Program-made: the position numbers and the translations under genes | Shown: positions 1 through 64,000 of the stretch, one piece after another | How the letters are laid out: the number at the start of each line of letters is the position of its first letter | How positions within the stretch are numbered: the first letter of the stretch is position 1 | The notes under the pieces: generated by a model | Told to the model about the DNA's origin: nothing | Databases searched by the model: none | Seen by the model: the letters and a program-made list of their open reading frames with translations, nothing else | NCBI RefSeq assembly: GCF_004354915.1 | Contig: NZ_SMSI01000001.1 | Coordinates: forward strand, 124,001 to 188,000 | DNA length: 64,000 nt | Reading direction: 5' to 3' | DNA from: Pseudohoeflea suaedae | GTDB taxonomy: Bacteria > Pseudomonadota > Alphaproteobacteria > Rhizobiales > Rhizobiaceae

Positions 1-1265
1 CCGGCACCGACGCCGACGATGTGGCAGCCCAGGACACGGTCGGTCTCGGCATCGGCCAGGAACTTCACGAAGCCGTCGGTTGCGAGCATGGCGCGCGCCC
101 GGCCATTGGCGGAGAACGGGAACTTGCCGACCTTGTATTTCACGCCGGCTTCCTTGAGCTCTTCCTCGGTCTTGCCGACGGAGGCCACTTCCGGGCTCGT
201 ATAGACCACGCTCGGAATGACGTCGTAGTTCACGTGTCCCGCCTGGCCGGCGAGAATTTCGGCAAGTGCCACGCCTTCGTCCTCGGCCTTGTGAGCGAGC
301 ATCGGCCCGGCGATCACGTCGCCGATGGCGTAAACGCCGGAGACATTGGTCTGGTAGTGATGGTCGGTGCGCACCCGGCCGCGCTCGTCGAGGACCACGC
401 CGGCTTCTTCGAGGCCCAGGCCCGCAGTATAGGGCTTGCGACCGGTCGAGATCAGCACGATGTCGGCATCGATGGTTTCGGCGTCACCGCCCTTCACCGG
501 CTCGAACGTGACCTTCGCACCCTTCTTGCCGTTCTTTTCGACACCGGTGACCTTGGCGCCGAGCTTGAAGTCCATGCCCTGCTTGGCGAGCATGCGCTGG
601 AACTGCTTGGAGACCTCGCCATCCATGCCGCCCAGGATCTTGTCGAGATATTCGACGACGGTCACCTTGGCGCCGAGACGCGCCCAGACCGAACCCAGTT
701 CGAGGCCGATCACGCCGCCACCGACGACCACCATCTTTTCCGGCACCTTGTCGAGTGCGATCGCACCGGTCGAGGAGACGATCGTCTTCTCGTCGATATC
801 GACATCGACGCCCGGAATGCCCGCGACATCGGATCCGGTGGCGATGATGATGTTCTTGCCTTCGACGGTCGAGGTCTTGCCGTCGGCATCGGTCACTTCC
901 ACCTTGCCCTGACCGACCAGCTTGCCGGTACCGATGATCCCGTCGATCTTGTTCTTCTTGAAGAGGAAGGCCACGCCGTCGACGTTCGACTTCACGGTCG
1001 CGTCCTTGTGCGCCATCATCGCCTTGAGGTCGAGTTCCGGCTTGCCGACCTTCACACCGAGATCGGGCAGGTTGTGGGCAGCCTGCTCGAACATTTCGGA
1101 CGCATGCAGCAGCGCCTTGGACGGAATGCAGCCGATATTCAGGCATGTGCCGCCATAGGTGGCGCGCTTTTCGATCACCGCCACTTTCAGACCGAGCTGA
1201 GCAGCCTTGACCGCACACACATATCCACCCGGTCCCGATCCGATAACGACGACATCATAAGCCAT
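1..1265 (-). CDS. lpdA: Dihydrolipoyl dehydrogenase (E3), 3' end outside window
   Basis: FAD enzyme that reoxidises the dihydrolipoyl arm of 2-oxo acid dehydrogenase complexes with NAD+. Translation from the ATG at 1265 opens with the FAD-binding GSGPGGY (residues 9-15) and the redox disulfide CLNIGC (C41, C46); a second dinucleotide fold GGGVIG follows, and the frame stays open to the window edge at GCHIVGVGAG. About 421 codons are present; the family is near 465-470, so roughly 45 residues including the catalytic His-Glu pair lie outside. AGGG sits about 9 nt before the start. It is the last visible gene of the minus-strand TCA block and probably serves the OdhB complex upstream. Confidence 0.96.
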   Translation of the reverse strand, partial: MAYDVVVIGSGPGGYVCAVKAAQLGLKVAVIEKRATYGGTCLNIGCIPSKALLHASEMFEQAAHNLPDLGVKVGKPELDLKAMMAHKDATVKSNVDGVAFLFKKNKIDGIIGTGKLVGQGKVEVTDADGKTSTVEGKNIIIATGSDVAGIPGVDVDIDEKTIVSSTGAIALDKVPEKMVVVGGGVIGLELGSVWARLGAKVTVVEYLDKILGGMDGEVSKQFQRMLAKQGMDFKLGAKVTGVEKNGKKGAKVTFEPVKGGDAETIDADIVLISTGRKPYTAGLGLEEAGVVLDERGRVRTDHHYQTNVSGVYAIGDVIAGPMLAHKAEDEGVALAEILAGQAGHVNYDVIPSVVYTSPEVASVGKTEEELKEAGVKYKVGKFPFSANGRARAMLATDGFVKFLADAETDRVLGCHIVGVGA

Positions 1266-1358
1266 TGTCTTTTCCCTTTCGCTCGCCGAACGCAGAAGTC
1301 TCTTCCGCGCCCTTCATCGATCTTGTTTCGGGGATGCGCGACCCGCATCCCGCAATTT

Positions 1359-2111
1359 CTATCGCCCGCCGGATACCTCGAGAAAGGTTCCGGTCACGTA
1401 ACTTGCCCGATCCGACAGCAGATAGATCACGCCGTCGGCGATCTCCTCCGGCTCCCCGATCCGTTTCATCGGCACCGCGCCACGCACGCGCTCCGGCCGG
1501 TCAGGCTGGCCGCCGCTCGCATGGATATCGGTATATGTGGTGCCGGGGCGCACCGAATTCACCCGTATGCCGTCCTCGGCGACTTCCAGCGCAAGGCCGC
1601 GCGTGAAGGTATCGACCGCGGCCTTCGAGGCGGCGTAATCGACATATTCGTCGGCGCTGCCGAGCCGGGCTGCTACCGAGGAAATATTGACGATCGCCCC
1701 ACCCCTGCCGCCGAAGCGGGTCGACATGCGCCGCACCGCCTCGCGCGAGCACAGGATCAGCCCCGTCACGTTGACCCGCATGGTGCGCTCGATACGGGCG
1801 GCATCGAAATCCTCGACACGGGCCTTGTCACCCAGCACACCCGCATTGTTGACGAGCCCGTCGATCCGGCCCCAGCGATCGTCGATCGCCTTGTAAATCG
1901 ACAGGATGTCCTCTTCCGAGCCGAGATCGCCCTTCACCGCAAAGGCTTCGCCACCCTTCGCCTCGATGTCTGCCACGACCTTTGCGGCGGCGGCGTCATT
2001 GGAGACGTAGTTCACCGCCACCCGCCAGCCGTCATCGGCGGCCTTGCGGCAGATCGCGGCGCCGATGCCGCGCGAACCGCCGGTCACCAGAAGTGTGCGT
2101 GCACCGCTCAT
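1359..2111 (-). CDS. SDR-family oxidoreductase (3-oxoacyl-ACP reductase-like)
   Basis: A 250-residue classical short-chain dehydrogenase. The ATG at 2111 is chosen because it overlaps the stop of the preceding gene as ATGA and puts the cofactor motif TGGSRGIG near residue 10. Also visible are NNAG, the catalytic Ser (NISSV), YAASK, and the C-terminal GTFLEVSGGR seen in FabG/glucose-dehydrogenase-type members. Substrate cannot be told from sequence. It is translationally coupled to the secreted protein upstream and precedes lpdA by about 93 nt, so it probably rides on the TCA-operon transcript or a sub-operon with the LysE gene. Confidence 0.88.
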   Translation of the reverse strand: MSGARTLLVTGGSRGIGAAICRKAADDGWRVAVNYVSNDAAAAKVVADIEAKGGEAFAVKGDLGSEEDILSIYKAIDDRWGRIDGLVNNAGVLGDKARVEDFDAARIERTMRVNVTGLILCSREAVRRMSTRFGGRGGAIVNISSVAARLGSADEYVDYAASKAAVDTFTRGLALEVAEDGIRVNSVRPGTTYTDIHASGGQPDRPERVRGAVPMKRIGEPEEIADGVIYLLSDRASYVTGTFLEVSGGR

Positions 2112-2599
2112 TCCTGACAACCCGACAGCTTGAAGATTTCCGCCGGCGGCTCTTTCGGACCCGCATCCCCGAATTGCGGATTTTCCCACAGCGCCGGCAA
2201 CAGGTTCGGCAGGAATATCTGCGCTGCGGCGGCCTCGCCAGGATGAGGAAGCAGCCCGACGCTGTCCGCGTCGATGGAATAGACCGTGCCCTGATAGACC
2301 AGGCAGGCGGCAAGCTCGTCGCCCGTCACATCGCCTTCCGGACAGTTGAGGGGGATCATGGCCTCGGTTCGGTCATGCACTTCGTCATGGCTCAGATAGG
2401 CCGTGACCGGCTCGACACCGTCATAGAGAAGGCGCATCTCCGACAACATGCCGGCGCCGCCGCCGGCAAATTCGAGTGCCCCGCTGCCGTCGGCACCCTC
2501 ATAGACCGCGAGTTCCTGCGGACAGGCCGCGACGGCCGGCGTCCCGGCGAGGGCAAAGGCGAGACCGGCCGCAAGAACGATATGCCCACCGTTCGCCAT
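2108..2599 (-). CDS. Small exported hypothetical protein
   Basis: 163 residues, family not recognised. The first 24 residues form a signal peptide (hydrophobic LAAGLAFALAG followed by AVAA), so the product is probably periplasmic. Four cysteines in the mature part (including one in SGCQE at the C terminus) could form two disulfides. The start lies 1 nt after the stop of the LysE gene and its end overlaps the SDR start by 4 nt, so the three genes are one translational unit. No function is assigned. Confidence 0.75.
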   Translation of the reverse strand: MANGGHIVLAAGLAFALAGTPAVAACPQELAVYEGADGSGALEFAGGGAGMLSEMRLLYDGVEPVTAYLSHDEVHDRTEAMIPLNCPEGDVTGDELAACLVYQGTVYSIDADSVGLLPHPGEAAAAQIFLPNLLPALWENPQFGDAGPKEPPAEIFKLSGCQE

Positions 2600-2600
2600 C

Positions 2601-3239
2601 TCAGCTCGCCCTTTCCGTGGCCAGCTTCAGGCCGAAACCGATGAAGACGACGCCGCTTGCGCCGTTGATCCAGGTGCTGGCCTTCTCAAAAGCCCGGCGC
2701 ATGCGGGGTGCGGTGAGAAACACCGAAACCATCGTGAACCAGGCGATCAGGCAGCTTGCCATCACCAGGCCGTAGCCGAACTTGATCAAGGCAGGGGTCT
2801 CGTGGCTGACGACGGCCGAGAAGATCGACAGGAAGAAGATGACGGGCTTCGGATTGAGCGCATTGGCGAGAAAGCCGAGCGAGAATGCCCTGAGACCCGA
2901 CTGCGCCTTGCGCGGCTTGGTCTCCAGCTGTTCCTCGTCGATCCTCACAGGGCCGGCGCGCAGCGACTGGATTCCGAGATAGACGAGATAGGCCGCCCCT
3001 GCCCACTTGATCACGTTGAAGAGGAAGATCGACTGGGAAATGATCAGGCCGAGACCGAGGATCGTATAGGTGACGTGGAACATCAGCGAGGTACCGACGC
3101 CGAAGCTCGTCAGGATCGCCGCCTTGCGCCCGTGCACGATCGCCTGACGCATCACCATGGCCGTATCGGCACCGGGGACGACGATGGCGAAGGAGAACAC
3201 CGCCATCAGGGAGGCCAGTTCGATCAGGTAGGTATCCAT
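2601..3239 (-). CDS. LysE/RhtB-family amino-acid exporter
   Basis: 212-residue inner-membrane protein with about six hydrophobic segments and the family signature near the N terminus (PGADTAMVMRQAIVHGRKA, residues 22-40). LysE/RhtB proteins export amino acids or related small molecules; the substrate here is unknown. Central NALNPKPVIFF matches the conserved N-x-x-N-P-K loop. It lies between odhB and the secreted protein/SDR pair, an insertion into what is usually odhB-lpdA. Confidence 0.88.
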   Translation of the reverse strand: MDTYLIELASLMAVFSFAIVVPGADTAMVMRQAIVHGRKAAILTSFGVGTSLMFHVTYTILGLGLIISQSIFLFNVIKWAGAAYLVYLGIQSLRAGPVRIDEEQLETKPRKAQSGLRAFSLGFLANALNPKPVIFFLSIFSAVVSHETPALIKFGYGLVMASCLIAWFTMVSVFLTAPRMRRAFEKASTWINGASGVVFIGFGLKLATERAS

Positions 3240-3290
3240 CGTCCGGGTCTCCGAAGATCTAGCTGTCGGAAGAGGTTGGCTTCAAATGGC

Positions 3291-3318
3291 CCGGGCCGGC
3301 TGCGAACAACCGGCCCGG
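3291..3318 (-). terminator. Probable terminator or attenuator after odhB
   Basis: Perfect 9-bp stem, CCGGGCCGG (3291-3299) and CCGGCCCGG (3310-3318), 10-nt loop, between the odhB stop and the LysE start on the minus strand. Only a short T run follows in the direction of transcription, so read-through into the LysE-SDR genes is plausible. Confidence 0.5.
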
Positions 3319-3330
3319 TTCCCTTTGATC

Positions 3331-4578
3331 TTACAGGTCGAGAACCAGACGTTCCGGGTCCTCGAGGCTTTCCTTGACGCGCACGAGGAAGGTCACGGCT
3401 TCCTTGCCGTCGACGATCCGGTGGTCATAGGAGAGCGCGAGATACATCATCGGACGGATGACCACCTGGCCGCCGATGGCGACAGGACGCTCCTGGATCT
3501 TGTGCATACCGAGGATACCCGACTGCGGCGCGTTCAGGATCGGCGAGGACATCAGCGAACCGTAGACACCGCCGTTGGAGATGGTGAAGGTACCGCCCTG
3601 CATGTCTTCCATGGTCAATTCGCCGTCGCGGGCCGCGCGGCCGAGACGGCCGATTTCCTTTTCGACTTCGGCGATCGACATCTGGTCGGCATCGCGCACG
3701 ACCGGAACCACGAGACCCTTTTCGGTACCGACGGCCACGCCGACGTGGCAGAAGTTCTTGTAGATGATCTCGTTGCCGTCGATCTCGGCATTGACCGCGG
3801 GCAGTTCCTTGAGAGCGTGAGTCACGGCCTTGGTGAAGAAGCCCATGAAGCCGAGCTTGACGCCGTGCTTCTTCTCGAAGATGTCCTTGTACTTCTTGCG
3901 CAGGTCCATCACCGCCTGCATGTCCACCTCGTTATAGGTGGTCAGCATCGCGGCAGTGTTCTGCGCGTCCTTGAGGCGGCGCGCGATGGTCTGGCGCAGG
4001 CGGCTCATCTTCACGCGCTCTTCGCGGGCGGCATCGTCGGGCTTGGATTCAGGACGCGGCGCGGACTTCGCGGCCGGAGCCGGAGAGGCGGACGAACCGC
4101 CCTTGTTGATGGCGTCGAGCACGTCGCCCTTGAGCACCTGGCCGCGCTTGCCGGAGCCCGACACGTTCTCGGCCTTGATGCCCTTTTCTTCCATCATCTT
4201 GGACGCCGACGGCGCCGGCGGCATGTCGGTGCCTTCCGACTTGGCGGGAGCGTCCTTCTTTTCCTCGGCAGGCTTGGCTTCGGCCTTTTCCGTCGGCTTG
4301 TCGCCACCCTTGCCCTCGTCCTTGGCGGGGGCAGCACCCGCGCCGTCGGAGATCATGCCCAGAAGACCGTTGAGTTCGACCGTGTCGCCCTCTTCGGCGG
4401 AAATCTCGCTCAGCGTGCCGGCAACCGGCGACGGCACTTCGATGGAAACCTTGTCGGTTTCCAGTTCGACGATCGCCTCGTCGACGGCGACGGTGTCGCC
4501 GACCTTTTTCAGCCAGGTTCCGATCGTCGCCTCGGTGACCGATTCTCCCAGAGTGGGAACGCGGATTTCAGTAGCCAT
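3331..4578 (-). CDS. odhB: Dihydrolipoyllysine succinyltransferase, E2 of 2-oxoglutarate dehydrogenase
   Basis: Core acyltransferase of the 2-oxoglutarate dehydrogenase complex, moving succinyl from lipoyl-lysine to CoA. 415 residues: lipoyl domain 1-77 with ETDKVS (modified K43), an Ala/Lys/Pro-rich linker about 80-115, a peripheral subunit-binding domain about 117-155 ([25 protein letters not shown]), and the catalytic domain from about 185 ending in the active-site DHRIVDG (H386). Full length. It follows sucA by 49 nt on the same strand. Confidence 0.97.
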
Positions 4579-4627
4579 GGGTGTTTCCGTTTCTCTCGTT
4601 CTGACCTGTTGTTGTTCCGCCTCGGGC

Positions 4628-7525
4628 TCAGCCGCCCAGCGCGTCTTCCAGGAAGGCTTCCAGCTGCGCCAGGTGACGCGACATCAGACCGGTGGCCGTG
4701 GAGGCCGAAGCCGGTCGTCCGGTGTAACGTACACGCTGGTACTTGGCGTCGATATGCGCAAGCACCCATTCCAGATAGGGATCGATGAAGGCCCAGGAGC
4801 CCATGTTCTTGGGCTCTTCCTGGCACCACACCATCTCCGCATTGCGGAAGCGCGACAGCTCGTTGATCAGCGCCTTGGCCGGGAACGGATAGAGCTGTTC
4901 CAGGCGAAGCAGGTAGATGTCGTCGATGCCGCGTTTCTCGCGCTCCTCGAGGAGGTCGTAATAGACCTTGCCCGAGCACATCACGACACGGCGGATCTTG
5001 TTGTCCTTGACGAGCTTGATCGGCCCGTCCTTCTGCATCTCGGCATCGTCCCACAGCAGGCGGTGGAACGAGCTTTCACCAGACATCTCGGCCAATGTCG
5101 AAACCGCGCGCTTGTGGCGCAGGAGCGATTTCGGCGTCATCAGGATCAGCGGCTTGCGGAAGTCGCGTTTCATCTGCCGGCGCAGGATGTGGAAGTAGTT
5201 GGCCGGCGTGGTGCAGTTGGCGACCTGCATGTTGTCCTCGGCGCACATCTGCAGGAAACGCTCCAGGCGAGCCGAGGAGTGTTCCGGCCCCTGTCCCTCA
5301 TAGCCGTGCGGCAGGAGACAGACGAGGCCCGACATGCGCAGCCACTTGCGTTCGCCCGACGAGATGAACTGGTCGAAGATCACCTGGGCGCCATTGGCGA
5401 AGTCGCCGAACTGGGCTTCCCACAGCGTCAGCGCGTTCGGACGTGCCAGCGAATAGCCGTATTCGAAGCCGAGCACCGCCTCTTCCGACAGCATCGAGTT
5501 GATGACTTCGTAAGGCGCCTGGTTGGCCGAAAGGTTCTGCAGCGGAATATAGCGGTCTTCGGTGTCCTGATCGTAGAGAACCGAGTGGCGCTGCGAGAAG
5601 GTGCCGCGCTCGCAGTCCTGGCCGGACAGGCGAACCTTGACGCCTTCAGTGCACAGCGAACCGAAAGCCAGCGCCTCGCCCATGGCCCAGTCGAGACCTT
5701 CGCCGGTCTCGATCATCTTGGCGCGGTTGTCCATGAACCGCTGGATGGTGCGGTGGGCCGTGAAGCCTTCCGGCACTTCGGACAGCTTCTTGCCGATTTC
5801 GCGCAGCTGCTTGATCGGCATGGCGGTCTTGCCGCGGCGCTGTTCGTCCTGGTTGTCGGCGGTCCTGAGGCCCGCCCACTCGCCGTCCAGCCAGTCGGCC
5901 TTGTTCGGCTTGTAGGACTGGCCGATGTCGAATTCGGTCTCGAGCGTCGAACGCCAGTCGGCCTTCATCTTCTCGAATTCGCCGTCGGTGATCAGCCCTT
6001 CCTCGATCAGCCGGCGCGAATAGAGCGTCACGACCGTCTCGTGGCTGCGGATATGCTTGTACATCTTCGGCTGGGTGAAGGACGGTTCGTCGCCTTCATT
6101 GTGTCCGAAGCGCCGGTAGCAGAACATGTCGATGACGACCGGCTTCTGGAACTTCATACGGAATTCGGTGGCGATCTTGGCGGCATAGACCACCGCTTCC
6201 GGATCGTCGCCGTTCACGTGGAAGATCGGCGCCTCGATCATCTTCGCCACATCCGACGGATAGGGCGACGAACGCGAGAAGGCGGGGTTCGTCGTGAAAC
6301 CGATCTGGTTGTTGATGATGAAGTGGACGGTGCCGGCGACGCGGTGACCGCGCAGGCCCGACAGGCCGAGAATTTCGGCGACCACGCCCTGACCGGCGAA
6401 AGCGGCGTCGCCGTGCAGCAGCAGCGGCATCACCTTCACGCGCTCGGTGAGCGGAACGATGTCCTTCTCCATGTCGATCGCCAGCAGGTCCTGCTTCGCA
6501 CGCGCCTTGCCCATGACGACAGGATTGACGATTTCGAGGTGCGACGGGTTGGCCGTCAGCGACAGATGGACCTTGTTCTGGTCGAACTCGCGGTCCGAAG
6601 ACGCACCGAGATGGTACTTCACGTCGCCCGAACCCTCCACGTCGTCGGGCGCGAAAGAACCGCCCTTGAATTCGTGGAAGACGGCCCGGTGCGGCTTGCC
6701 CATCACCTGGGTCAGCACGTTGAGGCGGCCGCGGTGGGCCATGCCGAAGACGATCTCCTTGAGACCGAGATTGCCGCCGCGCTTGATGATCTGCTCGAGC
6801 GCCGGAATGAGCGATTCACCACCGTCGAGACCGAAGCGCTTGGTGCCCTTGTACTTGACGTCGATGAACTGCTCGAAGCCTTCCGCCTCGATGAGCTTCT
6901 GAAGGATCGCCTTCTTGCCCATGTCGGTGAAGTCGACGCCCTTGTCCGGACCCTCGATGCGCTCCTGCAGCCAGGACTTCTCTTCCGGATTGGAGATGTG
7001 CATGAACTCGAAGCCGAGCGACGAGCAATAGGTGCGCTTGAGGATGTCCAGCATCTCGGGGATGGTGGCGTATTCCAGACCGAGCACGTGGTCGATGAAG
7101 ATCTTGCGGTCATAGTCGGCTTCGGTGAAACCGTAATTCGACGGCGACAGCTCGTTGTAGTCGTCCTCAGCGCGCAGGATGTTGAGCGGATCGAGCTTGG
7201 CGTGCAGATGGCCGCGCATGCGGTAGGCGCGGATCATCATGATGGCGCGAACCGAATCGCGTGTCGCCAGCTGGATTTCCTCGGTCGACACCGTGCCGCC
7301 GGACTTGGCGGCCTTGCCCTTCAGCTTGTCGCCGACATGGGCTTCGACATCGCCCCAGTTGCCGTCGAGCGCTGAGACCAGTTCGCCGCCCTCGGCGATC
7401 GGCCAGTTGTCGCGCTTCCAGGAAGGTTGCTGGGGTTCCTCGCCATAAAGGGCTTCGAGATAGGCGGCGCTGTCACCGGAAAGGGCCGACAGGTCGGGGC
7501 GGGAAGCGTCAAAATCGTGATCCAT
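4628..7525 (-). CDS. sucA: 2-oxoglutarate dehydrogenase E1 component
   Basis: Thiamine-diphosphate enzyme that decarboxylates 2-oxoglutarate and succinylates the lipoyl arm of OdhB. 965 residues with the family motifs GMAHRGRLN, the ThDP-binding GDAAFAGQG, and [12 protein letters not shown] in the transketolase-like domain. The N terminus ([27 protein letters not shown]) keeps the E2-binding segment, but the following region looks shorter than in typical homologues near 990 residues. It sits in the order sucD, sucA, odhB. Confidence 0.97.
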
Positions 7526-7812
7526 CAGATCAGCCTCGCTTGTGTTTCATCTTGCCGCGCCTCGGGAAACCGGCAGCGGGCCGTTCCCTCGGTCTGCACC
7601 GCGAACCTGACGGAAACACGGCGGCTTCATGCCGGAACTTACGCCAGTGCCGGACCCTTGAAAAAGGGCCCGGCTCCGGCGTGTTCCTGTCCGCCCGGCG
7701 AACCGGGCGGGAATGTCTCTTCCGCGAAGATCTATCCTCGCGGGCGCACCGGTTCGATGCTGTCCCGATCCGTGATGCCGAATGCGGTGTCGCTCATGCG
7801 CATGGCCGCGTC
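7526..7812. other. sucD-sucA intergenic region with two hairpins
   Basis: 287 bp without a convincing gene. It holds an imperfect stem around 7661-7686 (GCCGG.CCCTT / AAGGG.CCCGGC) and a perfect GCCCGG-CGAA-CCGGGC stem-loop near 7692-7708. Neither has a T tract on the minus strand, so they look like RNA stabilising or processing elements between sucD and sucA rather than strong terminators. The open frames crossing it are extensions of antisense frames. Confidence 0.5.
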
Positions 7813-8715
7813 TTAACCCTTGAGGACTTCCACGAGGGTCTTGCCGAGACGTGCCGGCGACGGCGAGACCTTGATGCCGGCCGATTCCATGGCCGCGATC
7901 TTGTCTTCTGCGCCGCCCTTGCCGCCGGAGATCACGGCGCCTGCATGGCCCATGGTGCGTCCGGGAGGCGCCGTACGGCCTGCGATGAAGCCGGCCATGG
8001 GCTTCTTGCGCCCCTTCTTGGCCTGTTCCTTCAGCCATTCGGCGGCATCTTCCTCGGCCGAACCGCCGATCTCGCCGATCATGATGATGGATTCGGTTTC
8101 CGGATCGTCGAGGAACAGGTCGAGCATGTCGATGAATTCGGTGCCCTTGACCGGATCGCCGCCGATGCCGACTGCCGTCGACTGGCCGAGACCTTCATTG
8201 GTGGTCTGGAACACGGCTTCGTAGGTCAGCGTGCCCGAGCGCGACAGGATGCCCACCGAGCCCTTCTTGAAGATCGAGCCCGGCATGATGCCGATCTTGC
8301 ACTCGTCCGGCGTCAGCACACCCGGGCAGTTCGGGCCGATCAGGCGCGAGGCGCTGGCGTCGAGCCGTGCCTTGACCTTGACCATGTCCTGAACCGGAAT
8401 GCCTTCGGTGATGCAGACGATCAGCGGGATCTCGGCGTCGATCGCCTCGATGATGGCTGCGGCTGCGCCTGCCGGCGGGACGTAGATCACCGACGCGTTC
8501 GCGCCGGTCGCGTCCTTGCCTTCGGCGACCGAGGCGAAGATCGGCAGCTTGTCGCCAGCCGAACCTTCCCAGGTCTCGCCACCCTTCTTCGGGTGAATGC
8601 CGCCCACCATCTTGGTGCCGTGATAGGCCAGTGCCTGTTCCGTGTGGAACGTGCCGGTCTTGCCGGTCAGGCCCTGGACGAGGACCTTGGTGTCTTTGTT
8701 GATAAGAATGCTCAT
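7813..8715 (-). CDS. sucD: Succinyl-CoA synthetase alpha subunit
   Basis: 300 residues. Carries the CoA-binding Rossmann fold ([10 protein letters not shown] near the N terminus, GPNCPG) and the phosphorylated active-site histidine in TMGHAGAVI (about H257). With SucC it interconverts succinyl-CoA and succinate with formation of nucleoside triphosphate. The ATG at 8715 ([10 protein letters not shown]) is the conserved start; it lies 11 nt after the sucC stop, indicating one operon. Confidence 0.97.
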
Positions 8716-8726
8716 CTCTTCGTCCC

Positions 8727-9920
<1,194 letters not shown>

Positions 9921-9970
9921 CGGGCATATCCCTCTTGCGGGGCCGGGCCCTCGACGGACCCGGCTGATGC

Positions 9971-11047
<1,077 letters not shown>

Positions 11048-11070
11048 TCAATCGTTTAACACTTAAATAT

Positions 11071-11086
11071 TTTACGTAAACGTCAA
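11071..11086 (-). promoter_or_regulatory. Putative mdh promoter element with palindrome
   Basis: On the minus strand a TTGACG hexamer (11081-11086) is followed immediately by the perfect palindrome TTTACGTAAA (11071-11080) in an AT-rich stretch about 140 nt before mdh. The hexamer resembles a sigma-70 -35 box; no convincing -10 was found at standard spacing. The palindrome may be a regulator site. Confidence 0.35.
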
Positions 11087-11119
11087 AGTTTTCGTGCGAC
11101 CTCCGACGTATTTGAGCAT

Positions 11120-12262
11120 TCAGGCTGCGCGGCTAGCGTCCAGATAGGCCTGATCCTGCATCTCGGAGAGCCGTGAAATGGTGCGCGAGAACTCGAATTT
11201 CTCGGTCCCAGTACCGGTCGCATAGATATCGACTATCGGCACCTCGGCGGACAGGAAGAGCCTGTTGCGCTTGTCGTAAAGGACATCGACCAGAAGGATG
11301 AAGCGCTTGGCACGGTTGCGGTCGCCCCGTTTGATCTCGGGCACCTTGTCGATGAAGATCGTCGGGTACTTGTCGGCAATGGCCAGATAGTCCGACGCCC
11401 CGAGCGGCGCGTCGCAAAGCTGCGAGAAGGTGAACCGCGCCGCATCCGACGTGGCGCGCGGAACCACGATCGACCGGCCCTTGCGCTCGATCCGGTCGGC
11501 ACTGACAGCGCGCCCGTCGACGACCTTCTTCCAGGCCTCGTCCAGACCCGCCTCCCCCTCGCCCTGGCCAAGGTGATGAAAGACCGGCAGGCGTCGCGAT
11601 TTCTCGAGCCGGTAGTCGGTCGGCGCATCGAGACTGACGACATCGGCATGCCGCTTGAGAAGATCGATGAAGGGCAGGAAAAGCTGACGGTTGAGACCGT
11701 CACGATAGAGATTTTCGGGCGCCACATTCGATGTGGCCACCAGCACCGCGCCGCGCTCGAACAATCGCTCGAACAGCCGCGACAGAAGCATCGCATCCGC
11801 GATGTCGGTCACCGCGAATTCGTCGAAGCACAGAACCCAGGCTTCCTCGAACAGGCTGTCCGCCACCGGCGGGACCGGATCGCTCTCCCTGGTCTCGCCC
11901 CGCGCCAGCTTCTGGCGGTGCGCATGGATGCGATCATGCGCGTCGGCCATGAAATCGTTGAAATGCGCCCGCCGCTTCCTTTTGACAGGAAGCCTGTCGA
12001 AGAACATGTCCATCAGCATGGTCTTGCCGCGCCCGACATCGCCATGGACATAGAGCCCCCGAGGCGAAGGCCTCGTCTTCTTCCGGCCGAAAAGCCAGCC
12101 GAGCGCGCTCTTCTTCGAAGCCAGACGATATGTCGAGACATCTTCGAGAATGGCGTCCAGCCGCCCGACGATATCGCGCTGGGCGGGATCGTCCTTGATC
12201 TCGCCCCGTTCGATCTTCGCCTTGTAAGCGGCTAGCAGCGCCGCATCCTGGGGCTGCTGCAT
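11120..12262 (-). CDS. zapE: ZapE/AFG1-family ATPase
   Basis: 380 residues. P-loop GDVGRGKT (74-81), Walker B LCFDEF (144-149) and the AFG1-type VATSNVAPENLYRDGLNR sensor region are all present. In E. coli ZapE is a Z-ring-associated ATPase; mitochondrial AFG1 homologues act in membrane-protein quality control. It lies just upstream of mdh on the same strand, a frequent rhizobial arrangement, but 186 bp with its own promoter-like sequence separate them. Confidence 0.93.
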   Translation of the reverse strand: MQQPQDAALLAAYKAKIERGEIKDDPAQRDIVGRLDAILEDVSTYRLASKKSALGWLFGRKKTRPSPRGLYVHGDVGRGKTMLMDMFFDRLPVKRKRRAHFNDFMADAHDRIHAHRQKLARGETRESDPVPPVADSLFEEAWVLCFDEFAVTDIADAMLLSRLFERLFERGAVLVATSNVAPENLYRDGLNRQLFLPFIDLLKRHADVVSLDAPTDYRLEKSRRLPVFHHLGQGEGEAGLDEAWKKVVDGRAVSADRIERKGRSIVVPRATSDAARFTFSQLCDAPLGASDYLAIADKYPTIFIDKVPEIKRGDRNRAKRFILLVDVLYDKRNRLFLSAEVPIVDIYATGTGTEKFEFSRTISRLSEMQDQAYLDASRAA

Positions 12263-12283
12263 GTCAGGATTCCGCGAGAGAGA

Positions 12284-12820
12284 TCAGCGCGACAGCGAGA
12301 TGGAGCCGCCGTTCGACGTCGTACCGTCGAAGCGCTCGTTGCCGGACTGGTAGAGACGCGCGACCTGGTTGCCGGAATTGTCCGACAGGATCACCTGCTT
12401 GCCCTGCACATCCCATGCCGAGATCGAGGAGGCATCGCCGGCACAGCCGCGCGACGCGGCACGATAACCGCCGGTCCACTTGGTCAGCGCCAGGAAGACG
12501 TCGCAGCTCGAACCGCCCGAGGAAACCGACCAGCGGCCGATCAGCGATTCACGGGTGACTTCCGGAGCGGCCGCGGCCAGTTCCGTTTCCTGCTGCAGCC
12601 CGGCCTGCGCATCCGGCTGGGTCGGCGCATCGGGGAACTGGGACGGATTGGTCGGCCCGGTGGGGGTCGTCGGCGGAAGCTGCGAGGACTGGACTCCGCC
12701 CACCGGCGCGGGCGCAAGCGGTGTCGGCTGGCGTGTATCCAGCTGCCCGACCGAACGCTGACAACCACTCACAGCCAGCACGATCGCCGCCGTAACGGCC
12801 AGTGATACCTTGATATTCAT
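12284..12820 (-). CDS. Omp19-like outer-membrane lipoprotein, protease-inhibitor fold
   Basis: 178 residues. Lipobox LAVSGC places the lipidated cysteine at residue 20. A Pro/Thr/Gln-rich linker (about 28-85) leads to a C-terminal domain with LIGRWSVSSGGSSCDVFLALTKW, GYRAASRGCAG and the ending GRWS...GGSISLSR, closely like Brucella Omp19, a lipoprotein with an AprI/Inh-type bacterial protease-inhibitor domain. The two domain cysteines should pair. Single gene, 21 nt upstream of zapE on the same strand. Confidence 0.88.
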   Translation of the reverse strand: MNIKVSLAVTAAIVLAVSGCQRSVGQLDTRQPTPLAPAPVGGVQSSQLPPTTPTGPTNPSQFPDAPTQPDAQAGLQQETELAAAAPEVTRESLIGRWSVSSGGSSCDVFLALTKWTGGYRAASRGCAGDASSISAWDVQGKQVILSDNSGNQVARLYQSGNERFDGTTSNGGSISLSR

Positions 12821-13034
12821 CCAGTAAGCTCCCTCGCTTGCGTCACAATCCCCCGGAACGCATCCGGACGCCGCGCCAAATCAGCCGCATAAAATGGACT
12901 AAATTACGAAATTGCAAGCAGCCGGACGGATTGAAGCCGCCTCGCAACCGGCTTTTTGGCGCCATATGACATTTAGGCAGCACATCGCGCCTGTGAAGAG
13001 CACACGGCCGGAGAATGTCGGGAATGCCGGAAAA

Positions 13035-13652
13035 TCAGGATCCCACGCCGAAATGGGCGTCCTTGCCCCACAGGTTTTCGATGCGTTTGTCACGTCCGCA
13101 GGCGTAGCGATAATACTTGTAGCGAACGGGATTACGCTCATAGTAATTCTGATGATACCCCTCGGCGGGCCAGAACTTTGGCGCGGGAGCGATTTCGGTC
13201 GCAATGGTCTTGCCAAGCGCCTCTCCCGCCTCCGCCTTCGCCTCCTTCGCTTCGGCCAGCTGCGCGTCATCCACCGCGTAAACCGCCGTTGTATAGGAAT
13301 GGCCGCGATCGCAGAACTGCCCGCCCGAATCCGTGGGATCGACCGTGCGGAAGAAGGTTTTCAGGAGCGCTTCGTAGGAGACGACGGAAGGATCGAATTC
13401 GATCTCGACCGCCTCCCGGAAGCCGGCAACCGAATGATCCTCATAGGTAGGGTTGTCACCCTTGCCACCGATATAGCCCGATGTGGTCCTGGTCACGCCC
13501 TTGACGTGATCGAAGTCGCTTTCGACGCACCAGAAGCACCCGCCGGCAAAAATGGCTGTTTCGCTGTCAGCCGCACGTGCTCCGAGGCCAACGGGGGCGA
13601 ATGTCAGTGTCATGGCGGCCGAAAGGCCGAAAAGCGCGCTCTTGAAGCTCAT
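13035..13652 (-). CDS. msrA: Peptide methionine-(S)-sulfoxide reductase, exported
   Basis: Reduces methionine sulfoxide in proteins. 205 residues with an N-terminal signal peptide (about 1-28, ending ARAADS) and the catalytic GCFWCVE (C39, C42); DPTDSGGQFCDRG and YHQNYYERNP complete the MsrA fold. The leader suggests periplasmic repair rather than cytosolic. No MsrB is fused or adjacent. Monocistronic, with its own 3' spacer. Confidence 0.95.
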   Translation of the reverse strand: MSFKSALFGLSAAMTLTFAPVGLGARAADSETAIFAGGCFWCVESDFDHVKGVTRTTSGYIGGKGDNPTYEDHSVAGFREAVEIEFDPSVVSYEALLKTFFRTVDPTDSGGQFCDRGHSYTTAVYAVDDAQLAEAKEAKAEAGEALGKTIATEIAPAPKFWPAEGYHQNYYERNPVRYKYYRYACGRDKRIENLWGKDAHFGVGS

Positions 13653-13752
13653 AGTGATCTCCTTCTGGAGATGAACCTAATCCAGCCGCCGCCGCAATCA
13701 ATTCAAGCCGTCACACATCGCCGTGATAAGCGCCGGCGCCAGAGAAAACGGA

Positions 13753-13779
13753 AAAGCCGGCGCTCCAGGCGCCGGCTTT
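13753..13779 (-). terminator. Rho-independent terminator of ppa
   Basis: Perfect 11-bp stem AAAGCCGGCGC / GCGCCGGCTTT with a 5-nt loop, followed on the minus strand by TTTCCGTTTTC, 28 nt after the ppa stop codon. Confidence 0.85.
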
Positions 13780-13806
13780 CACAGTCCGAACTTCACGAAG
13801 GAAGGA

Positions 13807-14346
13807 TCAGCCGCCCTTCTTCGCGGTATTGCGTTCGATGGCCTCGACGATCAGCTGCTTGGCGACATTCGCATCCTGCCAGCCGCCGATCTTGACCCAC
13901 TTGCCGGGCTCGAGATCCTTGTAGTGCTCGAAGAAGTGCTCGATCTGCTGCAGCGTGATCGCCGGCAGGTCGGTGTAGTTGTGGACGTTCTCGTAACGCT
14001 TGGTCAGTTCCGGTGCCGGGACGGCGATGATCTTCTCGTCCTGGCCCGCATTGTCTTCCATCACCAGAACGCCGATCGGGCGGACATTGATCACGCAGCC
14101 CGGAACCAGCGGACGGGTGTTGCAGACCAGTACGTCGATCGGATCGCCGTCGTCGGAGAGCGTATGCGGCACGAAGCCGTAGTTACCCGGATAGGTCATC
14201 GGAGTGTAGAGGAAGCGATCGACGACCAGAGTGCCTGCTTCCTTGTCCATCTCATACTTGATCGGGTGGCCGCCGACGGACACCTCGATGACCACATTGA
14301 CGTCCTCAGGCGGGTTCTTGCCGATTGCGATGGCATCGATACGCAT
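13807..14346 (-). CDS. ppa: Inorganic pyrophosphatase
   Basis: Cytosolic family I pyrophosphatase, hydrolysing PPi from biosynthesis. 179 residues from the ATG at 14346 (MRIDAIAIG). Family signature [10 protein letters not shown] with metal-binding aspartates, plus YPGNYGFVP and [13 protein letters not shown]. The long in-frame extension upstream of this ATG lacks family similarity, so the shorter start was used. Ends at a strong terminator. Confidence 0.97.
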
Positions 14347-14482
14347 GGAAACTCCGTTTCTGTCTACTTCGCGGCTGCGATAAAACCTGTTGCAGGCGCG
14401 GATAGCGTCAATTGCCGCCAAGCGCAACTGGACTTTCGCCGTGCACTCACGCGCGCGGGGCAACTTCTACCGGGATTGTCGG

Positions 14483-14989
14483 CTACTTCCAGACGAATGC
14501 GACCTTGCGAACAGGCTGGCCGTCGAACACTTCCGTGCCCTCGGCAATGTCGCGCCCGCCGCGGGTGCGATAGAAATCGACACCGCCCTGATTGTCTTCC
14601 AGACACCAGACGACCGTCCCCTTGCAGCCAAGCGAGGCGAGCAGTTTGCGGGTTTCGGCAAACAGGCGCTTGCCGAGCCCGATGCCCTGATATTCCGGCA
14701 GCAGGTAGAGTTCGTAGATCTCGCCTTCCTGCGGCAGGGAACGCGCCCGGTTGAGGCCAAGCGTCGCATAGCCGGCGATAATGCCGCCGACATCGAGAAC
14801 GAGGATCGACGTCGATCCCCGGATGGCCCGCTGCCACCAGCGCGCATTGCGCCGCTCGATCATCGAGCGGAGCGTCTTGTAGGGCAGGATACCCGTATAG
14901 GCATGATGCCAGGAAGCGCGATGCACCTCCGCGACGTCGACAGCGTCGTCGGGTTCGGCCGGTCTGATATCGATCGTCAGCGTGGTCAT
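14483..14989 (-). CDS. GNAT-family N-acetyltransferase
   Basis: 168 residues. The acetyl-CoA binding loop LLPEYQGIGLGKRLF (about 96-110) and the preceding EIYELYLLP strand define the GNAT fold; the substrate is unknown. The gene is alone on the minus strand with a 200-bp upstream spacer holding a perfect 19-bp palindrome (15054-15072) and a CtrA-type box (15088-15102), so it may be cell-cycle controlled. Confidence 0.88.
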   Translation of the reverse strand: MTTLTIDIRPAEPDDAVDVAEVHRASWHHAYTGILPYKTLRSMIERRNARWWQRAIRGSTSILVLDVGGIIAGYATLGLNRARSLPQEGEIYELYLLPEYQGIGLGKRLFAETRKLLASLGCKGTVVWCLEDNQGGVDFYRTRGGRDIAEGTEVFDGQPVRKVAFVWK

Positions 14990-15053
14990 CGAATCACACT
15001 ACCTTTTGCAGCGATTCCCCGGAATCCATCACACGGCGGGGCGGATGCGTTGC

Positions 15054-15072
15054 CCACAGCATTATGCTGTGG
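15054..15072. promoter_or_regulatory. Perfect 9-1-9 palindrome upstream of the GNAT gene
   Basis: CCACAGCAT-T-ATGCTGTGG, 65 nt upstream of the GNAT start. It has no T tract on either side, so it is more likely an operator than a terminator for the HxlR gene lying further upstream on the same strand. The cognate regulator is unknown. Confidence 0.45.
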
Positions 15073-15087
15073 CGGGCATGTGAGAAG

Positions 15088-15102
15088 TTAACGCTTTGTT
15101 AA
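15088..15102. promoter_or_regulatory. CtrA-type box TTAA-N7-TTAA
   Basis: TTAACGCTTTGTTAA matches exactly the full TTAA-N7-TTAA site bound by the alphaproteobacterial cell-cycle regulator CtrA. It lies about 100 nt before the GNAT start and downstream of the HxlR stop. No other full site was noticed in intergenic DNA of this window. Confidence 0.5.
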
Positions 15103-15189
15103 GATTTGGCGCAAGAGGCAGGTGATTTGCGTTCGCGCGGACGCTGCCCCCGAGGCATCCTGCGACCACCGGCTCGCAGGCATGAAACG

Positions 15190-15573
15190 TCACGCCAGGG
15201 TATGGTTGAAGGGAATTTTCCTCGTTCGGCTGGACACCATGGAGGCTTCGATATCCTTCCGGTTGTCCTCGCCCCATCCGCAAAGCGGCTTGAGCGCCTC
15301 AACCAGGCTTTCTCCGAAGGGAGTCAGCGAATATTCGACGCGTGGCGGCACTTCGCCGAAATCGGTCCGTTTCACCAGCCCGTCAGCCTCCAGCTCCTTG
15401 AGGTGCTGGATCAGAACCTTGTCGCTGGCGTCCCTGACGCAACGCTTCAACTCCCCATAGCGCCGGCTCTTCTGTCCCAGAAAAGCGAGGATGAGCGGCT
15501 TCCACTTGGATCCGATCAGCGCCAGCGTCGCATGAAGTCCGCAGGTAAAGGTCTGAGCCTCTTCGCTCATCAT
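15190..15573 (-). CDS. HxlR-family winged-helix regulator
   Basis: 127 residues from the MM start at 15573. N-terminal CGLHATLALIGSKWKPLIL and RRYGELKRCV...SDKVLIQHLKELEADGLVKRTDFGEVPPRVEYSLTPFG are the classic HxlR features: a conserved Cys at the start of the helix and a winged helix-turn-helix. Some relatives sense quinones, aldehydes or electrophiles through this Cys. Divergent from an SDR gene with 100 bp between the starts, so it likely controls that gene and itself. Confidence 0.92.
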   Translation of the reverse strand: MMSEEAQTFTCGLHATLALIGSKWKPLILAFLGQKSRRYGELKRCVRDASDKVLIQHLKELEADGLVKRTDFGEVPPRVEYSLTPFGESLVEALKPLCGWGEDNRKDIEASMVSSRTRKIPFNHTLA

Positions 15574-15590
15574 TGTCTCCGAAAAAATGT

Positions 15591-15612
15591 TGGCACTTAC
15601 CAAATGGTGCAT
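15591..15612. promoter_or_regulatory. Candidate HxlR operator in the divergent promoter
   Basis: In the 100-bp gap a nested inverted repeat is centred on ACCA-AA-TGGT (15599-15608) with flanking GCAC (15593-15596) and GTGC (15607-15610). A possible -35 (TTGGCA, 15590-15595) reading toward the SDR overlaps it. The arrangement is typical of a regulator binding its divergent promoter; identity is inferred from position only. Confidence 0.4.
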
Positions 15613-15673
15613 ACTGGAGGAAATACAAGCGCATACCCAGATGACGGTCTCCGTGACAGAGGAGACATCGGAC

Positions 15674-16420
15674 ATGAGACTGAAAGACAAGATCGCCGTC
15701 ATCACCGGCGGCTCGACCGGCATCGGACTGGCGAGCGCAAAGCGCTTCGCCGCGGAAGGCGCACGGGTCTACATCACCGGCCGCCGGCAATCGGCGCTCG
15801 ACGCGGCAGTTGCAGAGATCGGCCATGGCGCGAAAGGCGTTCAGGGTGACGTGACCGATCTCGACGATCTCGACCGGATCTACGAAACGATCCGGCAGGA
15901 GGTCGGGCATATCGACGTGCTGTTCGCAAACGCCGGCGTGGGCGAGATCGCCGCGCTGGGAGACATCACCCCCGAACACTTCGACCACGTCTTCGGCATC
16001 AACGTGCGCGGGATGGTTTTCTCCGTTCAGAAGGGCCTGCAGCTGATGCGCCCGGGCGGAGCCATCATCCTGACCGGCTCGACCACCGGCGTCATGGGCA
16101 CGCCGGCCTTCAGCGTCTACAGCGCCACCAAGGCCGCCATCCGCAATTTCGCCCGCTCCTGGGCACTGGATCTCAAGGACAGGGGCATCCGGGTCAACGT
16201 CATCTCCCCGGGACCGACGGAAACACCGGCGCTCCTCGGAGTGGCAGAATCGAGCGGCGACCGGGAGGCGATGCTCGCAGCACTGGCAGCCCAGGTTCCC
16301 ATGGGCCGCATATCGGACGCTTCGGAAGTCGCCGCGGCTGCCCTTCTGCTTGCCTCTGACGATTCAAGCTTCATGACCGGCGGAGAGATCTTCGCTGATG
16401 GCGGAATGGCTCAGGTCTGA
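15674..16420 (+). CDS. SDR-family oxidoreductase, likely HxlR target
   Basis: 248 residues from the ATG at 15674 (MRLKDKIAVITGGSTGIG). Cofactor motif TGGSTGIG (11-18), NAG in FANAGVG, catalytic Ser in LTGSTTG, YSATK and the C-terminal MTGGEIFADGGMAQV show a classical SDR. Upstream in-frame ATGs give extensions without SDR similarity. The sequence resembles members encoded beside HxlR regulators and probably reduces small carbonyl or quinone compounds; the substrate is not determined. Confidence 0.9.
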   Translation: MRLKDKIAVITGGSTGIGLASAKRFAAEGARVYITGRRQSALDAAVAEIGHGAKGVQGDVTDLDDLDRIYETIRQEVGHIDVLFANAGVGEIAALGDITPEHFDHVFGINVRGMVFSVQKGLQLMRPGGAIILTGSTTGVMGTPAFSVYSATKAAIRNFARSWALDLKDRGIRVNVISPGPTETPALLGVAESSGDREAMLAALAAQVPMGRISDASEVAAAALLLASDDSSFMTGGEIFADGGMAQV

Positions 16421-16449
16421 GGCCAACCGCCGGACCTTCAGGCAAAAAA

Positions 16450-16473
16450 GAACCCGGCCTCGCGGCCGGGTTC
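16450..16473 (-). terminator. Rho-independent terminator of typA
   Basis: Perfect 10-bp stem GAACCCGGCC-TCGC-GGCCGGGTTC, followed on the minus strand by CTTTTTTG. It lies 27 nt beyond the typA stop, and also separates it from the convergent SDR gene. Confidence 0.88.
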
Positions 16474-16499
16474 ATTCTGCTCAAACCGCTGCGGCCGGC

Positions 16500-18332
16500 T
16501 TATGCGGCGCCGGCGCGGGTCTTTTCGAAGCGCTTGCGGTCGTTGGAATCGAGATACAGCTTGCGCAGACGGATCGACTTCGGCGTGACTTCCATCAGCT
16601 CGTCGTCCTGGATCCATGACAGCGCCCGGTCGAGCGTCATCTTGATCGGCGGGGTCAGCTTGACCGCTTCGTCCTTGCCAGCCGAGCGGATGTTGGTAAG
16701 CTGCTTGCCCTTGAGCACGTTGACCTCGAGATCGTTGTCGCGCGAGTGGATGCCGATGATCATGCCGGCATAGACCTTGTCGCCCGGCTCGATGATCATC
16801 GGGCCGCGATCTTCCAGGTTGAACATCGCATAGGCCACGGCCTCGCCCGGATTGTTGGCCAGCAGCACGCCATTGGTGCGGCCCGCGATCTGGCCCTTGA
16901 ACGGCTGGTAGCTGTGGAACAGGCGGTTCATGATCGCCGTGCCGCGCGTATCGGTGAGAAGCTCCGACTGGTAGCCGATCAGGCCGCGCGTCGGCGCATG
17001 GAACACCAGACGCACGCGATCGCCGCCCGAGGGACGAAGTTCGGTCATCTCGCCCTTGCGCTCGGACATCTTCTGCACGACGACACCGGAATGTTCCTCG
17101 TCGACGTCGATGACGACTTCCTCGATCGGCTCCATCAGGTTGCCGGCTTCGTCCTTGTGCATGACGACGCGCGGACGCGAGACGGCGATCTCGAAGCCTT
17201 CGCGGCGCATCGTTTCGATCAGCACGGCGAGCTGAAGTTCGCCACGGCCGGACACGTAGAACGAATCCTTGCCCTCGGCTTCCTCGATCTTCAGCGCCAC
17301 ATTGCCTTCGGCTTCCTTGAAGAGACGGTCGCGGATGACACGGCTCGTCACCTTGTCGCCCTCGGTGCCGGCAAGCGGGCTATCATTGACGATGAAGGAC
17401 ATGGTCACGGTCGGCGGATCAATCGGCTGCGCCTGCAGAGGCGCGCTTACAGAAGGATCGCAGAACGTGTCGGCGACGGTGCCCTTCGACAGGCCGGCGA
17501 TCGCCACGATGTCACCCGCATGGGCTTCATCGATCGGCTGACGCTCGATGCCACGGAAAGCGAGAATCTTCGAGATGCGGCCGGTCTCGACGGTCTTGCC
17601 ATCGGCGGAAAGCACCTTGATCGCCTGGTTCGGCTTGATCGAGCCCGAATGGATGCGGCCGGTGATGATGCGGCCGAGGAACGGATTGGCTTCCAGCAGC
17701 GTACCGATCATGCGGAAAGCGCCGTCCTCGTCGCCGACGCTCGGCTCCGGCACGTGCTTGAGCACGAGATCGAGAAGCGGGCCGAGGCCCTCTTCCTTCG
17801 GCCCTTCCGGATTGACGTTCATCCAGCCGTCGCGGCCCGAACCATAGAGGATCGGGAAGTCAAGCTGCTCGTCGCTGGCGTCGAGGGCTGCAAAGAGGTC
17901 GAACACCTCGTTGATGACTTCCTCGTGGCGGCCGTCCGGGCGGTCGATCTTGTTGATCGCCACGATCGGCTTGAGGCCGACCTTGAGCGCCTTGCCGACC
18001 ACGAACTTGGTCTGCGGCATCGGGCCTTCCGAGGAATCGACCAGCACGATCGCGCCGTCCACCATCGACAGGATACGCTCGACCTCGCCGCCGAAGTCGG
18101 CGTGGCCGGGGGTATCGACGATGTTGATGCGGACGTCTTTCCAGATCACCGACGTCGCCTTGGCGAGGATGGTGATGCCGCGTTCCTTTTCCAGATCGTT
18201 GGAATCCATCACGCGCTCATCGACGCGCTGGTTCTCGCGGAACGAGCCGGACTGCTTGAGAAGTTCGTCGACGAGTGTGGTCTTGCCATGGTCGACGTGT
18301 GCGATGATCGCGATGTTGCGAATGGAGGACAT
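16500..18332 (-). CDS. typA: Ribosome-associated GTPase TypA/BipA
   Basis: 610 residues, usual length for the family. From the ATG at 18332 (MSSIRNIAIIAHVDHGKTTL) all translational-GTPase motifs follow: G1 AHVDHGKTTL, G3 DTPGHADFGGEVER, G4 NKIDRPD. Domain III/V elements and the C-terminal BipA-specific domain (from about 480; LTPPIKMTLDRALSWIQDDELMEVTP) are intact. It assists 50S assembly and growth under stress or cold in other bacteria. Monocistronic, ending at a strong terminator. Confidence 0.96.
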   Translation of the reverse strand: MSSIRNIAIIAHVDHGKTTLVDELLKQSGSFRENQRVDERVMDSNDLEKERGITILAKATSVIWKDVRINIVDTPGHADFGGEVERILSMVDGAIVLVDSSEGPMPQTKFVVGKALKVGLKPIVAINKIDRPDGRHEEVINEVFDLFAALDASDEQLDFPILYGSGRDGWMNVNPEGPKEEGLGPLLDLVLKHVPEPSVGDEDGAFRMIGTLLEANPFLGRIITGRIHSGSIKPNQAIKVLSADGKTVETGRISKILAFRGIERQPIDEAHAGDIVAIAGLSKGTVADTFCDPSVSAPLQAQPIDPPTVTMSFIVNDSPLAGTEGDKVTSRVIRDRLFKEAEGNVALKIEEAEGKDSFYVSGRGELQLAVLIETMRREGFEIAVSRPRVVMHKDEAGNLMEPIEEVVIDVDEEHSGVVVQKMSERKGEMTELRPSGGDRVRLVFHAPTRGLIGYQSELLTDTRGTAIMNRLFHSYQPFKGQIAGRTNGVLLANNPGEAVAYAMFNLEDRGPMIIEPGDKVYAGMIIGIHSRDNDLEVNVLKGKQLTNIRSAGKDEAVKLTPPIKMTLDRALSWIQDDELMEVTPKSIRLRKLYLDSNDRKRFEKTRAGAA

Positions 18333-18504
18333 GGATCTTGGTCTCGGGATTGCGCAAGCCGGGTCCAAAAGGGAGCGGTTATGGGCGTGCGTCAGGTTTT
18401 GTTTGCAGCGCACATAAACCAGTTTGCGGCAAAACGGAATGGGGGGTGGCAGCAAAAGCCCGCAGACGTGGTGAATTCGCTACACCGGCGGACCTGCAGA
18501 AGCG

Positions 18505-19497
18505 TCAGTACGAGTTTTCGACGCCCCGGCTCTGGGCCTCGGTATAGCGTGACCCCTCGGCCCAGCCGAACGGCAGAAGGTCCTCGATCTCGTCGAGCAG
18601 GTCGGACGACAGCACGAAATCGGCAGCCGCTGCGTTTTCAGTCAGGTGATCGGCGCTGCGGGTTCCGGGTATGGCGATCGAATCCTCCGCCCGGTGGAAG
18701 GTCCAGGCCAGGGCCAGTGTCGCCGTCGGTATGCCTTCGCGCCTGGCGATCGCATTGAGCTGGCGCACCGATCCGACATTGGAGGAGAAGTGCGGCTCGG
18801 TGAAGCGCGGGTTCGGCTTTCTGAAATCATCCGCGGCGAAGGAGGCCGGATCGAGTTCCACATCGGTCAACATCCCCCGGCCGAGCGGCGAAAAGGACAC
18901 GAAGCTGGTGCCGAGCGACTTGCAGGTTCGAAGCATGCCGAGTTCAGGAAGCCGGGTCCATAACGAGTATTCGCTCTGGACCGCCGCTACGGGGTGAATT
19001 TCCGCCGCCTGAACCAGTGTGGCCGGGGCGATTTCGGAAAAGCCGATAGCCCCGATCTTGCCGGCTTCGATAAAGCCGATGAGGGTCTCCATCACATCCT
19101 CGATGGGTACGCGATGATCGCGGCGGTGGATATAATAGAGCTCGACGTGATCGGTGCCGAGACGTTTCAGCGAGGCGTCGATACACGCGGTGAGATACGC
19201 TTTCGTATTGATGAAGTCGCGGTTCGGTCCGGTCTGGATTCCGCCCTTTGTCGCAATGACGAATTGATCGCGATTGCCGTTGGCGCGGAAGAAGTCGCCC
19301 ATGACCTCCTCGCAGACCCCCGCACCGTAGATATTGGCCACGTCGAGGTGATTGACCCCGAGATCAAGTGCCGTCTTCAGCGTCGCATGACTGTCTTCAC
19401 GGGTCGTCGAACCATAAATCCCCCCGAAGCTCATGCACCCGAGGCCTACAGCTCCAACAAGGGGGCCATTTTCACCAAGTCTGACTTTTCGCATCAC
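18505..19497 (-). CDS. Aldo/keto reductase
   Basis: 330-residue NADPH-dependent TIM-barrel reductase. Visible: GLGCMSFGGIYG near the N terminus, LDVANIYGAGVCEEVMG with the catalytic Asp/Tyr, ATKGG lysine, LYYIHRRD with the active-site His, and the cofactor loop IPGTRSADHLTEN. Closest in pattern to the AKR13/YakC-type subgroup; substrate unknown. A sigma-70-like promoter is visible 39 nt upstream of its start. Probably monocistronic. Confidence 0.92.
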   Translation of the reverse strand: MMRKVRLGENGPLVGAVGLGCMSFGGIYGSTTREDSHATLKTALDLGVNHLDVANIYGAGVCEEVMGDFFRANGNRDQFVIATKGGIQTGPNRDFINTKAYLTACIDASLKRLGTDHVELYYIHRRDHRVPIEDVMETLIGFIEAGKIGAIGFSEIAPATLVQAAEIHPVAAVQSEYSLWTRLPELGMLRTCKSLGTSFVSFSPLGRGMLTDVELDPASFAADDFRKPNPRFTEPHFSSNVGSVRQLNAIARREGIPTATLALAWTFHRAEDSIAIPGTRSADHLTENAAAADFVLSSDLLDEIEDLLPFGWAEGSRYTEAQSRGVENSY

Positions 19498-19535
19498 TTA
19501 CCCCGCCAATGACGTAGTCTCACTCAGGGTAAGCT

Positions 19536-19564
19536 ATTACGCAAGGAAAGAGTCCGATTTGCAA
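19536..19564 (-). promoter_or_regulatory. Putative promoter of the aldo/keto reductase gene
   Basis: On the minus strand TTGCAA (19559-19564) and CGTAAT (19536-19541) are separated by exactly 17 nt in an AT-rich region, 39 nt from the start codon. Matches to consensus are partial. Confidence 0.4.
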
Positions 19565-19655
19565 TACTTTAGTAATATCTTTCTTAAGGCGTCGAAATAT
19601 CTTTAAGGATTGATACGAAGCAAGGCCGTTACTTCAACTGGCGAATAGCGTGGTT

Positions 19656-19724
19656 CGCCCGGAGTTTCGCCCAGACTTTCGACCCTCCGGGCGCAGCCTC
19701 GTCCTGATCCAATTCCGGATCAGG
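19656..19724. repeat. Two adjacent inverted repeats at the M3 peptidase 3' end
   Basis: First a 9-bp pair CGCCCGGAG (19656-19664) / CTCCGGGCG (19685-19693) with a 20-nt loop, then CCTGATCC-AATTCC-GGATCAGG (19703-19724), which overlaps the peptidase stop codon at 19720. No T tract follows. The form suggests a dispersed palindromic element or a 3' RNA-stabilising structure. Confidence 0.5.
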
Positions 19725-21777
19725 CAAGCCCCTTCTTCGCCAACATCGGCTCGACGGTCGGCATGCGGCCGCGGAACGCCGTATAGAGTTCCGCCGGGTC
19801 CCGACTGTTGCCGGCCGAGTAGATATTGGACTTCAGCCTGTCTGCCATCTCGGCATTGAAGGGATCGCCGGTTTCCTCGAAGGCGGCGAAGGCATCCGCA
19901 TCGAGCACCTCGGACCACATGTAGGAATAGTAGCCGGCCGAATAGCCCTCTCCTGAAAATACATGCAGGAAATGCGGGCTTCGGTGACGCATCACCATCG
20001 CGTCCGGCATGCCGAGTTCAGCAAGCTTGGCCGCCTCGAAAGCCGCGGGCTCGGCGCCATCGGCCTCTCCTGTGTGCCACGCCATGTCCACCAGTGCCGA
20101 AGCGGTGAATTCCGTGGTCGCAAAGCCGGAATTGAAGGTCCGCGCGGAGAGCACCTTGTCCAGCAAGTCCCTGGGCATCGCCTCGCCGGTCGCATGGTGA
20201 CGCGCATGCGTCGAAAGGATTTCGGGCACCGTCAGCCAGTGCTCGTAGAGCTGCGACGGCAGTTCGACAAAATCGCGCGACACGGACGTGCCTGCAAGCG
20301 AAGGATAGGTCACGTTCGACAACATGCCGTGCAACGCATGGCCGAATTCGTGGAACAGCGTGCGCGCATCGTCGAGAGAGAGAAGCGCGGGGCGCCCCTT
20401 CGCAGGCTTGGAGAAGTTCATCACGTTGAGGATGATCGGCTTCTGGCCCGCCCGTCCGTCAGGCGTTTCAAGCTTGTGCTGGCCCTGCAGCCCGCTCATC
20501 CAGGCTCCGGAGCGCTTCGAGGGCCGGGCGAAATAGTCTGCGATGAATATGGCAATACGTTCGCCGGAGGTGTCCTTCACCTCGAAGACGCGGGCATCCG
20601 GGTGCGGCCCCGACAGATCGGCGCGCTCCTCGAGCGAAATTCCGAACAGCCGGCCGGCCACGTCGAAACAGGCATCCATGACGCGATCGAGCGAAAGGTA
20701 AGGCTTGAGCTCGCTGTCGGAGAAATCGAACTTCCGCGCCTTCAGCTTGTCTGCGTAATAGCGCCAGTCCCAGGCCGCGACCGGGTGATTGGCACCGTCC
20801 TCGGCGACGAGCCGGGAAAGCGCCTCGCGTTCTTCGTCGGCCTTGGCGATCGCCCGTTTCCAGACGCCGCCGAGCAGATCGCTCACGGCTTCCGGCGTCT
20901 TGGCCATCGTGTCGTCGAGCTTGAAGGCCGCATAGGATCCGTAGCCGAGAAGCTTTGCCTTCTCGTCGCGCAGCTTGACCACCTCGGAGATGATCGCCCA
21001 ATTGTCGGTGTCGCCACCATTGTCGCCCCGCGCAATCCAGGCATTGAATGCTTTCTCACGCAGGTCGCGCCGCGAGCTCAAGGACAGGAAAGGTTCTATG
21101 ATCGAGCGGGAAAGGGTGACGGCGAAACGCCCCTCGTGACCGCGATCGGCGGCAATTGCCGCCATAGCGTCGCGCAGATAGTCGGGCAGGCCTTCCAGCT
21201 CCTCGCCCTCGTCGATCAGCATCATCCAGTCGCGCTCGTCCGCCAGCACGTTCTGGCCGAACTGCGCGCCCAGACCCGCAAGCCTTTCGCCGATTTCGGC
21301 CAGCCTGGCCTGCCCCGCGTCATCGAGCCTGGCGCCGGCCTTGACGAAGGACTTCCAGAGCTTTTCGAGCAGCCTGCCCGCTTCGGCGGAAAGGCCGAGC
21401 TCGGCGCGCCGCACGTAAAGTTCATCGATCCGCGCAAACAGCGGCTTGTTCATTGCAATCTTCGAGTAATGCCGTGACATCTTCGGCGCGATCTCGCGCT
21501 CGAGCGCCTGGATGGCGTCGTTGGTGTCGGTACCGGCACGGTTCCAGAAGATCGCCGAAACCCGCGACAGCTCCTCGCCCGCCAGCTCCATCGCCACGAT
21601 GGTGTTGTCGAAGGTCGGCGCATCCTCCCGCGAAGCAATCGCCTCGATCTCGGCCGCGTGAGCGGCGAGCGCGGTGTCGAAGGCGGGCGCGAAATCTCCG
21701 TCGGCAATGGCCTTGAAATCGGGAAGGCCGAGGGGGCCGGTCCAGGTGAAGAGCGCTTCGTTAACGTGCGTGGTCAT
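19720..21777 (-). CDS. M3-family oligopeptidase (OpdA/Dcp type)
   Basis: 685-residue zinc metallopeptidase, the usual length of the M3A group. The zinc site HEFGH is at residues 476-480 in TLFHEFGHALHG, and the family's downstream SRDFVELPSQLYEHW supplies the third ligand Glu. No signal peptide, so it should act on short peptides in the cytoplasm. Oligopeptidase A and dipeptidyl carboxypeptidase are not cleanly separable by eye; the unliganded name is kept. Stop codon is embedded in an inverted repeat. Confidence 0.94.
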   Translation of the reverse strand: MTTHVNEALFTWTGPLGLPDFKAIADGDFAPAFDTALAAHAAEIEAIASREDAPTFDNTIVAMELAGEELSRVSAIFWNRAGTDTNDAIQALEREIAPKMSRHYSKIAMNKPLFARIDELYVRRAELGLSAEAGRLLEKLWKSFVKAGARLDDAGQARLAEIGERLAGLGAQFGQNVLADERDWMMLIDEGEELEGLPDYLRDAMAAIAADRGHEGRFAVTLSRSIIEPFLSLSSRRDLREKAFNAWIARGDNGGDTDNWAIISEVVKLRDEKAKLLGYGSYAAFKLDDTMAKTPEAVSDLLGGVWKRAIAKADEEREALSRLVAEDGANHPVAAWDWRYYADKLKARKFDFSDSELKPYLSLDRVMDACFDVAGRLFGISLEERADLSGPHPDARVFEVKDTSGERIAIFIADYFARPSKRSGAWMSGLQGQHKLETPDGRAGQKPIILNVMNFSKPAKGRPALLSLDDARTLFHEFGHALHGMLSNVTYPSLAGTSVSRDFVELPSQLYEHWLTVPEILSTHARHHATGEAMPRDLLDKVLSARTFNSGFATTEFTASALVDMAWHTGEADGAEPAAFEAAKLAELGMPDAMVMRHRSPHFLHVFSGEGYSAGYYSYMWSEVLDADAFAAFEETGDPFNAEMADRLKSNIYSAGNSRDPAELYTAFRGRMPTVEPMLAKKGLA

Positions 21778-21921
21778 GGGTGAGATTTCCTTTCAGGCCT
21801 TCCCGACTTAGGCATGAGCCGCCGATCCGGCAAGGTGGGCCATGAGCAATTCACGCAAGTCCCTGCCCGGCTGAGGTGGCCAGGCCGGACTCCGGCATGC
21901 CGGTGCACCATGGCGGCCGGC

Positions 21922-22212
21922 CTAAAGCGGCTGGTAGTCGATCTCCTGAAAGTCGGCGACTTCCCGCATCCAGCGATTCTCGACGAAATCGCGGTGCATC
22001 GGGTGATCATTGTAGAAGTCGTAGGCCGCCTGATCGGCAAACTCCATCGAGAACCCAAAGGCATGGTCGCATTTGGAACTGACTTGCCGGAGCTGCTCGA
22101 ATTTCTCCACCGTCGCAATGCCCGCCAGTTGCCGGGCGCTTTCCAGAAAGTCCCGTTCTTCCGCCGAACCGGCTTCATGCTTCAAGGTGAACACGACCGT
22201 ATGTCTGATCAT
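21922..22212 (-). CDS. Dabb-domain (stress-responsive alpha/beta barrel) protein
   Basis: 96 residues from the ATG at 22212 (MIRHTVVFTLKHE). The opening strand, the central FGFSMEFADQAAYDFYNDHP and the terminal DFQEIDYQ fit the dimeric Dabb fold (PF07876). Biochemical roles vary in this family and none is assigned. Monocistronic on the minus strand, with the palindrome TGAACCGGTTCA 89 nt upstream. MGM at 22218 is an alternative start. Confidence 0.87.
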   Translation of the reverse strand: MIRHTVVFTLKHEAGSAEERDFLESARQLAGIATVEKFEQLRQVSSKCDHAFGFSMEFADQAAYDFYNDHPMHRDFVENRWMREVADFQEIDYQPL

Positions 22213-22300
22213 TCCCATTCCCGCCTGTGCAATCGACACCACAATAGAAATTCGCGGCATGGATGCAATCGTCAAACGCCGGGCCGGCAGATTGCTTCGC

Positions 22301-22312
22301 TGAACCGGTTCA
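22301..22312. promoter_or_regulatory. Perfect 12-bp palindrome TGAACCGGTTCA
   Basis: Symmetric site with a central CCGG, of the form bound by many LacI/GalR-family repressors. It lies 89 nt upstream of the Dabb gene and only 5 nt from the argG terminator hairpin. No such regulator is encoded nearby. Confidence 0.35.
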
Positions 22313-22317
22313 GAACA

Positions 22318-22350
22318 GGATATCCGGCGGACGAGCTCCGCCGGATATCC
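22318..22350 (-). terminator. Terminator hairpin of argG
   Basis: Perfect 14-bp stem GGATATCCGGCGGA (22318-22331) / TCCGCCGGATATCC (22337-22350), loop CGAGC, 16 nt after the argG stop. The T tract is poor (TGTTCTG), but the stem is very stable. Confidence 0.75.
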
Positions 22351-22365
22351 GTGTCAGGCGATCAC

Positions 22366-23589
22366 TCAGCCCTTGCGGTTGCGGGCGGCGAGTGTCCGGA
22401 GGCGCAGGGCGTTGAGCTTGATGAAGCCTGCCGCGTCCTTCTGGTCGTAGGCGCCCTGATCGTCCTCAAACGTCACCAGGGAATCCGAATAGAGCGTCTT
22501 CGGCGACGAACGGCCGGCGACCATGACGTTACCCTTGTAAAGCCGCAGCGTGACCGTACCCTCGACGTCGCGCTGGCTGTGGTCGATGGCCGCCTGCAGC
22601 ATCTCGCGCTCGGGCGAGAACCAGAAACCGTTATAGATCAGCTCCGCATAGCGCGGCATCAGTTCGTCCTTGAGGTGCGCGGCACCCCGGTCGAGCGTGA
22701 TCGATTCGATCGCCCGGTGGGCGGCGAGCAGGATGGTGCCGCCCGGGGTCTCGTAGACGCCGCGCGACTTCATGCCGACGAAACGGTTCTCGACGAGGTC
22801 GATACGGCCGATGCCGTTGTCGCGACCGAGATCGTTGAGGCGCGCCAGAAGTGTGGCCGGCGAGAGTTTTTCGCCATTGATCGAAACGGCATCACCCTTC
22901 TCGAACCCGATCTGGATCTCGGTGACTGCGTCGGGCGCGTCCATCGGCGAGATCGTGCGCATGTGGACATATTCGGGCGCCGATTCGGCCGGATCTTCCA
23001 GAACCTTGCCTTCGGACGAGGAGTGCAGGAGGTTGGCGTCGACCGAGAACGGGGCCTCGCCCTTCTTGTCCTTGGTCACCTGGATCTGGTTCTTCTCGGC
23101 GAATTCGAGCAGGTCGGTGCGGCTCTTGAACTGCCAGTCGCGCCACGGCGCGATGATCTTGATGTCCGGGTTCAGCGCATAGGCCGACAATTCGAAACGA
23201 ACCTGGTCGTTGCCCTTGCCGGTCGCGCCGTGCGCAATGGCATCCGCGCCGGTTTCCCTGGCAATCTCGACGAGACGCTTGGAGATCAGCGGACGGGCGA
23301 TCGAGGTGCCGAGCAGATAGGTGCCTTCGTAAACGGCATTGGCGCGGAACATCGGAAAGACGAAGTCGCGGACGAACTCTTCGCGCACGTCCTCGATGTA
23401 GATTTCCTTGATGCCGAGCATCTCGGCCTTCTTGCGCGCCGGTTCCAGCTCTTCGCCCTGCCCCAGATCGGCGGTGAACGTCACCACTTCGGCGTTCAGC
23501 TCGGTCTGCAGCCACTTGAGAATGATGGAGGTGTCGAGACCGCCCGAATAGGCGAGAACGACCTTCTTGACGTCCTTGTGCGATGCCAT
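22366..23589 (-). CDS. argG: Argininosuccinate synthase
   Basis: Penultimate step of arginine synthesis: citrulline + aspartate + ATP to argininosuccinate. 407 residues from the ATG at 23589 ([21 protein letters not shown]); the ATP pyrophosphatase motif AYSGGLDTS is at 14-22, with [14 protein letters not shown] and the C-terminal synthetase domain (SPERE...). The longer frame upstream is not supported. A LysE-type exporter is encoded divergently 160 nt away. Confidence 0.97.
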
Positions 23590-23749
23590 TTCAAAAATCC
23601 TGTCGTGTCGTGCGGCCTCCATTCGGGGGCCAAAATGCCTTGGGCCGCGGGTCGGGCGGCACTTTAGCCATAAGTTTGGCCGACACAAGCTTGCTTTCGG
23701 CGTGAAGGCGTGGAATTGGGCGCTGTCCCCACTCCGCCTGGAGAAACCG

Positions 23750-24394
23750 ATGACCTATGTTCCCGACGCGCCGACCCTTCTCGCCTTTCTCGCCGCATGG
23801 TTCGTCATCGGCATCACGCCCGGTCCGGACATGACGCTGCAGATCGCCCGGGTGATGTCGAGCGGGCGCGCTGCCGGGCTCGCCTGCGGTTTCGGCGCCA
23901 TCACCGGCCTTGCCGTTCACACGCTGCTGGTGGCGCTCGGAATCTCGGCGCTGGTGGTCGCGGCTCCCCTTGCCTTTCTGGCACTCAAGATCTGCGGCGC
24001 CGTCTATCTCTTCTGGTTGGCCATTCAGGCCATCCGCCACGGCTCCACATTCGATCTTCGCCCGGCAAAGCCGGCACGGGAACGCTCCCTCCTGTCTCAT
24101 TTCTCGCAAGGGGTGGCAGTCAATCTGCTCAATCCGAAGATCGTGCTCTTCTTCATGACGTTCCTGCCGCAGTTCGTGCGCGCCGGCGATCCGTATATCA
24201 CCGGAAAGCTCTTGTTCCTGGGCGGACTGTTCACGGTGCTGTCTATCCCGCTGATGATCTCGATCGTTCTCGGCGCTCACCAGCTCACGAACTGGCTCAG
24301 GGCCAGACCTTCGGTCACGCGGGCCATTGACTGGCTGTTCGCCGGAGTCTTCTCGCTCTTCGCGGTGCGGATTCTTCTGGCGCAATCACGCTAG
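23750..24394 (+). CDS. LysE/RhtB-family exporter
   Basis: 214-residue membrane protein with about six hydrophobic segments. Signature [28 protein letters not shown] (about 21-48) and [11 protein letters not shown] mark the LysE/RhtB family. ATG at 23750 chosen at the family-typical distance from the signature. Divergent from argG, but the exported substrate is not known. A second, less similar LysE gene lies at 2601-3239. Confidence 0.9.
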
Positions 24395-24403
24395 CGCATT
24401 CGA

Positions 24404-24931
24404 TCAGGCAAGCGGTGGCGGTTCTTTATCGGAACCGCGCCCGGCGGAGGAATCCTGCTTGACGATCCACTGTTCCGCACGGCGACGCCTCTCGCTCGGC
24501 AGCCATGAGCCGGAGGATCGGCCGGCAAACAACCAGTAGACGCTTCCACCCACCGCACCCGCGACGGCGGAGACTGCAAGCGGCCAGGCGACCGCCTCAC
24601 CCTCGGAACCGGCAATGGCGAAGGCTCCGGTGGCAGCACCGATCAGCATCCCGCCGACCACGAAATAGAGCCAGTCGCGCCGCGCGGTCACTTCCAGGAT
24701 GCCGATCGCGAGAAAGGCGGGCAGAAGGGCGGCCCGGCCAAAGGCGGCCGAGACCCCGATGACGCCGACGATGAGGGTGAATGTGATCTCGATGCCCGGA
24801 ACCCGGCCGAAATCCTCGGGCCTTACAAGACCCGACAGGAAGACATAGGAAATGCCGGCGCCGAGGCAGGCGACGAGATAGCCGAAACCGATCGCGATGA
24901 AACGGATGATGAGGTCGCCGATCGATCCCAT
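24404..24931 (-). CDS. Multi-spanning membrane protein, function unknown
   Basis: 175 residues, not recognised. Four hydrophobic segments (about 5-28, 45-75, 82-105, 112-135) are followed by a charged C-terminal tail (SERRRRAEQW...DKEPPPLA). The ATG at 24931 has a GAGGA stretch about 10 nt upstream and is preferred to an in-frame TTG at 24952. It ends 9 nt from the convergent LysE gene. Confidence 0.65.
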   Translation of the reverse strand: MGSIGDLIIRFIAIGFGYLVACLGAGISYVFLSGLVRPEDFGRVPGIEITFTLIVGVIGVSAAFGRAALLPAFLAIGILEVTARRDWLYFVVGGMLIGAATGAFAIAGSEGEAVAWPLAVSAVAGAVGGSVYWLFAGRSSGSWLPSERRRRAEQWIVKQDSSAGRGSDKEPPPLA

Positions 24932-25030
24932 GATGTGTTCGTCCTCGCCCAACTTGTCATTGCTCGCCGCGGTTCGACCCGCATTCGGCGCCCGCCCTGC
25001 ATAGGCAACTAGAGGCCGGCCGGCTGCAGG

Positions 25031-25266
25031 TCAATCCGGCGGAGGGGTGTCGGCGGCACCTGCCGGCCGTATCGTCTCGGGGTCTGCGGACGGGCCGCCG
25101 CGCCTGAGAGCCTCGCAGGCAGCCGTTCGGCGCGCAAGAAAGAGCTTTTCGGAGTAACTCTGCGACAGGCCGATCGCCAGCGAGAACGCCACCTCCGCCT
25201 CGACCAGCCGCCCGGTCCGCATCAGGAGATCCGCGTGGGCGGCGTGGAAGGGCTGGTAGTTGGCGA
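25031..25266 (-). pseudogene. C-terminal remnant of an ECF sigma factor (SigJ/DUF6596 type)
   Basis: Reading from 25266 the frame gives LANYQPFHAAHADLLMRTG...EAEVAFSLAIGLSQSYSEKLFLARR, matching the extreme C terminus of YciI-associated ECF sigma factors (pattern YHPYHAARAELLRRLGR...A...ALALA..E..FL.RR). A stop codon lies directly upstream and no sigma2/sigma4 region exists nearby, so about 330 residues are missing. An internal ATG at 25222 could start a 63-residue frame, unlikely to be functional. It continues directly from the YciI fragment in another frame. Confidence 0.72.
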
Positions 25267-25365
25267 GTTACAGACCTGGTAGCCGGCCATCATCTTGCCG
25301 AACTCGGGGCTGTCGGGCGGCGTCTGCCGGGCGGGATCGGAATAGATCAGCGCAATGTACTTCAT
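25222..25365 (-). pseudogene. Truncated YciI/DGPF-domain gene
   Basis: From an ATG at 25365 with AGGAGA upstream, residues 1-30 read MKYIALIYSD...PEFGKMMAGYQ, the typical N terminus of YciI-like (DGPF) proteins of about 115 residues. After residue 30 similarity stops; the frame runs through sigma-remnant DNA out of phase and ends at residue 47 (25222). In many genomes such a gene precedes an ECF sigma gene, so an internal deletion has joined the start of one to the end of the other. Confidence 0.72.
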
Positions 25366-25458
25366 GAGGCATCTCCTGTTCGTTACCCCTTCGCACGATT
25401 GTGAAGGTTGACCGGTAACGAACGGAAGACAAGCCGATCGACAGCGCCCGAAAGATTT

Positions 25459-26709
25459 TTATTCGTCGGCGCCGTGGCCCGCGATCATCAGCGATTCCAG
25501 CGCCAGGCGCTCGGATTTGCGCATGCGTTCGGATTCCGACTTCAGCTGGCCGCAGGCCGCGAGGATGTCGCGGCCGCGCGGCGTGCGGATCGGCGAGGCG
25601 TAGCCCGCCTGATTGACGAAATCGGCGAATTTCTCGATCTGCTCCCAGTCCGAACACTCGTAGTCCGAACCCGGCCACGGGTTGAACGGAATGAGATTGA
25701 TCTTTGCCGGAACGCCCTTGAGCAGTTTCACCAGATCGCGCGCATCCTCGAGACTGTCGTTGACGCCCTTGAGCATCACATATTCGAAGGTGATGCGCCG
25801 GGCATTGGACAGCCCAGGATAGGCGCGGCAGGCCTCCATCAGCTTTTCGAGCGGGTACTTCTTGTTGATCGGCACCAGTTCGTTGCGCAGGTCGTCGCGC
25901 ACGGCATGCAGCGAGATCGCCAGCATCACGCCGATTTCATCGCCGGTACGGTAGATCTCGGGCACCACGCCGGATGTCGACAGAGTGATCCGGCGCTTGG
26001 ACAACGACAGCCCGTCGCCGTCGGAAGCAATCAGCAGCGCCTTCTTCACATGCTCGAAATTGTAGAGCGGCTCGCCCATGCCCATCATCACGATGTTGGA
26101 CACCTTGCGGCCTTCCGAGGGGACGATGGCTCCGGCGGGCGTATCCTTGTCCGGGAAGTCGCCGAGCCGGTCGCGCGCGACCAGAAGCTGGGCGAGGATC
26201 TCGCCGGCGGTCAAGTTGCGCACCAGCTTCTGCGTGCCGGTATGGCAGAAGGAACAGGTAAGCGTGCAGCCGACCTGGCTGGAAATGCAAAGCGTGCCGC
26301 GGCCTTCCTCGGGAATGTAGACGGTCTCGACCTCAACCGGGCGTCCGGCGCCGCGGGAGGGAAAGCGCATCAGCCATTTGCAGGTCCCGTCGGTGGAAAC
26401 CTGCTCCTCGATGATGTCCGGCCGGGCGATGGTGAACGCCGTATCCAGCCTCTCGCGCAGATCGCGGGCGACATTGTGCATGTCGGCGAAATCGGAAGCG
26501 CCGCGCACATAGAGCCAGTGCCAGATCTGGCTGACCCGCATGCGGATCTGCTTCTGCGGGATTCCCAGTTCGGCGAGCGCTGCACCGAGTTCCTCGCGGT
26601 CGAGGCCGATCAGCTCGGTCTTCTCGGAGGATTTCGCCGGCGCGGGCGAGGCCGCATTGGTGGCGTCTGTCTTGTGATCGATGTCGATTGAAAGTGCCAT
26701 GGCATCCAT
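25459..26709 (-). CDS. rlmN: 23S rRNA/tRNA adenine-C2 methyltransferase
   Basis: Radical-SAM enzyme methylating A2503 of 23S rRNA and A37 of some tRNAs. 416 residues; the iron-sulfur CX3CX2C motif is C148, C152, C155 ([14 protein letters not shown]), SAM contacts include MGMGEPLYN, and the catalytic methyl-carrying cysteine is in AACGQL (about 386). The N-terminal extension of 30 residues is low complexity; ATG 26700 is an alternative start. Confidence 0.96.
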
Positions 26710-26785
26710 GATCCGTTTTCGCCCCTGTATCAGCTTTCGCGCCCCAGGTCATCCCGTGGGCGCGGCAAGGGGAATACGCAAAATA

Positions 26786-26818
26786 CCGGAGAGCCGCTGG
26801 TTCGCAGCGGCTCTCCGG
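26786..26818 (-). terminator. Rho-independent terminator of the ialB-like gene
   Basis: Perfect 14-bp stem CCGGAGAGCCGCTG / CAGCGGCTCTCCGG with a 5-nt loop, followed on the minus strand by TATTTTG. It isolates the IalB gene from rlmN downstream. Confidence 0.85.
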
Positions 26819-26869
26819 CTTCTTCTCTGAACTGCGTTTGCCGGAGACGCCCGAAAGGGCGCTATGCGG

Positions 26870-27373
26870 CTAGTTGCAGGAATTGATCTGGTTGAGCGCG
26901 GCCGTCACACCCTTCAGCGAGTAGCTGTAGGAGGTGGCGGTGCCGCGACGTGACGTGGCCTTCACGGTCATCGTCGAACCACCGCGCATCGCCGCAACAA
27001 GCTGGGGTTCCTGCGCAGCATTTTCCACCCAGGCGGAATTTCCGCGGGTAAAAAGCGTGAACTTGTTGCCATCGACATCGACCTCGACCTTCGAGGCTTC
27101 CTTGAGCGGATAGCCCATCATGGCCTGTGGCTCGTAGCTGATGTTCTGGCCGGGCCGCTGCGAAACGAGGAAGAAGATGTCGCCATGGTCCACATCTGCC
27201 GGGTTCTTCGCAGTCGGCACCGAAAGCACATAGCAAACCTTGGAGTTGCCCGAATTGTAGGAATAGGCACCCCAGGCGTCGAATTGCTTGATGCGGGTCG
27301 GAGATTGCGCGGCGGCGGCGGCCGTCAGGGCGAAGAGGGCCGTAATCGCGGTTGCAATGGTTTTCCCAATCAT
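26870..27373 (-). CDS. Invasion-associated locus B (IalB)-family protein
   Basis: 167 residues with a clear signal peptide (1-22, ending AAAAAQ). The mature protein has the IalB/PF06776 pattern: DAWGAYSYNSGNSKVCYVLSVP, FFLVSQRPGQNISYEP and a C-terminal Cys (NSCN) likely paired with the Cys near residue 47. Named from Bartonella IalB, but widespread in free-living rhizobia, where its role is unclear. Divergent from the ECF sigma gene across 339 bp. Confidence 0.88.
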   Translation of the reverse strand: MIGKTIATAITALFALTAAAAAQSPTRIKQFDAWGAYSYNSGNSKVCYVLSVPTAKNPADVDHGDIFFLVSQRPGQNISYEPQAMMGYPLKEASKVEVDVDGNKFTLFTRGNSAWVENAAQEPQLVAAMRGGSTMTVKATSRRGTATSYSYSLKGVTAALNQINSCN

Positions 27374-27712
27374 AGCTGTCCTACCGGTAGTCGTGAATTT
27401 TGAGGGCCGGACCGCGCCGTGCAGCGCACAGGACGCGTTGCCCCGGATCGATCAATTCATTTTGACTTAATTCAGGTTACCAAATCGTCAATTGCGCACA
27501 AATTCCGTTCCCGATCGGGACGGGCTTGAAAGGCGAATTGAGCATGATGCCCTCGCTAGTCATGACATTCTGTAACAATTGGAATCAGGCAAGAGTTTGT
27601 CCTTGCCGACACACCAATAAAGGGCGGGCACAACTTTTCGCATCCGAAGATTGACGCAGGGTTGAAAACCGGACCTAATGAGACACGGCCCGAACGAGAT
27701 AACAAACACAAC
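27374..27712. other. Divergent intergenic region between ialB-like and ECF sigma genes
   Basis: 339 bp without a gene. It is AT-rich in the first half and contains the perfect 12-bp palindrome TCCCGATCGGGA (27509-27520), a possible operator. A TTGACT hexamer near 27464 points toward the sigma gene but lacks a clear -10. I could not find a convincing ECF11-type promoter. Confidence 0.5.
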
Positions 27713-28285
27713 ATGACCGACAGGGTTGAGAGAGATTTTTCGCATCTGGCGCTGTGCGTCGCGAAGAATCGCGACCAGACCGCCTTTGCCGAAATCTTCG
27801 ACCATTTCGCCCCGCGGCTGAAGGCCTATCTCCTGCGGCTGGGCACCCCACACCTGCAAGCCGAGGAACTGGTCCAGGAAGTGATGATGGTCCTGTGGCA
27901 TCGCACGAACCTCTACGATCCCTGCAAATCCTCGCTGTCCACCTGGCTTTTCCGGATCGCGCGGAACCGGCGCATAGATGCGGTCCGACGGGCGAAATCA
28001 CGCAGTACCGCCGATCTCGACGACCCGATGATCCTGCCCGAGCCCATCGAATCGGCCCAGAACATGCTGGAGGCTCGGGATCGCGACAGGCAGGTTCGCG
28101 CGGCGATGATCGATCTGCCGCGAGAGCAGTACGACCTGTTGCGGATGGCGTTCTTCCTCGGCAAGTCACACAATGAAATTGCCGCCGAGACGGGCCTGCC
28201 GCTCGGTACCGTGAAATCACGCATCCGCCTTGCATTCACGCGCATGCGAAGCAATCTGGGGCAGGCAAGCGTTGAGGATGTCTAG
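27713..28285 (+). CDS. ECF sigma-70 factor (RpoE/ECF11-like)
   Basis: 190 residues from the ATG at 27713 (MTDRVERDFSHLALCVAK). Region 2 (DQTAFAEIFDHFAPRLKAYLLRLG...AEELVQEVMMVLW, STWLFRIARNRRIDAVRR) and region 4 (SHNEIAAETGLPLGTVKSRIRLAFTRMR) are complete. The pattern resembles the Rhodobacter RpoE/ECF11 type, which responds to singlet oxygen and is normally followed by a ChrR zinc anti-sigma gene. No anti-sigma follows here: the next gene is convergent and 28 nt away. Confidence 0.9.
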   Translation: MTDRVERDFSHLALCVAKNRDQTAFAEIFDHFAPRLKAYLLRLGTPHLQAEELVQEVMMVLWHRTNLYDPCKSSLSTWLFRIARNRRIDAVRRAKSRSTADLDDPMILPEPIESAQNMLEARDRDRQVRAAMIDLPREQYDLLRMAFFLGKSHNEIAAETGLPLGTVKSRIRLAFTRMRSNLGQASVEDV

Positions 28286-28313
28286 CGCCGGAAAGTCCGG
28301 AAACCCGGCGTGC

Positions 28314-28718
28314 CTAGCGCGCCTTGAGCGGTGATTGCCCCTCACCCATGCGCCTGATCGCCGCCTTCGCGGCCTCACGATGGGCGTCGGTGATATGCGA
28401 CCGTATGGAAGAGATCGCCACCGTCAGGACGGCAATATCGTCGCCGAAGCCGACCAGCGCGAGCATGTCCGGGACAGCGTCCAGCGGAAAGACGAAATAG
28501 GCCAGCGCCGCGATCAGGATCGCCTTCACGCGGCTCGGCGTTTGCGGATCGAAGGCGCAATAATAGGACGCAACGACGTCCTCGGCGAAGGGGATGCGCT
28601 TGGCGGCCTTGCCGAACGTCGCCCAGAAGCCGTCGAGCACGGATTTCTCATCCGCAGGATCCGGCGCGGGATCCGGCTTGTCGCCGGGCTGCAGAATTTC
28701 TCCGTCGAGTGCGGGCAT
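28314..28718 (-). CDS. YkvA-like DUF1232 membrane protein
   Basis: 134 residues from the ATG at 28718, which has a strong AGGAAGGAG site 8 nt upstream. The conserved DUF1232 core is ILIAALAYFVFPLDAVPDMLALVGFGDDIAVL, a re-entrant or single hydrophobic segment with paired Asp residues. Function is unknown in this family. Convergent with the ECF sigma gene. Confidence 0.85.
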   Translation of the reverse strand: MPALDGEILQPGDKPDPAPDPADEKSVLDGFWATFGKAAKRIPFAEDVVASYYCAFDPQTPSRVKAILIAALAYFVFPLDAVPDMLALVGFGDDIAVLTVAISSIRSHITDAHREAAKAAIRRMGEGQSPLKAR

Positions 28719-28820
28719 GCTGTGTGCTCCTTCCTCAGGCGATGACGTCGCGACCACGCCGATCCGTTGAATATGGGCATCGGCACGCGCCCAATCAACG
28801 GGATGCCGCGCTTGCGCCGT

Positions 28821-29123
28821 TCAACCGGCCTTGCCGGCATAGGCATCCATCTTCCTGGCGAGCCTGAAATCCAGGTCCGTCAATCCGCCGGCGTCATGCG
28901 TCGACAGCGAGACCTCGACCGTCTTGTAGACATTCTTCCAGTCGGGATGATGGTCCATTTTTTCGGCCGCCAGCGCCACCCGGCTCATGAAGCCGAAAGC
29001 CTCGGAAAAATCCTTGAAGGTGAATGTGCGCGATATCGCATTGCCGCTGACATCGAGTTCCCAGTCTGGCGTCTCGGACAGCCGCGCTTTAAGGGTGTCA
29101 CCGTCGAGCTTTTCGGCCGGCAT
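28821..29123 (-). CDS. phhB: 4a-hydroxytetrahydrobiopterin dehydratase
   Basis: 100-residue pterin-4a-carbinolamine dehydratase, which recycles the pterin cofactor. Family motif [29 protein letters not shown] with the catalytic histidines (EKMDHHPDW) and [21 protein letters not shown]. Start ATG 29123 has GAGGA nearby. No phenylalanine hydroxylase is present in the window. Divergent from the phosphatase gene, 26 nt between starts. Confidence 0.94.
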
Positions 29124-29149
29124 GATATCCTCCTGTTTCTGGTGCTTGC

Positions 29150-29668
29150 ATGACAGATAGGTCTCGGCAATCCAACGCACAGCCCCCGTCATCGGTTCTC
29201 TTCGTCTGTCTCGGAAACATCTGCCGTTCGCCGCTCGCGGAAGGCATATTCCGCCACCACGTCGGGGAAGCCGGGCTTTCGGACAAGGTGCGCATCGATT
29301 CCGCGGGCACCGGCGCCTGGCATGCCGGCGGCCTGCCCGACCGCCGCTCCATCGCCACCGCCGCACGCCACGGGCTGGACATCACCGGCCAGCGCGCCCG
29401 AAGGATAACCGACAGCGACTTTCGCGACCACGACCTGATCCTCGCCATGGACCGCTCCAACCGCGACACGCTTCTGGCGCGCGCACCGAACCCGGCCCGG
29501 GACCGGATTCACCTGTTCATGGAGCATGCGCTCGGGATCCCGCAGGATGTGCCCGATCCCTATTACGGCGAGGGCGACGGTTTCGAGGCCGTCTACCGGA
29601 TGCTGGTCGAGGGCAGTTCGGCGCTGGTCGAGAACCTGTTCGGCGGCCGCCGCTCGACAAGCGGATAG
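29150..29668 (+). CDS. Low-molecular-weight protein tyrosine phosphatase
   Basis: 172 residues. P-loop CLGNICRS with the nucleophile C20 and R26, and the general acid in DPYYG. The family includes arsenate reductases, but the DPYYG loop favours protein tyrosine phosphatase. Its last 76 nt overlap the 3' end of the convergent thpR gene on the other strand. Confidence 0.93.
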
Positions 29669-30186
29669 GGCTCCTCGACGATATAGGGCCCGCCGCCGAC
29701 CGAATCCTTCGACGACATGACCACGAACCGGTTCACCGTAAACGGCATCGTGCGGAAATTGCCGAAAGCGTGGAGGTAGTTCACCACGTCCTCGAGACGG
29801 GCATTGCGAAGCCGCGCCAGCGTCACGTGCGGCGCGAACTTGCGCGGATCCGCCGGCATGCCGAGCCGATCGCAGATACGGGCGATTTCCGCCTGCAGCG
29901 CCATCAGTTCCGGCGAGGGGCTGACACCCGCCCAGATCGAGTGAGGCTTCTTCGAGCCGAAGGAACCCACCGTATTGAGCGAAATCGTGAAAGGGGCCCG
30001 ATCGATGCGGTCGAGGGCGTGGATCAGCTCGTCGGCGGCCGGGCCGTCGATGTCGCCCACAAAGCGCAATGTCAGGTGATAGTTCTCGACGTCGATCCAC
30101 CGGGCACCCGGTAATCCACCCCGGAGCAATGACAGCGACATGGCCGCGTCAGCCGGAATTTCGAGAGCGGTAAAGAGCCTTGGCAT
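29593..30186 (-). CDS. thpR: RNA 2',3'-cyclic phosphodiesterase (2'-5' RNA ligase family)
   Basis: 197 residues from the ATG at 30186 (MPRLFTALEIP). The two catalytic HxTx motifs are HLTL (H37) and HVTLAR (about residue 124). It opens 2',3'-cyclic phosphates or ligates tRNA halves in vitro. The C-terminal about 25 residues ([17 protein letters not shown]) extend beyond the usual domain and are encoded antisense to the phosphatase gene. Confidence 0.92.
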   Translation of the reverse strand: MPRLFTALEIPADAAMSLSLLRGGLPGARWIDVENYHLTLRFVGDIDGPAADELIHALDRIDRAPFTISLNTVGSFGSKKPHSIWAGVSPSPELMALQAEIARICDRLGMPADPRKFAPHVTLARLRNARLEDVVNYLHAFGNFRTMPFTVNRFVVMSSKDSVGGGPYIVEEPYPLVERRPPNRFSTSAELPSTSIR

Positions 30187-30266
30187 GGCCAGATCCCCCG
30201 AATCAACCTGATAGACCGAGCGAATCACGCCCGCGCCGCCGGGGCAAGCGAATTCGCCAGATGAGT

Positions 30267-30932
30267 TCAGTTGCCGCCATCGCCCTGTGGACGGGTCTGC
30301 CCGATACGAGCGATGAATTCCTCGGCGACCGGAAGAAAGCGCTTGACCATTTCCTCCACGCCGGCAGCGCTCGGATGCATGCCGTCCGCCAGCACCATGC
30401 CGGGCTCGGCCGTCACCCCGTCGAGGAAGAACGGGTAGAGGACGAGATCGTATTTTTCAGCGAGGCCGGGATAGATCGCGTTGAACTTGTCCTCGTAACC
30501 CGGCCCCATGTTCGGCGGCGCGAGCATGCCGGCCAGAAGCACGGGAATGCCGCGTTCCCCGAGCCGCTCGATCATGGCCTCCAGGTTTTCACGGGTCTTC
30601 TCAGGCGATACGCCGCGCAAGGCGTCATTGGCGCCGAGTTCCAGGATCACGCCGTCGGTGCCGTCGGGGATCGACCAGTCCAGCCGCGACAATCCGCCCG
30701 AGGTGGTATCGCCGGAGACACCTGCATCGGCGATCTCGACGTCGTGCCCGCGCTCCCGCAAAGCCGCCTGGAGCTGCGCCGGAAACCCTTCTTCCTTCGA
30801 AAGATCATAGGCTGCCATCAGGCTGTCGCCAAAGCCTACGAGCTTGAGCGTCTCGGCGCGCACGGGCAGCGCGAAGGCCAGCAGAAGCCCCGCGATCACG
30901 AGGAATTGGGCGGGAAGGACTTTAAAACGCAC
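30267..30932 (-). CDS. tesA: SGNH-hydrolase arylesterase / acyl-CoA thioesterase I
   Basis: 221 residues starting at a GTG (30932) preceded by AGGAG at 7 nt; no ATG fits. An N-terminal signal peptide (to about residue 26) sends it to the periplasm. Catalytic blocks: GFGDSL (Ser37), the oxyanion Gly/Asn in GANDALRG, and DGMHPS with Asp and His. TesA-type enzymes hydrolyse aryl esters, thioesters and lysophospholipids. Divergent from ybbA-ybbP, 70 bp apart, the same arrangement as in E. coli. Confidence 0.93.
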
Positions 30933-31002
30933 GATGCCGCTCCTAACTTTGGAATTCACGCAATTCCGGGTCCATCTCCCGAACAATATAGGAAGCCCAA
31001 AC

Positions 31003-31716
31003 GTGGCGGAAACCATCGTTGAGCTTGAATCGGCCGATCTCACCCTCGGATCCGGCGCGTCATCCGTGCGCGTCCTCAAGGGGATGAACCTCAAGGTGCA
31101 GGCCGGACAGTCGGTTGGCATAGTGGGCCCCTCCGGGTCCGGAAAATCGACGCTGCTGATGGTGATCGCGGGTCTCGAACGGCTCGACGCCGGCAAGATC
31201 CATGTCGCGGGCGAACCGCTGCACGAACTCGCCGAGGACGAACTCGCCGCCGTGCGCGGACGCTCCATCGGCATCGTCTTCCAGTCATTCCACCTGATTC
31301 CCAACATGACCGCGCTCGAAAATGTCGCCGTGCCGCTGGAGCTCGCCGGTCGCACCGATGCGTTCGAACGGGCTCGCGCCGAACTCGAAGCCGTCGGCCT
31401 GGGCAAGCGCCTGTCCCACTTCCCCGGGCAGCTTTCCGGCGGCGAACAGCAGCGCGTGGCCATTGCGCGCGCCCTCGCCCCCGACCCGGCGCTGATCGTG
31501 GCCGATGAGCCCACCGGCAACCTCGACGGCGATACGGGTCGCCAGATCGCCGATCTTCTGTTTTCCAAGCAGGCCGAACGTGGCGGAACGCTGATCCTCG
31601 TCACTCATGACGAAACGCTCGCCAACCGCTGTGACCGGCAGGTTTCCGTCCGCTCCGGCGAGGTGGTCGGCGACAGCCTCGCTCCTGCCGACGACCGCAA
31701 GACGGTCGTCGCGTGA
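31003..31716 (+). CDS. ybbA: ABC transporter ATP-binding protein, YbbA type
   Basis: 237 residues from a GTG at 31003 with AGGAAG 7 nt upstream. Walker [10 protein letters not shown], signature LSGGEQQR, Walker B/D-loop [10 protein letters not shown] and His-loop VTHDE are all present. The LolD/MacB-like subgroup; pairs with the large FtsX-type permease that overlaps its stop codon (GTGA). Substrate unknown; neighbourhood with tesA suggests lipid-related envelope work. Confidence 0.93.
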
Positions 31717-34259
31717 ACGCGCCCTCCCGCCCCGGCCTTGCCCTCGCCCTGAGACTTGCGCTGCGCGAAATGCGTGGCGGGCTTTCGGGCTTCTACATCT
31801 TCATAGCCTGCGTGCTTCTGGGCACCATGGCCATTGCCGGCGTGAATTCGGTCTCGCAGATGATGACCGAATCCATCCGCTCCGAGGGCCGGACGATCCT
31901 CGGCGGCGACATTCGCTTCGAGACCGTCGGCCAGCCCGCGGGCGGCAAGGAACGCGAATTCATCGATTCCCTCGGCACTGTCACCGAGGGAGCAGGCATT
32001 CGCACGATGGCGCGCACCGCCGACGAGAGCGACCAGACCCTCATCGAGCTGCGCGCCCTCGACGGCGCCTATCCGCTCTATGGCGCGCTCGGCCTGTCAC
32101 CCGACATGACGCCGCAAAACGCACTGGCGCAGACAGACGGCGTCTATGGCGCGGTCGCGGCGCCGATCTTCTTCGAGCGGCTCGGCATCAAGGTCGGCGA
32201 TCGCATTACCGTGGGACGCTCGGAATTCGAGCTTCGCGCCCAGATAACCGACGAACCGGATGCGCTGTCCGAGGGTTTCGGCTTCGCGCCGCGCCTGATG
32301 ATCTCGATGGAAGGGCTCGACGCTTCCGGCCTCATCCGCCCCGGCAGCATTGTCGAATATTCCTATCGCGTGCGCCTTGCTGGCGATCGGACCGCCCGGG
32401 CGGTCTCCGACATCGCCAAGGCCGATTTCCCCGATGCCGGCTGGTCCGTCCGTACCAGCGACAACGCGGCCCCCGCCCTTTCAAACAATATCGAGCGCTT
32501 CTCGCAGTTCTTGACCCTCGTCGGACTGACCGCGCTGATCGTGGGCGGCGTCGGCGTCGCCAATGCCGTGCGCGCCTTCATCGATGGCAAGCGCGGCGTC
32601 ATCGCCACGCTGAAATGCGTCGGCGCCTCCTCCCGCTTCGTCATCCTCGTCTATCTGATCCAGGTGATGCTGATCGCCTCCGCGGGCATACTGATCGGGC
32701 TCGTGATCGGCGCCGCCATCCCCTTCCTCGCGGCCGGCGCCCTGTCGGCCATCCTGCCCGTCGCGGGCAAGGCTGCGCTTTATCCGGTGGCACTCCTGCA
32801 GGCGGCCGTCTTCGGCCTGCTGGTCGCCTTCGCCTTTGCGCTTGCGCCGCTCGGCCGTGCCGGAGACGTGCCCGCCACCGCCCTCTTCCGCCAGTTGAGT
32901 TTCGACGGCACGGCCTGGCCGCGCTGGCCCTATCTTCTGGGTTCCGGTGCCGCGCTCGCCATTCTCTGCGCCCTTGCCGTGGCACTCGCCGACGATCGTC
33001 GCGTGGCCGGCATCTTCCTGCTCGCCGTTGCCGCCGCCTTCGTCGTCCTCAATCTCGTCAGCCGGGTGGTGCAGGCGATCGCGAGGCGTGCTCCCACGGT
33101 GCGCTCGACGCCGCTGCGGCTCGCCATCGGCAATATTCACCGGCCCGGCGCGCTCACCCCATCCGTGGTGTTGTCGCTCGGCCTCGGCCTCGCCCTTCTC
33201 GTGACCCTGGCCCAGATCGATACCAATCTGCGTCGCGAAATTTCCGGAAACCTTCCCGATCGTGCGCCGAACTTCTTCTTTGTCGACATCCAGGCCAGCG
33301 AGATCGAGGCCTTCCGCACCCGTCTCGCCGAACTCGCCCCCGAAAGCGATATCGAAACCGTGCCCATGCTGCGCGGACGCATTACAGCGCTCAACGGCGA
33401 AACGCCCAATGCCGAGAATGTGCCGCCTGAAGGACGCTGGGTGCTGCGCGGCGATCGCGGCCTCACCTACGCGCCGAAACTGCCTGAGGGCTCGGCGCTG
33501 ACGGCCGGCGAATGGTGGCCGGAAGACTATACCGGTGAACCCCTCGTTTCCTTCTCCGCCGAGGAAGCCGGCGAACTGGGACTGAAGCTCGGCGACACGG
33601 TTTCCGTCTCGGTGCTCGGCCGCACCATAACGGCGAAAATCGCCAATCTGCGCGAGGTGGAGTGGGAATCGCTGTCGATCAATTTCGTCATGGTCTTCTC
33701 GCCATCCGCCTTTGCCGGCGCGCCGCATTCCTGGCTCGCCACCCTCGCCGAACCCGGCGCGACCAACGAGCAGGAAGGCCAGCTGCTGCGGACAATCACC
33801 GCCGATTTTCCGACCGTGACCTCGGTTCGCGTGAAGGACGCGATCGAACTTGCCGATCGGCTTGTCGGCCAGATCGGCACGGCAATCCGCGCCGCAGCCG
33901 CGATCGCGCTGATCGCCTCGGTCCTGGTTCTGTCAGGCGCACTCGCCGCAGGAAATCGCGCCCGCGGCCATGATGCGGTGGTGCTGAAGACGCTCGGCGC
34001 CACCCGCAAGACGCTGATCGGCGCCTATTCGCTCGAATACGGGCTGATCGGACTGTCGACGGCGCTCTTCGCGCTTGGTTTCGGCGCACTCGCCTCGTGG
34101 TTCGTCCTGACCCGCATCATGTCGCTGCCATCGAGTTTCGTACCAGAAATCGCCATCGCGACGATCATCGCCGCGCTTGTCACCACCATCGGTATAGGCC
34201 TGATAGGCACCTGGCGCGTGTTGGGACAAAAAGCCGCGCCGATGCTGCGTGAGCTTTAG
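31713..34259 (+). CDS. ybbP: FtsX-like ABC permease, YbbP type
   Basis: 848-residue inner-membrane permease starting at a GTG inside the ybbA stop. A first transmembrane helix (about 22-45), a MacB-like periplasmic domain (45-250), an FtsX domain (about 265-390; VRAFIDGKRGVIATLKCVGAS), two central helices (about 405-455), a second periplasmic domain and a C-terminal FtsX domain (720-845; HDAVVLKTLGATR). A double-FtsX layout is characteristic of YbbP. Confidence 0.92.
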   Translation: MNAPSRPGLALALRLALREMRGGLSGFYIFIACVLLGTMAIAGVNSVSQMMTESIRSEGRTILGGDIRFETVGQPAGGKEREFIDSLGTVTEGAGIRTMARTADESDQTLIELRALDGAYPLYGALGLSPDMTPQNALAQTDGVYGAVAAPIFFERLGIKVGDRITVGRSEFELRAQITDEPDALSEGFGFAPRLMISMEGLDASGLIRPGSIVEYSYRVRLAGDRTARAVSDIAKADFPDAGWSVRTSDNAAPALSNNIERFSQFLTLVGLTALIVGGVGVANAVRAFIDGKRGVIATLKCVGASSRFVILVYLIQVMLIASAGILIGLVIGAAIPFLAAGALSAILPVAGKAALYPVALLQAAVFGLLVAFAFALAPLGRAGDVPATALFRQLSFDGTAWPRWPYLLGSGAALAILCALAVALADDRRVAGIFLLAVAAAFVVLNLVSRVVQAIARRAPTVRSTPLRLAIGNIHRPGALTPSVVLSLGLGLALLVTLAQIDTNLRREISGNLPDRAPNFFFVDIQASEIEAFRTRLAELAPESDIETVPMLRGRITALNGETPNAENVPPEGRWVLRGDRGLTYAPKLPEGSALTAGEWWPEDYTGEPLVSFSAEEAGELGLKLGDTVSVSVLGRTITAKIANLREVEWESLSINFVMVFSPSAFAGAPHSWLATLAEPGATNEQEGQLLRTITADFPTVTSVRVKDAIELADRLVGQIGTAIRAAAAIALIASVLVLSGALAAGNRARGHDAVVLKTLGATRKTLIGAYSLEYGLIGLSTALFALGFGALASWFVLTRIMSLPSSFVPEIAIATIIAALVTTIGIGLIGTWRVLGQKAAPMLREL

Positions 34260-34447
34260 GATTCAATGCCGAATCGGGGTCCGGTGTTAACGAAACCGGC
34301 CATTTGGCTGATTTCTGACGCGAAATTGAAGGCGAATAACCTTGCGGCCATACCGCAGACAGCACATATTATGACCAGTGATGCTGAGCCCCGCAGCGGC
34401 ACCTGGGGATATCCCATCTGTTCAATCCGGGGCTGATAGAGGAAAAC

Positions 34448-35191
34448 ATGGCTGACTTTCGCAATACGAACGTCCACACCGCGTCCCGCCAGACCGCCGG
34501 TGTAGCCTATGACGAAGGCCTGCGCACCTACATGCTGCGGGTCTACAATCTCATGGCCCTCGGCCTCGCCATTACCGGTGTTGCCGCCTACGGCACCTTC
34601 GCCGCCGCGGTTTCCAACGGACAGCTTACCCAGTTCGGCACCATGCTCTACGCGAGCCCGCTGAAGTGGGTCGTCATGCTGGCTCCGCTGGCAATGGTCT
34701 TCTTCCTGAGCTTCCGCATTCAGAAGATGAGCGTAGCTGCGGCCCAGACGACCTTCTGGGTCTATGCGGCCCTCATGGGTCTTTCGCTCTCCTCGATCTT
34801 CCTGGTGTTCACCGGCACGAGCATCGTCCAGACATTCTTCGTCACCGCGGCCGCATTCGGTGCGCTGTCGCTTTACGGCTACACGACGAAGCGTGATCTC
34901 TCGGCGATGGGTTCGTTCCTGATGATGGGCCTGTTCGGCCTGATCATCGCCATGGTGGTCAACATCTTCCTGCAGTCCAGCGCCATGCAGTTCGCGATTT
35001 CCGCGATCGGCGTGCTGATCTTCGCCGGCCTGACCGCCTACGACACCCAGTCGATCAAGGACATGTACTATGAAGTTGAGGCCAACGAGACCATGACCGG
35101 CCGTGCGGCCATCATGGGCGCGCTCCGCCTCTACCTCGACTTCATCAACCTCTTCATGTTCCTGCTCCAGTTCATGGGCAATCGCGAGTAG
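34448..35191 (+). CDS. Bax inhibitor-1/YccA-family membrane protein
   Basis: 247 residues with seven hydrophobic segments after a polar N terminus. YDEGLRTYMLRVYNLMALGLAITG, a central GLSLSSIFLVFTG and the C-terminal GLTAYDTQSIKDMYY...ALRLYLDFINLFMFLLQF with paired Asp residues define the BI-1/TMBIM family, proposed pH-dependent calcium leak proteins. Related to E. coli YbhL. Ends at a clear terminator. Confidence 0.94.
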   Translation: MADFRNTNVHTASRQTAGVAYDEGLRTYMLRVYNLMALGLAITGVAAYGTFAAAVSNGQLTQFGTMLYASPLKWVVMLAPLAMVFFLSFRIQKMSVAAAQTTFWVYAALMGLSLSSIFLVFTGTSIVQTFFVTAAAFGALSLYGYTTKRDLSAMGSFLMMGLFGLIIAMVVNIFLQSSAMQFAISAIGVLIFAGLTAYDTQSIKDMYYEVEANETMTGRAAIMGALRLYLDFINLFMFLLQFMGNRE

Positions 35192-35215
35192 TCGCACACG
35201 GAACCTGAAAATCGG

Positions 35216-35246
35216 AAAGGGCGGCCCCCGCGGGTCGCCCTTTTTC
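35216..35246 (+). terminator. Rho-independent terminator of the Bax-inhibitor gene
   Basis: 12-bp stem AAAGGGCGGCCC (35216-35227) with GGGTCGCCCTTT (35232-35243), one G-U pair, followed by TTTCTTT. Confidence 0.85.
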
Positions 35247-35338
35247 TTTGCCGCCCGGGCAGGCACGAGCACTCTTTACCGCCACTGGTTTTGCTCGCAT
35301 AAGATCCTGCCGACCAATCCACACTGCGGACCATTCCC

Positions 35339-35887
35339 ATGATCATCAGAGACGCCACCCAGGCCGACCTTTCGGCCATCACCGAGATCTATGCCGAGAG
35401 CGTGAACAACGGCGTCGCGACCTACGAGCTGGAACCGCCCAGCATCATGGAGATGACGGCGCGCTTCGGTGTGGTCACCGGCAACCGCTATCCCTATATC
35501 GTGGCCGAACACGACGGAACGATCCTCGGTTACGCCTATGCCGGACCGTTCAGGACGCGGCCGGCCTATAACTGGATCTGCGAGGATTCGATCTATCTCG
35601 CGCCCGAAGCCAGAGGAAAGGGCGTGGGGTCCGCGCTGTTGTCGGAACTTCTTGCCCGCTGCGAGGCGCTGGGCTTCCGGCAGATGATCGCGGTGATCGG
35701 CGGCGCGCACCCGGCTTCCGTGGCGGTTCACGCGAAGGCCGGTTTCGAGCATCAGGGCACGCTGAAGGCGACCGGCTACAAGCACGGCCGCTGGCTCGAT
35801 ACCACCTTCATGGAAAAGGCGCTCGGCGAGGGTTCGACCACCGATCCGGATACCCGGACATATCCCGGTACGCTCTACCGCGCCTGA
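35339..35887 (+). CDS. GNAT acetyltransferase, MnaT/phosphinothricin type
   Basis: 182 residues. IIRDATQADLSAITEIYAESV at the N terminus, EDSIYLAPEARGKGVGSALL (acetyl-CoA loop) and NPASVAVHAKAGF-like GAHPASVAVHAKAGFEHQGTL follow the L-amino-acid/phosphinothricin N-acetyltransferase subgroup. Likely acetylates an amino-acid-like compound such as a methionine derivative. Single gene. Confidence 0.9.
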   Translation: MIIRDATQADLSAITEIYAESVNNGVATYELEPPSIMEMTARFGVVTGNRYPYIVAEHDGTILGYAYAGPFRTRPAYNWICEDSIYLAPEARGKGVGSALLSELLARCEALGFRQMIAVIGGAHPASVAVHAKAGFEHQGTLKATGYKHGRWLDTTFMEKALGEGSTTDPDTRTYPGTLYRA

Positions 35888-35900
35888 AGAGGCAGGCGCC

Positions 35901-36299
35901 TCAGACGAGACGGGGCGTGGGCTTGTCGAAGACCTTCAGCACCTGTGCGAGGTCATGCCCGCGCTTGAGGATGGCGCCCGAGGCGGCCACGACGGAGAAC
36001 GCACCCTGCTTGCGCGCCCGCGACGGATCCTTGACGATCTGGAAGAGCGCCACCTCGCTGGTTCGGCGGAATACGGAAAAGACGGCCCGGTCCTTCAGAT
36101 GGTCGATCGCGTAATCACGCCATTCGCCATCGGCAACCTTTCGGCCGTAAAGGCTCAGGATCTGGTCGAGTTCGCGGCGCTGGAACGTGACGATCTCGAC
36201 CTTCTGGCGCTTGCGATGTTCAGACAAGTCGACCAGGTCGGCCTGTCCCGCGCCTCCCGCGCCATGCTGCGGCAGGTGGGAATTGCCTCTGTCTACCAT
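35901..36299 (-). CDS. DUF2794-family protein
   Basis: 132 residues from ATG 36299 (MVDRGNSHLPQHG). The core VTFQRRELDQILSLYGRKVADGEWRDYAIDHLKDRAVFSVFRRTSEVALFQIVKDP...RKQGAFSVV matches PF10984, confined to alphaproteobacteria and of unknown function. A longer frame to 36506 exists but lacks family similarity. A candidate small RNA is encoded on the opposite strand upstream. Confidence 0.88.
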   Translation of the reverse strand: MVDRGNSHLPQHGAGGAGQADLVDLSEHRKRQKVEIVTFQRRELDQILSLYGRKVADGEWRDYAIDHLKDRAVFSVFRRTSEVALFQIVKDPSRARKQGAFSVVAASGAILKRGHDLAQVLKVFDKPTPRLV

Positions 36300-36540
36300 G
36301 TTCCATCCGATTTGTTTCGCTGGTGACAGTGTGACCGATGATCCAGGGAATGCAAGAGGCGCGTTTTCATGCCGGATACTCCCGCTCCGTGTGGATTCTG
36401 CCCGGGGATTTCCTGCAGTCCGATCACGCGCGGAAACAATTCGTTTCGTCACTTTACCGCGGGGAGGATCGAATATGAGCGGGAACGCATTTTGGCCGTA
36501 ATTCAAACAAATCGACGCCGGAATTCGCCGACACTCTGTC

Positions 36541-36704
36541 TGTGTTGCCTCATCGACCCGGTCTGAGGGCTTCGGCCAAATTGCCCCCCAGCCCCCTCGA
36601 AGCCCATATCAGGCCGGGTCGAAATCTTCCGATTCTTTCCCGGGTCGGTGGATGGCAACACCCCCATCATTGCTCAGAGGCCGGCCGCGCGCCGGTCTTT
36701 TTTT
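36541..36704 (+). ncRNA. Candidate structured small RNA with own terminator
   Basis: About 164 nt in a 425-bp gap between two minus-strand genes, ending in a plus-strand intrinsic terminator. Nested perfect pairings: GTGTTGCC (36542-36549) with GGCAACAC (36654-36661); CGACCCGG (36554-36561) with either CCGGGTCG at 36614-36621 or its copy at 36640-36647; GGGCTTCG (36567-36574) with CGAAGCCC (36598-36605). The inner loop is C-rich (CCCCCCAGCCCCC), as in RNAs that block ribosome sites. No coding frame is supported and no promoter was clear. Identity unknown; it is not 6S-like by context. Confidence 0.6.
36678..36704 (+). terminator. Intrinsic terminator of the candidate sRNA
   Basis: 8-bp stem AGGCCGGC (36678-36685) / GCCGGTCT (36691-36698) with one G-U pair, then a run of seven T (36698-36704) on the plus strand. 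No plus-strand gene lies upstream for more than 700 bp, so it must serve a non-coding transcript. Confidence 0.75.
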
Positions 36705-36724
36705 GTCTTCGGATCGAAGGCGGC

Positions 36725-37492
36725 TCAGCCGGCCTCGCCGGAAGCAAGCATCGCCGCGCCGAGGATCGCGCCCGGACGGCCCTTTGCATCCATGCGCTGA
36801 AGAATGATGGCGCAACCGCGTTGCCCGTCTTCACCCAGCACCGAGCGCGGCAGCTTGATTTCCATCTGCTCGCCCGACCACATGCCGATAATCTCGAAAT
36901 TGCGCACGCTGTGGTGATAGGTGATGCGCTTGCCGCGATTTTCGCCGCGTGGAATCTCGACGGTGTTTGCCTTGTCGAAATAGGCAACCACGATTTCGGC
37001 GCGGCCCGCAGCATCTCCACCCGCAGGCATTTCGCCGATTGTGACATCGATCGTGTCGCCACTCCGCTTCAGCCCGACGTCGACGGTCAGCCCCATGCCC
37101 TTCTTCTCGAAGCCGGCCAGCAGGGCCTTGATTGCAGCATCGTCGCCGCCATTGGCGTGATCACGACCGTTGACGACCGCCTGCGGCGTGTAGACCGAGG
37201 CGCTGCCGAGCGTGCGGGCATAGCCCTTCTGCCGTTCGGTATTCGCCGCATCCGACAACGTGTCCTTCCAGCCCAGATAGTTCCAGTAATCGACATGATA
37301 GGACAGAGCGAGGATATCGCCCTCCTCAACCAGACGCCCCAGCTCGGCATCGGCACGCGGACAGCTCGAGCATCCCTGGCTGGTAAACAGCTCCACCACG
37401 CCGCGCAGCTCTCCGGCCTGTGCCGAAAAGGCGGGAACGGCAAGAGACAGGAACAACAGGGCGGATTGCAGGTGACGGATCATGACATGCAC
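36725..37492 (-). CDS. DUF1223 thioredoxin-like exported protein
   Basis: 255 residues. Signal peptide to about residue 26, then VELFTSQGCSSCPRADAELGRL with a redox CSSC pair and SYHVDYWNYLGWKD, the hallmark of DUF1223. The fold is thioredoxin-like and the protein is expected in the periplasm. It is encoded immediately downstream of acnA, as in many rhizobia, but a terminator separates them. M at 37483 is an alternative start. Confidence 0.88.
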   Translation of the reverse strand: MHVMIRHLQSALLFLSLAVPAFSAQAGELRGVVELFTSQGCSSCPRADAELGRLVEEGDILALSYHVDYWNYLGWKDTLSDAANTERQKGYARTLGSASVYTPQAVVNGRDHANGGDDAAIKALLAGFEKKGMGLTVDVGLKRSGDTIDVTIGEMPAGGDAAGRAEIVVAYFDKANTVEIPRGENRGKRITYHHSVRNFEIIGMWSGEQMEIKLPRSVLGEDGQRGCAIILQRMDAKGRPGAILGAAMLASGEAG

Positions 37493-37633
37493 TATCGTGT
37501 TCGGCCGGGACGGGAAGCAAGCCCGGCAATCGCCTTTTTCCTACGCCCCGCCTCTGCACACGTCCAAATCACATTGGGGTGAGAGCGATCACATCTGCCG
37601 TGTCAGCGGCATGGCATGTCGGAGCCCATCAAA

Positions 37634-37662
37634 AAACCCGCCGGGGCAGTCCCGGCGGGTTT
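37634..37662 (-). terminator. Rho-independent terminator of acnA
   Basis: Perfect 12-bp stem AAACCCGCCGGG / CCCGGCGGGTTT with loop GCAGT, followed on the minus strand by TTTTTTGATG. Confidence 0.9.
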
Positions 37663-37687
37663 CGCGTTCTAGCCCTGCATGTGCATT

Positions 37688-40381
<2,694 letters not shown>

Positions 40382-40700
40382 TTGCTACCCGCTTTCTTCT
40401 TGTTCGGCCGAAGCTGTGGATCCGTCAGGATCACTGGCGAACACCTGCCACGCTGGGAACGTGACGAGGGTGCGGGTACGACCATTTCCGCTGTCCGCCC
40501 GTGACGGTCGGGAAAAACCGCCATGTTCGGCTCTAAATGACAATCACGCCGGCCGTTGGCGTGTTGCTGGCCTTATAGATAATTTCCTAAAAGCGATCCA
40601 GAGCTTATTGTCGATTTGGCATTAGGACTTGGGTATGAGATTGGGGGTCGCTGCGGCGCGCCGGTCGCGCCCGGACGAAGACGAATATCCGAGGGGTGAA
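40382..40700. other. acnA-ccmA divergent intergenic region
   Basis: 319 bp without a supported gene, although a frame of ccmA stays open back to 40629. It contains a small inverted repeat CACGCC (40545-40550) / GGCGTG (40558-40563) and an AT-rich stretch at 40570-40625 that probably holds the acnA and ccm promoters. No clear -35/-10 pair was found. Confidence 0.5.
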
Positions 40701-41351
40701 ATGCGGGCTGAAGCGGACAGGATGGCGGGGCGACGGGGTGCGAACCTGCTGTTCTCGGAGGTGAGTTTCAGGCTCTGTTCGGGCGAGGGGCTGACGATCA
40801 CCGGCCCCAACGGCGTCGGCAAGTCCACCCTTCTGCGAATCATTGCGGGCCTTCTGCCTGCCGAGGCCGGAACATTCGCCGTCCGGGATGACGCGGGAAC
40901 ATCGGTTCCCGTTCTTGACGCGGTCCACTATCTGGGTCACCGCAATGCGATGAAGCGCGAACTGACCGTTTCCGAGAACCTCGCCTTCTGGAAGTCATTC
41001 CAGGCCAATGAGACCGCGGAAGGACTTTCGGTTCCCGACGCGATTTCGGCGGTCGAACTCGACGGCATCGGCCATCTGCCTTTCGGCTATCTCTCGGCAG
41101 GTCAGCAGCGACGGATCGCTCTCGCCCGGCTTCTGGTGACCGCCCGCCCGCTCTGGATCCTCGACGAACCGACCGCGGCGCTCGACAGGCGGTCCGACAA
41201 GCTGTTCGGCTCCCTCGCTTCCGGCCATCTGGCGAATGGCGGGATGATGATTGCGGCCACCCATCTGCCGCTCGACATTCCGGGCGTCGGCAATCTGGAA
41301 ATTGCACCCGCGGCAATCGGCAGCGAGACCGGTGCGGAGGGCTGGATATGA
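40701..41351 (+). CDS. ccmA: Haem export ABC ATP-binding protein CcmA
   Basis: 216 residues from ATG 40701, preceded by GAGGGG. Walker A GPNGVGKST, signature YLSAGQQRR, Walker B DEPTAALD. CcmA energises release of holo-CcmE from CcmC in system I cytochrome c maturation. Overlaps ccmB by 4 nt (ATGA). An upstream in-frame ATG at 40635 would add 22 residues unlike the family. Confidence 0.94.
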   Translation: MRAEADRMAGRRGANLLFSEVSFRLCSGEGLTITGPNGVGKSTLLRIIAGLLPAEAGTFAVRDDAGTSVPVLDAVHYLGHRNAMKRELTVSENLAFWKSFQANETAEGLSVPDAISAVELDGIGHLPFGYLSAGQQRRIALARLLVTARPLWILDEPTAALDRRSDKLFGSLASGHLANGGMMIAATHLPLDIPGVGNLEIAPAAIGSETGAEGWI

Positions 41352-42010
41352 GCGCGCTCTTTTTCCGCGACCTGAAGATCGCCGGCCGCTCCGGTGGCGC
41401 CGCCATGCTGGGGCTGTTGTTCTTCATGGCCGTCGTCGCGGTCATTCCCTTCGGCGTCGGCCCCGATCTCAACCTGCTTGCGCGCATCGGGCCGGCCATT
41501 CTCTGGATCGGCGCCCTGCTGGCCTCCCTTCTCGGGCTCGACCGGCTGTTTCAGGCCGACCGGGAGGACGGTTCCCTGGACATTCTCCTGATGCAGGATT
41601 TTGCCGGTCTGGTGATCACGATCCTGGTCAAGACCGCCGCCCACTGGGTCGCGACCGGCCTGCCGCTGGTCGTCGCCTCGCCGCTCCTGTCGCTGATGAT
41701 GAACATGGACCTGCAAGCATCCGGCGCGGTGCTGCTGACGCTTCTGGTCGGCTCGCCGGCGGTCGCCCTCATCGGGGCTGCGGGTGCTGCGATCGCGGTG
41801 TCGCTGCCGCGCGGCGGACTTCTGGTTTCGGTGCTGATCCTGCCGCTGACGATTCCGGTACTGATCTTCGGGGTGAGCGCTGCCTATGCGGCCGTCACCG
41901 ATCCCGACCCCTTCATGCCGCCCTTCCTGATCCTCTGCGCGATCACGCTGTTCTTCGCCGTCATCGGTCCGCTGGCCGCCGCACTGGCGCTCAGGGCTGC
42001 GGCGGATTGA
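41348..42010 (+). CDS. ccmB: Haem exporter membrane protein CcmB
   Basis: 220 residues with six hydrophobic segments; LFFRDLKIAGRSGG at the N terminus and DREDGSLDILLMQ are family features. Membrane partner of CcmA. The next ccm gene follows only after 374 bp, because a MITE lies in the gap. Confidence 0.94.
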   Translation: MSALFFRDLKIAGRSGGAAMLGLLFFMAVVAVIPFGVGPDLNLLARIGPAILWIGALLASLLGLDRLFQADREDGSLDILLMQDFAGLVITILVKTAAHWVATGLPLVVASPLLSLMMNMDLQASGAVLLTLLVGSPAVALIGAAGAAIAVSLPRGGLLVSVLILPLTIPVLIFGVSAAYAAVTDPDPFMPPFLILCAITLFFAVIGPLAAALALRAAAD

Positions 42011-42055
42011 TCACCTTTGATTGAGATCATTGTTATGAAAAGCCTGATAGCTTAA

Positions 42056-42319
42056 GGGTCAGGGCCTGTTAATATGATTGGAATGGCGCTTGAGGTGGCA
42101 AGATATGTAAGGAAAAGTCCGAAGAGCGGGGCCGTCGCCCCGGTCGAGGACTTTGACGCGGCAGATCGCAGCCAGATCAGGCGTCCTTCGGATCGGACGA
42201 ATTTGTACGGGCTGCTTTGTCGCGAGGCCTTGAAAGGCTTGAGCCTTCCTGCGGCCTCGCTTCGCGCATCCGCACAAATTCGATCAGACCATTCCAACCA
42301 GATTAACAGGTCCTGACCC
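42056..42319. mobile_element. 264-bp MITE with 31-bp terminal inverted repeats and TAA target duplication
   Basis: Ends begin GGGTCAGG; the left repeat (42056-42086) and right repeat (42289-42319) match at 28 of 31 positions. The flanking TAA at 42053-42055 and 42320-42322 is a 3-bp direct repeat, the TNA type produced by IS5-family elements. No transposase; two short open frames inside are the only ORFs. An inner pair CGAATTTGT / ACAAATTCG (about 42197-42284) makes the element highly foldable. It splits ccmB from ccmC. Confidence 0.8.
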
Positions 42320-42384
42320 TAATAGGCAGGCAATTCAGGACCAACGCACGCCATGGAAACCGTTGCAAAGACGTGCAGTGATTT

Positions 42385-43149
42385 ATGAGTGAAACGACCG
42401 CATCCCGCCCCGGCTGGTTCACCAGTCTCGCCAACCCGACCCGCTTCCTCGGTCTGGCCGGACGGCTGACACCATGGCTTGCCGGCCTCACGGCGATCAC
42501 GCTCGTGATCGGCCTCTACATGGCGTTCACGGCACCGGAGGACTACCAGCAAGGCTCCACCGTGCGCATCATGTTCATTCATGTGCCCTCGGCCTGGCTT
42601 GCCATGATGTGCTATTCCATCATGGCGGTATCGGCGATCGGATCGCTCGTCTGGCGACACCCGCTGGCCGACGTCTCGGTCAGGGCGGCAGCTCCTATCG
42701 GAGCGGTCTTCACCGCGCTCGCCCTGGTTACCGGCAGCCTCTGGGGCAAACCCATGTGGGGCACCTGGTGGGTCTGGGACGCGCGCCTGACGTCCTTTTT
42801 CGTGCTGTTTCTGATGTATCTCGGCCTGATAGCGCTCGATCGCGCCATGGACGATGCGAACCGCTCGGCCCGCGTTTCGGCGGTGCTCGTGCTCATCGGT
42901 TTCATCAACATCCCGATCATCAAGTTCTCGGTCGACTGGTGGAACACGCTGCACCAGCCGGCAAGCGTCTTGCGCGCCGATGGCCCGACCATTCATCCGA
43001 CGCTGCTCTATCCGCTTCTCGTCATGGCGATCGGCTTCACGCTTCTGTTCTTCACCCTGCATCTGATGGCGATGCGCAACGAGATCTGGCGCCGCAGGGT
43101 CAACGTGATGCGCCAGAATGCGGCCCGCCGCATCGGAGCGAAATCATGA
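42385..43149 (+). CDS. ccmC: Haem transporter/ligase CcmC
   Basis: 254 residues, six transmembrane segments. The tryptophan-rich haem-handling motif is GTWWVWDARLTS, flanked by conserved His residues (FIHVPSAWLAM; STLHQPAS-like NTLHQPASV). It attaches haem to CcmE. Because of the MITE upstream, it may need a promoter separate from ccmAB. Overlaps ccmD by 4 nt. Confidence 0.95.
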   Translation: MSETTASRPGWFTSLANPTRFLGLAGRLTPWLAGLTAITLVIGLYMAFTAPEDYQQGSTVRIMFIHVPSAWLAMMCYSIMAVSAIGSLVWRHPLADVSVRAAAPIGAVFTALALVTGSLWGKPMWGTWWVWDARLTSFFVLFLMYLGLIALDRAMDDANRSARVSAVLVLIGFINIPIIKFSVDWWNTLHQPASVLRADGPTIHPTLLYPLLVMAIGFTLLFFTLHLMAMRNEIWRRRVNVMRQNAARRIGAKS

Positions 43150-43334
43150 TGACGCACGCGACCTATGTCGCCCTCTCCTATGGGGCTGCCGTCGTTCTGA
43201 TCGGCGGCCTTGTGCTGATGACCCTTCTCGACGGGCGCGCCCGCAAGCGCGATCTGGCCGAACTCGAAGCGCAAGGCATCCGCCGTCGCTCGTCCGCCGC
43301 CCAGGAACCCGGGCAGGATCAGGCCGACACATGA
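43146..43334 (+). CDS. ccmD: Haem exporter protein CcmD
   Basis: 62-residue single-pass protein: one hydrophobic helix (YVALSYGAAVVLIGGLVLM, about 7-25) and a basic cytoplasmic tail (DGRARKRDLAELEAQGIRRR). It helps CcmC-CcmE interaction. Start overlaps ccmC stop and stop overlaps ccmG start, both ATGA, so translation is coupled. Confidence 0.92.
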   Translation: MMTHATYVALSYGAAVVLIGGLVLMTLLDGRARKRDLAELEAQGIRRRSSAAQEPGQDQADT

Positions 43335-43948
43335 GTTCAGATCATTCCGAGCCGCATCACGACGAGGCATCCTCAGGCAGAAGCGGCCGCAGCCGCTTCA
43401 TATTTGCCTTTCTGCCGCTCATCGTCTTCGCCCTGCTGGCCATCTTCTTCTACGTGCAGCTCATTTCCGGCCGTGACGCCAATGAGGTGCCATCCGTGCT
43501 GATCGGCACCAAGGCACCCTTGCTCGACCTGCCGCCACTCGAAGGGCTCATGCATGACGGTTCGCAGGTGCCTGCGCTCACGGACGGCGAGATCGCCGGC
43601 AAGCTGACGCTCATCAACGTATTTGCATCCTGGTGCGTACCCTGCCGGCAGGAACACCCCTATCTGCTGGAACTGTCGAAGGACCCGCGCATCGAAGTGG
43701 TCGCGATCAACTACAAGGACAAGACCGAGAACGCGCTGCAATTTCTCGACGAACTCGGCAATCCCTACGCCGCCGTCGGCATCGATCCACGCGGCCAGGC
43801 CTCGATAGACTGGGGCGTCTACGGCATTCCCGAAACCTATCTCGTCGGTCCCGACGGCACGATCCTGTTCAAGCAGATCGGACCTTTCACGGAAGAGTTG
43901 ATCGCGGAAAAGCTCGAGCCGCTCATCGCCGAACATGCGGTCAAATAG
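43331..43948 (+). CDS. ccmG: Thiol:disulfide interchange protein CcmG/DsbE
   Basis: 205 residues: an N-terminal membrane anchor (about 23-44) and a periplasmic thioredoxin domain with active site WCVPC in NVFASWCVPCRQEHP and the cis-Pro segment YGIPETYLVGPDG. It reduces apocytochrome c cysteines before haem ligation. Last gene of the cluster; convergent with yciB. Confidence 0.94.
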   Translation: MSSDHSEPHHDEASSGRSGRSRFIFAFLPLIVFALLAIFFYVQLISGRDANEVPSVLIGTKAPLLDLPPLEGLMHDGSQVPALTDGEIAGKLTLINVFASWCVPCRQEHPYLLELSKDPRIEVVAINYKDKTENALQFLDELGNPYAAVGIDPRGQASIDWGVYGIPETYLVGPDGTILFKQIGPFTEELIAEKLEPLIAEHAVK

Positions 43949-43979
43949 GCGGCTTGGCCGTCAGGCGTAAAAGTGACGG

Positions 43980-44654
43980 TCACTTCTTCTCTGCCTCGCC
44001 CTCTTCCGGCAGCGCGTGACGCATCATCAGCGGCATCTGCGCGGCCATGAACAGGATCGACAGCGGCATGTTGCCCCAGACCTTGAAGGCGACCCAGGTG
44101 TCGGTCGAGAAATTGCGCCACATGAATTCGTTCAGGACCGCCATGAACAGGAAGAACAGGCCCCAGCGGAAGGTCAGCTTGCGCCAGCCTTCGGCATCGA
44201 GCCGGAAGGCGGAATCGAAGACGTAGCCCAAAAACGACTTTCCGAAGGCGAGCCCCCCGAGCAGGATCACGCCGAACATCGTGTTGATGATCGTCGGCTT
44301 CAACTTGATGAAGGTTTCGTCGTGAAGCCAGAGCGTCAGCGCGCCGAAGACGAGCACGATGGCCCCGGAAAGAACGGGCATGATGGGAATGGTGCGCGTA
44401 AGCACCCAGGAGATGGTGAGCGCGATCGCGGTGGCCACCATGAAGCAGGCCGTGCCGATGAAGATCGGTTCGCCGAGCTGGGCGAGAAATGGAATTTTCT
44501 CGCCGATCCATTCGCCCCTGAAATTGGCGAAGAAGAAGACGAGAAGCGGCCCAAGTTCCAGCGCCAGCTTGAGCATGGGGTTGATGTGCTTGCGCTTCGG
44601 GTCGCCGGGATCGCGCTCGAATATGGTCTCGTCATTATCGGGCTGGGTGTTCAT
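43980..44654 (-). CDS. yciB: Inner-membrane-spanning protein YciB / septation protein A
   Basis: 224 residues, about six hydrophobic segments; family motifs [23 protein letters not shown], and [30 protein letters not shown]. Also called IspZ; involved in envelope maintenance and septation. Start overlaps the ftsY stop by 4 nt, so it is the last gene of the dapF-mtaB-ftsY-yciB operon. Confidence 0.95.
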
Positions 44655-46315
44655 TCCGTCTCTCCAACGATCGCCTGCGCGAAATCCTTTGCCTCGAAAG
44701 GCTCGAGATCGTCGACCCCCTCGCCCACGCCGATGAAGTAGACCGGCAATTTGTGCTTGGCGGCGATGGCGACAAGAATGCCGCCCCGTGCCGTTCCATC
44801 GAGCTTGGTCATCACCAGCCCGTTGACGCCCGCGACATTGCGGAAGATTTCGACCTGGTTGAGTGCATTCTGTCCGGTCGTCGCATCGAGCGTCTGCAGC
44901 ACCGTGTGCGGAGCGTCCGGGTCGAGCTTGCCGATCACGCGGACGACCTTGGCGAGCTCGTCCATCAGTTCGGCCTTGTTCTGCAACCGGCCGGCCGTGT
45001 CGATGATGACGACGTCCGACCTGTTCTCGCGCGCCCGTTCGATCGCCTCATAGGCGAGGCCGGCCGCATCCGCGCCGAGCTTCGTCGCCACCACTTCGGA
45101 ATTTGTCCGCTCGCCCCAGATCTTCAGCTGCTCGATCGCGGCGGCGCGGAACGTGTCGCCTGCGGCCAGCGTGACCTTCAGTCCGCCAGCGGTCAGCTTG
45201 GCGGCCAGCTTGCCGATCGTGGTGGTCTTGCCGGTTCCGTTGACGCCGACGACGAGAATGACGTGCGGCTTGTGGCTCAGATCGAGTTCCAGGGGCCTTG
45301 CGACGGGCGTCAGCACGGTCTCGATCTCGGTCGCCATCACCTGCGCGACCTCCTTTGAGGAGACATCGCGCCCGTAGCGGCCCGCAGATAGCGTATCGGT
45401 GATCCTGAGCGCCGTCTCGAGCCCGAGATCCGCCTGGATCAGCACGTCCTCGAGATCCTGCAGCGTATCCTCGTCGAGCTTGCGGCGGGTGAAGATGCCG
45501 GTGACCTGGTTGGACAGTTGAGCCGACGAGCGCGACAGGCCTTCACGCAGGCGCTGCCACCAGCTCCGCCGCTCGACGGAGCTTTCGGGTTCCACCGATG
45601 CGCCGGCATCCGCACCCGCATCCGTCAGCTCCCGTCCGATGCGTACCTGCGACGATCCCGAATAGCCGACAGGCTTCGGTTCGGGTTCGGGTTCGGGTTC
45701 GGGTTCGGGTTCGGGTTCGGGTTCGGGTTCGGGTTCGGGTTCGGGTTCGGGTTCGGGTTCGGGTTCGGGTTCGGAAACAGGCTCGGCGACCGCCGGCTCG
45801 GTGGCCATCTCTTCCACCACCGCTTCCACAGCCGCTTCGACATCACCAATCGCACCCTCGAGCGTATCCATCGCCTCTTCGAGGTCTGCTGCAGGCTCAG
45901 CAAGCGGCGTGTCCTCGGCCGCCGCTGCTGGGCCTTCTGGCGCTTCCGGCACACTCTCCGCCGCATCGACGGCGAAAGCTTCCGTTGCCTCGGCTTCCTC
46001 GATTTCCGGGGCGGCTTTCAGATCGCTGACACTGTCCGGCTCATCTGCTGCTTCGTCATCGACAGGCGGCGTTTCGCCAGCATGTGTCTCGTCGGCCGGA
46101 GGAGCCGGTGCGAGATCGGTCCCGGCGGCCGTTTCCGGCGTGAACTGCATCCCGCCGTCCCGCGGAAAATGACCGACTTCGGCGGCCGCTTCAGCCGCTG
46201 GTTCGGCATCCGGCACGGCGCTTGCGGGGATGGCCTCCGGCGCTGTCTCCTCGGATTTTTCCTCGGCCTGTTTCTTGCCGAAGGAGAAGACCTTCTTGAT
46301 GAAATTCATCGCCAT
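44651..46315 (-). CDS. ftsY: Signal recognition particle receptor FtsY
   Basis: 554 residues. A long acidic N-terminal A domain (about 1-240, rich in Glu, Ala, Pro) contains an uninterrupted Glu-Pro dipeptide run at about 181-213 encoded by a hexanucleotide repeat; the NG domain follows (from about 250). GTPase motifs [30 protein letters not shown]. It receives ribosome-nascent chains from Ffh at the membrane. Start overlaps the mtaB stop by 10 nt. Confidence 0.96.
45678..45773. repeat. 16-copy (GGTTCG) hexanucleotide microsatellite in ftsY
   Basis: 96 bp of perfect GGTTCG units, read on the minus strand as alternating Glu-Pro codons GAA CCC. Copy changes by slippage keep the frame, so they would alter linker length only. 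Flanks show single diverged units. Confidence 0.95.
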
Positions 46316-47640
46316 GTCGCGACCTCGAGTTGTCTTGCGCCGGCAGGCGCGCGATCACGCACCGGTTCGTCCATGAGGGTCAGCATACCGTCCGAATGAC
46401 CGGCAATGCGAATGCTGCGCGGACCCGGCGACCAATCGGCCTGCACCCGCACCGGGGTGAAATTCTCGGTCCGGGCGATGCCGTTGCGCTCGACGAGCAC
46501 GTCATGCACCCCGCCCCGCGCCACCATCGCATCGAGATGACGGTCGAGCGAGCGGGCACCGGCCTGGCGCAGCCGCGCGGCGCGGTCCTTGATCAGACCG
46601 CGATCGAGCTGCGGCATGCGGGCCGCCGGCGTGCCCGGCCGCGGGCTGTAGGGGAAGACATGCAGGAAGGCGATCCCCGCCTCCTCGACCAGATCGAGCG
46701 AGCGCTGGAAATGCGCGTCCGTTTCTGTCGGGAAACCGGCAATGAGATCGGCGCCGAAGGCGAAACCGGGACGCAGCGAGCGCATCGTCTCGACAAAGGC
46801 CAGCGCTTCCTCGCGGGAATGCCGCCGCTTCATCCGCTTCAGGATCAGGTTGTCGCCATGCTGCAACGACAGATGGAGATAGGGCATGAAGCGGCGGTCG
46901 GTCGCCACCGCGTCCATCAGCGCCTCGTCCACCTCGATGGAATCGATGGACGACAGGCGAAGCCGTTCGATATCCGGAACCTCGCGCAGGACCGTCTGCA
47001 CGAGACGACCGAGCGTCGGCCTTCCCGGAAGATCGGTGCCGTAGCTCGTGGCATCCACCCCGGTCAGCACGATTTCGCGATAGCCGTTGTCGACCAGTTT
47101 GCCGACCTGCTCGACCACCGCGCCCATCGGGACCGAGCGGGAATTGCCGCGACCATAGGGAATGATGCAGAAGGTGCAGCGGTGGTCACAGCCGTTCTGG
47201 ACCTGGACGAAGGCGCGTGTATGCCCCTCGATGGAATCGACCATCTGCGGCGCCGTCTCGCGCACGCTCATGATATCGTTGACGCGGATCTTCTCGCTGT
47301 CCCTCGCGCCGAAATCCGGCAGGCTGCGATAGGTTTCGGCCCTTGTCTTCAGATCATTGCCGATCACCGCGTCCACTTCCGGCATGGCGGCGAAGGTTTC
47401 CGGCTCGGTCTGCGCCGCGCAGCCCGACACCACGATGCGGATGTCGGGATTCTCGCGCCGCGCCTTGCGGATCTGCTGACGCGCCGAACGCACCGCTTCC
47501 GCCGTCACCGCGCAGGTATTGACCACGAGCGTATCGGAAAGCCCGGCCTCGGCGGCAGCTTTCGAGATCGCCTCGGATTCGTAGATGTTCAGACGGCAAC
47601 CGAAGGTGAGGGTTTTCACGGGGCGCAAGGTCTCGCTCAC
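46306..47640 (-). CDS. mtaB: tRNA (t6A37)-methylthiotransferase
   Basis: 444 residues from a GTG at 47640 overlapping the dapF stop (GTGA), with GGGGAG upstream. N-terminal UPF0004 domain cysteines in FGCRLN, NTCAVT and SGCAAQ; radical-SAM CX3CX2C in [17 protein letters not shown]-terminal TRAM-like domain. Converts t6A to ms2t6A in tRNA. The TCAVT rather than TCSVR pattern favours MtaB over MiaB/RimO. Confidence 0.94.
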
Positions 47641-48515
47641 GCCGTCTCCCCTTCGCGCTCCCAGGAGCCGGTTGCGGGATCGACATGACCCGACCATTCC
47701 CATTCGGCGGGGCCCGTCATGATGACGTGGTCGTTCTCGCGCCATTCGATCTCGAGCGGACCGCCGGGAACGGTCACCGTCATCTTGCGACCCGTGCGCC
47801 CGGTGCGCGCGGCGCTTACCGCCGTCGCACAGGCCGCCGAACCGCAGGCCTTCGTCAACCCCGCGCCGCGCTCCCAGGTCCACATCTCGATGCTCGTCGG
47901 AGACGTCACCTGGGCAATGGTGATGTTGGCGCGGTTGGGGAAGATCGGATGGTTTTCCAGGAGCGGACCGAAGCGCCTGATGTCGTAGTCGTGGATGTCC
48001 CTCTCGACCCAGAAGATCGCATGGGGATTGCCCATCGAGGCAACCGACGGCGAATGCAGGATCGGCGCATCGATCGGCCCGATCTGCAACTCTATGCGGC
48101 TGGTGTCGTGGAATTCCTCGGCAAGCGGGATCTTGTCCCAGTCGAATACGGGCTTGCCCATGTCGACGGATATCGTGCCGTCGGCATGTTCCTCGGCGTT
48201 CACGATGCCTGCCCGTGTCTCGAATGTATAGGACATGCGGCCCGTCTCGGCCGAAAGCGCCTGCACGACGCAGCGCGTGCCGTTGCCGCAGGCTTCCGCC
48301 TGGCTGCCGTCCGCGTTCAGGATCTCGACACGAAAATCGGTTCCGTGAAGCCGGGCGTCGTGAATGGCCATGATCTGGTCGAAATGCGTATGTTCGCCAG
48401 ACGCAAGCGCGATCGCCGCCTCGGGCGTGACGCGGTCGTTCCGCCCGCGCATGTCGATGACGAGGATTTCGTTTCCGAGCCCGTTCATGCGGGCGAATGG
48501 CGCTTGGGTGTTCAT
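47637..48515 (-). CDS. dapF: Diaminopimelate epimerase
   Basis: 292 residues. Catalytic cysteines in [10 protein letters not shown] and [11 protein letters not shown], in the two mirror-related domains. Interconverts LL- and meso-diaminopimelate for lysine and peptidoglycan. First gene of the operon dapF-mtaB-ftsY-yciB, all linked by short overlaps. Confidence 0.97.
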
Positions 48516-48533
48516 GCCCTGCTATATGGCTGA

Positions 48534-48560
48534 AACCGGCACTGATTACCAGTGCCGGTT
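48534..48560 (-). terminator. Probable terminator of the DUF1328 gene
   Basis: Perfect 11-bp stem AACCGGCACTG-ATTAC-CAGTGCCGGTT between the DUF1328 stop and the dapF start; a short T run (TTTCAG) follows on the minus strand. Confidence 0.65.
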
Positions 48561-48592
48561 CCCTTTACGTCTCGTCTCTGGGGTGAGCTTGT

Positions 48593-48754
48593 CTAGGCGA
48601 TCGCCACTATGCCGAAGAGCACAAGCAGGAAGAGGATCAGCACGATGCCGATCAGCAGCTTGGCGCCGGTCATGGCCGCACCGGAAATCGAATTGAAGCC
48701 GAGCAGACCGGCAACGGCTGCGACGACGAGTAGAATGAGAATCCATTTAATCAT
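48593..48754 (-). CDS. DUF1328 small membrane protein
   Basis: 53 residues, two hydrophobic helices separated by SISGAAMTGAKL: the DUF1328 (YtjA-like) family, abundant in proteobacteria, function unknown and often stress-induced. ATG 48754 (MIKWILILLV) follows a GGAGG-containing stretch; upstream in-frame codons lack similarity. Confidence 0.88.
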   Translation of the reverse strand: MIKWILILLVVAAVAGLLGFNSISGAAMTGAKLLIGIVLILFLLVLFGIVAIA

Positions 48755-48820
48755 TGGAAATTGCCTCCGCGTGAAATTTTCCACCCGCTAAACGCGGCCG
48801 GAGCGGCGCAGGTTCCCTGC

Positions 48821-49891
48821 TTACACGGCCGGTGCGTGGATATCCGCACTATCGCCGCGCCTGGGATCGGGTCCGGTTTCCCGAATGTCCCAATGTTCGG
48901 CCGGCTCGAGCGCCCGGAAGCGATGGGCGAGTATGCCGCGGCTTTCCAGCGCCTCGGCCAACTGCTTGCGCGGATCGTGCATGGATTCGTTGGTGAGCTG
49001 GAAGGTCCCCCAGTGATGGCCGATCCCGTGGGTTGCGCCGAGCGTTTCGAACCCCTTGACCGCTTCCTCCGGGTTCTGGTGCTGGTCCTTCATGAACCAG
49101 CGCGGGTCGTAGGCGCCGATCGGCAGGATCGCGAGATCGAAATCGCCATGCTTTTTCCTGGCCAGCTCATAAGGGCGTCCGTGGTCATAGCCGGTATCGC
49201 CGATGTGGAAGATGCGGCGCTGGCCCGTCTCCACGGTGAAGCCCGACCACAAGGCCATGGAGCGGTCTCCCACACCCCGCGCCGACCAATGGTGACAGCG
49301 TTCGAAATGGATGGTCAGCGGTCCGAATTGCGTCACGTCATCCCAGTCACCGGTCTCGACGTCCATGTCCGGAACCTTGGCATGGATGATCCGGTCGTTG
49401 CCGAGCGGCGTGACGACCCGCGGGGCGTTGCGCTGATGAAGCCGTTTCAGGGTCGCCAGATCGAGATGGTCATAATGATTGTGCGACAGCAGGATCAGAT
49501 CGATATCCGGCAGATCATCGAGCGGCATGCCCGGCTCACGCCGGCGTTTCGGGCCGATGAAGGGCACGGGGCTGGCACGTTCGGACCAGACGGGATCGGT
49601 GAGAATGTTCACTCCGGCGGTCTGGATCAACAGGGCGGCATGGCCGATCGCCGTCACCCGGATGCCGTCGCCCTCCACGCGCGCCGGCGGCGCAGCGGGT
49701 GCCGCCTTGTTTTCGGTGTGCTTCGGCCATTTGGCCATGGGCTGCATCTTCCACTTGAAGACGTCCTTGAGCCCGTGCGGCGTCATGCCTTCCGGATTGA
49801 AGAAGCGGGTGCCGTCGAAATGATCGCTCTCCGGCCCGGAGTAGTAGGGATTTTTCTTCGGCACAGGCGGCTCCGGCTGCAAGGGGATCAT
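48821..49891 (-). CDS. Metallo-beta-lactamase-fold hydrolase, NAPE-PLD-like
   Basis: 356 residues from ATG 49891. NPYYSGPESDHFDGTRFFNPEG near the N terminus, then GHAALLIQTAG, zinc site SHNHYDHLD, ERCHHWSARG and GHHWGTFQLTNE match the UlaG/N-acylphosphatidylethanolamine phospholipase D-like subgroup. Possible phosphodiesterase on lipids; not proven. The frame stays open to 50176, but upstream residues are unlike the family and no good ribosome site decides; start uncertain. Confidence 0.87.
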   Translation of the reverse strand: MIPLQPEPPVPKKNPYYSGPESDHFDGTRFFNPEGMTPHGLKDVFKWKMQPMAKWPKHTENKAAPAAPPARVEGDGIRVTAIGHAALLIQTAGVNILTDPVWSERASPVPFIGPKRRREPGMPLDDLPDIDLILLSHNHYDHLDLATLKRLHQRNAPRVVTPLGNDRIIHAKVPDMDVETGDWDDVTQFGPLTIHFERCHHWSARGVGDRSMALWSGFTVETGQRRIFHIGDTGYDHGRPYELARKKHGDFDLAILPIGAYDPRWFMKDQHQNPEEAVKGFETLGATHGIGHHWGTFQLTNESMHDPRKQLAEALESRGILAHRFRALEPAEHWDIRETGPDPRRGDSADIHAPAV

Positions 49892-50214
49892 GCTTCGCTC
49901 GTCTGGACGATATGGGTGCGCCAACCCGCCGATCAAGCCTCCCGGCGACCGCAACACCCCGCCGAGCTTGACTTTCCGGTCCATCTCCTGTTTAAGCGCA
50001 GCGAATTCTGCGACGAGCTTATTGCGAGCCGCCGACCGGGGCGCCCGAAGGGGCCGATCCCGGAGGTCAACACCCGACAGCGCGATGCGCCCTCGGGTGC
50101 CGTTCGGCTTTGTGCATGGCCCGTCCTCGAAGACGCGGAAGGCGCGCGGTTTGGCGCAGCGCCCTTTGCGGCCCATATGAGCCGGAGGAAACTCCGGAAC
50201 GTTAGGACGATTGG

Positions 50215-51798
50215 ATGTTCGAAAACCTTCAGGATCGCCTTGGATCCATTCTCAACGGGCTGACCGGCCGCGGTGCGCTGTCGGAAAAGGACGTCGCCCA
50301 GGCGATGCGCGAAATCCGCCGCGCCTTGCTGGAAGCCGACGTCGCCCTCGAGGTGGTGCGCGACTTCACTGAAAAGGTCCGCGAAAAGGCCATCGGCGCG
50401 CAGGTCGTCAAGTCGATCAAACCCGGCCAGATGGTCGTCAAGATCGTCCATGACGAACTGGTCGAGATGCTGGGATCCGAAGGGATCGGCATAGATCTGC
50501 ATGCAGCCGCGCCCGTGGTCATCATGATGGTTGGCCTGCAGGGCTCGGGCAAGACGACGACATCGGCGAAAATCGCCAAGCGTCTGGAAACCCGGGACCG
50601 CAAGAAGGTCCTGATGGCCTCGCTCGACACCCGTCGTCCGGCTGCCCAGGAACAGCTCAGGCAGCTCGGCGAGCAGGCCAGCGTCGACACGCTGCCGGTC
50701 ATCGCCGGCCAGTCGCCGACCGATATCGCCGCGCGTGCGGTGCAGGCAGCCAGGCTCGGCGGCCATGACGTCGTCATTCTCGATACCGCGGGCCGTACCC
50801 ATATCGACGAGCCGCTGATGGTCGAGATGGCCGATATCAAGGCCCGTTCGAACCCGCATGAAATCCTGCTTGTCGCCGATTCGTTGACCGGTCAGGACGC
50901 CGTCAACCTCGCCCGCAATTTCGACGAACGCGTCGGCATCACCGGTCTCGTTCTGACCCGCATGGACGGCGACGGCCGCGGCGGCGCGGCGCTTTCCATG
51001 CGCGCGGTCACCGGCAAGCCGGTCAAGCTGATCGGTACCGGCGAGAAGATGGACGCGCTGGAAGAGTTCTATCCGCGCCGCATCGCCGACCGCATCCTCG
51101 GCATGGGCGACATCGTCTCGCTCGTGGAGAAGGCGTCGGAAGCCATCGACGCCGAACAGGCGCAGGCGATGGCCGCGCGGATGAAGGCCGGCAAGTTCGA
51201 CCTCAACGACCTCGCCGACCAGCTTCGCCAGATGCAGAAGCTCGGCGGCATGGGTGGCATCATGGGCATGATGCCGGGCATGGGGAAGATGAAGGATCAG
51301 ATGGCCGCCGCCGGCATGGACGATTCCATCTTCAACCGCCAGCTCGCCATCATTTCCTCGATGACCCGCGCCGAGCGCGCCAATCCCGACATCCTCAAAC
51401 ATTCGCGCAAGAAGCGCATTGCCGCCGGTTCCGGCACCGACGCAGCCCAGATCAACAAGCTTCTCAAGATGCACCGGCAGATGGCCGACATGATGAAAGC
51501 CATGGGCGGCAAGGGCAAGAAGGGCGGCATGATGAAGGGCCTGATGGGCGGCATGGCCGGCAAGATGGGTCTTGGCGGCATGGGTGGAATGGGCGGCATG
51601 CCCGATCTTTCCAAGATGAGCCCGAAGGAACTCGAAGCACTGCAGAAGCAGGCCGAGGCGGTCGGTCTCGGCAAGATGCCGGGCGGCGGACTTCCGGGCA
51701 TGCCTGGCGGCAAGCTGCCGGGTCTCGGTGGCCCGGGTGGCCCGGGTGGATTGCCCGGCATGGGCGGCGGCCTTCCCGGCCTGCCGAAGAAGAAATGA
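50215..51798 (+). CDS. ffh: Signal recognition particle protein Ffh
   Basis: 527 residues. N domain (MFENLQDRLGSILNGLTGRGALSEKDV), GTPase motifs GLQGSGKTTTSAK, DTAGRTH, TRMDGDGRGG, then the methionine-rich M domain (about 330-430). The C-terminal 90 residues are an unusually long Gly/Met/Pro tail (GGMGGMGGMPDL, GGPGGPGG). It binds signal sequences and 4.5S RNA and docks on FtsY. Stop overlaps the next start (ATGA). Confidence 0.96.
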   Translation: MFENLQDRLGSILNGLTGRGALSEKDVAQAMREIRRALLEADVALEVVRDFTEKVREKAIGAQVVKSIKPGQMVVKIVHDELVEMLGSEGIGIDLHAAAPVVIMMVGLQGSGKTTTSAKIAKRLETRDRKKVLMASLDTRRPAAQEQLRQLGEQASVDTLPVIAGQSPTDIAARAVQAARLGGHDVVILDTAGRTHIDEPLMVEMADIKARSNPHEILLVADSLTGQDAVNLARNFDERVGITGLVLTRMDGDGRGGAALSMRAVTGKPVKLIGTGEKMDALEEFYPRRIADRILGMGDIVSLVEKASEAIDAEQAQAMAARMKAGKFDLNDLADQLRQMQKLGGMGGIMGMMPGMGKMKDQMAAAGMDDSIFNRQLAIISSMTRAERANPDILKHSRKKRIAAGSGTDAAQINKLLKMHRQMADMMKAMGGKGKKGGMMKGLMGGMAGKMGLGGMGGMGGMPDLSKMSPKELEALQKQAEAVGLGKMPGGGLPGMPGGKLPGLGGPGGPGGLPGMGGGLPGLPKKK

Positions 51799-52118
51799 GC
51801 GGTGATGGCGCGATGACACAGGCAGAGGCCATTCAGCAGCTCTCCGAATACCGGCGGTCTATCGACAATTACGATGCCGCGCTGATCCACATTCTGGCCG
51901 AAAGGTTCCGCTGCACCAAGGCGGTGGGACGCCTGAAGGCCACCAACGATCTTCCTCCCGGCGATCCGGAGCGGGAGAAATACCAGATCGAACGGCTGCG
52001 CCAGCTGGCCCGCGATGCCGATCTCGATCCGGACTTCGCCGAGACTTTCCTGAACTTCGTGATCAAGGAAGTCATCCAGCATCACAAGGCCATCGCCGCC
52101 GAACTGAGCGACGACTGA
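51795..52118 (+). CDS. AroQ-type chorismate mutase
   Basis: 107 residues, all-alpha. [51 protein letters not shown] shows the helices and the Arg/Lys/Glu active-site pattern of AroQ mutases; chorismate to prephenate. It is coupled to ffh by an ATGA overlap, a rhizobial arrangement with no obvious functional link. M7 is an alternative start. Confidence 0.92.
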
Positions 52119-52135
52119 GCCTTACCCGAAGAAAG

Positions 52136-52205
52136 CGGGCGCAAGCGCCCGTCAACAAGAATGGGCGCCGAGCGCCCGAGACCACGAAATGGGTGCGAAG
52201 CACCC
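52136..52205 (+). promoter_or_regulatory. Three tandem hairpins in the rpsP leader
   Basis: Three short stem-loops spaced about 27 nt apart: CGGGCGC-AA-GCGCCCG (52136-52151), GGGCGC-CGA-GCGCCC (52163-52177), GGGTGC-GAA-GCACCC (52191-52205). The third differs from the others by a compensated C-G to T-A change, which argues the fold is kept. They lie in the 112-nt gap before rpsP and could be a processing or autoregulatory leader. Confidence 0.6.
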
Positions 52206-52230
52206 GCGACATTGCCTAAGGAGAAACAAC

Positions 52231-52644
52231 ATGGCACTGAAAATTCGTCTGGCCCGCGGCGGCTCCAAGAAGCGCCCGTACTACCACGTCGTCATCGCCG
52301 ACGTCCGCAGCCCGCGTGACGGCCGCTTCATCGAGAAGATCGGCCACTGGAACCCGATGCTGCCGCGCGATTCCGAAAACCGCGTCGAGATCGACACCGA
52401 CCGCGCCAAGCATTGGATCGAAAACGGCGCCGTGCCGACCGACCGTGTTGCCCGCTTCCTCGCCGAGGCCGGCCTGGTGGAGCGTGATGCCCGCAACAAC
52501 CCCAACAAGGCGAAGCCGGGCAAGAAGGCTCAGGAACGCGAAGCCGAGCGCAAGGCCAAGCAGGAAGAAGCCGCTGCAGCCGCTGCCGAAGCAGCCGCCG
52601 CTCCGGCTGAAGAAGCACCGGCCGAGGAAGCAGCCGCCGAGTAA
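52231..52644 (+). CDS. rpsP: 30S ribosomal protein S16
   Basis: 137 residues from ATG 52231, AAGGAG 10 nt upstream. The first about 80 residues are the S16 fold ([38 protein letters not shown]). A 45-residue tail rich in Ala and Glu (from about 90) is beyond the core and typical of alphaproteobacteria. Followed by rimM. Confidence 0.97.
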
Positions 52645-52784
52645 TCCGGCGCTCTTTCGAAACCTTTGCATCGGGCGGCCTTCCGGCGACGGAACGGCCG
52701 CCCGACTTGCCTTCGCGGACCTCTCCGCGCACAGTCCGGGACGTCAGACTTGTCGAAACGGCGCCTCCGGAAGGACATCGGACC

Positions 52785-53399
52785 ATGAAGTCTTTGCTAA
52801 ACCCCGTTCTCGTCGGCGTGATCGGTGCCCCGCAGGGAATCCGGGGCGAGCTGCGGGTCAAGCCCTATACCGACGAACCGACAGCCCTTGCCGGCTACGG
52901 CGTGCTCCACGACGCCAAGGGCGAGCGCTACGAAGTGCTGTCGGCCCGCCCCAACGGCAATGTCGTCGTTCTGCGCCTGATGGGGGTCAACGACCGCAAC
53001 CAGGCCGAGGCGATGCGCGGCATCGAGCTGTTTGTCGACCGCTCCAGCCTGCCGGATGACGAACTCGAGGAAGACGAGTTCTTCCATGCCGACCTCGAGG
53101 GCCTTGAAGCCTTCGACGCCGAAGGCAGGTCCTGGGGGGTCATTACCGCGATCTTCGATTTCGGCGGCGGCGATCTGCTCGAGTTGCGGGGAGCAAACGG
53201 CAAGTCCGTCGTCATCCCCTTCTCGCTCGCAGCGGTGCCGGAGATCGATATCGAGGCCGGCCGCATTCTCGTCGACCCCGACGCAGCCGGTCTGCTCGAC
53301 GACGGCAGCGAGGCGCAGGCCAACGAGCAGCCCGCGCCGGCCAGGAAGCCGCGCAAGCCCAAGCAGAAGCCGAAATCCGGCGGAGACGGCGCGGCATGA
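52785..53399 (+). CDS. rimM: Ribosome maturation factor RimM
   Basis: 204 residues from ATG 52785. N-terminal [25 protein letters not shown] and the PRC-barrel domain ([14 protein letters not shown]...[17 protein letters not shown]...IPFS...VPEIDI) are complete; a basic Lys/Pro tail ([13 protein letters not shown]) ends the protein. Acts in 16S 3' domain assembly with S19. Overlaps trmD by 4 nt. Confidence 0.96.
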
Positions 53400-54094
53400 G
53401 CTTCCGCGCCACCGTTCTCACGCTCTATCCCGAGATGTTTCCCGGTCACCTCGGCCATTCGCTGGCGGGCCGCGCGATCGAACGCGGCGATGTGTCGATC
53501 GAGACGCTGCAGATCCGCGATTTCGCCTCGGACAAGCATCGCTCGGTCGACGATACGCCGTCCGGCGGTGGGGCCGGCATGGTGCTCAAGGCCGATGTGC
53601 TTGCCGCGGCCATCGACCATGCCTCCGCCGAAAGCGATCGACGCCCCCGGCTGTTGATGAGCCCGCGCGGCAGGCCATTGACCCAGTCACGTGTGCGCGA
53701 ACTCGCGGAGGGGCCGGGTGTCACCATCGTCTGTGGACGCTTCGAAGGTGTCGATCAGCGCGTGATCGACGCGCGCGGCCTCGAGGAAGTCTCGATCGGC
53801 GACTACATTCTCTCGGGCGGCGAACCGGCGGCGCTCACCCTGCTCGACGCGGTGATCCGTCTGCTGCCGGGGGTCATGGGCTCCGCGGAATCCGGTGGCG
53901 AGGAAAGCTTCGAGAACGGGCTTCTCGAATATCCGCACTACACGCGGCCCGCCGAATGGGAAGGCCGCACCATTCCCGAGATCCTCACGTCCGGCAACCA
54001 CGCCGCGATCCGCAAATGGCGGCACGAGCAGTCGCTGGCGCTGACCCGCGAACGCAGACCGGACCTTCTCGCCGGCCACCCCGATGCGGACTGA
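53396..54094 (+). CDS. trmD: tRNA (guanine37-N1)-methyltransferase
   Basis: 232 residues. SPOUT-knot motifs [22 protein letters not shown] and [19 protein letters not shown], and the catalytic region [17 protein letters not shown]. Makes m1G37, which prevents frameshifting. Middle of the rpsP-rimM-trmD-rplS run, separated from rplS here by an inserted minus-strand gene. Confidence 0.97.
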
Positions 54095-54098
54095 CTGA

Positions 54099-54839
54099 TC
54101 AGTTGGTGAAATAGTACCAGCTGAGCGCCAGCCCCACGGCGATGACGGCCGCCCGGATGATTGCTTGCGGCACCCGGCGCGCGGCCCATACCCCGGCATA
54201 ACCGCCGAGCGCGCCGGCGGGGATCATGATGGCGGCCGGCAGCCAGGCAACGACGCCTCCGGTGAAGAACACGCAGATGGCAACCCCCGCGATCAGCACC
54301 GCGGCGAAGTTCTTGATGGCGTTGAGCCGGTGATAGTCCCCGCCCTTCGACAGGCCGAGCACGGCGAGCATCATGATGCCCATGCCCGCGCCGAAGAACC
54401 CGCCATAGATCGAGGTCGCGAATTGCGCGATCCAGCCATCGATTCCCATCGGCCGGTCCTGCGCACGCTTGATCTTGATATAGGGTCCGACCGCAAACAG
54501 CATGGTGGCTGCAATCAGCAGCCACGGAACGATCTGCTTGAAGGCCGGATTGGAAAGCGACAGCAGCGTCAGCGAACCCACGATGGCGCCGAGGATCGAA
54601 AGGCCTCCGATCAGCATGACCTCGCGGAAATCGCGACGGATCTCGTCGCGATAAGCGAGCACCGAAGTCACATAGCCGGGAAATTGTGTGACCGACGACG
54701 TGGCATTCGCCATGATCGGCGGAACGCCTGTCAGGCTCATCGCGCCAAAGGTCAGGAACGTGCCGCCACCGGCGATTGCATTGACGGCGCTGGCCACGAA
54801 GCCGGCGGAAAACAGGAGAATGATATCGAAGATCGGCAT
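54099..54839 (-). CDS. TSUP (TauE/SafE)-family membrane transporter
   Basis: 246 residues from ATG 54839, 8 hydrophobic segments. N-terminal GFVASAVNAIAGGGTFLTFGAM and the repeat motif YGGFFGAGMGIMMLAVLGL are the internal duplicated signature of the sulfite/sulfonate exporter family. Substrate unknown. It lies between trmD and rplS in the opposite direction, its end only 4 nt from trmD, so it breaks the usual trmD-rplS continuity. Confidence 0.92.
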   Translation of the reverse strand: MPIFDIILLFSAGFVASAVNAIAGGGTFLTFGAMSLTGVPPIMANATSSVTQFPGYVTSVLAYRDEIRRDFREVMLIGGLSILGAIVGSLTLLSLSNPAFKQIVPWLLIAATMLFAVGPYIKIKRAQDRPMGIDGWIAQFATSIYGGFFGAGMGIMMLAVLGLSKGGDYHRLNAIKNFAAVLIAGVAICVFFTGGVVAWLPAAIMIPAGALGGYAGVWAARRVPQAIIRAAVIAVGLALSWYYFTN

Positions 54840-55180
54840 GAAGGCGCCTTGCGGAAGCGGATGCCCGACCGAATGCCGGTCGGGACGGAGGCCCGGATTT
54901 AGCCGAATTCGCAATGCACCAGCAATAGACAACGACGCTGGCCCCGTCGAGAATCTCGGCGTTCGGGCGTGACAAGCGGGGAAAACTGGTGTAAATGCCC
55001 GCCCGGATCGGGGTCTACCCGGCAACCGTCAATCAATGAATGGCGTATTCGCTCCTGTCCGGAAGCGGTCACAAACCTCGACCGGACAAGACTTGAAGGG
55101 ATGGCTCCCCTGATGGAGCATGAACCGACAGGTCCACGCAGAGCGCTCTGGCTGTCGAGAACAAATAAAAGGTTCGTCCG
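54840..55180. other. Intergenic region upstream of rplS
   Basis: 341 bp. A hairpin CCCGACCG (54864-54871) / CGGTCGGG (54877-54884) belongs to the TSUP 5' region. The rplS side carries a short ORF from 55113 (ATG) whose TGA at 55182-55184 overlaps the rplS start, and AAAGG before rplS at 8 nt. Separate rplS promoter required; none was clear. Confidence 0.5.
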
Positions 55181-55708
55181 ATGAACATCATTCAGCAGCT
55201 CGAGGCCGAAGAGGCCGCCCGTATCGAAGAGAAGCGCAAGCTTCCGGAATTTTCCGCCGGCGACACAGTGCGCGTCAACGTCCGCGTGACGGAAGGCTCC
55301 CGCACCCGCGTGCAGGCCTATGAAGGCGTCTGCATCGCACGCTCCGGCTCGGGCCTCCACGAGAACTTCACCGTTCGCAAGATCTCCTATGGCGAAGGCG
55401 TCGAGCGCGTGTTCCCGGTCTACTCCCCGCTCGTCGAGGGCGTCGAAGTGGTCCGCCGCGGCCGCGTCCGCCGCGCCAAGCTCTACTACCTCCGCGATCG
55501 CCGCGGCAAGTCGGCCCGTATCGTCGAGAACACCGGCACCCGCGCCCGCAAGCTCAACGATGCCGAGCGCGCCGCTTTCGCCGAGGAAAAGGCCCGCATC
55601 GAAGCCGAGAAGATCGCAGCAGCCGAGGCTCTCGCCGCTGAAAAGGCCGCTGCCGAAGCCTCCGAGAAGGCTGCCGCTGCAGAAAACACCGAAGGCAACG
55701 CAGAATAA
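55181..55708 (+). CDS. rplS: 50S ribosomal protein L19
   Basis: 175 residues; core about 1-120 ([86 protein letters not shown]). A C-terminal Ala/Glu/Lys-rich extension of about 50 residues, predicted helical, parallels the one on S16. At the 30S-50S interface. Confidence 0.97.
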
Positions 55709-55732
55709 GATCTGCTTCCATCGAATTTAGAG

Positions 55733-55766
55733 AACGCCGGGAACGCAGGTTTCCGGCGTTTTTTGT
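55733..55766 (+). terminator. Rho-independent terminator of rplS
   Basis: Stem AACGCCGGGAA (55733-55743) / TTTCCGGCGTT (55750-55760), one G-T pair, followed by TTTTGTT. Confidence 0.88.
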
Positions 55767-55787
55767 TCTGCGGGCCCGCTGCCCGGG

Positions 55788-56309
55788 GTGGAACAAACAC
55801 TCGCGCTCCGGCATTTCCACCAGATGCTCGACGCCATTATCGCCGATATCTTCACACCCACGAAAATTCCCTACCCGGTCATCGTCACACGGCTGATCGG
55901 AGCGACGCTTCTGGTGGCCGGCATCGGTTACGAGCGCGAGATCAAGTCCCGCGCGGCGGGCCTGAGAACGCACATGCTTGTCTCGCTGTCCGCCGCCCTC
56001 TTCGCCATCATCGCGATTGAGGTCGCCGCAGGCCCTGATTTTGGCGACACGGTGCGGCTCGATCCGCTGCGCATCATCGAGGCGGTCACGGCGGGCGTGG
56101 CATTTCTGTCCGCCGGTTTCATCATCTTCAACCAGGGCAAGATCCGCGGCATGACGACGGGTGCCGGCATATGGCTTGCCGCGGCGACCGGATTGTCCGT
56201 CGGCTTCGGCTATTGGGGCATCGGCCTTGCGGCAGCGGTTTTCGGCCTGCTGATCCTCGTGGCGCTGAGATGGTTCGAAGGCGCCTGGGAACTCAAGGGC
56301 GACACATAG
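55788..56309 (+). CDS. MgtC/SapB-family membrane protein
   Basis: 173 residues, five hydrophobic segments. RLIGATLLVAGIGYEREIKSRAAGLRTHMLVSLSAALFAI and GVAFLSAGFIIFNQGKIRGMTTGAGIWLAAATGLSVG are the MgtC signatures. In pathogens MgtC lowers ATP synthase activity under low magnesium. The GTG at 55788 is used; ATG 55824 is an alternative. No RBS decides. Confidence 0.9.
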   Translation: MEQTLALRHFHQMLDAIIADIFTPTKIPYPVIVTRLIGATLLVAGIGYEREIKSRAAGLRTHMLVSLSAALFAIIAIEVAAGPDFGDTVRLDPLRIIEAVTAGVAFLSAGFIIFNQGKIRGMTTGAGIWLAAATGLSVGFGYWGIGLAAAVFGLLILVALRWFEGAWELKGDT

Positions 56310-56344
56310 GGCGAACTTATTATTCTTTATATCGTGATCCCTGG

Positions 56345-57352
56345 ATGTTATGCGGCAAAATGGCATTCATACGGGGCAAACTTGAACCGATTGCTGAGCG
56401 GCTCGTCTTTTACGGCAAGGGCGCCGTTTGCGACATCGCGCCTCGAACTCCGTTCTACGCATATCGGGAACGGCTTTTTGCCCGTCTTGGCGAGGCTGCT
56501 TCGGAGCAACCCGAAATCTTCAAACGGGTCAACCTCTGCAACCAGCTCTCCGCCGCCACTGCGGCAAACCCGGAATGCAGCCTCCGCCGCATCAGCCGGC
56601 GAAGCAGCCGCTATTTCTACGATCTCAACGAATATCTGAAGTATTTTCCGGCGCATCTTCGCGTTGATTACCTGTTCGGTGACATCACCCACGTCCCCGG
56701 CCATGCCAGCCTGGTCAAGAGCCGGCCAATCAGCCGGGAAAACGTCAATTCGGTTCTGCTCAATCTCGACAAGCTAAGGCATTTCAAACTGACGAGCGAC
56801 AGGCGAGCCTGGAACGACAAAGCCGGACGCGCGGTCTGGCGCGGCGGTATTCATAACCGCCTGCGAACCGCGCTTGTGCGTCGCCACGCGGGAAACCCCG
56901 CGGCAGATGTGGGCCATATCGGTGAACCTTTCGAAGGAATTGCGCCGAAATCGTTCATGACCCGGGAGGAGCAGATGGCCTATCGCTACATCATCTCCGT
57001 GGAAGGCAATGACGTGGCGACCAACCTCAAATGGATCATGGCCTCGGGCAGTGTATGCCTGATGACGCGCCCACGCTTTGAGACCTGGTTTCTCGAAAGC
57101 CGACTGGTCCCCGACTTGCACTATGTCGAACTCGCCGACGACTTCTCCGATCTCGACGAGAAGATCGACGCGCTGGAAGCCGATCCCGACCGGGCCCTGC
57201 GCATCGTCGCGAACGCCAACGCCTATGTCCGCCACATGGCGGACAGGAAGCTGGAGCGCATCGTTTCGCTTCTGGTGCTGCAGAAGTATTTCGAGGCGAC
57301 GGCACAACTCCCGCCATCGACCTTCTCCCCCCTGTTTTTCGGGGAGAGCTGA
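56345..57352 (+). CDS. GT90-like glycosyltransferase (LPS A family)
   Basis: 335 residues from ATG 56345; ATG 56360 is possible. Features of the CAP10/LpsA family are visible: DYLFGDITHVPGHASLVKSRPI, NLDKLRHFK, AVWRGGIHNR, DVGHI, EQMAYRYIISVEGNDVATNLKWIMASGSVCLM and the final DLDEKIDALEADPDRALRIVANANAYV. Family members transfer sugars to lipopolysaccharide or capsule. Probably alters the cell surface; acceptor unknown. Confidence 0.82.
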   Translation: MLCGKMAFIRGKLEPIAERLVFYGKGAVCDIAPRTPFYAYRERLFARLGEAASEQPEIFKRVNLCNQLSAATAANPECSLRRISRRSSRYFYDLNEYLKYFPAHLRVDYLFGDITHVPGHASLVKSRPISRENVNSVLLNLDKLRHFKLTSDRRAWNDKAGRAVWRGGIHNRLRTALVRRHAGNPAADVGHIGEPFEGIAPKSFMTREEQMAYRYIISVEGNDVATNLKWIMASGSVCLMTRPRFETWFLESRLVPDLHYVELADDFSDLDEKIDALEADPDRALRIVANANAYVRHMADRKLERIVSLLVLQKYFEATAQLPPSTFSPLFFGES

Positions 57353-57375
57353 CATGCCGGGTTTTGCCGTTTCAA

Positions 57376-57404
57376 TTGCGATTCACGTGAAACGCTGGTA
57401 TTGG
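57376..57404 (+). promoter_or_regulatory. Putative promoter with embedded palindrome upstream of leuC
   Basis: TTGCGA (57376-57381) and TATTGG (57399-57404) are 17 nt apart. The perfect palindrome TTCACGTGAA (57382-57391) lies in the spacer, well placed for a repressor. The -10 is 8 nt from the ATG of the 50-residue ORF, so that ORF would be near-leaderless. Confidence 0.35.
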
Positions 57405-57411
57405 AGCGGCC

Positions 57412-57564
57412 ATGATCACCTACTCGATCCTTGACGGCATGCGCTTTACCGGTCGCACCCACGGACGGACCTCGCTCGAGTTCCTGCCTGTCGGTGACCA
57501 CAAGCGGCTGCCTGCGCGGTTCTTCGCGGCCCTGACGGGCGCTGACGGAAGCTTCCTCGGCTGA
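57412..57564 (+). CDS. 50-residue hypothetical protein
   Basis: [22 protein letters not shown] opens a 50-residue soluble frame ending GADGSFLG, 83 nt before leuC. I do not recognise a family. Composition is balanced and the codon pattern (G/C-ended third positions) matches its neighbours, which supports coding. No strong ribosome site; possibly leaderless. Confidence 0.5.
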
Positions 57565-57647
57565 ACCGCATGCCCGTCACCGCCGGAGGCTCCCCAAAGC
57601 GTGCGAGCCCGGCCCACCACGAACTTTTTGACATAGAAGAGAAAACA

Positions 57648-59054
57648 ATGAGCGCACCCCGCACCCTTTACGACAAGATCTGGGACGACCATGTCGTCGA
57701 CCGCCAGGATGACGGCACCTGCCTGCTCTATATCGACCGCCATCTGGTCCACGAAGTCACCAGCCCGCAGGCTTTCGAAGGCCTTCGCAATGCCAATCGC
57801 ACCGTCCGCGCACCGGAGAAGACGCTCGCCGTCGTCGACCACAACGTGCCGACCACGCCGGACCGTGTCGAGGGCATCAAGAACCAGGAAAGCCGCATCC
57901 AGGTCGAGGCGCTGGCCGCCAACACCGCCGAGTTCGGCGTCGAATACTATTCCGAGAAGGACAAGCGTCAGGGCATCGTCCACATTGTCGGCCCCGAACA
58001 GGGCTTCACCCTGCCGGGCATGACGATTGTCTGCGGAGACAGCCACACCTCGACGCATGGTGCATTCGGCGCGCTGGCCCATGGCATCGGCACCTCGGAA
58101 GTCGAGCACGTGCTCGCCACCCAGACGCTGATCCAGAAGAAGGCCAGGAACATGCTCGTCCAGGTGGACGGCAAGCTGCCCGAGGGCGTCACCGCCAAGG
58201 ACATCATCCTGGCCATCATCGGCGAGATCGGCACCGCCGGCGGCACTGGCCACGTCATCGAATTCGCCGGCGAAGCCATCCGCGACCTGACGATGGAAGG
58301 CCGCATGACGGTGTGCAACATGACGATCGAAGGCGGCGCCCGTGCCGGCCTAATCGCGCCCGACGAAAAGACCTTCGAATACATCAAGGGCCGTCCCCGC
58401 GCGCCCAAGGGCGAGGCCTGGGATCAGGCGGTCGCCTATTGGAAGTCGCTGCACACCGAAGAAGGCGCCCATTTCGACAAGGTGGTCAAGCTCGATGCCG
58501 CCAATCTGCCGCCGATCGTGTCCTGGGGCTCCTCGCCAGAGGATGTGATTTCGGTCAACGGCGTCGTGCCCGATCCGGCCGACATGCCCGAGAACAAGCG
58601 CGCCTCCAAGCAGCGCGCGCTCGACTATATGGGCCTCAAGCCCGGCACCCCGATCACCGACATTGCGATCGACCGCGTCTTCATCGGGTCGTGCACCAAT
58701 GGCCGGATCGAGGACCTGCGTGCCGCCGCCAAGGTTATCGAAGGCCGCAAGGTTGCCGCGACCGTCAACGCGATGGTCGTTCCCGGCTCGGGTCTGGTGA
58801 AGGAACAGGCTGAAGCCGAGGGGCTCGACAAGATCTTCCTCGCAGCCGGTTTCGAATGGCGCGAACCGGGTTGCTCGATGTGCCTGGCGATGAACGACGA
58901 CCGCCTGAAGCCGGAAGAGCGTTGCGCCTCGACCTCGAACCGCAATTTCGAGGGCCGCCAGGGCTTCAAGGGCCGGACTCATCTCGTCTCGCCCGCAATG
59001 GCCGCCGCTGCGGCCGTCGCCGGTCACTTCGTCGACATCCGCGAGTGGAAATAG
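57648..59054 (+). CDS. leuC: 3-isopropylmalate dehydratase large subunit
   Basis: 468 residues from ATG 57648, the usual start ([17 protein letters not shown]). Cluster-binding cysteines in GSCTNGR and [10 protein letters not shown]; substrate loops [30 protein letters not shown]. Isomerises 2- to 3-isopropylmalate in leucine synthesis with LeuD, which is not adjacent. Ends in a clear terminator. Confidence 0.97.
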
Positions 59055-59080
59055 GCCGGACGGACGGGACCTGAAAATGG

Positions 59081-59117
59081 AAACCCCCGGAAGCATCGCT
59101 GCCGGGGGTTTTTCTTT
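59081..59117 (+). terminator. Rho-independent terminator of leuC
   Basis: 10-bp stem AAACCCCCGG (59081-59090) / CCGGGGGTTT (59102-59111), loop able to pair further (AGC/GCT), followed by TTCTTT. Confidence 0.9.
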
Positions 59118-59216
59118 GCCTTATGCGGGCCGCAAGGCCGAATGAGCATCGCGGGAGCGATCGCAATTCACCGCATTCGACATGCGTGACTGGATCCGGC
59201 CGCTCGTCCGGACAGT

Positions 59217-59750
59217 CTAGTTGCCCGGGCGGATGATGCAGACACCACCGGACGTGTCGCAGGCGCCTTCGAAGCTTTCCGGGGTCACGCCGAGCACCTT
59301 CGGGCCTGCCCGGGTCGGCACTTCGAAAATGCGCATCCCGTCGCCGCCCACGCCATTGCCCTGCGAATAGGTGTAGGTGCCGTTGCCTGGATCTTCCCAG
59401 GCCGACCAGCTGCCGGAATAGGTCCCGGCAGGCACGTCGCCGGAGTAGAAATCCTTGCCGTAGCGCTCGTCGCGGCGCTTGCCCCAGTGGTGTTTGTCGG
59501 AGCCCCGGCGTCCCCATTCGTCGCGGTCACGCCGGTCGCTGCGGCGGTGCTTCTTCCAGTCGTCACGGTCCCGACCGTGGTGGCCACCCTTGTGGTGATG
59601 GCGGTCGCGATCACGCTCGAACTTCCATGTCGGGCCACCATTCGGCGGAAGAGGAACAGCCGATTGCGCGCTTGCATAGGACGGCGCCGCCAACGCCAGC
59701 ACCGTCAGGGAGATCAGGATCTTCGTTTTCGCCGCTATATACATACTCAT
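59217..59750 (-). CDS. Secreted basic/acidic His-Arg-Asp-rich protein
   Basis: 177 residues, family not recognised. Signal peptide (1-30, ending YASAQS). Residues about 40-90 are an unusual run of Arg, Asp, His and Lys (FERDRDRHHHKGGHHGRDRDD), likely disordered and possibly metal- or nucleic-acid-binding. The C-terminal part (GTYSGSWSAWEDPGNGTYTYSQG...ACDTSGGVCIIRP) holds two cysteines. ATG 59750 chosen by the leader. Confidence 0.68.
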   Translation of the reverse strand: MSMYIAAKTKILISLTVLALAAPSYASAQSAVPLPPNGGPTWKFERDRDRHHHKGGHHGRDRDDWKKHRRSDRRDRDEWGRRGSDKHHWGKRRDERYGKDFYSGDVPAGTYSGSWSAWEDPGNGTYTYSQGNGVGGDGMRIFEVPTRAGPKVLGVTPESFEGACDTSGGVCIIRPGN

Positions 59751-59949
59751 TACCCTGCCTTTCAGGCGTGGATTGCGTCGCACAGACGTACTTTAGCAAT
59801 AACGATTGTCGCTGATAACGGTTCCGCAGCCAAGGCCGGCGGCTATTAGATCGATTTTAACCTTAAGATCGCAGATGGAACAGGCGCGGCAAGCTTGACC
59901 GGGCCGCTGATTCGCGAAAAACATGCAGCCCGAAAGCGACAGGAATTCC

Positions 59950-60435
59950 ATGACTGACGACGAAAACATCGACATCGGGCTTCTTCATCTCAATGATGCG
60001 CACCAGCTTGCGCCGCTTCTGGCAAGCTATGTGCAATCGCTCAAGCGCGGTGCGCCGCGCCGGCCTGACGAATTTTATGCCGAACAGCTTCTTCAGGATC
60101 GTTCGGCCCAGGTCTTCGGCGCCCGGCTCGACGGCGAACTGGTCGGCTTCGTCATGTTCTACGACCTGCCGGATCCGGTGACGGGCATGCGGCAGGGACA
60201 GGTGGATCATATCTATGTCAGTCACGCGCGACGCGGTCTCGGCATCGCGCGCGCCATGATCGACATGCTCGCCGACCGCGCGGATACCTATGGCTGGTCG
60301 CGATTGATGCTGAATGCCCCGCGCCTGCCCGAGGACGGCCGCAAGCTCTACGAGAAGATCGCATCCGCCGCCGATCACACGAGCTGGCAAATATCCTTCG
60401 ACCAGACCCAGGCGCCGAAAGGCGCCGGCCGATAA
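59950..60435 (+). CDS. GNAT-family N-acetyltransferase
   Basis: 161 residues from ATG 59950, with AGGAA 7 nt upstream. VDHIYVSHARRGLGIARAMIDMLADRA is the acetyl-CoA loop; FVMFYDLPDPVTG precedes. Substrate unknown. Followed by a GC hairpin and then the sdh promoter. Confidence 0.85.
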   Translation: MTDDENIDIGLLHLNDAHQLAPLLASYVQSLKRGAPRRPDEFYAEQLLQDRSAQVFGARLDGELVGFVMFYDLPDPVTGMRQGQVDHIYVSHARRGLGIARAMIDMLADRADTYGWSRLMLNAPRLPEDGRKLYEKIASAADHTSWQISFDQTQAPKGAGR

Positions 60436-60443
60436 GATTACAA

Positions 60444-60466
60444 CCGGGCGGAGGGGCACCGCCCGG
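60444..60466. terminator. GC-rich hairpin after the GNAT gene
   Basis: 8-bp stem CCGGGCGG (60444-60451) / CCGCCCGG (60459-60466). No T tract, so termination is only tentative. Confidence 0.4.
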
Positions 60467-60537
60467 GTCCGTTGCAGCCTGCAGATGCACCCTGCAATAT
60501 AGGACGAAAGATGTGCCCCCTCTGATGCATCACGACT

Positions 60538-60566
60538 TTGACGCGGTGCACATAACACACTAAAAG
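60538..60566 (+). promoter_or_regulatory. Putative sigma-70 promoter of sdhCDA
   Basis: TTGACG (60538-60543) and TAAAAG (60561-60566) with 17 nt between, 54 nt upstream of the sdhC start. Best housekeeping-type promoter seen in the window. Confidence 0.55.
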
Positions 60567-60620
60567 GCCGTCAACGCCCGCGCGTCGTTCATGCGGGCCG
60601 GGAAGATCAAAGGGATCCTC

Positions 60621-61010
60621 ATGTCCGAAATGAGCCAGAACCGCCCGCTTTCGCCGCATCTGCAGGTCTACAAGTTCATTCCCACCATGGCGATGTCGAT
60701 CATCCACCGCATCACCGGCGGCGCGATGTATTTCGGCACCATCCTGGTGGCGTGGTGGCTGATCGCCGCGGCGAGCGGCAAGGAATACTTCGACTGGGTC
60801 AACGGGATCTACGGCTCGTGGTTCGGCCTGATCGTTCTGTTCGCCTATACCTGGGTGCTCATTCACCACATGCTCGGCGGCTTGCGCCACTTCATGTGGG
60901 ACCTCGGCTACGGCTTCGACAAGCACTTCACGACGAAGCTCGCCAAGGCGCTGCCGGTCGCCTCGGTGCTGCTGACCGTCGTCATCTGGCTCATCGTGCT
61001 GGCCGTCTAG
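60621..61010 (+). CDS. sdhC: Succinate dehydrogenase cytochrome b556 subunit
   Basis: 129 residues, three transmembrane helices. RPLSPHLQVYKFIPTMAMSIIHRITG is the SdhC signature, and IHHMLGGLRHFMWD carries the haem-ligand histidine. ATG 60621 is supported by AGGG about 8 nt upstream. Anchors the complex and binds ubiquinone. Confidence 0.96.
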   Translation: MSEMSQNRPLSPHLQVYKFIPTMAMSIIHRITGGAMYFGTILVAWWLIAAASGKEYFDWVNGIYGSWFGLIVLFAYTWVLIHHMLGGLRHFMWDLGYGFDKHFTTKLAKALPVASVLLTVVIWLIVLAV

Positions 61011-61021
61011 GAGAACAGATC

Positions 61022-61402
61022 ATGGATATGCGCACACCTCTCGGCAAAGTTCGCGGCCTGGGTTCTGCAAGGGACGGCACGGATACATTCTGGAAACAGC
61101 GCATCACGGCGCTCGCCTTCATTCCCCTCGTCATCTTCTTTGTCGTCTTCCTGATCGCCCATGCCGGCGCGCCTTACGAAGAAGTCGTGGGCTCGCTGTC
61201 CAACCCCTTCATCGCTGTGCTGCTGGGCCTGATGCTGATTGCCGGCCTCGTGCATATGCGCATCGGCATGCAGGAGATCATCGACGACTACGTCCATGGC
61301 GAGAAGACCAAGTTCCTGGCCGTCATGGCCAACACCTTCTTCACGATAATGATCGGCGCACTTTGCCTCTTCGCCGTTCTCAAACTCGGCTTCGGAGGTT
61401 GA
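61022..61402 (+). CDS. sdhD: Succinate dehydrogenase membrane anchor subunit
   Basis: 126 residues with three hydrophobic segments. RTPLGKVRGLGSARDGTDTFWKQRITA at the N terminus and the haem-side HMRIGMQEIIDDYVHGEKTK motif fit alphaproteobacterial SdhD. 11 nt after sdhC and 6 nt before sdhA. Confidence 0.94.
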   Translation: MDMRTPLGKVRGLGSARDGTDTFWKQRITALAFIPLVIFFVVFLIAHAGAPYEEVVGSLSNPFIAVLLGLMLIAGLVHMRIGMQEIIDDYVHGEKTKFLAVMANTFFTIMIGALCLFAVLKLGFGG

Positions 61403-61408
61403 GCCCCG

Positions 61409-63250
61409 ATGGCAATGAAAAATGAAATGAACGTCAACGGCCGCGCCTACACCATCGTCGACCACGCCTATGACGTGGTGGTGGTGGGTGCCGGCGGCGC
61501 CGGTCTGCGCGCCACCCTCGGCATGGCCGAACAGGGCTTCAAGACAGCCTGCATCTCGAAGGTCTTCCCGACCCGCTCGCACACGGTTGCCGCCCAGGGC
61601 GGGATTGCGGCCAGCCTGCAGAACATGACGCCCGATTGCTGGCAGTGGCACCTCTATGACACCGTCAAGGGTTCCGACTGGCTCGGCGACGTCGACGCCA
61701 TGCAGTATCTCGCCCTCGAGGCCCCCAAGGCAGTCTACGAGCTCGAACACTACGGCGTGCCCTTCTCGCGCACCGAGGACGGCCGCATCTACCAGCGCCC
61801 CTTCGGCGGGCACATGCAGAATTATGGCGACGGCCCGCCCGTGCAGCGCACTTGCGCCGCCGCCGACCGGACCGGCCATGCCATCCTGCACACGCTCTAC
61901 GGCCAGTCGCTCCGCAACAACGCGGAATTCTTCATCGAGTATTTCGCCCTCGACCTCATCATGGAGGAGGATGGGCGCTGCACCGGCGTGATCGCCTGGA
62001 ACCTCGATGACGGCACCATTCACCGCTTTGCCGCAAAGATGGTGGTTCTCGCGACCGGCGGTTACGGCCGCGCCTATTTCTCGGCCACCTCGGCGCACAC
62101 CTGCACCGGCGACGGAGGCGGCATGATCGCCCGCGCCGGCCTGCCGCTGCAGGACATGGAATTCGTGCAGTTCCACCCGACCGGCATCTACGGCGCCGGC
62201 TGCCTGATCACCGAAGGCGCACGCGGCGAAGGCGGCTATCTCGTCAATTCCGAGGGCGAGCGCTTCATGGAGCGCTATGCGCCATCGGCCAAGGATCTCG
62301 CATCGCGTGACGTCGTATCGCGCTGCATGACGATGGAAATCCGCGAAGGCCGCGGCGTGGGCAAGAACAAGGACCACATCTTCCTTCACCTCGACCACCT
62401 CGACCCGGCCGTTCTCGCCGAGCGCCTTCCGGGCATCTCGGAAAGCGCCAAGATCTTCGCCGGCGTCGACGTGACCCGCGAGCCGATCCCGGTGCTGCCG
62501 ACCGTCCACTACAACATGGGCGGCATTCCGACGAACTTCTGGGGCGAGGTGCTGAACCCGACCGAAGCCGAACCCGACCGCGTGACCCCGGGCCTGATGG
62601 CCGTGGGTGAAGCCGGCTGCGCCTCGGTGCACGGCGCCAACCGTCTGGGCTCCAACTCGCTGATCGACCTCGTGGTCTTCGGCCGCGCCGCCGCCATCCG
62701 CGCCGGCGAGGTGATCGACCGCGCGAGCGCCATCCCGCAGATCAATGCGTCGGCGTCCGAGAAGATTCTCGAGCGCTTCGACCGCATCCGCTACGCCGAT
62801 GGCTCGACGCCGACGGCCGAACTGCGCGAGAAGATGCAGCGCACCATGCAGGAAGACGCAGCCGTCTTCCGCACCCAGGAATCGCTCGAACAAGGCTGCA
62901 AGCGCATTTCCGAGCTCTGGACCGAACTTCCCGACGTGAAGGTCACCGACCGTTCGCTGATCTGGAACTCGGACCTGATGGAAACGCTGGAACTCGAGAA
63001 CCTGATGGCCAACGCCATCACCACCGTCTATTCGGCGGAGGCCCGCAAGGAAAGCCGCGGCGCGCATGCCCGCGAGGATTACAAGGACGGCCCGATGGGC
63101 GGCCGCGACGACGAGAACTGGCGCAAGCACACGCTGTCCTGGGTCGATGCGTCCGGCAAGGTTTCGCTCGATTACCGCCCCGTCCACACCGAACTCATCG
63201 CCGACGGAATTGATTACGACAAGATCAAGCCAAAGGCGCGCGTCTACTGA
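61409..63250 (+). CDS. sdhA: Succinate dehydrogenase flavoprotein subunit
   Basis: 613 residues, full length. FAD-binding GAGGAG (27-32), covalent-FAD histidine in [10 protein letters not shown] (H58), active-site [21 protein letters not shown] and the C-terminal [13 protein letters not shown]. Oxidises succinate to fumarate. Its TGA overlaps the ATG of a sulfotransferase-like gene; the expected sdhB is not next. Confidence 0.97.
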
Positions 63251-64000
63251 TGGAAGCGGAAAACCGGAAATACATGATCGTTGACCCCCGGACGGCGAAC
63301 ATCTCCGTGTTCGTCTCCTATCGTCATCGTTTCATGTATTTTCCCGTCCCCAAATGCGGTTCGACCACGATGCGGACCGTTTTGGTCAAGCTATATGGCG
63401 AGCAAGGCGTTCAGCCGGAGCAAGACTGGACCGGGACGGGTGCCGCACCCGTCACCGATGCGGCATGGTTTCGGCTCACCGACGCGAATTTGCCGAAGTT
63501 CCTCGGCATGCACCAGGGCTTTCGGACCTTCACGATTATTCGCGCGCCCGAAGGCCGCCTGATGTCGAATTACCGATACCGGCTTTATGTCTATGCCCGC
63601 TTCTTCGACAAGCTTACCTATTTCAGGGCCGGCATGTTCAAGGCAGCGGCCCGGCTGAAGGGCCAGGATGGCCGCCGGGCGCAAATGGCGAGACTTTGGT
63701 CGGCGATTTCGTTTGGCGATTTCGTCCGCGGCCTTCAACGGACCGGCTTGACCTGGGATTTGCACCTGGTGCCCCAGGCCCTGGCCGTTCGCAAGGCAAC
63801 AGTCCGCTTTACGGACGTGCTCCACCTTGAACAGTTGAACGAGGCGTTGCCGGAGACCCTGCGGGCCTATGGCGTGGAGGATGGCCTGCTTGCCGCGATC
63901 TTGCCTCTGCCGAGCCTCAATGCCACGCCGAAAACGGCTCTGGCGATCTCCGAGGAAGACATCGAAGTGATCAAGGATCTCTACTTCCTCGATTATGCGG
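63250..64000 (+). CDS. Sulfotransferase-like protein, 3' end outside window
   Basis: At least 250 residues, frame open to the edge. The 5'-phosphosulfate-binding motif FPVPKCGSTTM is at residues 31-41, and TIIRAPEGRLMSNYRYRL fits the 3'-phosphate motif (RxPxxRxxSxY). Such type-2 (carbohydrate-like) sulfotransferases use PAPS to sulfate polysaccharides or lipids. Start ATG 63250 overlaps the sdhA stop (TGATG); ATG 63274 is an alternative. Confidence 0.82.
   Translation, partial: MEAENRKYMIVDPRTANISVFVSYRHRFMYFPVPKCGSTTMRTVLVKLYGEQGVQPEQDWTGTGAAPVTDAAWFRLTDANLPKFLGMHQGFRTFTIIRAPEGRLMSNYRYRLYVYARFFDKLTYFRAGMFKAAARLKGQDGRRAQMARLWSAISFGDFVRGLQRTGLTWDLHLVPQALAVRKATVRFTDVLHLEQLNEALPETLRAYGVEDGLLAAILPLPSLNATPKTALAISEEDIEVIKDLYFLDYA

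Follow-up and report, generated by a model that had tools for sequence, protein, structure and literature searches.

In the puf mRNA of Rhodobacter, intercistronic hairpins give segments of the message different stabilities, their protective effect having been shown by experiment, and RNase E cleaves the operon message in AU-rich sequence (PMC6238624; PMC7509114). In Clostridium cellulolyticum, rpsP itself is among five genes named as having a processed stem-loop and transcripts more abundant than those of any other gene of the same operon (PMC4423207). A structured leader that precedes rpsP has been proposed in the Flavobacteria, and this motif is the only form in which an S16 leader occurs in the literature we searched (PMC7247131). 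A 2024 review notes the lack of information on how the trmD operon, to which rpsP belongs, is regulated (PMC10931766). Intercistronic hairpins are known as a kind, and the rpsP instance described below appears to be undescribed, as we found no account of the rhizobial rpsP gap or leader in the open literature searched. Rhizobia also carry palindromic repeats of the REP/RIME type, which are small palindromes that lie in gaps.

The locus considered here, in Pseudohoeflea suaedae, has three tandem hairpins in the gap that separates a chorismate mutase gene (aroQ) from rpsP, and it resembles each of these systems in part. As in the Rhodobacter puf operon, stable stem-loops of an alphaproteobacterial operon lie between genes needed in different amounts; unlike there, the stems are short (5-8 bp), the context is A-rich rather than AU-rich, and the array is known here from sequence alone. 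It shares with C. cellulolyticum a stem-loop, in most cases lacking a U run, that bounds the rpsP part of an operon (PMC4423207), although in that distant phylum the stem-loop lies 3' of the gene and has mapped processed ends, whereas our array lies 5' and is a feature of the sequence. Like the flavobacterial leader, it is a structured RNA before rpsP, but that leader is a conserved covarying motif (PMC7247131), whereas the array has no conserved sequence or fixed structure. Some relatives do carry apparent insertions of the REP/RIME kind in the same aroQ-rpsP gap, unlike the array's own unit, which is not dispersed in its genome.

The hairpin array between aroQ and rpsP

Positions below are those of the window, the whole 64,000-nt stretch of DNA that was analysed. 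With ffh (50215-51798) upstream of the chorismate mutase gene, and rimM and trmD downstream of rpsP, the locus is the ffh-aroQ-rpsP-rimM-trmD neighbourhood. The gap between aroQ and rpsP measures 112 nt (52119-52230), and the array spans 52135-52206 within it, with 16 nt before it and 24 nt, which include the Shine-Dalgarno sequence, after it. The features are as follows.

51795-52118, + strand: chorismate mutase type II gene (aroQ-like; Pfam CM_2, E 2.8e-21), upstream neighbour of the array
52135-52152, + strand: hairpin 1, GCGGGCG-caag-CGCCCGT
52153-52161, + strand: linker 1, A-rich, CAACAAGAA
52162-52178, + strand: hairpin 2, TGGGCGC-cga-GCGCCCG
52179-52189, + strand: linker 2, A-rich, AGACCACGAAA
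52190-52206, + strand: hairpin 3, proximal to rpsP, TGGGTGC-gaa-GCACCCG, with a compensated U-A pair
52218-52223, + strand: Shine-Dalgarno sequence of rpsP, AAGGAG, read from the sequence, 11 nt after hairpin 3
52231-52644, + strand: rpsP, ribosomal protein S16 (Pfam Ribosomal_S16, E 4.3e-26)
52672-52704, + strand: strong hairpin after rpsP, CGGGCGGCCTTCCG-GCGA-CGGAACGGCCGCCCG, one bulge, -30.1 kcal/mol

The array that the initial annotation had placed in the aroQ-rpsP leader was confirmed at these coordinates, as was the compensated change claimed for its third stem, hairpin 3 having a U-A pair where hairpin 2 has C-G. The regular spacing of 27 nt held for the first start-to-start interval (27 nt), but the second is 28 nt. 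The remark that the array resembles no known ribosomal leader also stands, since a search of Rfam 15 at both gathering and permissive thresholds returned no leader family, the hits being the upstream ffh RNA and sub-threshold noise. The ffh RNA (RF01793), at 50056-50107 on the + strand, shortly precedes ffh and heads the operon; it scores 65.9 bits against a gathering threshold of 35. Elsewhere in the same genome the stem pattern of the array unit has nine other matches, mostly within long open frames, against eight for a reversed control pattern, which speaks against a dispersed palindromic repeat of the REP/RIME type with many genomic copies.

The RNA fold has a z of -4.38, and none of 200 dinucleotide shuffles folded as well. 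Three hairpins arose in 16 of 2000 dinucleotide shuffles and in 18-24 of 2000 block shuffles that kept local composition, and their summed stability of -33.4 kcal/mol was reached by none of 2000 shuffles of either kind. Loose clusters (three 6-bp stems in 90 nt) are common in this G+C-rich DNA, the window holding about 20 with 16 expected; what is unusual in the array is its strength, repetition and place, not the mere clustering of three stems. Because their stems are alike, hairpins 1 and 2 can pair with each other, and the predicted minimum joins them into one long interrupted hairpin (-45.8 kcal/mol); limiting the pairing distance to 30 nt, which is nearer to co-transcriptional folding, gives three local hairpins (-40.5 kcal/mol).

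Hairpins before rpsP in related genomes

Four genomes of the same genus provided three usable leaders, those of the window, G001 and G002, and G003 was left out as its rpsP is cut at a contig end. The hairpin count falls from three in the window to two in G001 and one in G002. G001, the nearest relative (S16 96% identical), has CGGGCA-cgaa-TGCCCG and TGGGCG-cacg-CGCCCG in the same context, the first of which differs from hairpin 1 of the window in two ways: a G-C pair has become A-U, with both arms changed, and the outer wobble pair is missing. G002 (S16 83%) has a single unrelated hairpin, GCCGGAC-gctggt-GTCCGGC. Judging from these leaders, the genus keeps the presence of a hairpin, and not the number or spacing of hairpins. 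The initial annotation would have taken stems and spacing absent from close relatives as pointing to a chance local duplication; number and spacing are indeed lost, but chance duplication is not indicated, because hairpins recur across the family at the same place with unrelated sequence. Three or four hairpins are found in Martelella (L004, L007, L009), three in Pararhizobium haloflavum (L015, counting one over the stop codon), and two to four in genus g14 (L108, L189, L213), where the arrays are made partly of a longer palindrome, and the stems of all of these are unrelated to those of the window.

We surveyed about 200 rpsP loci from Rhizobiaceae and neighbours, in 168 of which chorismate mutase lies directly upstream. 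The 93 representative leaders hold 78 hairpins where 26.7 were expected, and at least three hairpins occur in six of them (0.24 expected). Over a fixed stretch from -75 to -10 in 106 distinct chorismate mutase-rpsP leaders, with local composition kept in the expectation, we counted 100 hairpins against 28.8-30.8 (3.2-3.5 times), and 56 strong ones, defined as -8 kcal/mol or better, against 5.5 (ten times). These excesses, together with the two hairpins and one compensated pair of G001, bear out the earlier view of a selected structure for the hairpins as a class. Run before frr, tsf and rplQ, the same composition-matched test yielded observed counts only 1.2-1.6 times those expected, and strong hairpins exceeded expectation by less than at rpsP; on these counts rpsP is a pronounced case of a general trend. 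At least one hairpin is present in 75% of the leaders both at rpsP (97/129) and in these three controls (59/79), since chance alone produces more hairpins in the control gaps, where A is less frequent; the case therefore relies on composition-matched counts, strength and position rather than on raw incidence. Approximately a quarter of the family leaders have no hairpin under the criteria used.

Position is the more regular property. Hairpin coverage peaks between -45 and -30, at 0.41-0.43 against 0.08 expected, and is almost nil from -25 to -10, the hairpins ending at about -27, which, given the extent of the 30S initiation footprint, is consistent with structures held clear of the initiating subunit. 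The proximal hairpin and the Shine-Dalgarno sequence are usually 11-15 nt apart (mode 12-14). Unpaired leader and linkers consist of 41% A and 13% T, with 20% A in the gaps of the window. A T run follows a + strand stem in 1 of 54 cases, which rules out a sense intrinsic terminator. Across the family leaders no common stem or loop sequence was found and copies range from 0 to 4; in these leaders, what is conserved is architecture and place, not hairpin number or sequence.

The covariation that the array seemed to display is weak among close relatives, where the pair-level signal does not exceed the control. Among near neighbours, pairing survives 24 of 73 one-sided stem changes, compared with 171 of 552 in a slid control (p 0.79), and 5 of 8 double changes, compared with 10 of 35 (p 0.10), the latter difference being suggestive only. 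The stems therefore turn over, and because they do so while the architecture stays, this is a structured region that covariation-based motif finders would miss.

What the array may do

Tentatively, at a probability of roughly 0.45, we favour an intercistronic array by which the rpsP part of an ffh-aroQ-rpsP message would be protected or marked off, along the lines of the processing between the ffh and rpsP messages that the initial annotation had raised. Its hairpins probably act as spacers that set cutting and protection of the message, and not as a site where S16 binds. The three genes would be transcribed together, and an endonuclease such as RNase E would cut the A-rich linkers or the message upstream. 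After the cut, the rpsP segment would begin with a hairpin that slows RNase E, where this depends on the 5' end, and RNase J, and the ffh-aroQ segment would finish with one that acts as a barrier to 3' exonucleolytic decay. With a further hairpin at its 3' end, the rpsP segment could then outlive its low-demand neighbours, and the level of S16 would be affected. The array has in common with stabilizing and processing hairpins a stable stem-loop between co-directional genes, the lack of a U run, and a position kept in relatives beyond chance. The genome has an RNase E/G family match above the curated cut-off and an RNase J-type (MG423) match of 364 bits, below the cut-off of 400 bits. A single transcript for aroQ and rpsP is supported, weakly, by the lack of any sigma-70-like promoter match in 51700-52850.

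At the other end of the gene, 142 of the 151 distinct regions 3' of rpsP have a strong hairpin within 130 nt, with a T run after it in 59 by a strict count; in many relatives it resembles an intrinsic terminator, typically a GGGCGGC-type stem and then TTTT. The window and G001 have the stem, with loops GCGA and GTAA, but a poor T run, which suggests read-through into rimM past the hairpin at 52672-52704. Hairpins before and after rpsP would offer a simple route to S16 amounts that fit the ribosome from an operon shared with low-demand genes. A bolder version, in which a sequence-free array of 0-4 copies, conserved in place and foldability only, sets S16 output with a copy number adjustable between species, strikes us as speculative and rather improbable.

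Among the alternatives, a neutral or mutational origin, perhaps with weak selection, deserves the most attention, unlikely as we consider it. The hairpins would have arisen by local duplication, by template switching that perfects palindromes, or by insertion of a palindromic repeat, in a gap that tolerates them. Template switching within palindromes can itself yield compensated pairs, and the pair in hairpin 3 would then owe nothing to selection. Copy numbers of 3, 2 and 1 within one genus, the weak pair-level covariation and the resemblance of some relatives' hairpins to inserted palindromes all agree with such an origin, and units 2 and 3, which are 78% similar over 23 nt, suggest a local duplication. 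It does not readily explain an excess far above chance and above the three control gaps, the strict exclusion of hairpins from -25 to -10, the arrays with unrelated stems in separate genera, or a unit without dispersed relatives in its genome.

We regard as improbable a role in translation, whereby the hairpins would end or insulate translation of aroQ, or keep unfolded an A-rich standby site from which 30S subunits load onto rpsP. A hairpin does cover the aroQ stop codon in 30 of the 93 representative leaders, and the A-rich spacers and usual distance to the Shine-Dalgarno sequence would suit a standby site, but the tandem copies are left unexplained by this reading alone. The array stems leave the Shine-Dalgarno sequence uncovered, and its predicted accessibility is independent of the array (0.76 with the native array, 0.80 with it shuffled and 0.91 with it deleted), which also gives no support to an array that insulates this sequence or improves access to it.

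Antisense terminators, in which minus-strand stems are followed by T-rich tracts, are very unlikely: two of the three stems look terminator-like on the minus strand, but A-richness is alike on both sides of the stems (3.4 vs 3.7 of 8), and the simplest account of the minus-strand T tracts is that they follow from an A-rich leader. Feedback by S16, which the initial annotation had raised and in which the protein would bind the hairpins and repress its own translation, has the least to commend it, because copy number (0-4 over the family), stems and loops vary freely with no common loop, bulge or stem sequence that could form a conserved bindable motif, and because the leader has no Rfam match and its stems stand off the Shine-Dalgarno sequence, even though the array lies directly before rpsP and an S16 leader has been proposed in Flavobacteria (PMC7247131).

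Other features of the locus and its relatives

Within 52213-52237, GGCA at the start codon is complementary to a UGCC that precedes the rpsP Shine-Dalgarno sequence, and pairing of the two would place the Shine-Dalgarno sequence in a loop; GCC and ATGGC are both present in 59 of 167 relatives' rpsP leaders. Further downstream, a 308-aa open reading frame of the - strand (54099-55025) sits between trmD and rplS and splits the usual rpsP-rimM-trmD-rplS order.

In Mesorhizobium and Rhizobium (L039, L040, L045, L048, L054, L078; L033, L053, L074, L075) the aroQ-rpsP gap carries palindrome-like insertions of about 45-50 nt. These are probably dispersed repeats and may represent rhizobial palindromic repeats (e.g., L040, L045, L053). 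The g14 leader of L213 contains a 46-nt palindrome, GCATCGGACCG...TCCGATGC, with a near copy in a sister genome (G142:C13:318013-318058). In many relatives with a short gap (L020, L028, L044, L089, L096, L101, L218), the aroQ stop codon itself lies in the loop or stem of a hairpin, as in CCGCC-tgac-GGCGG.
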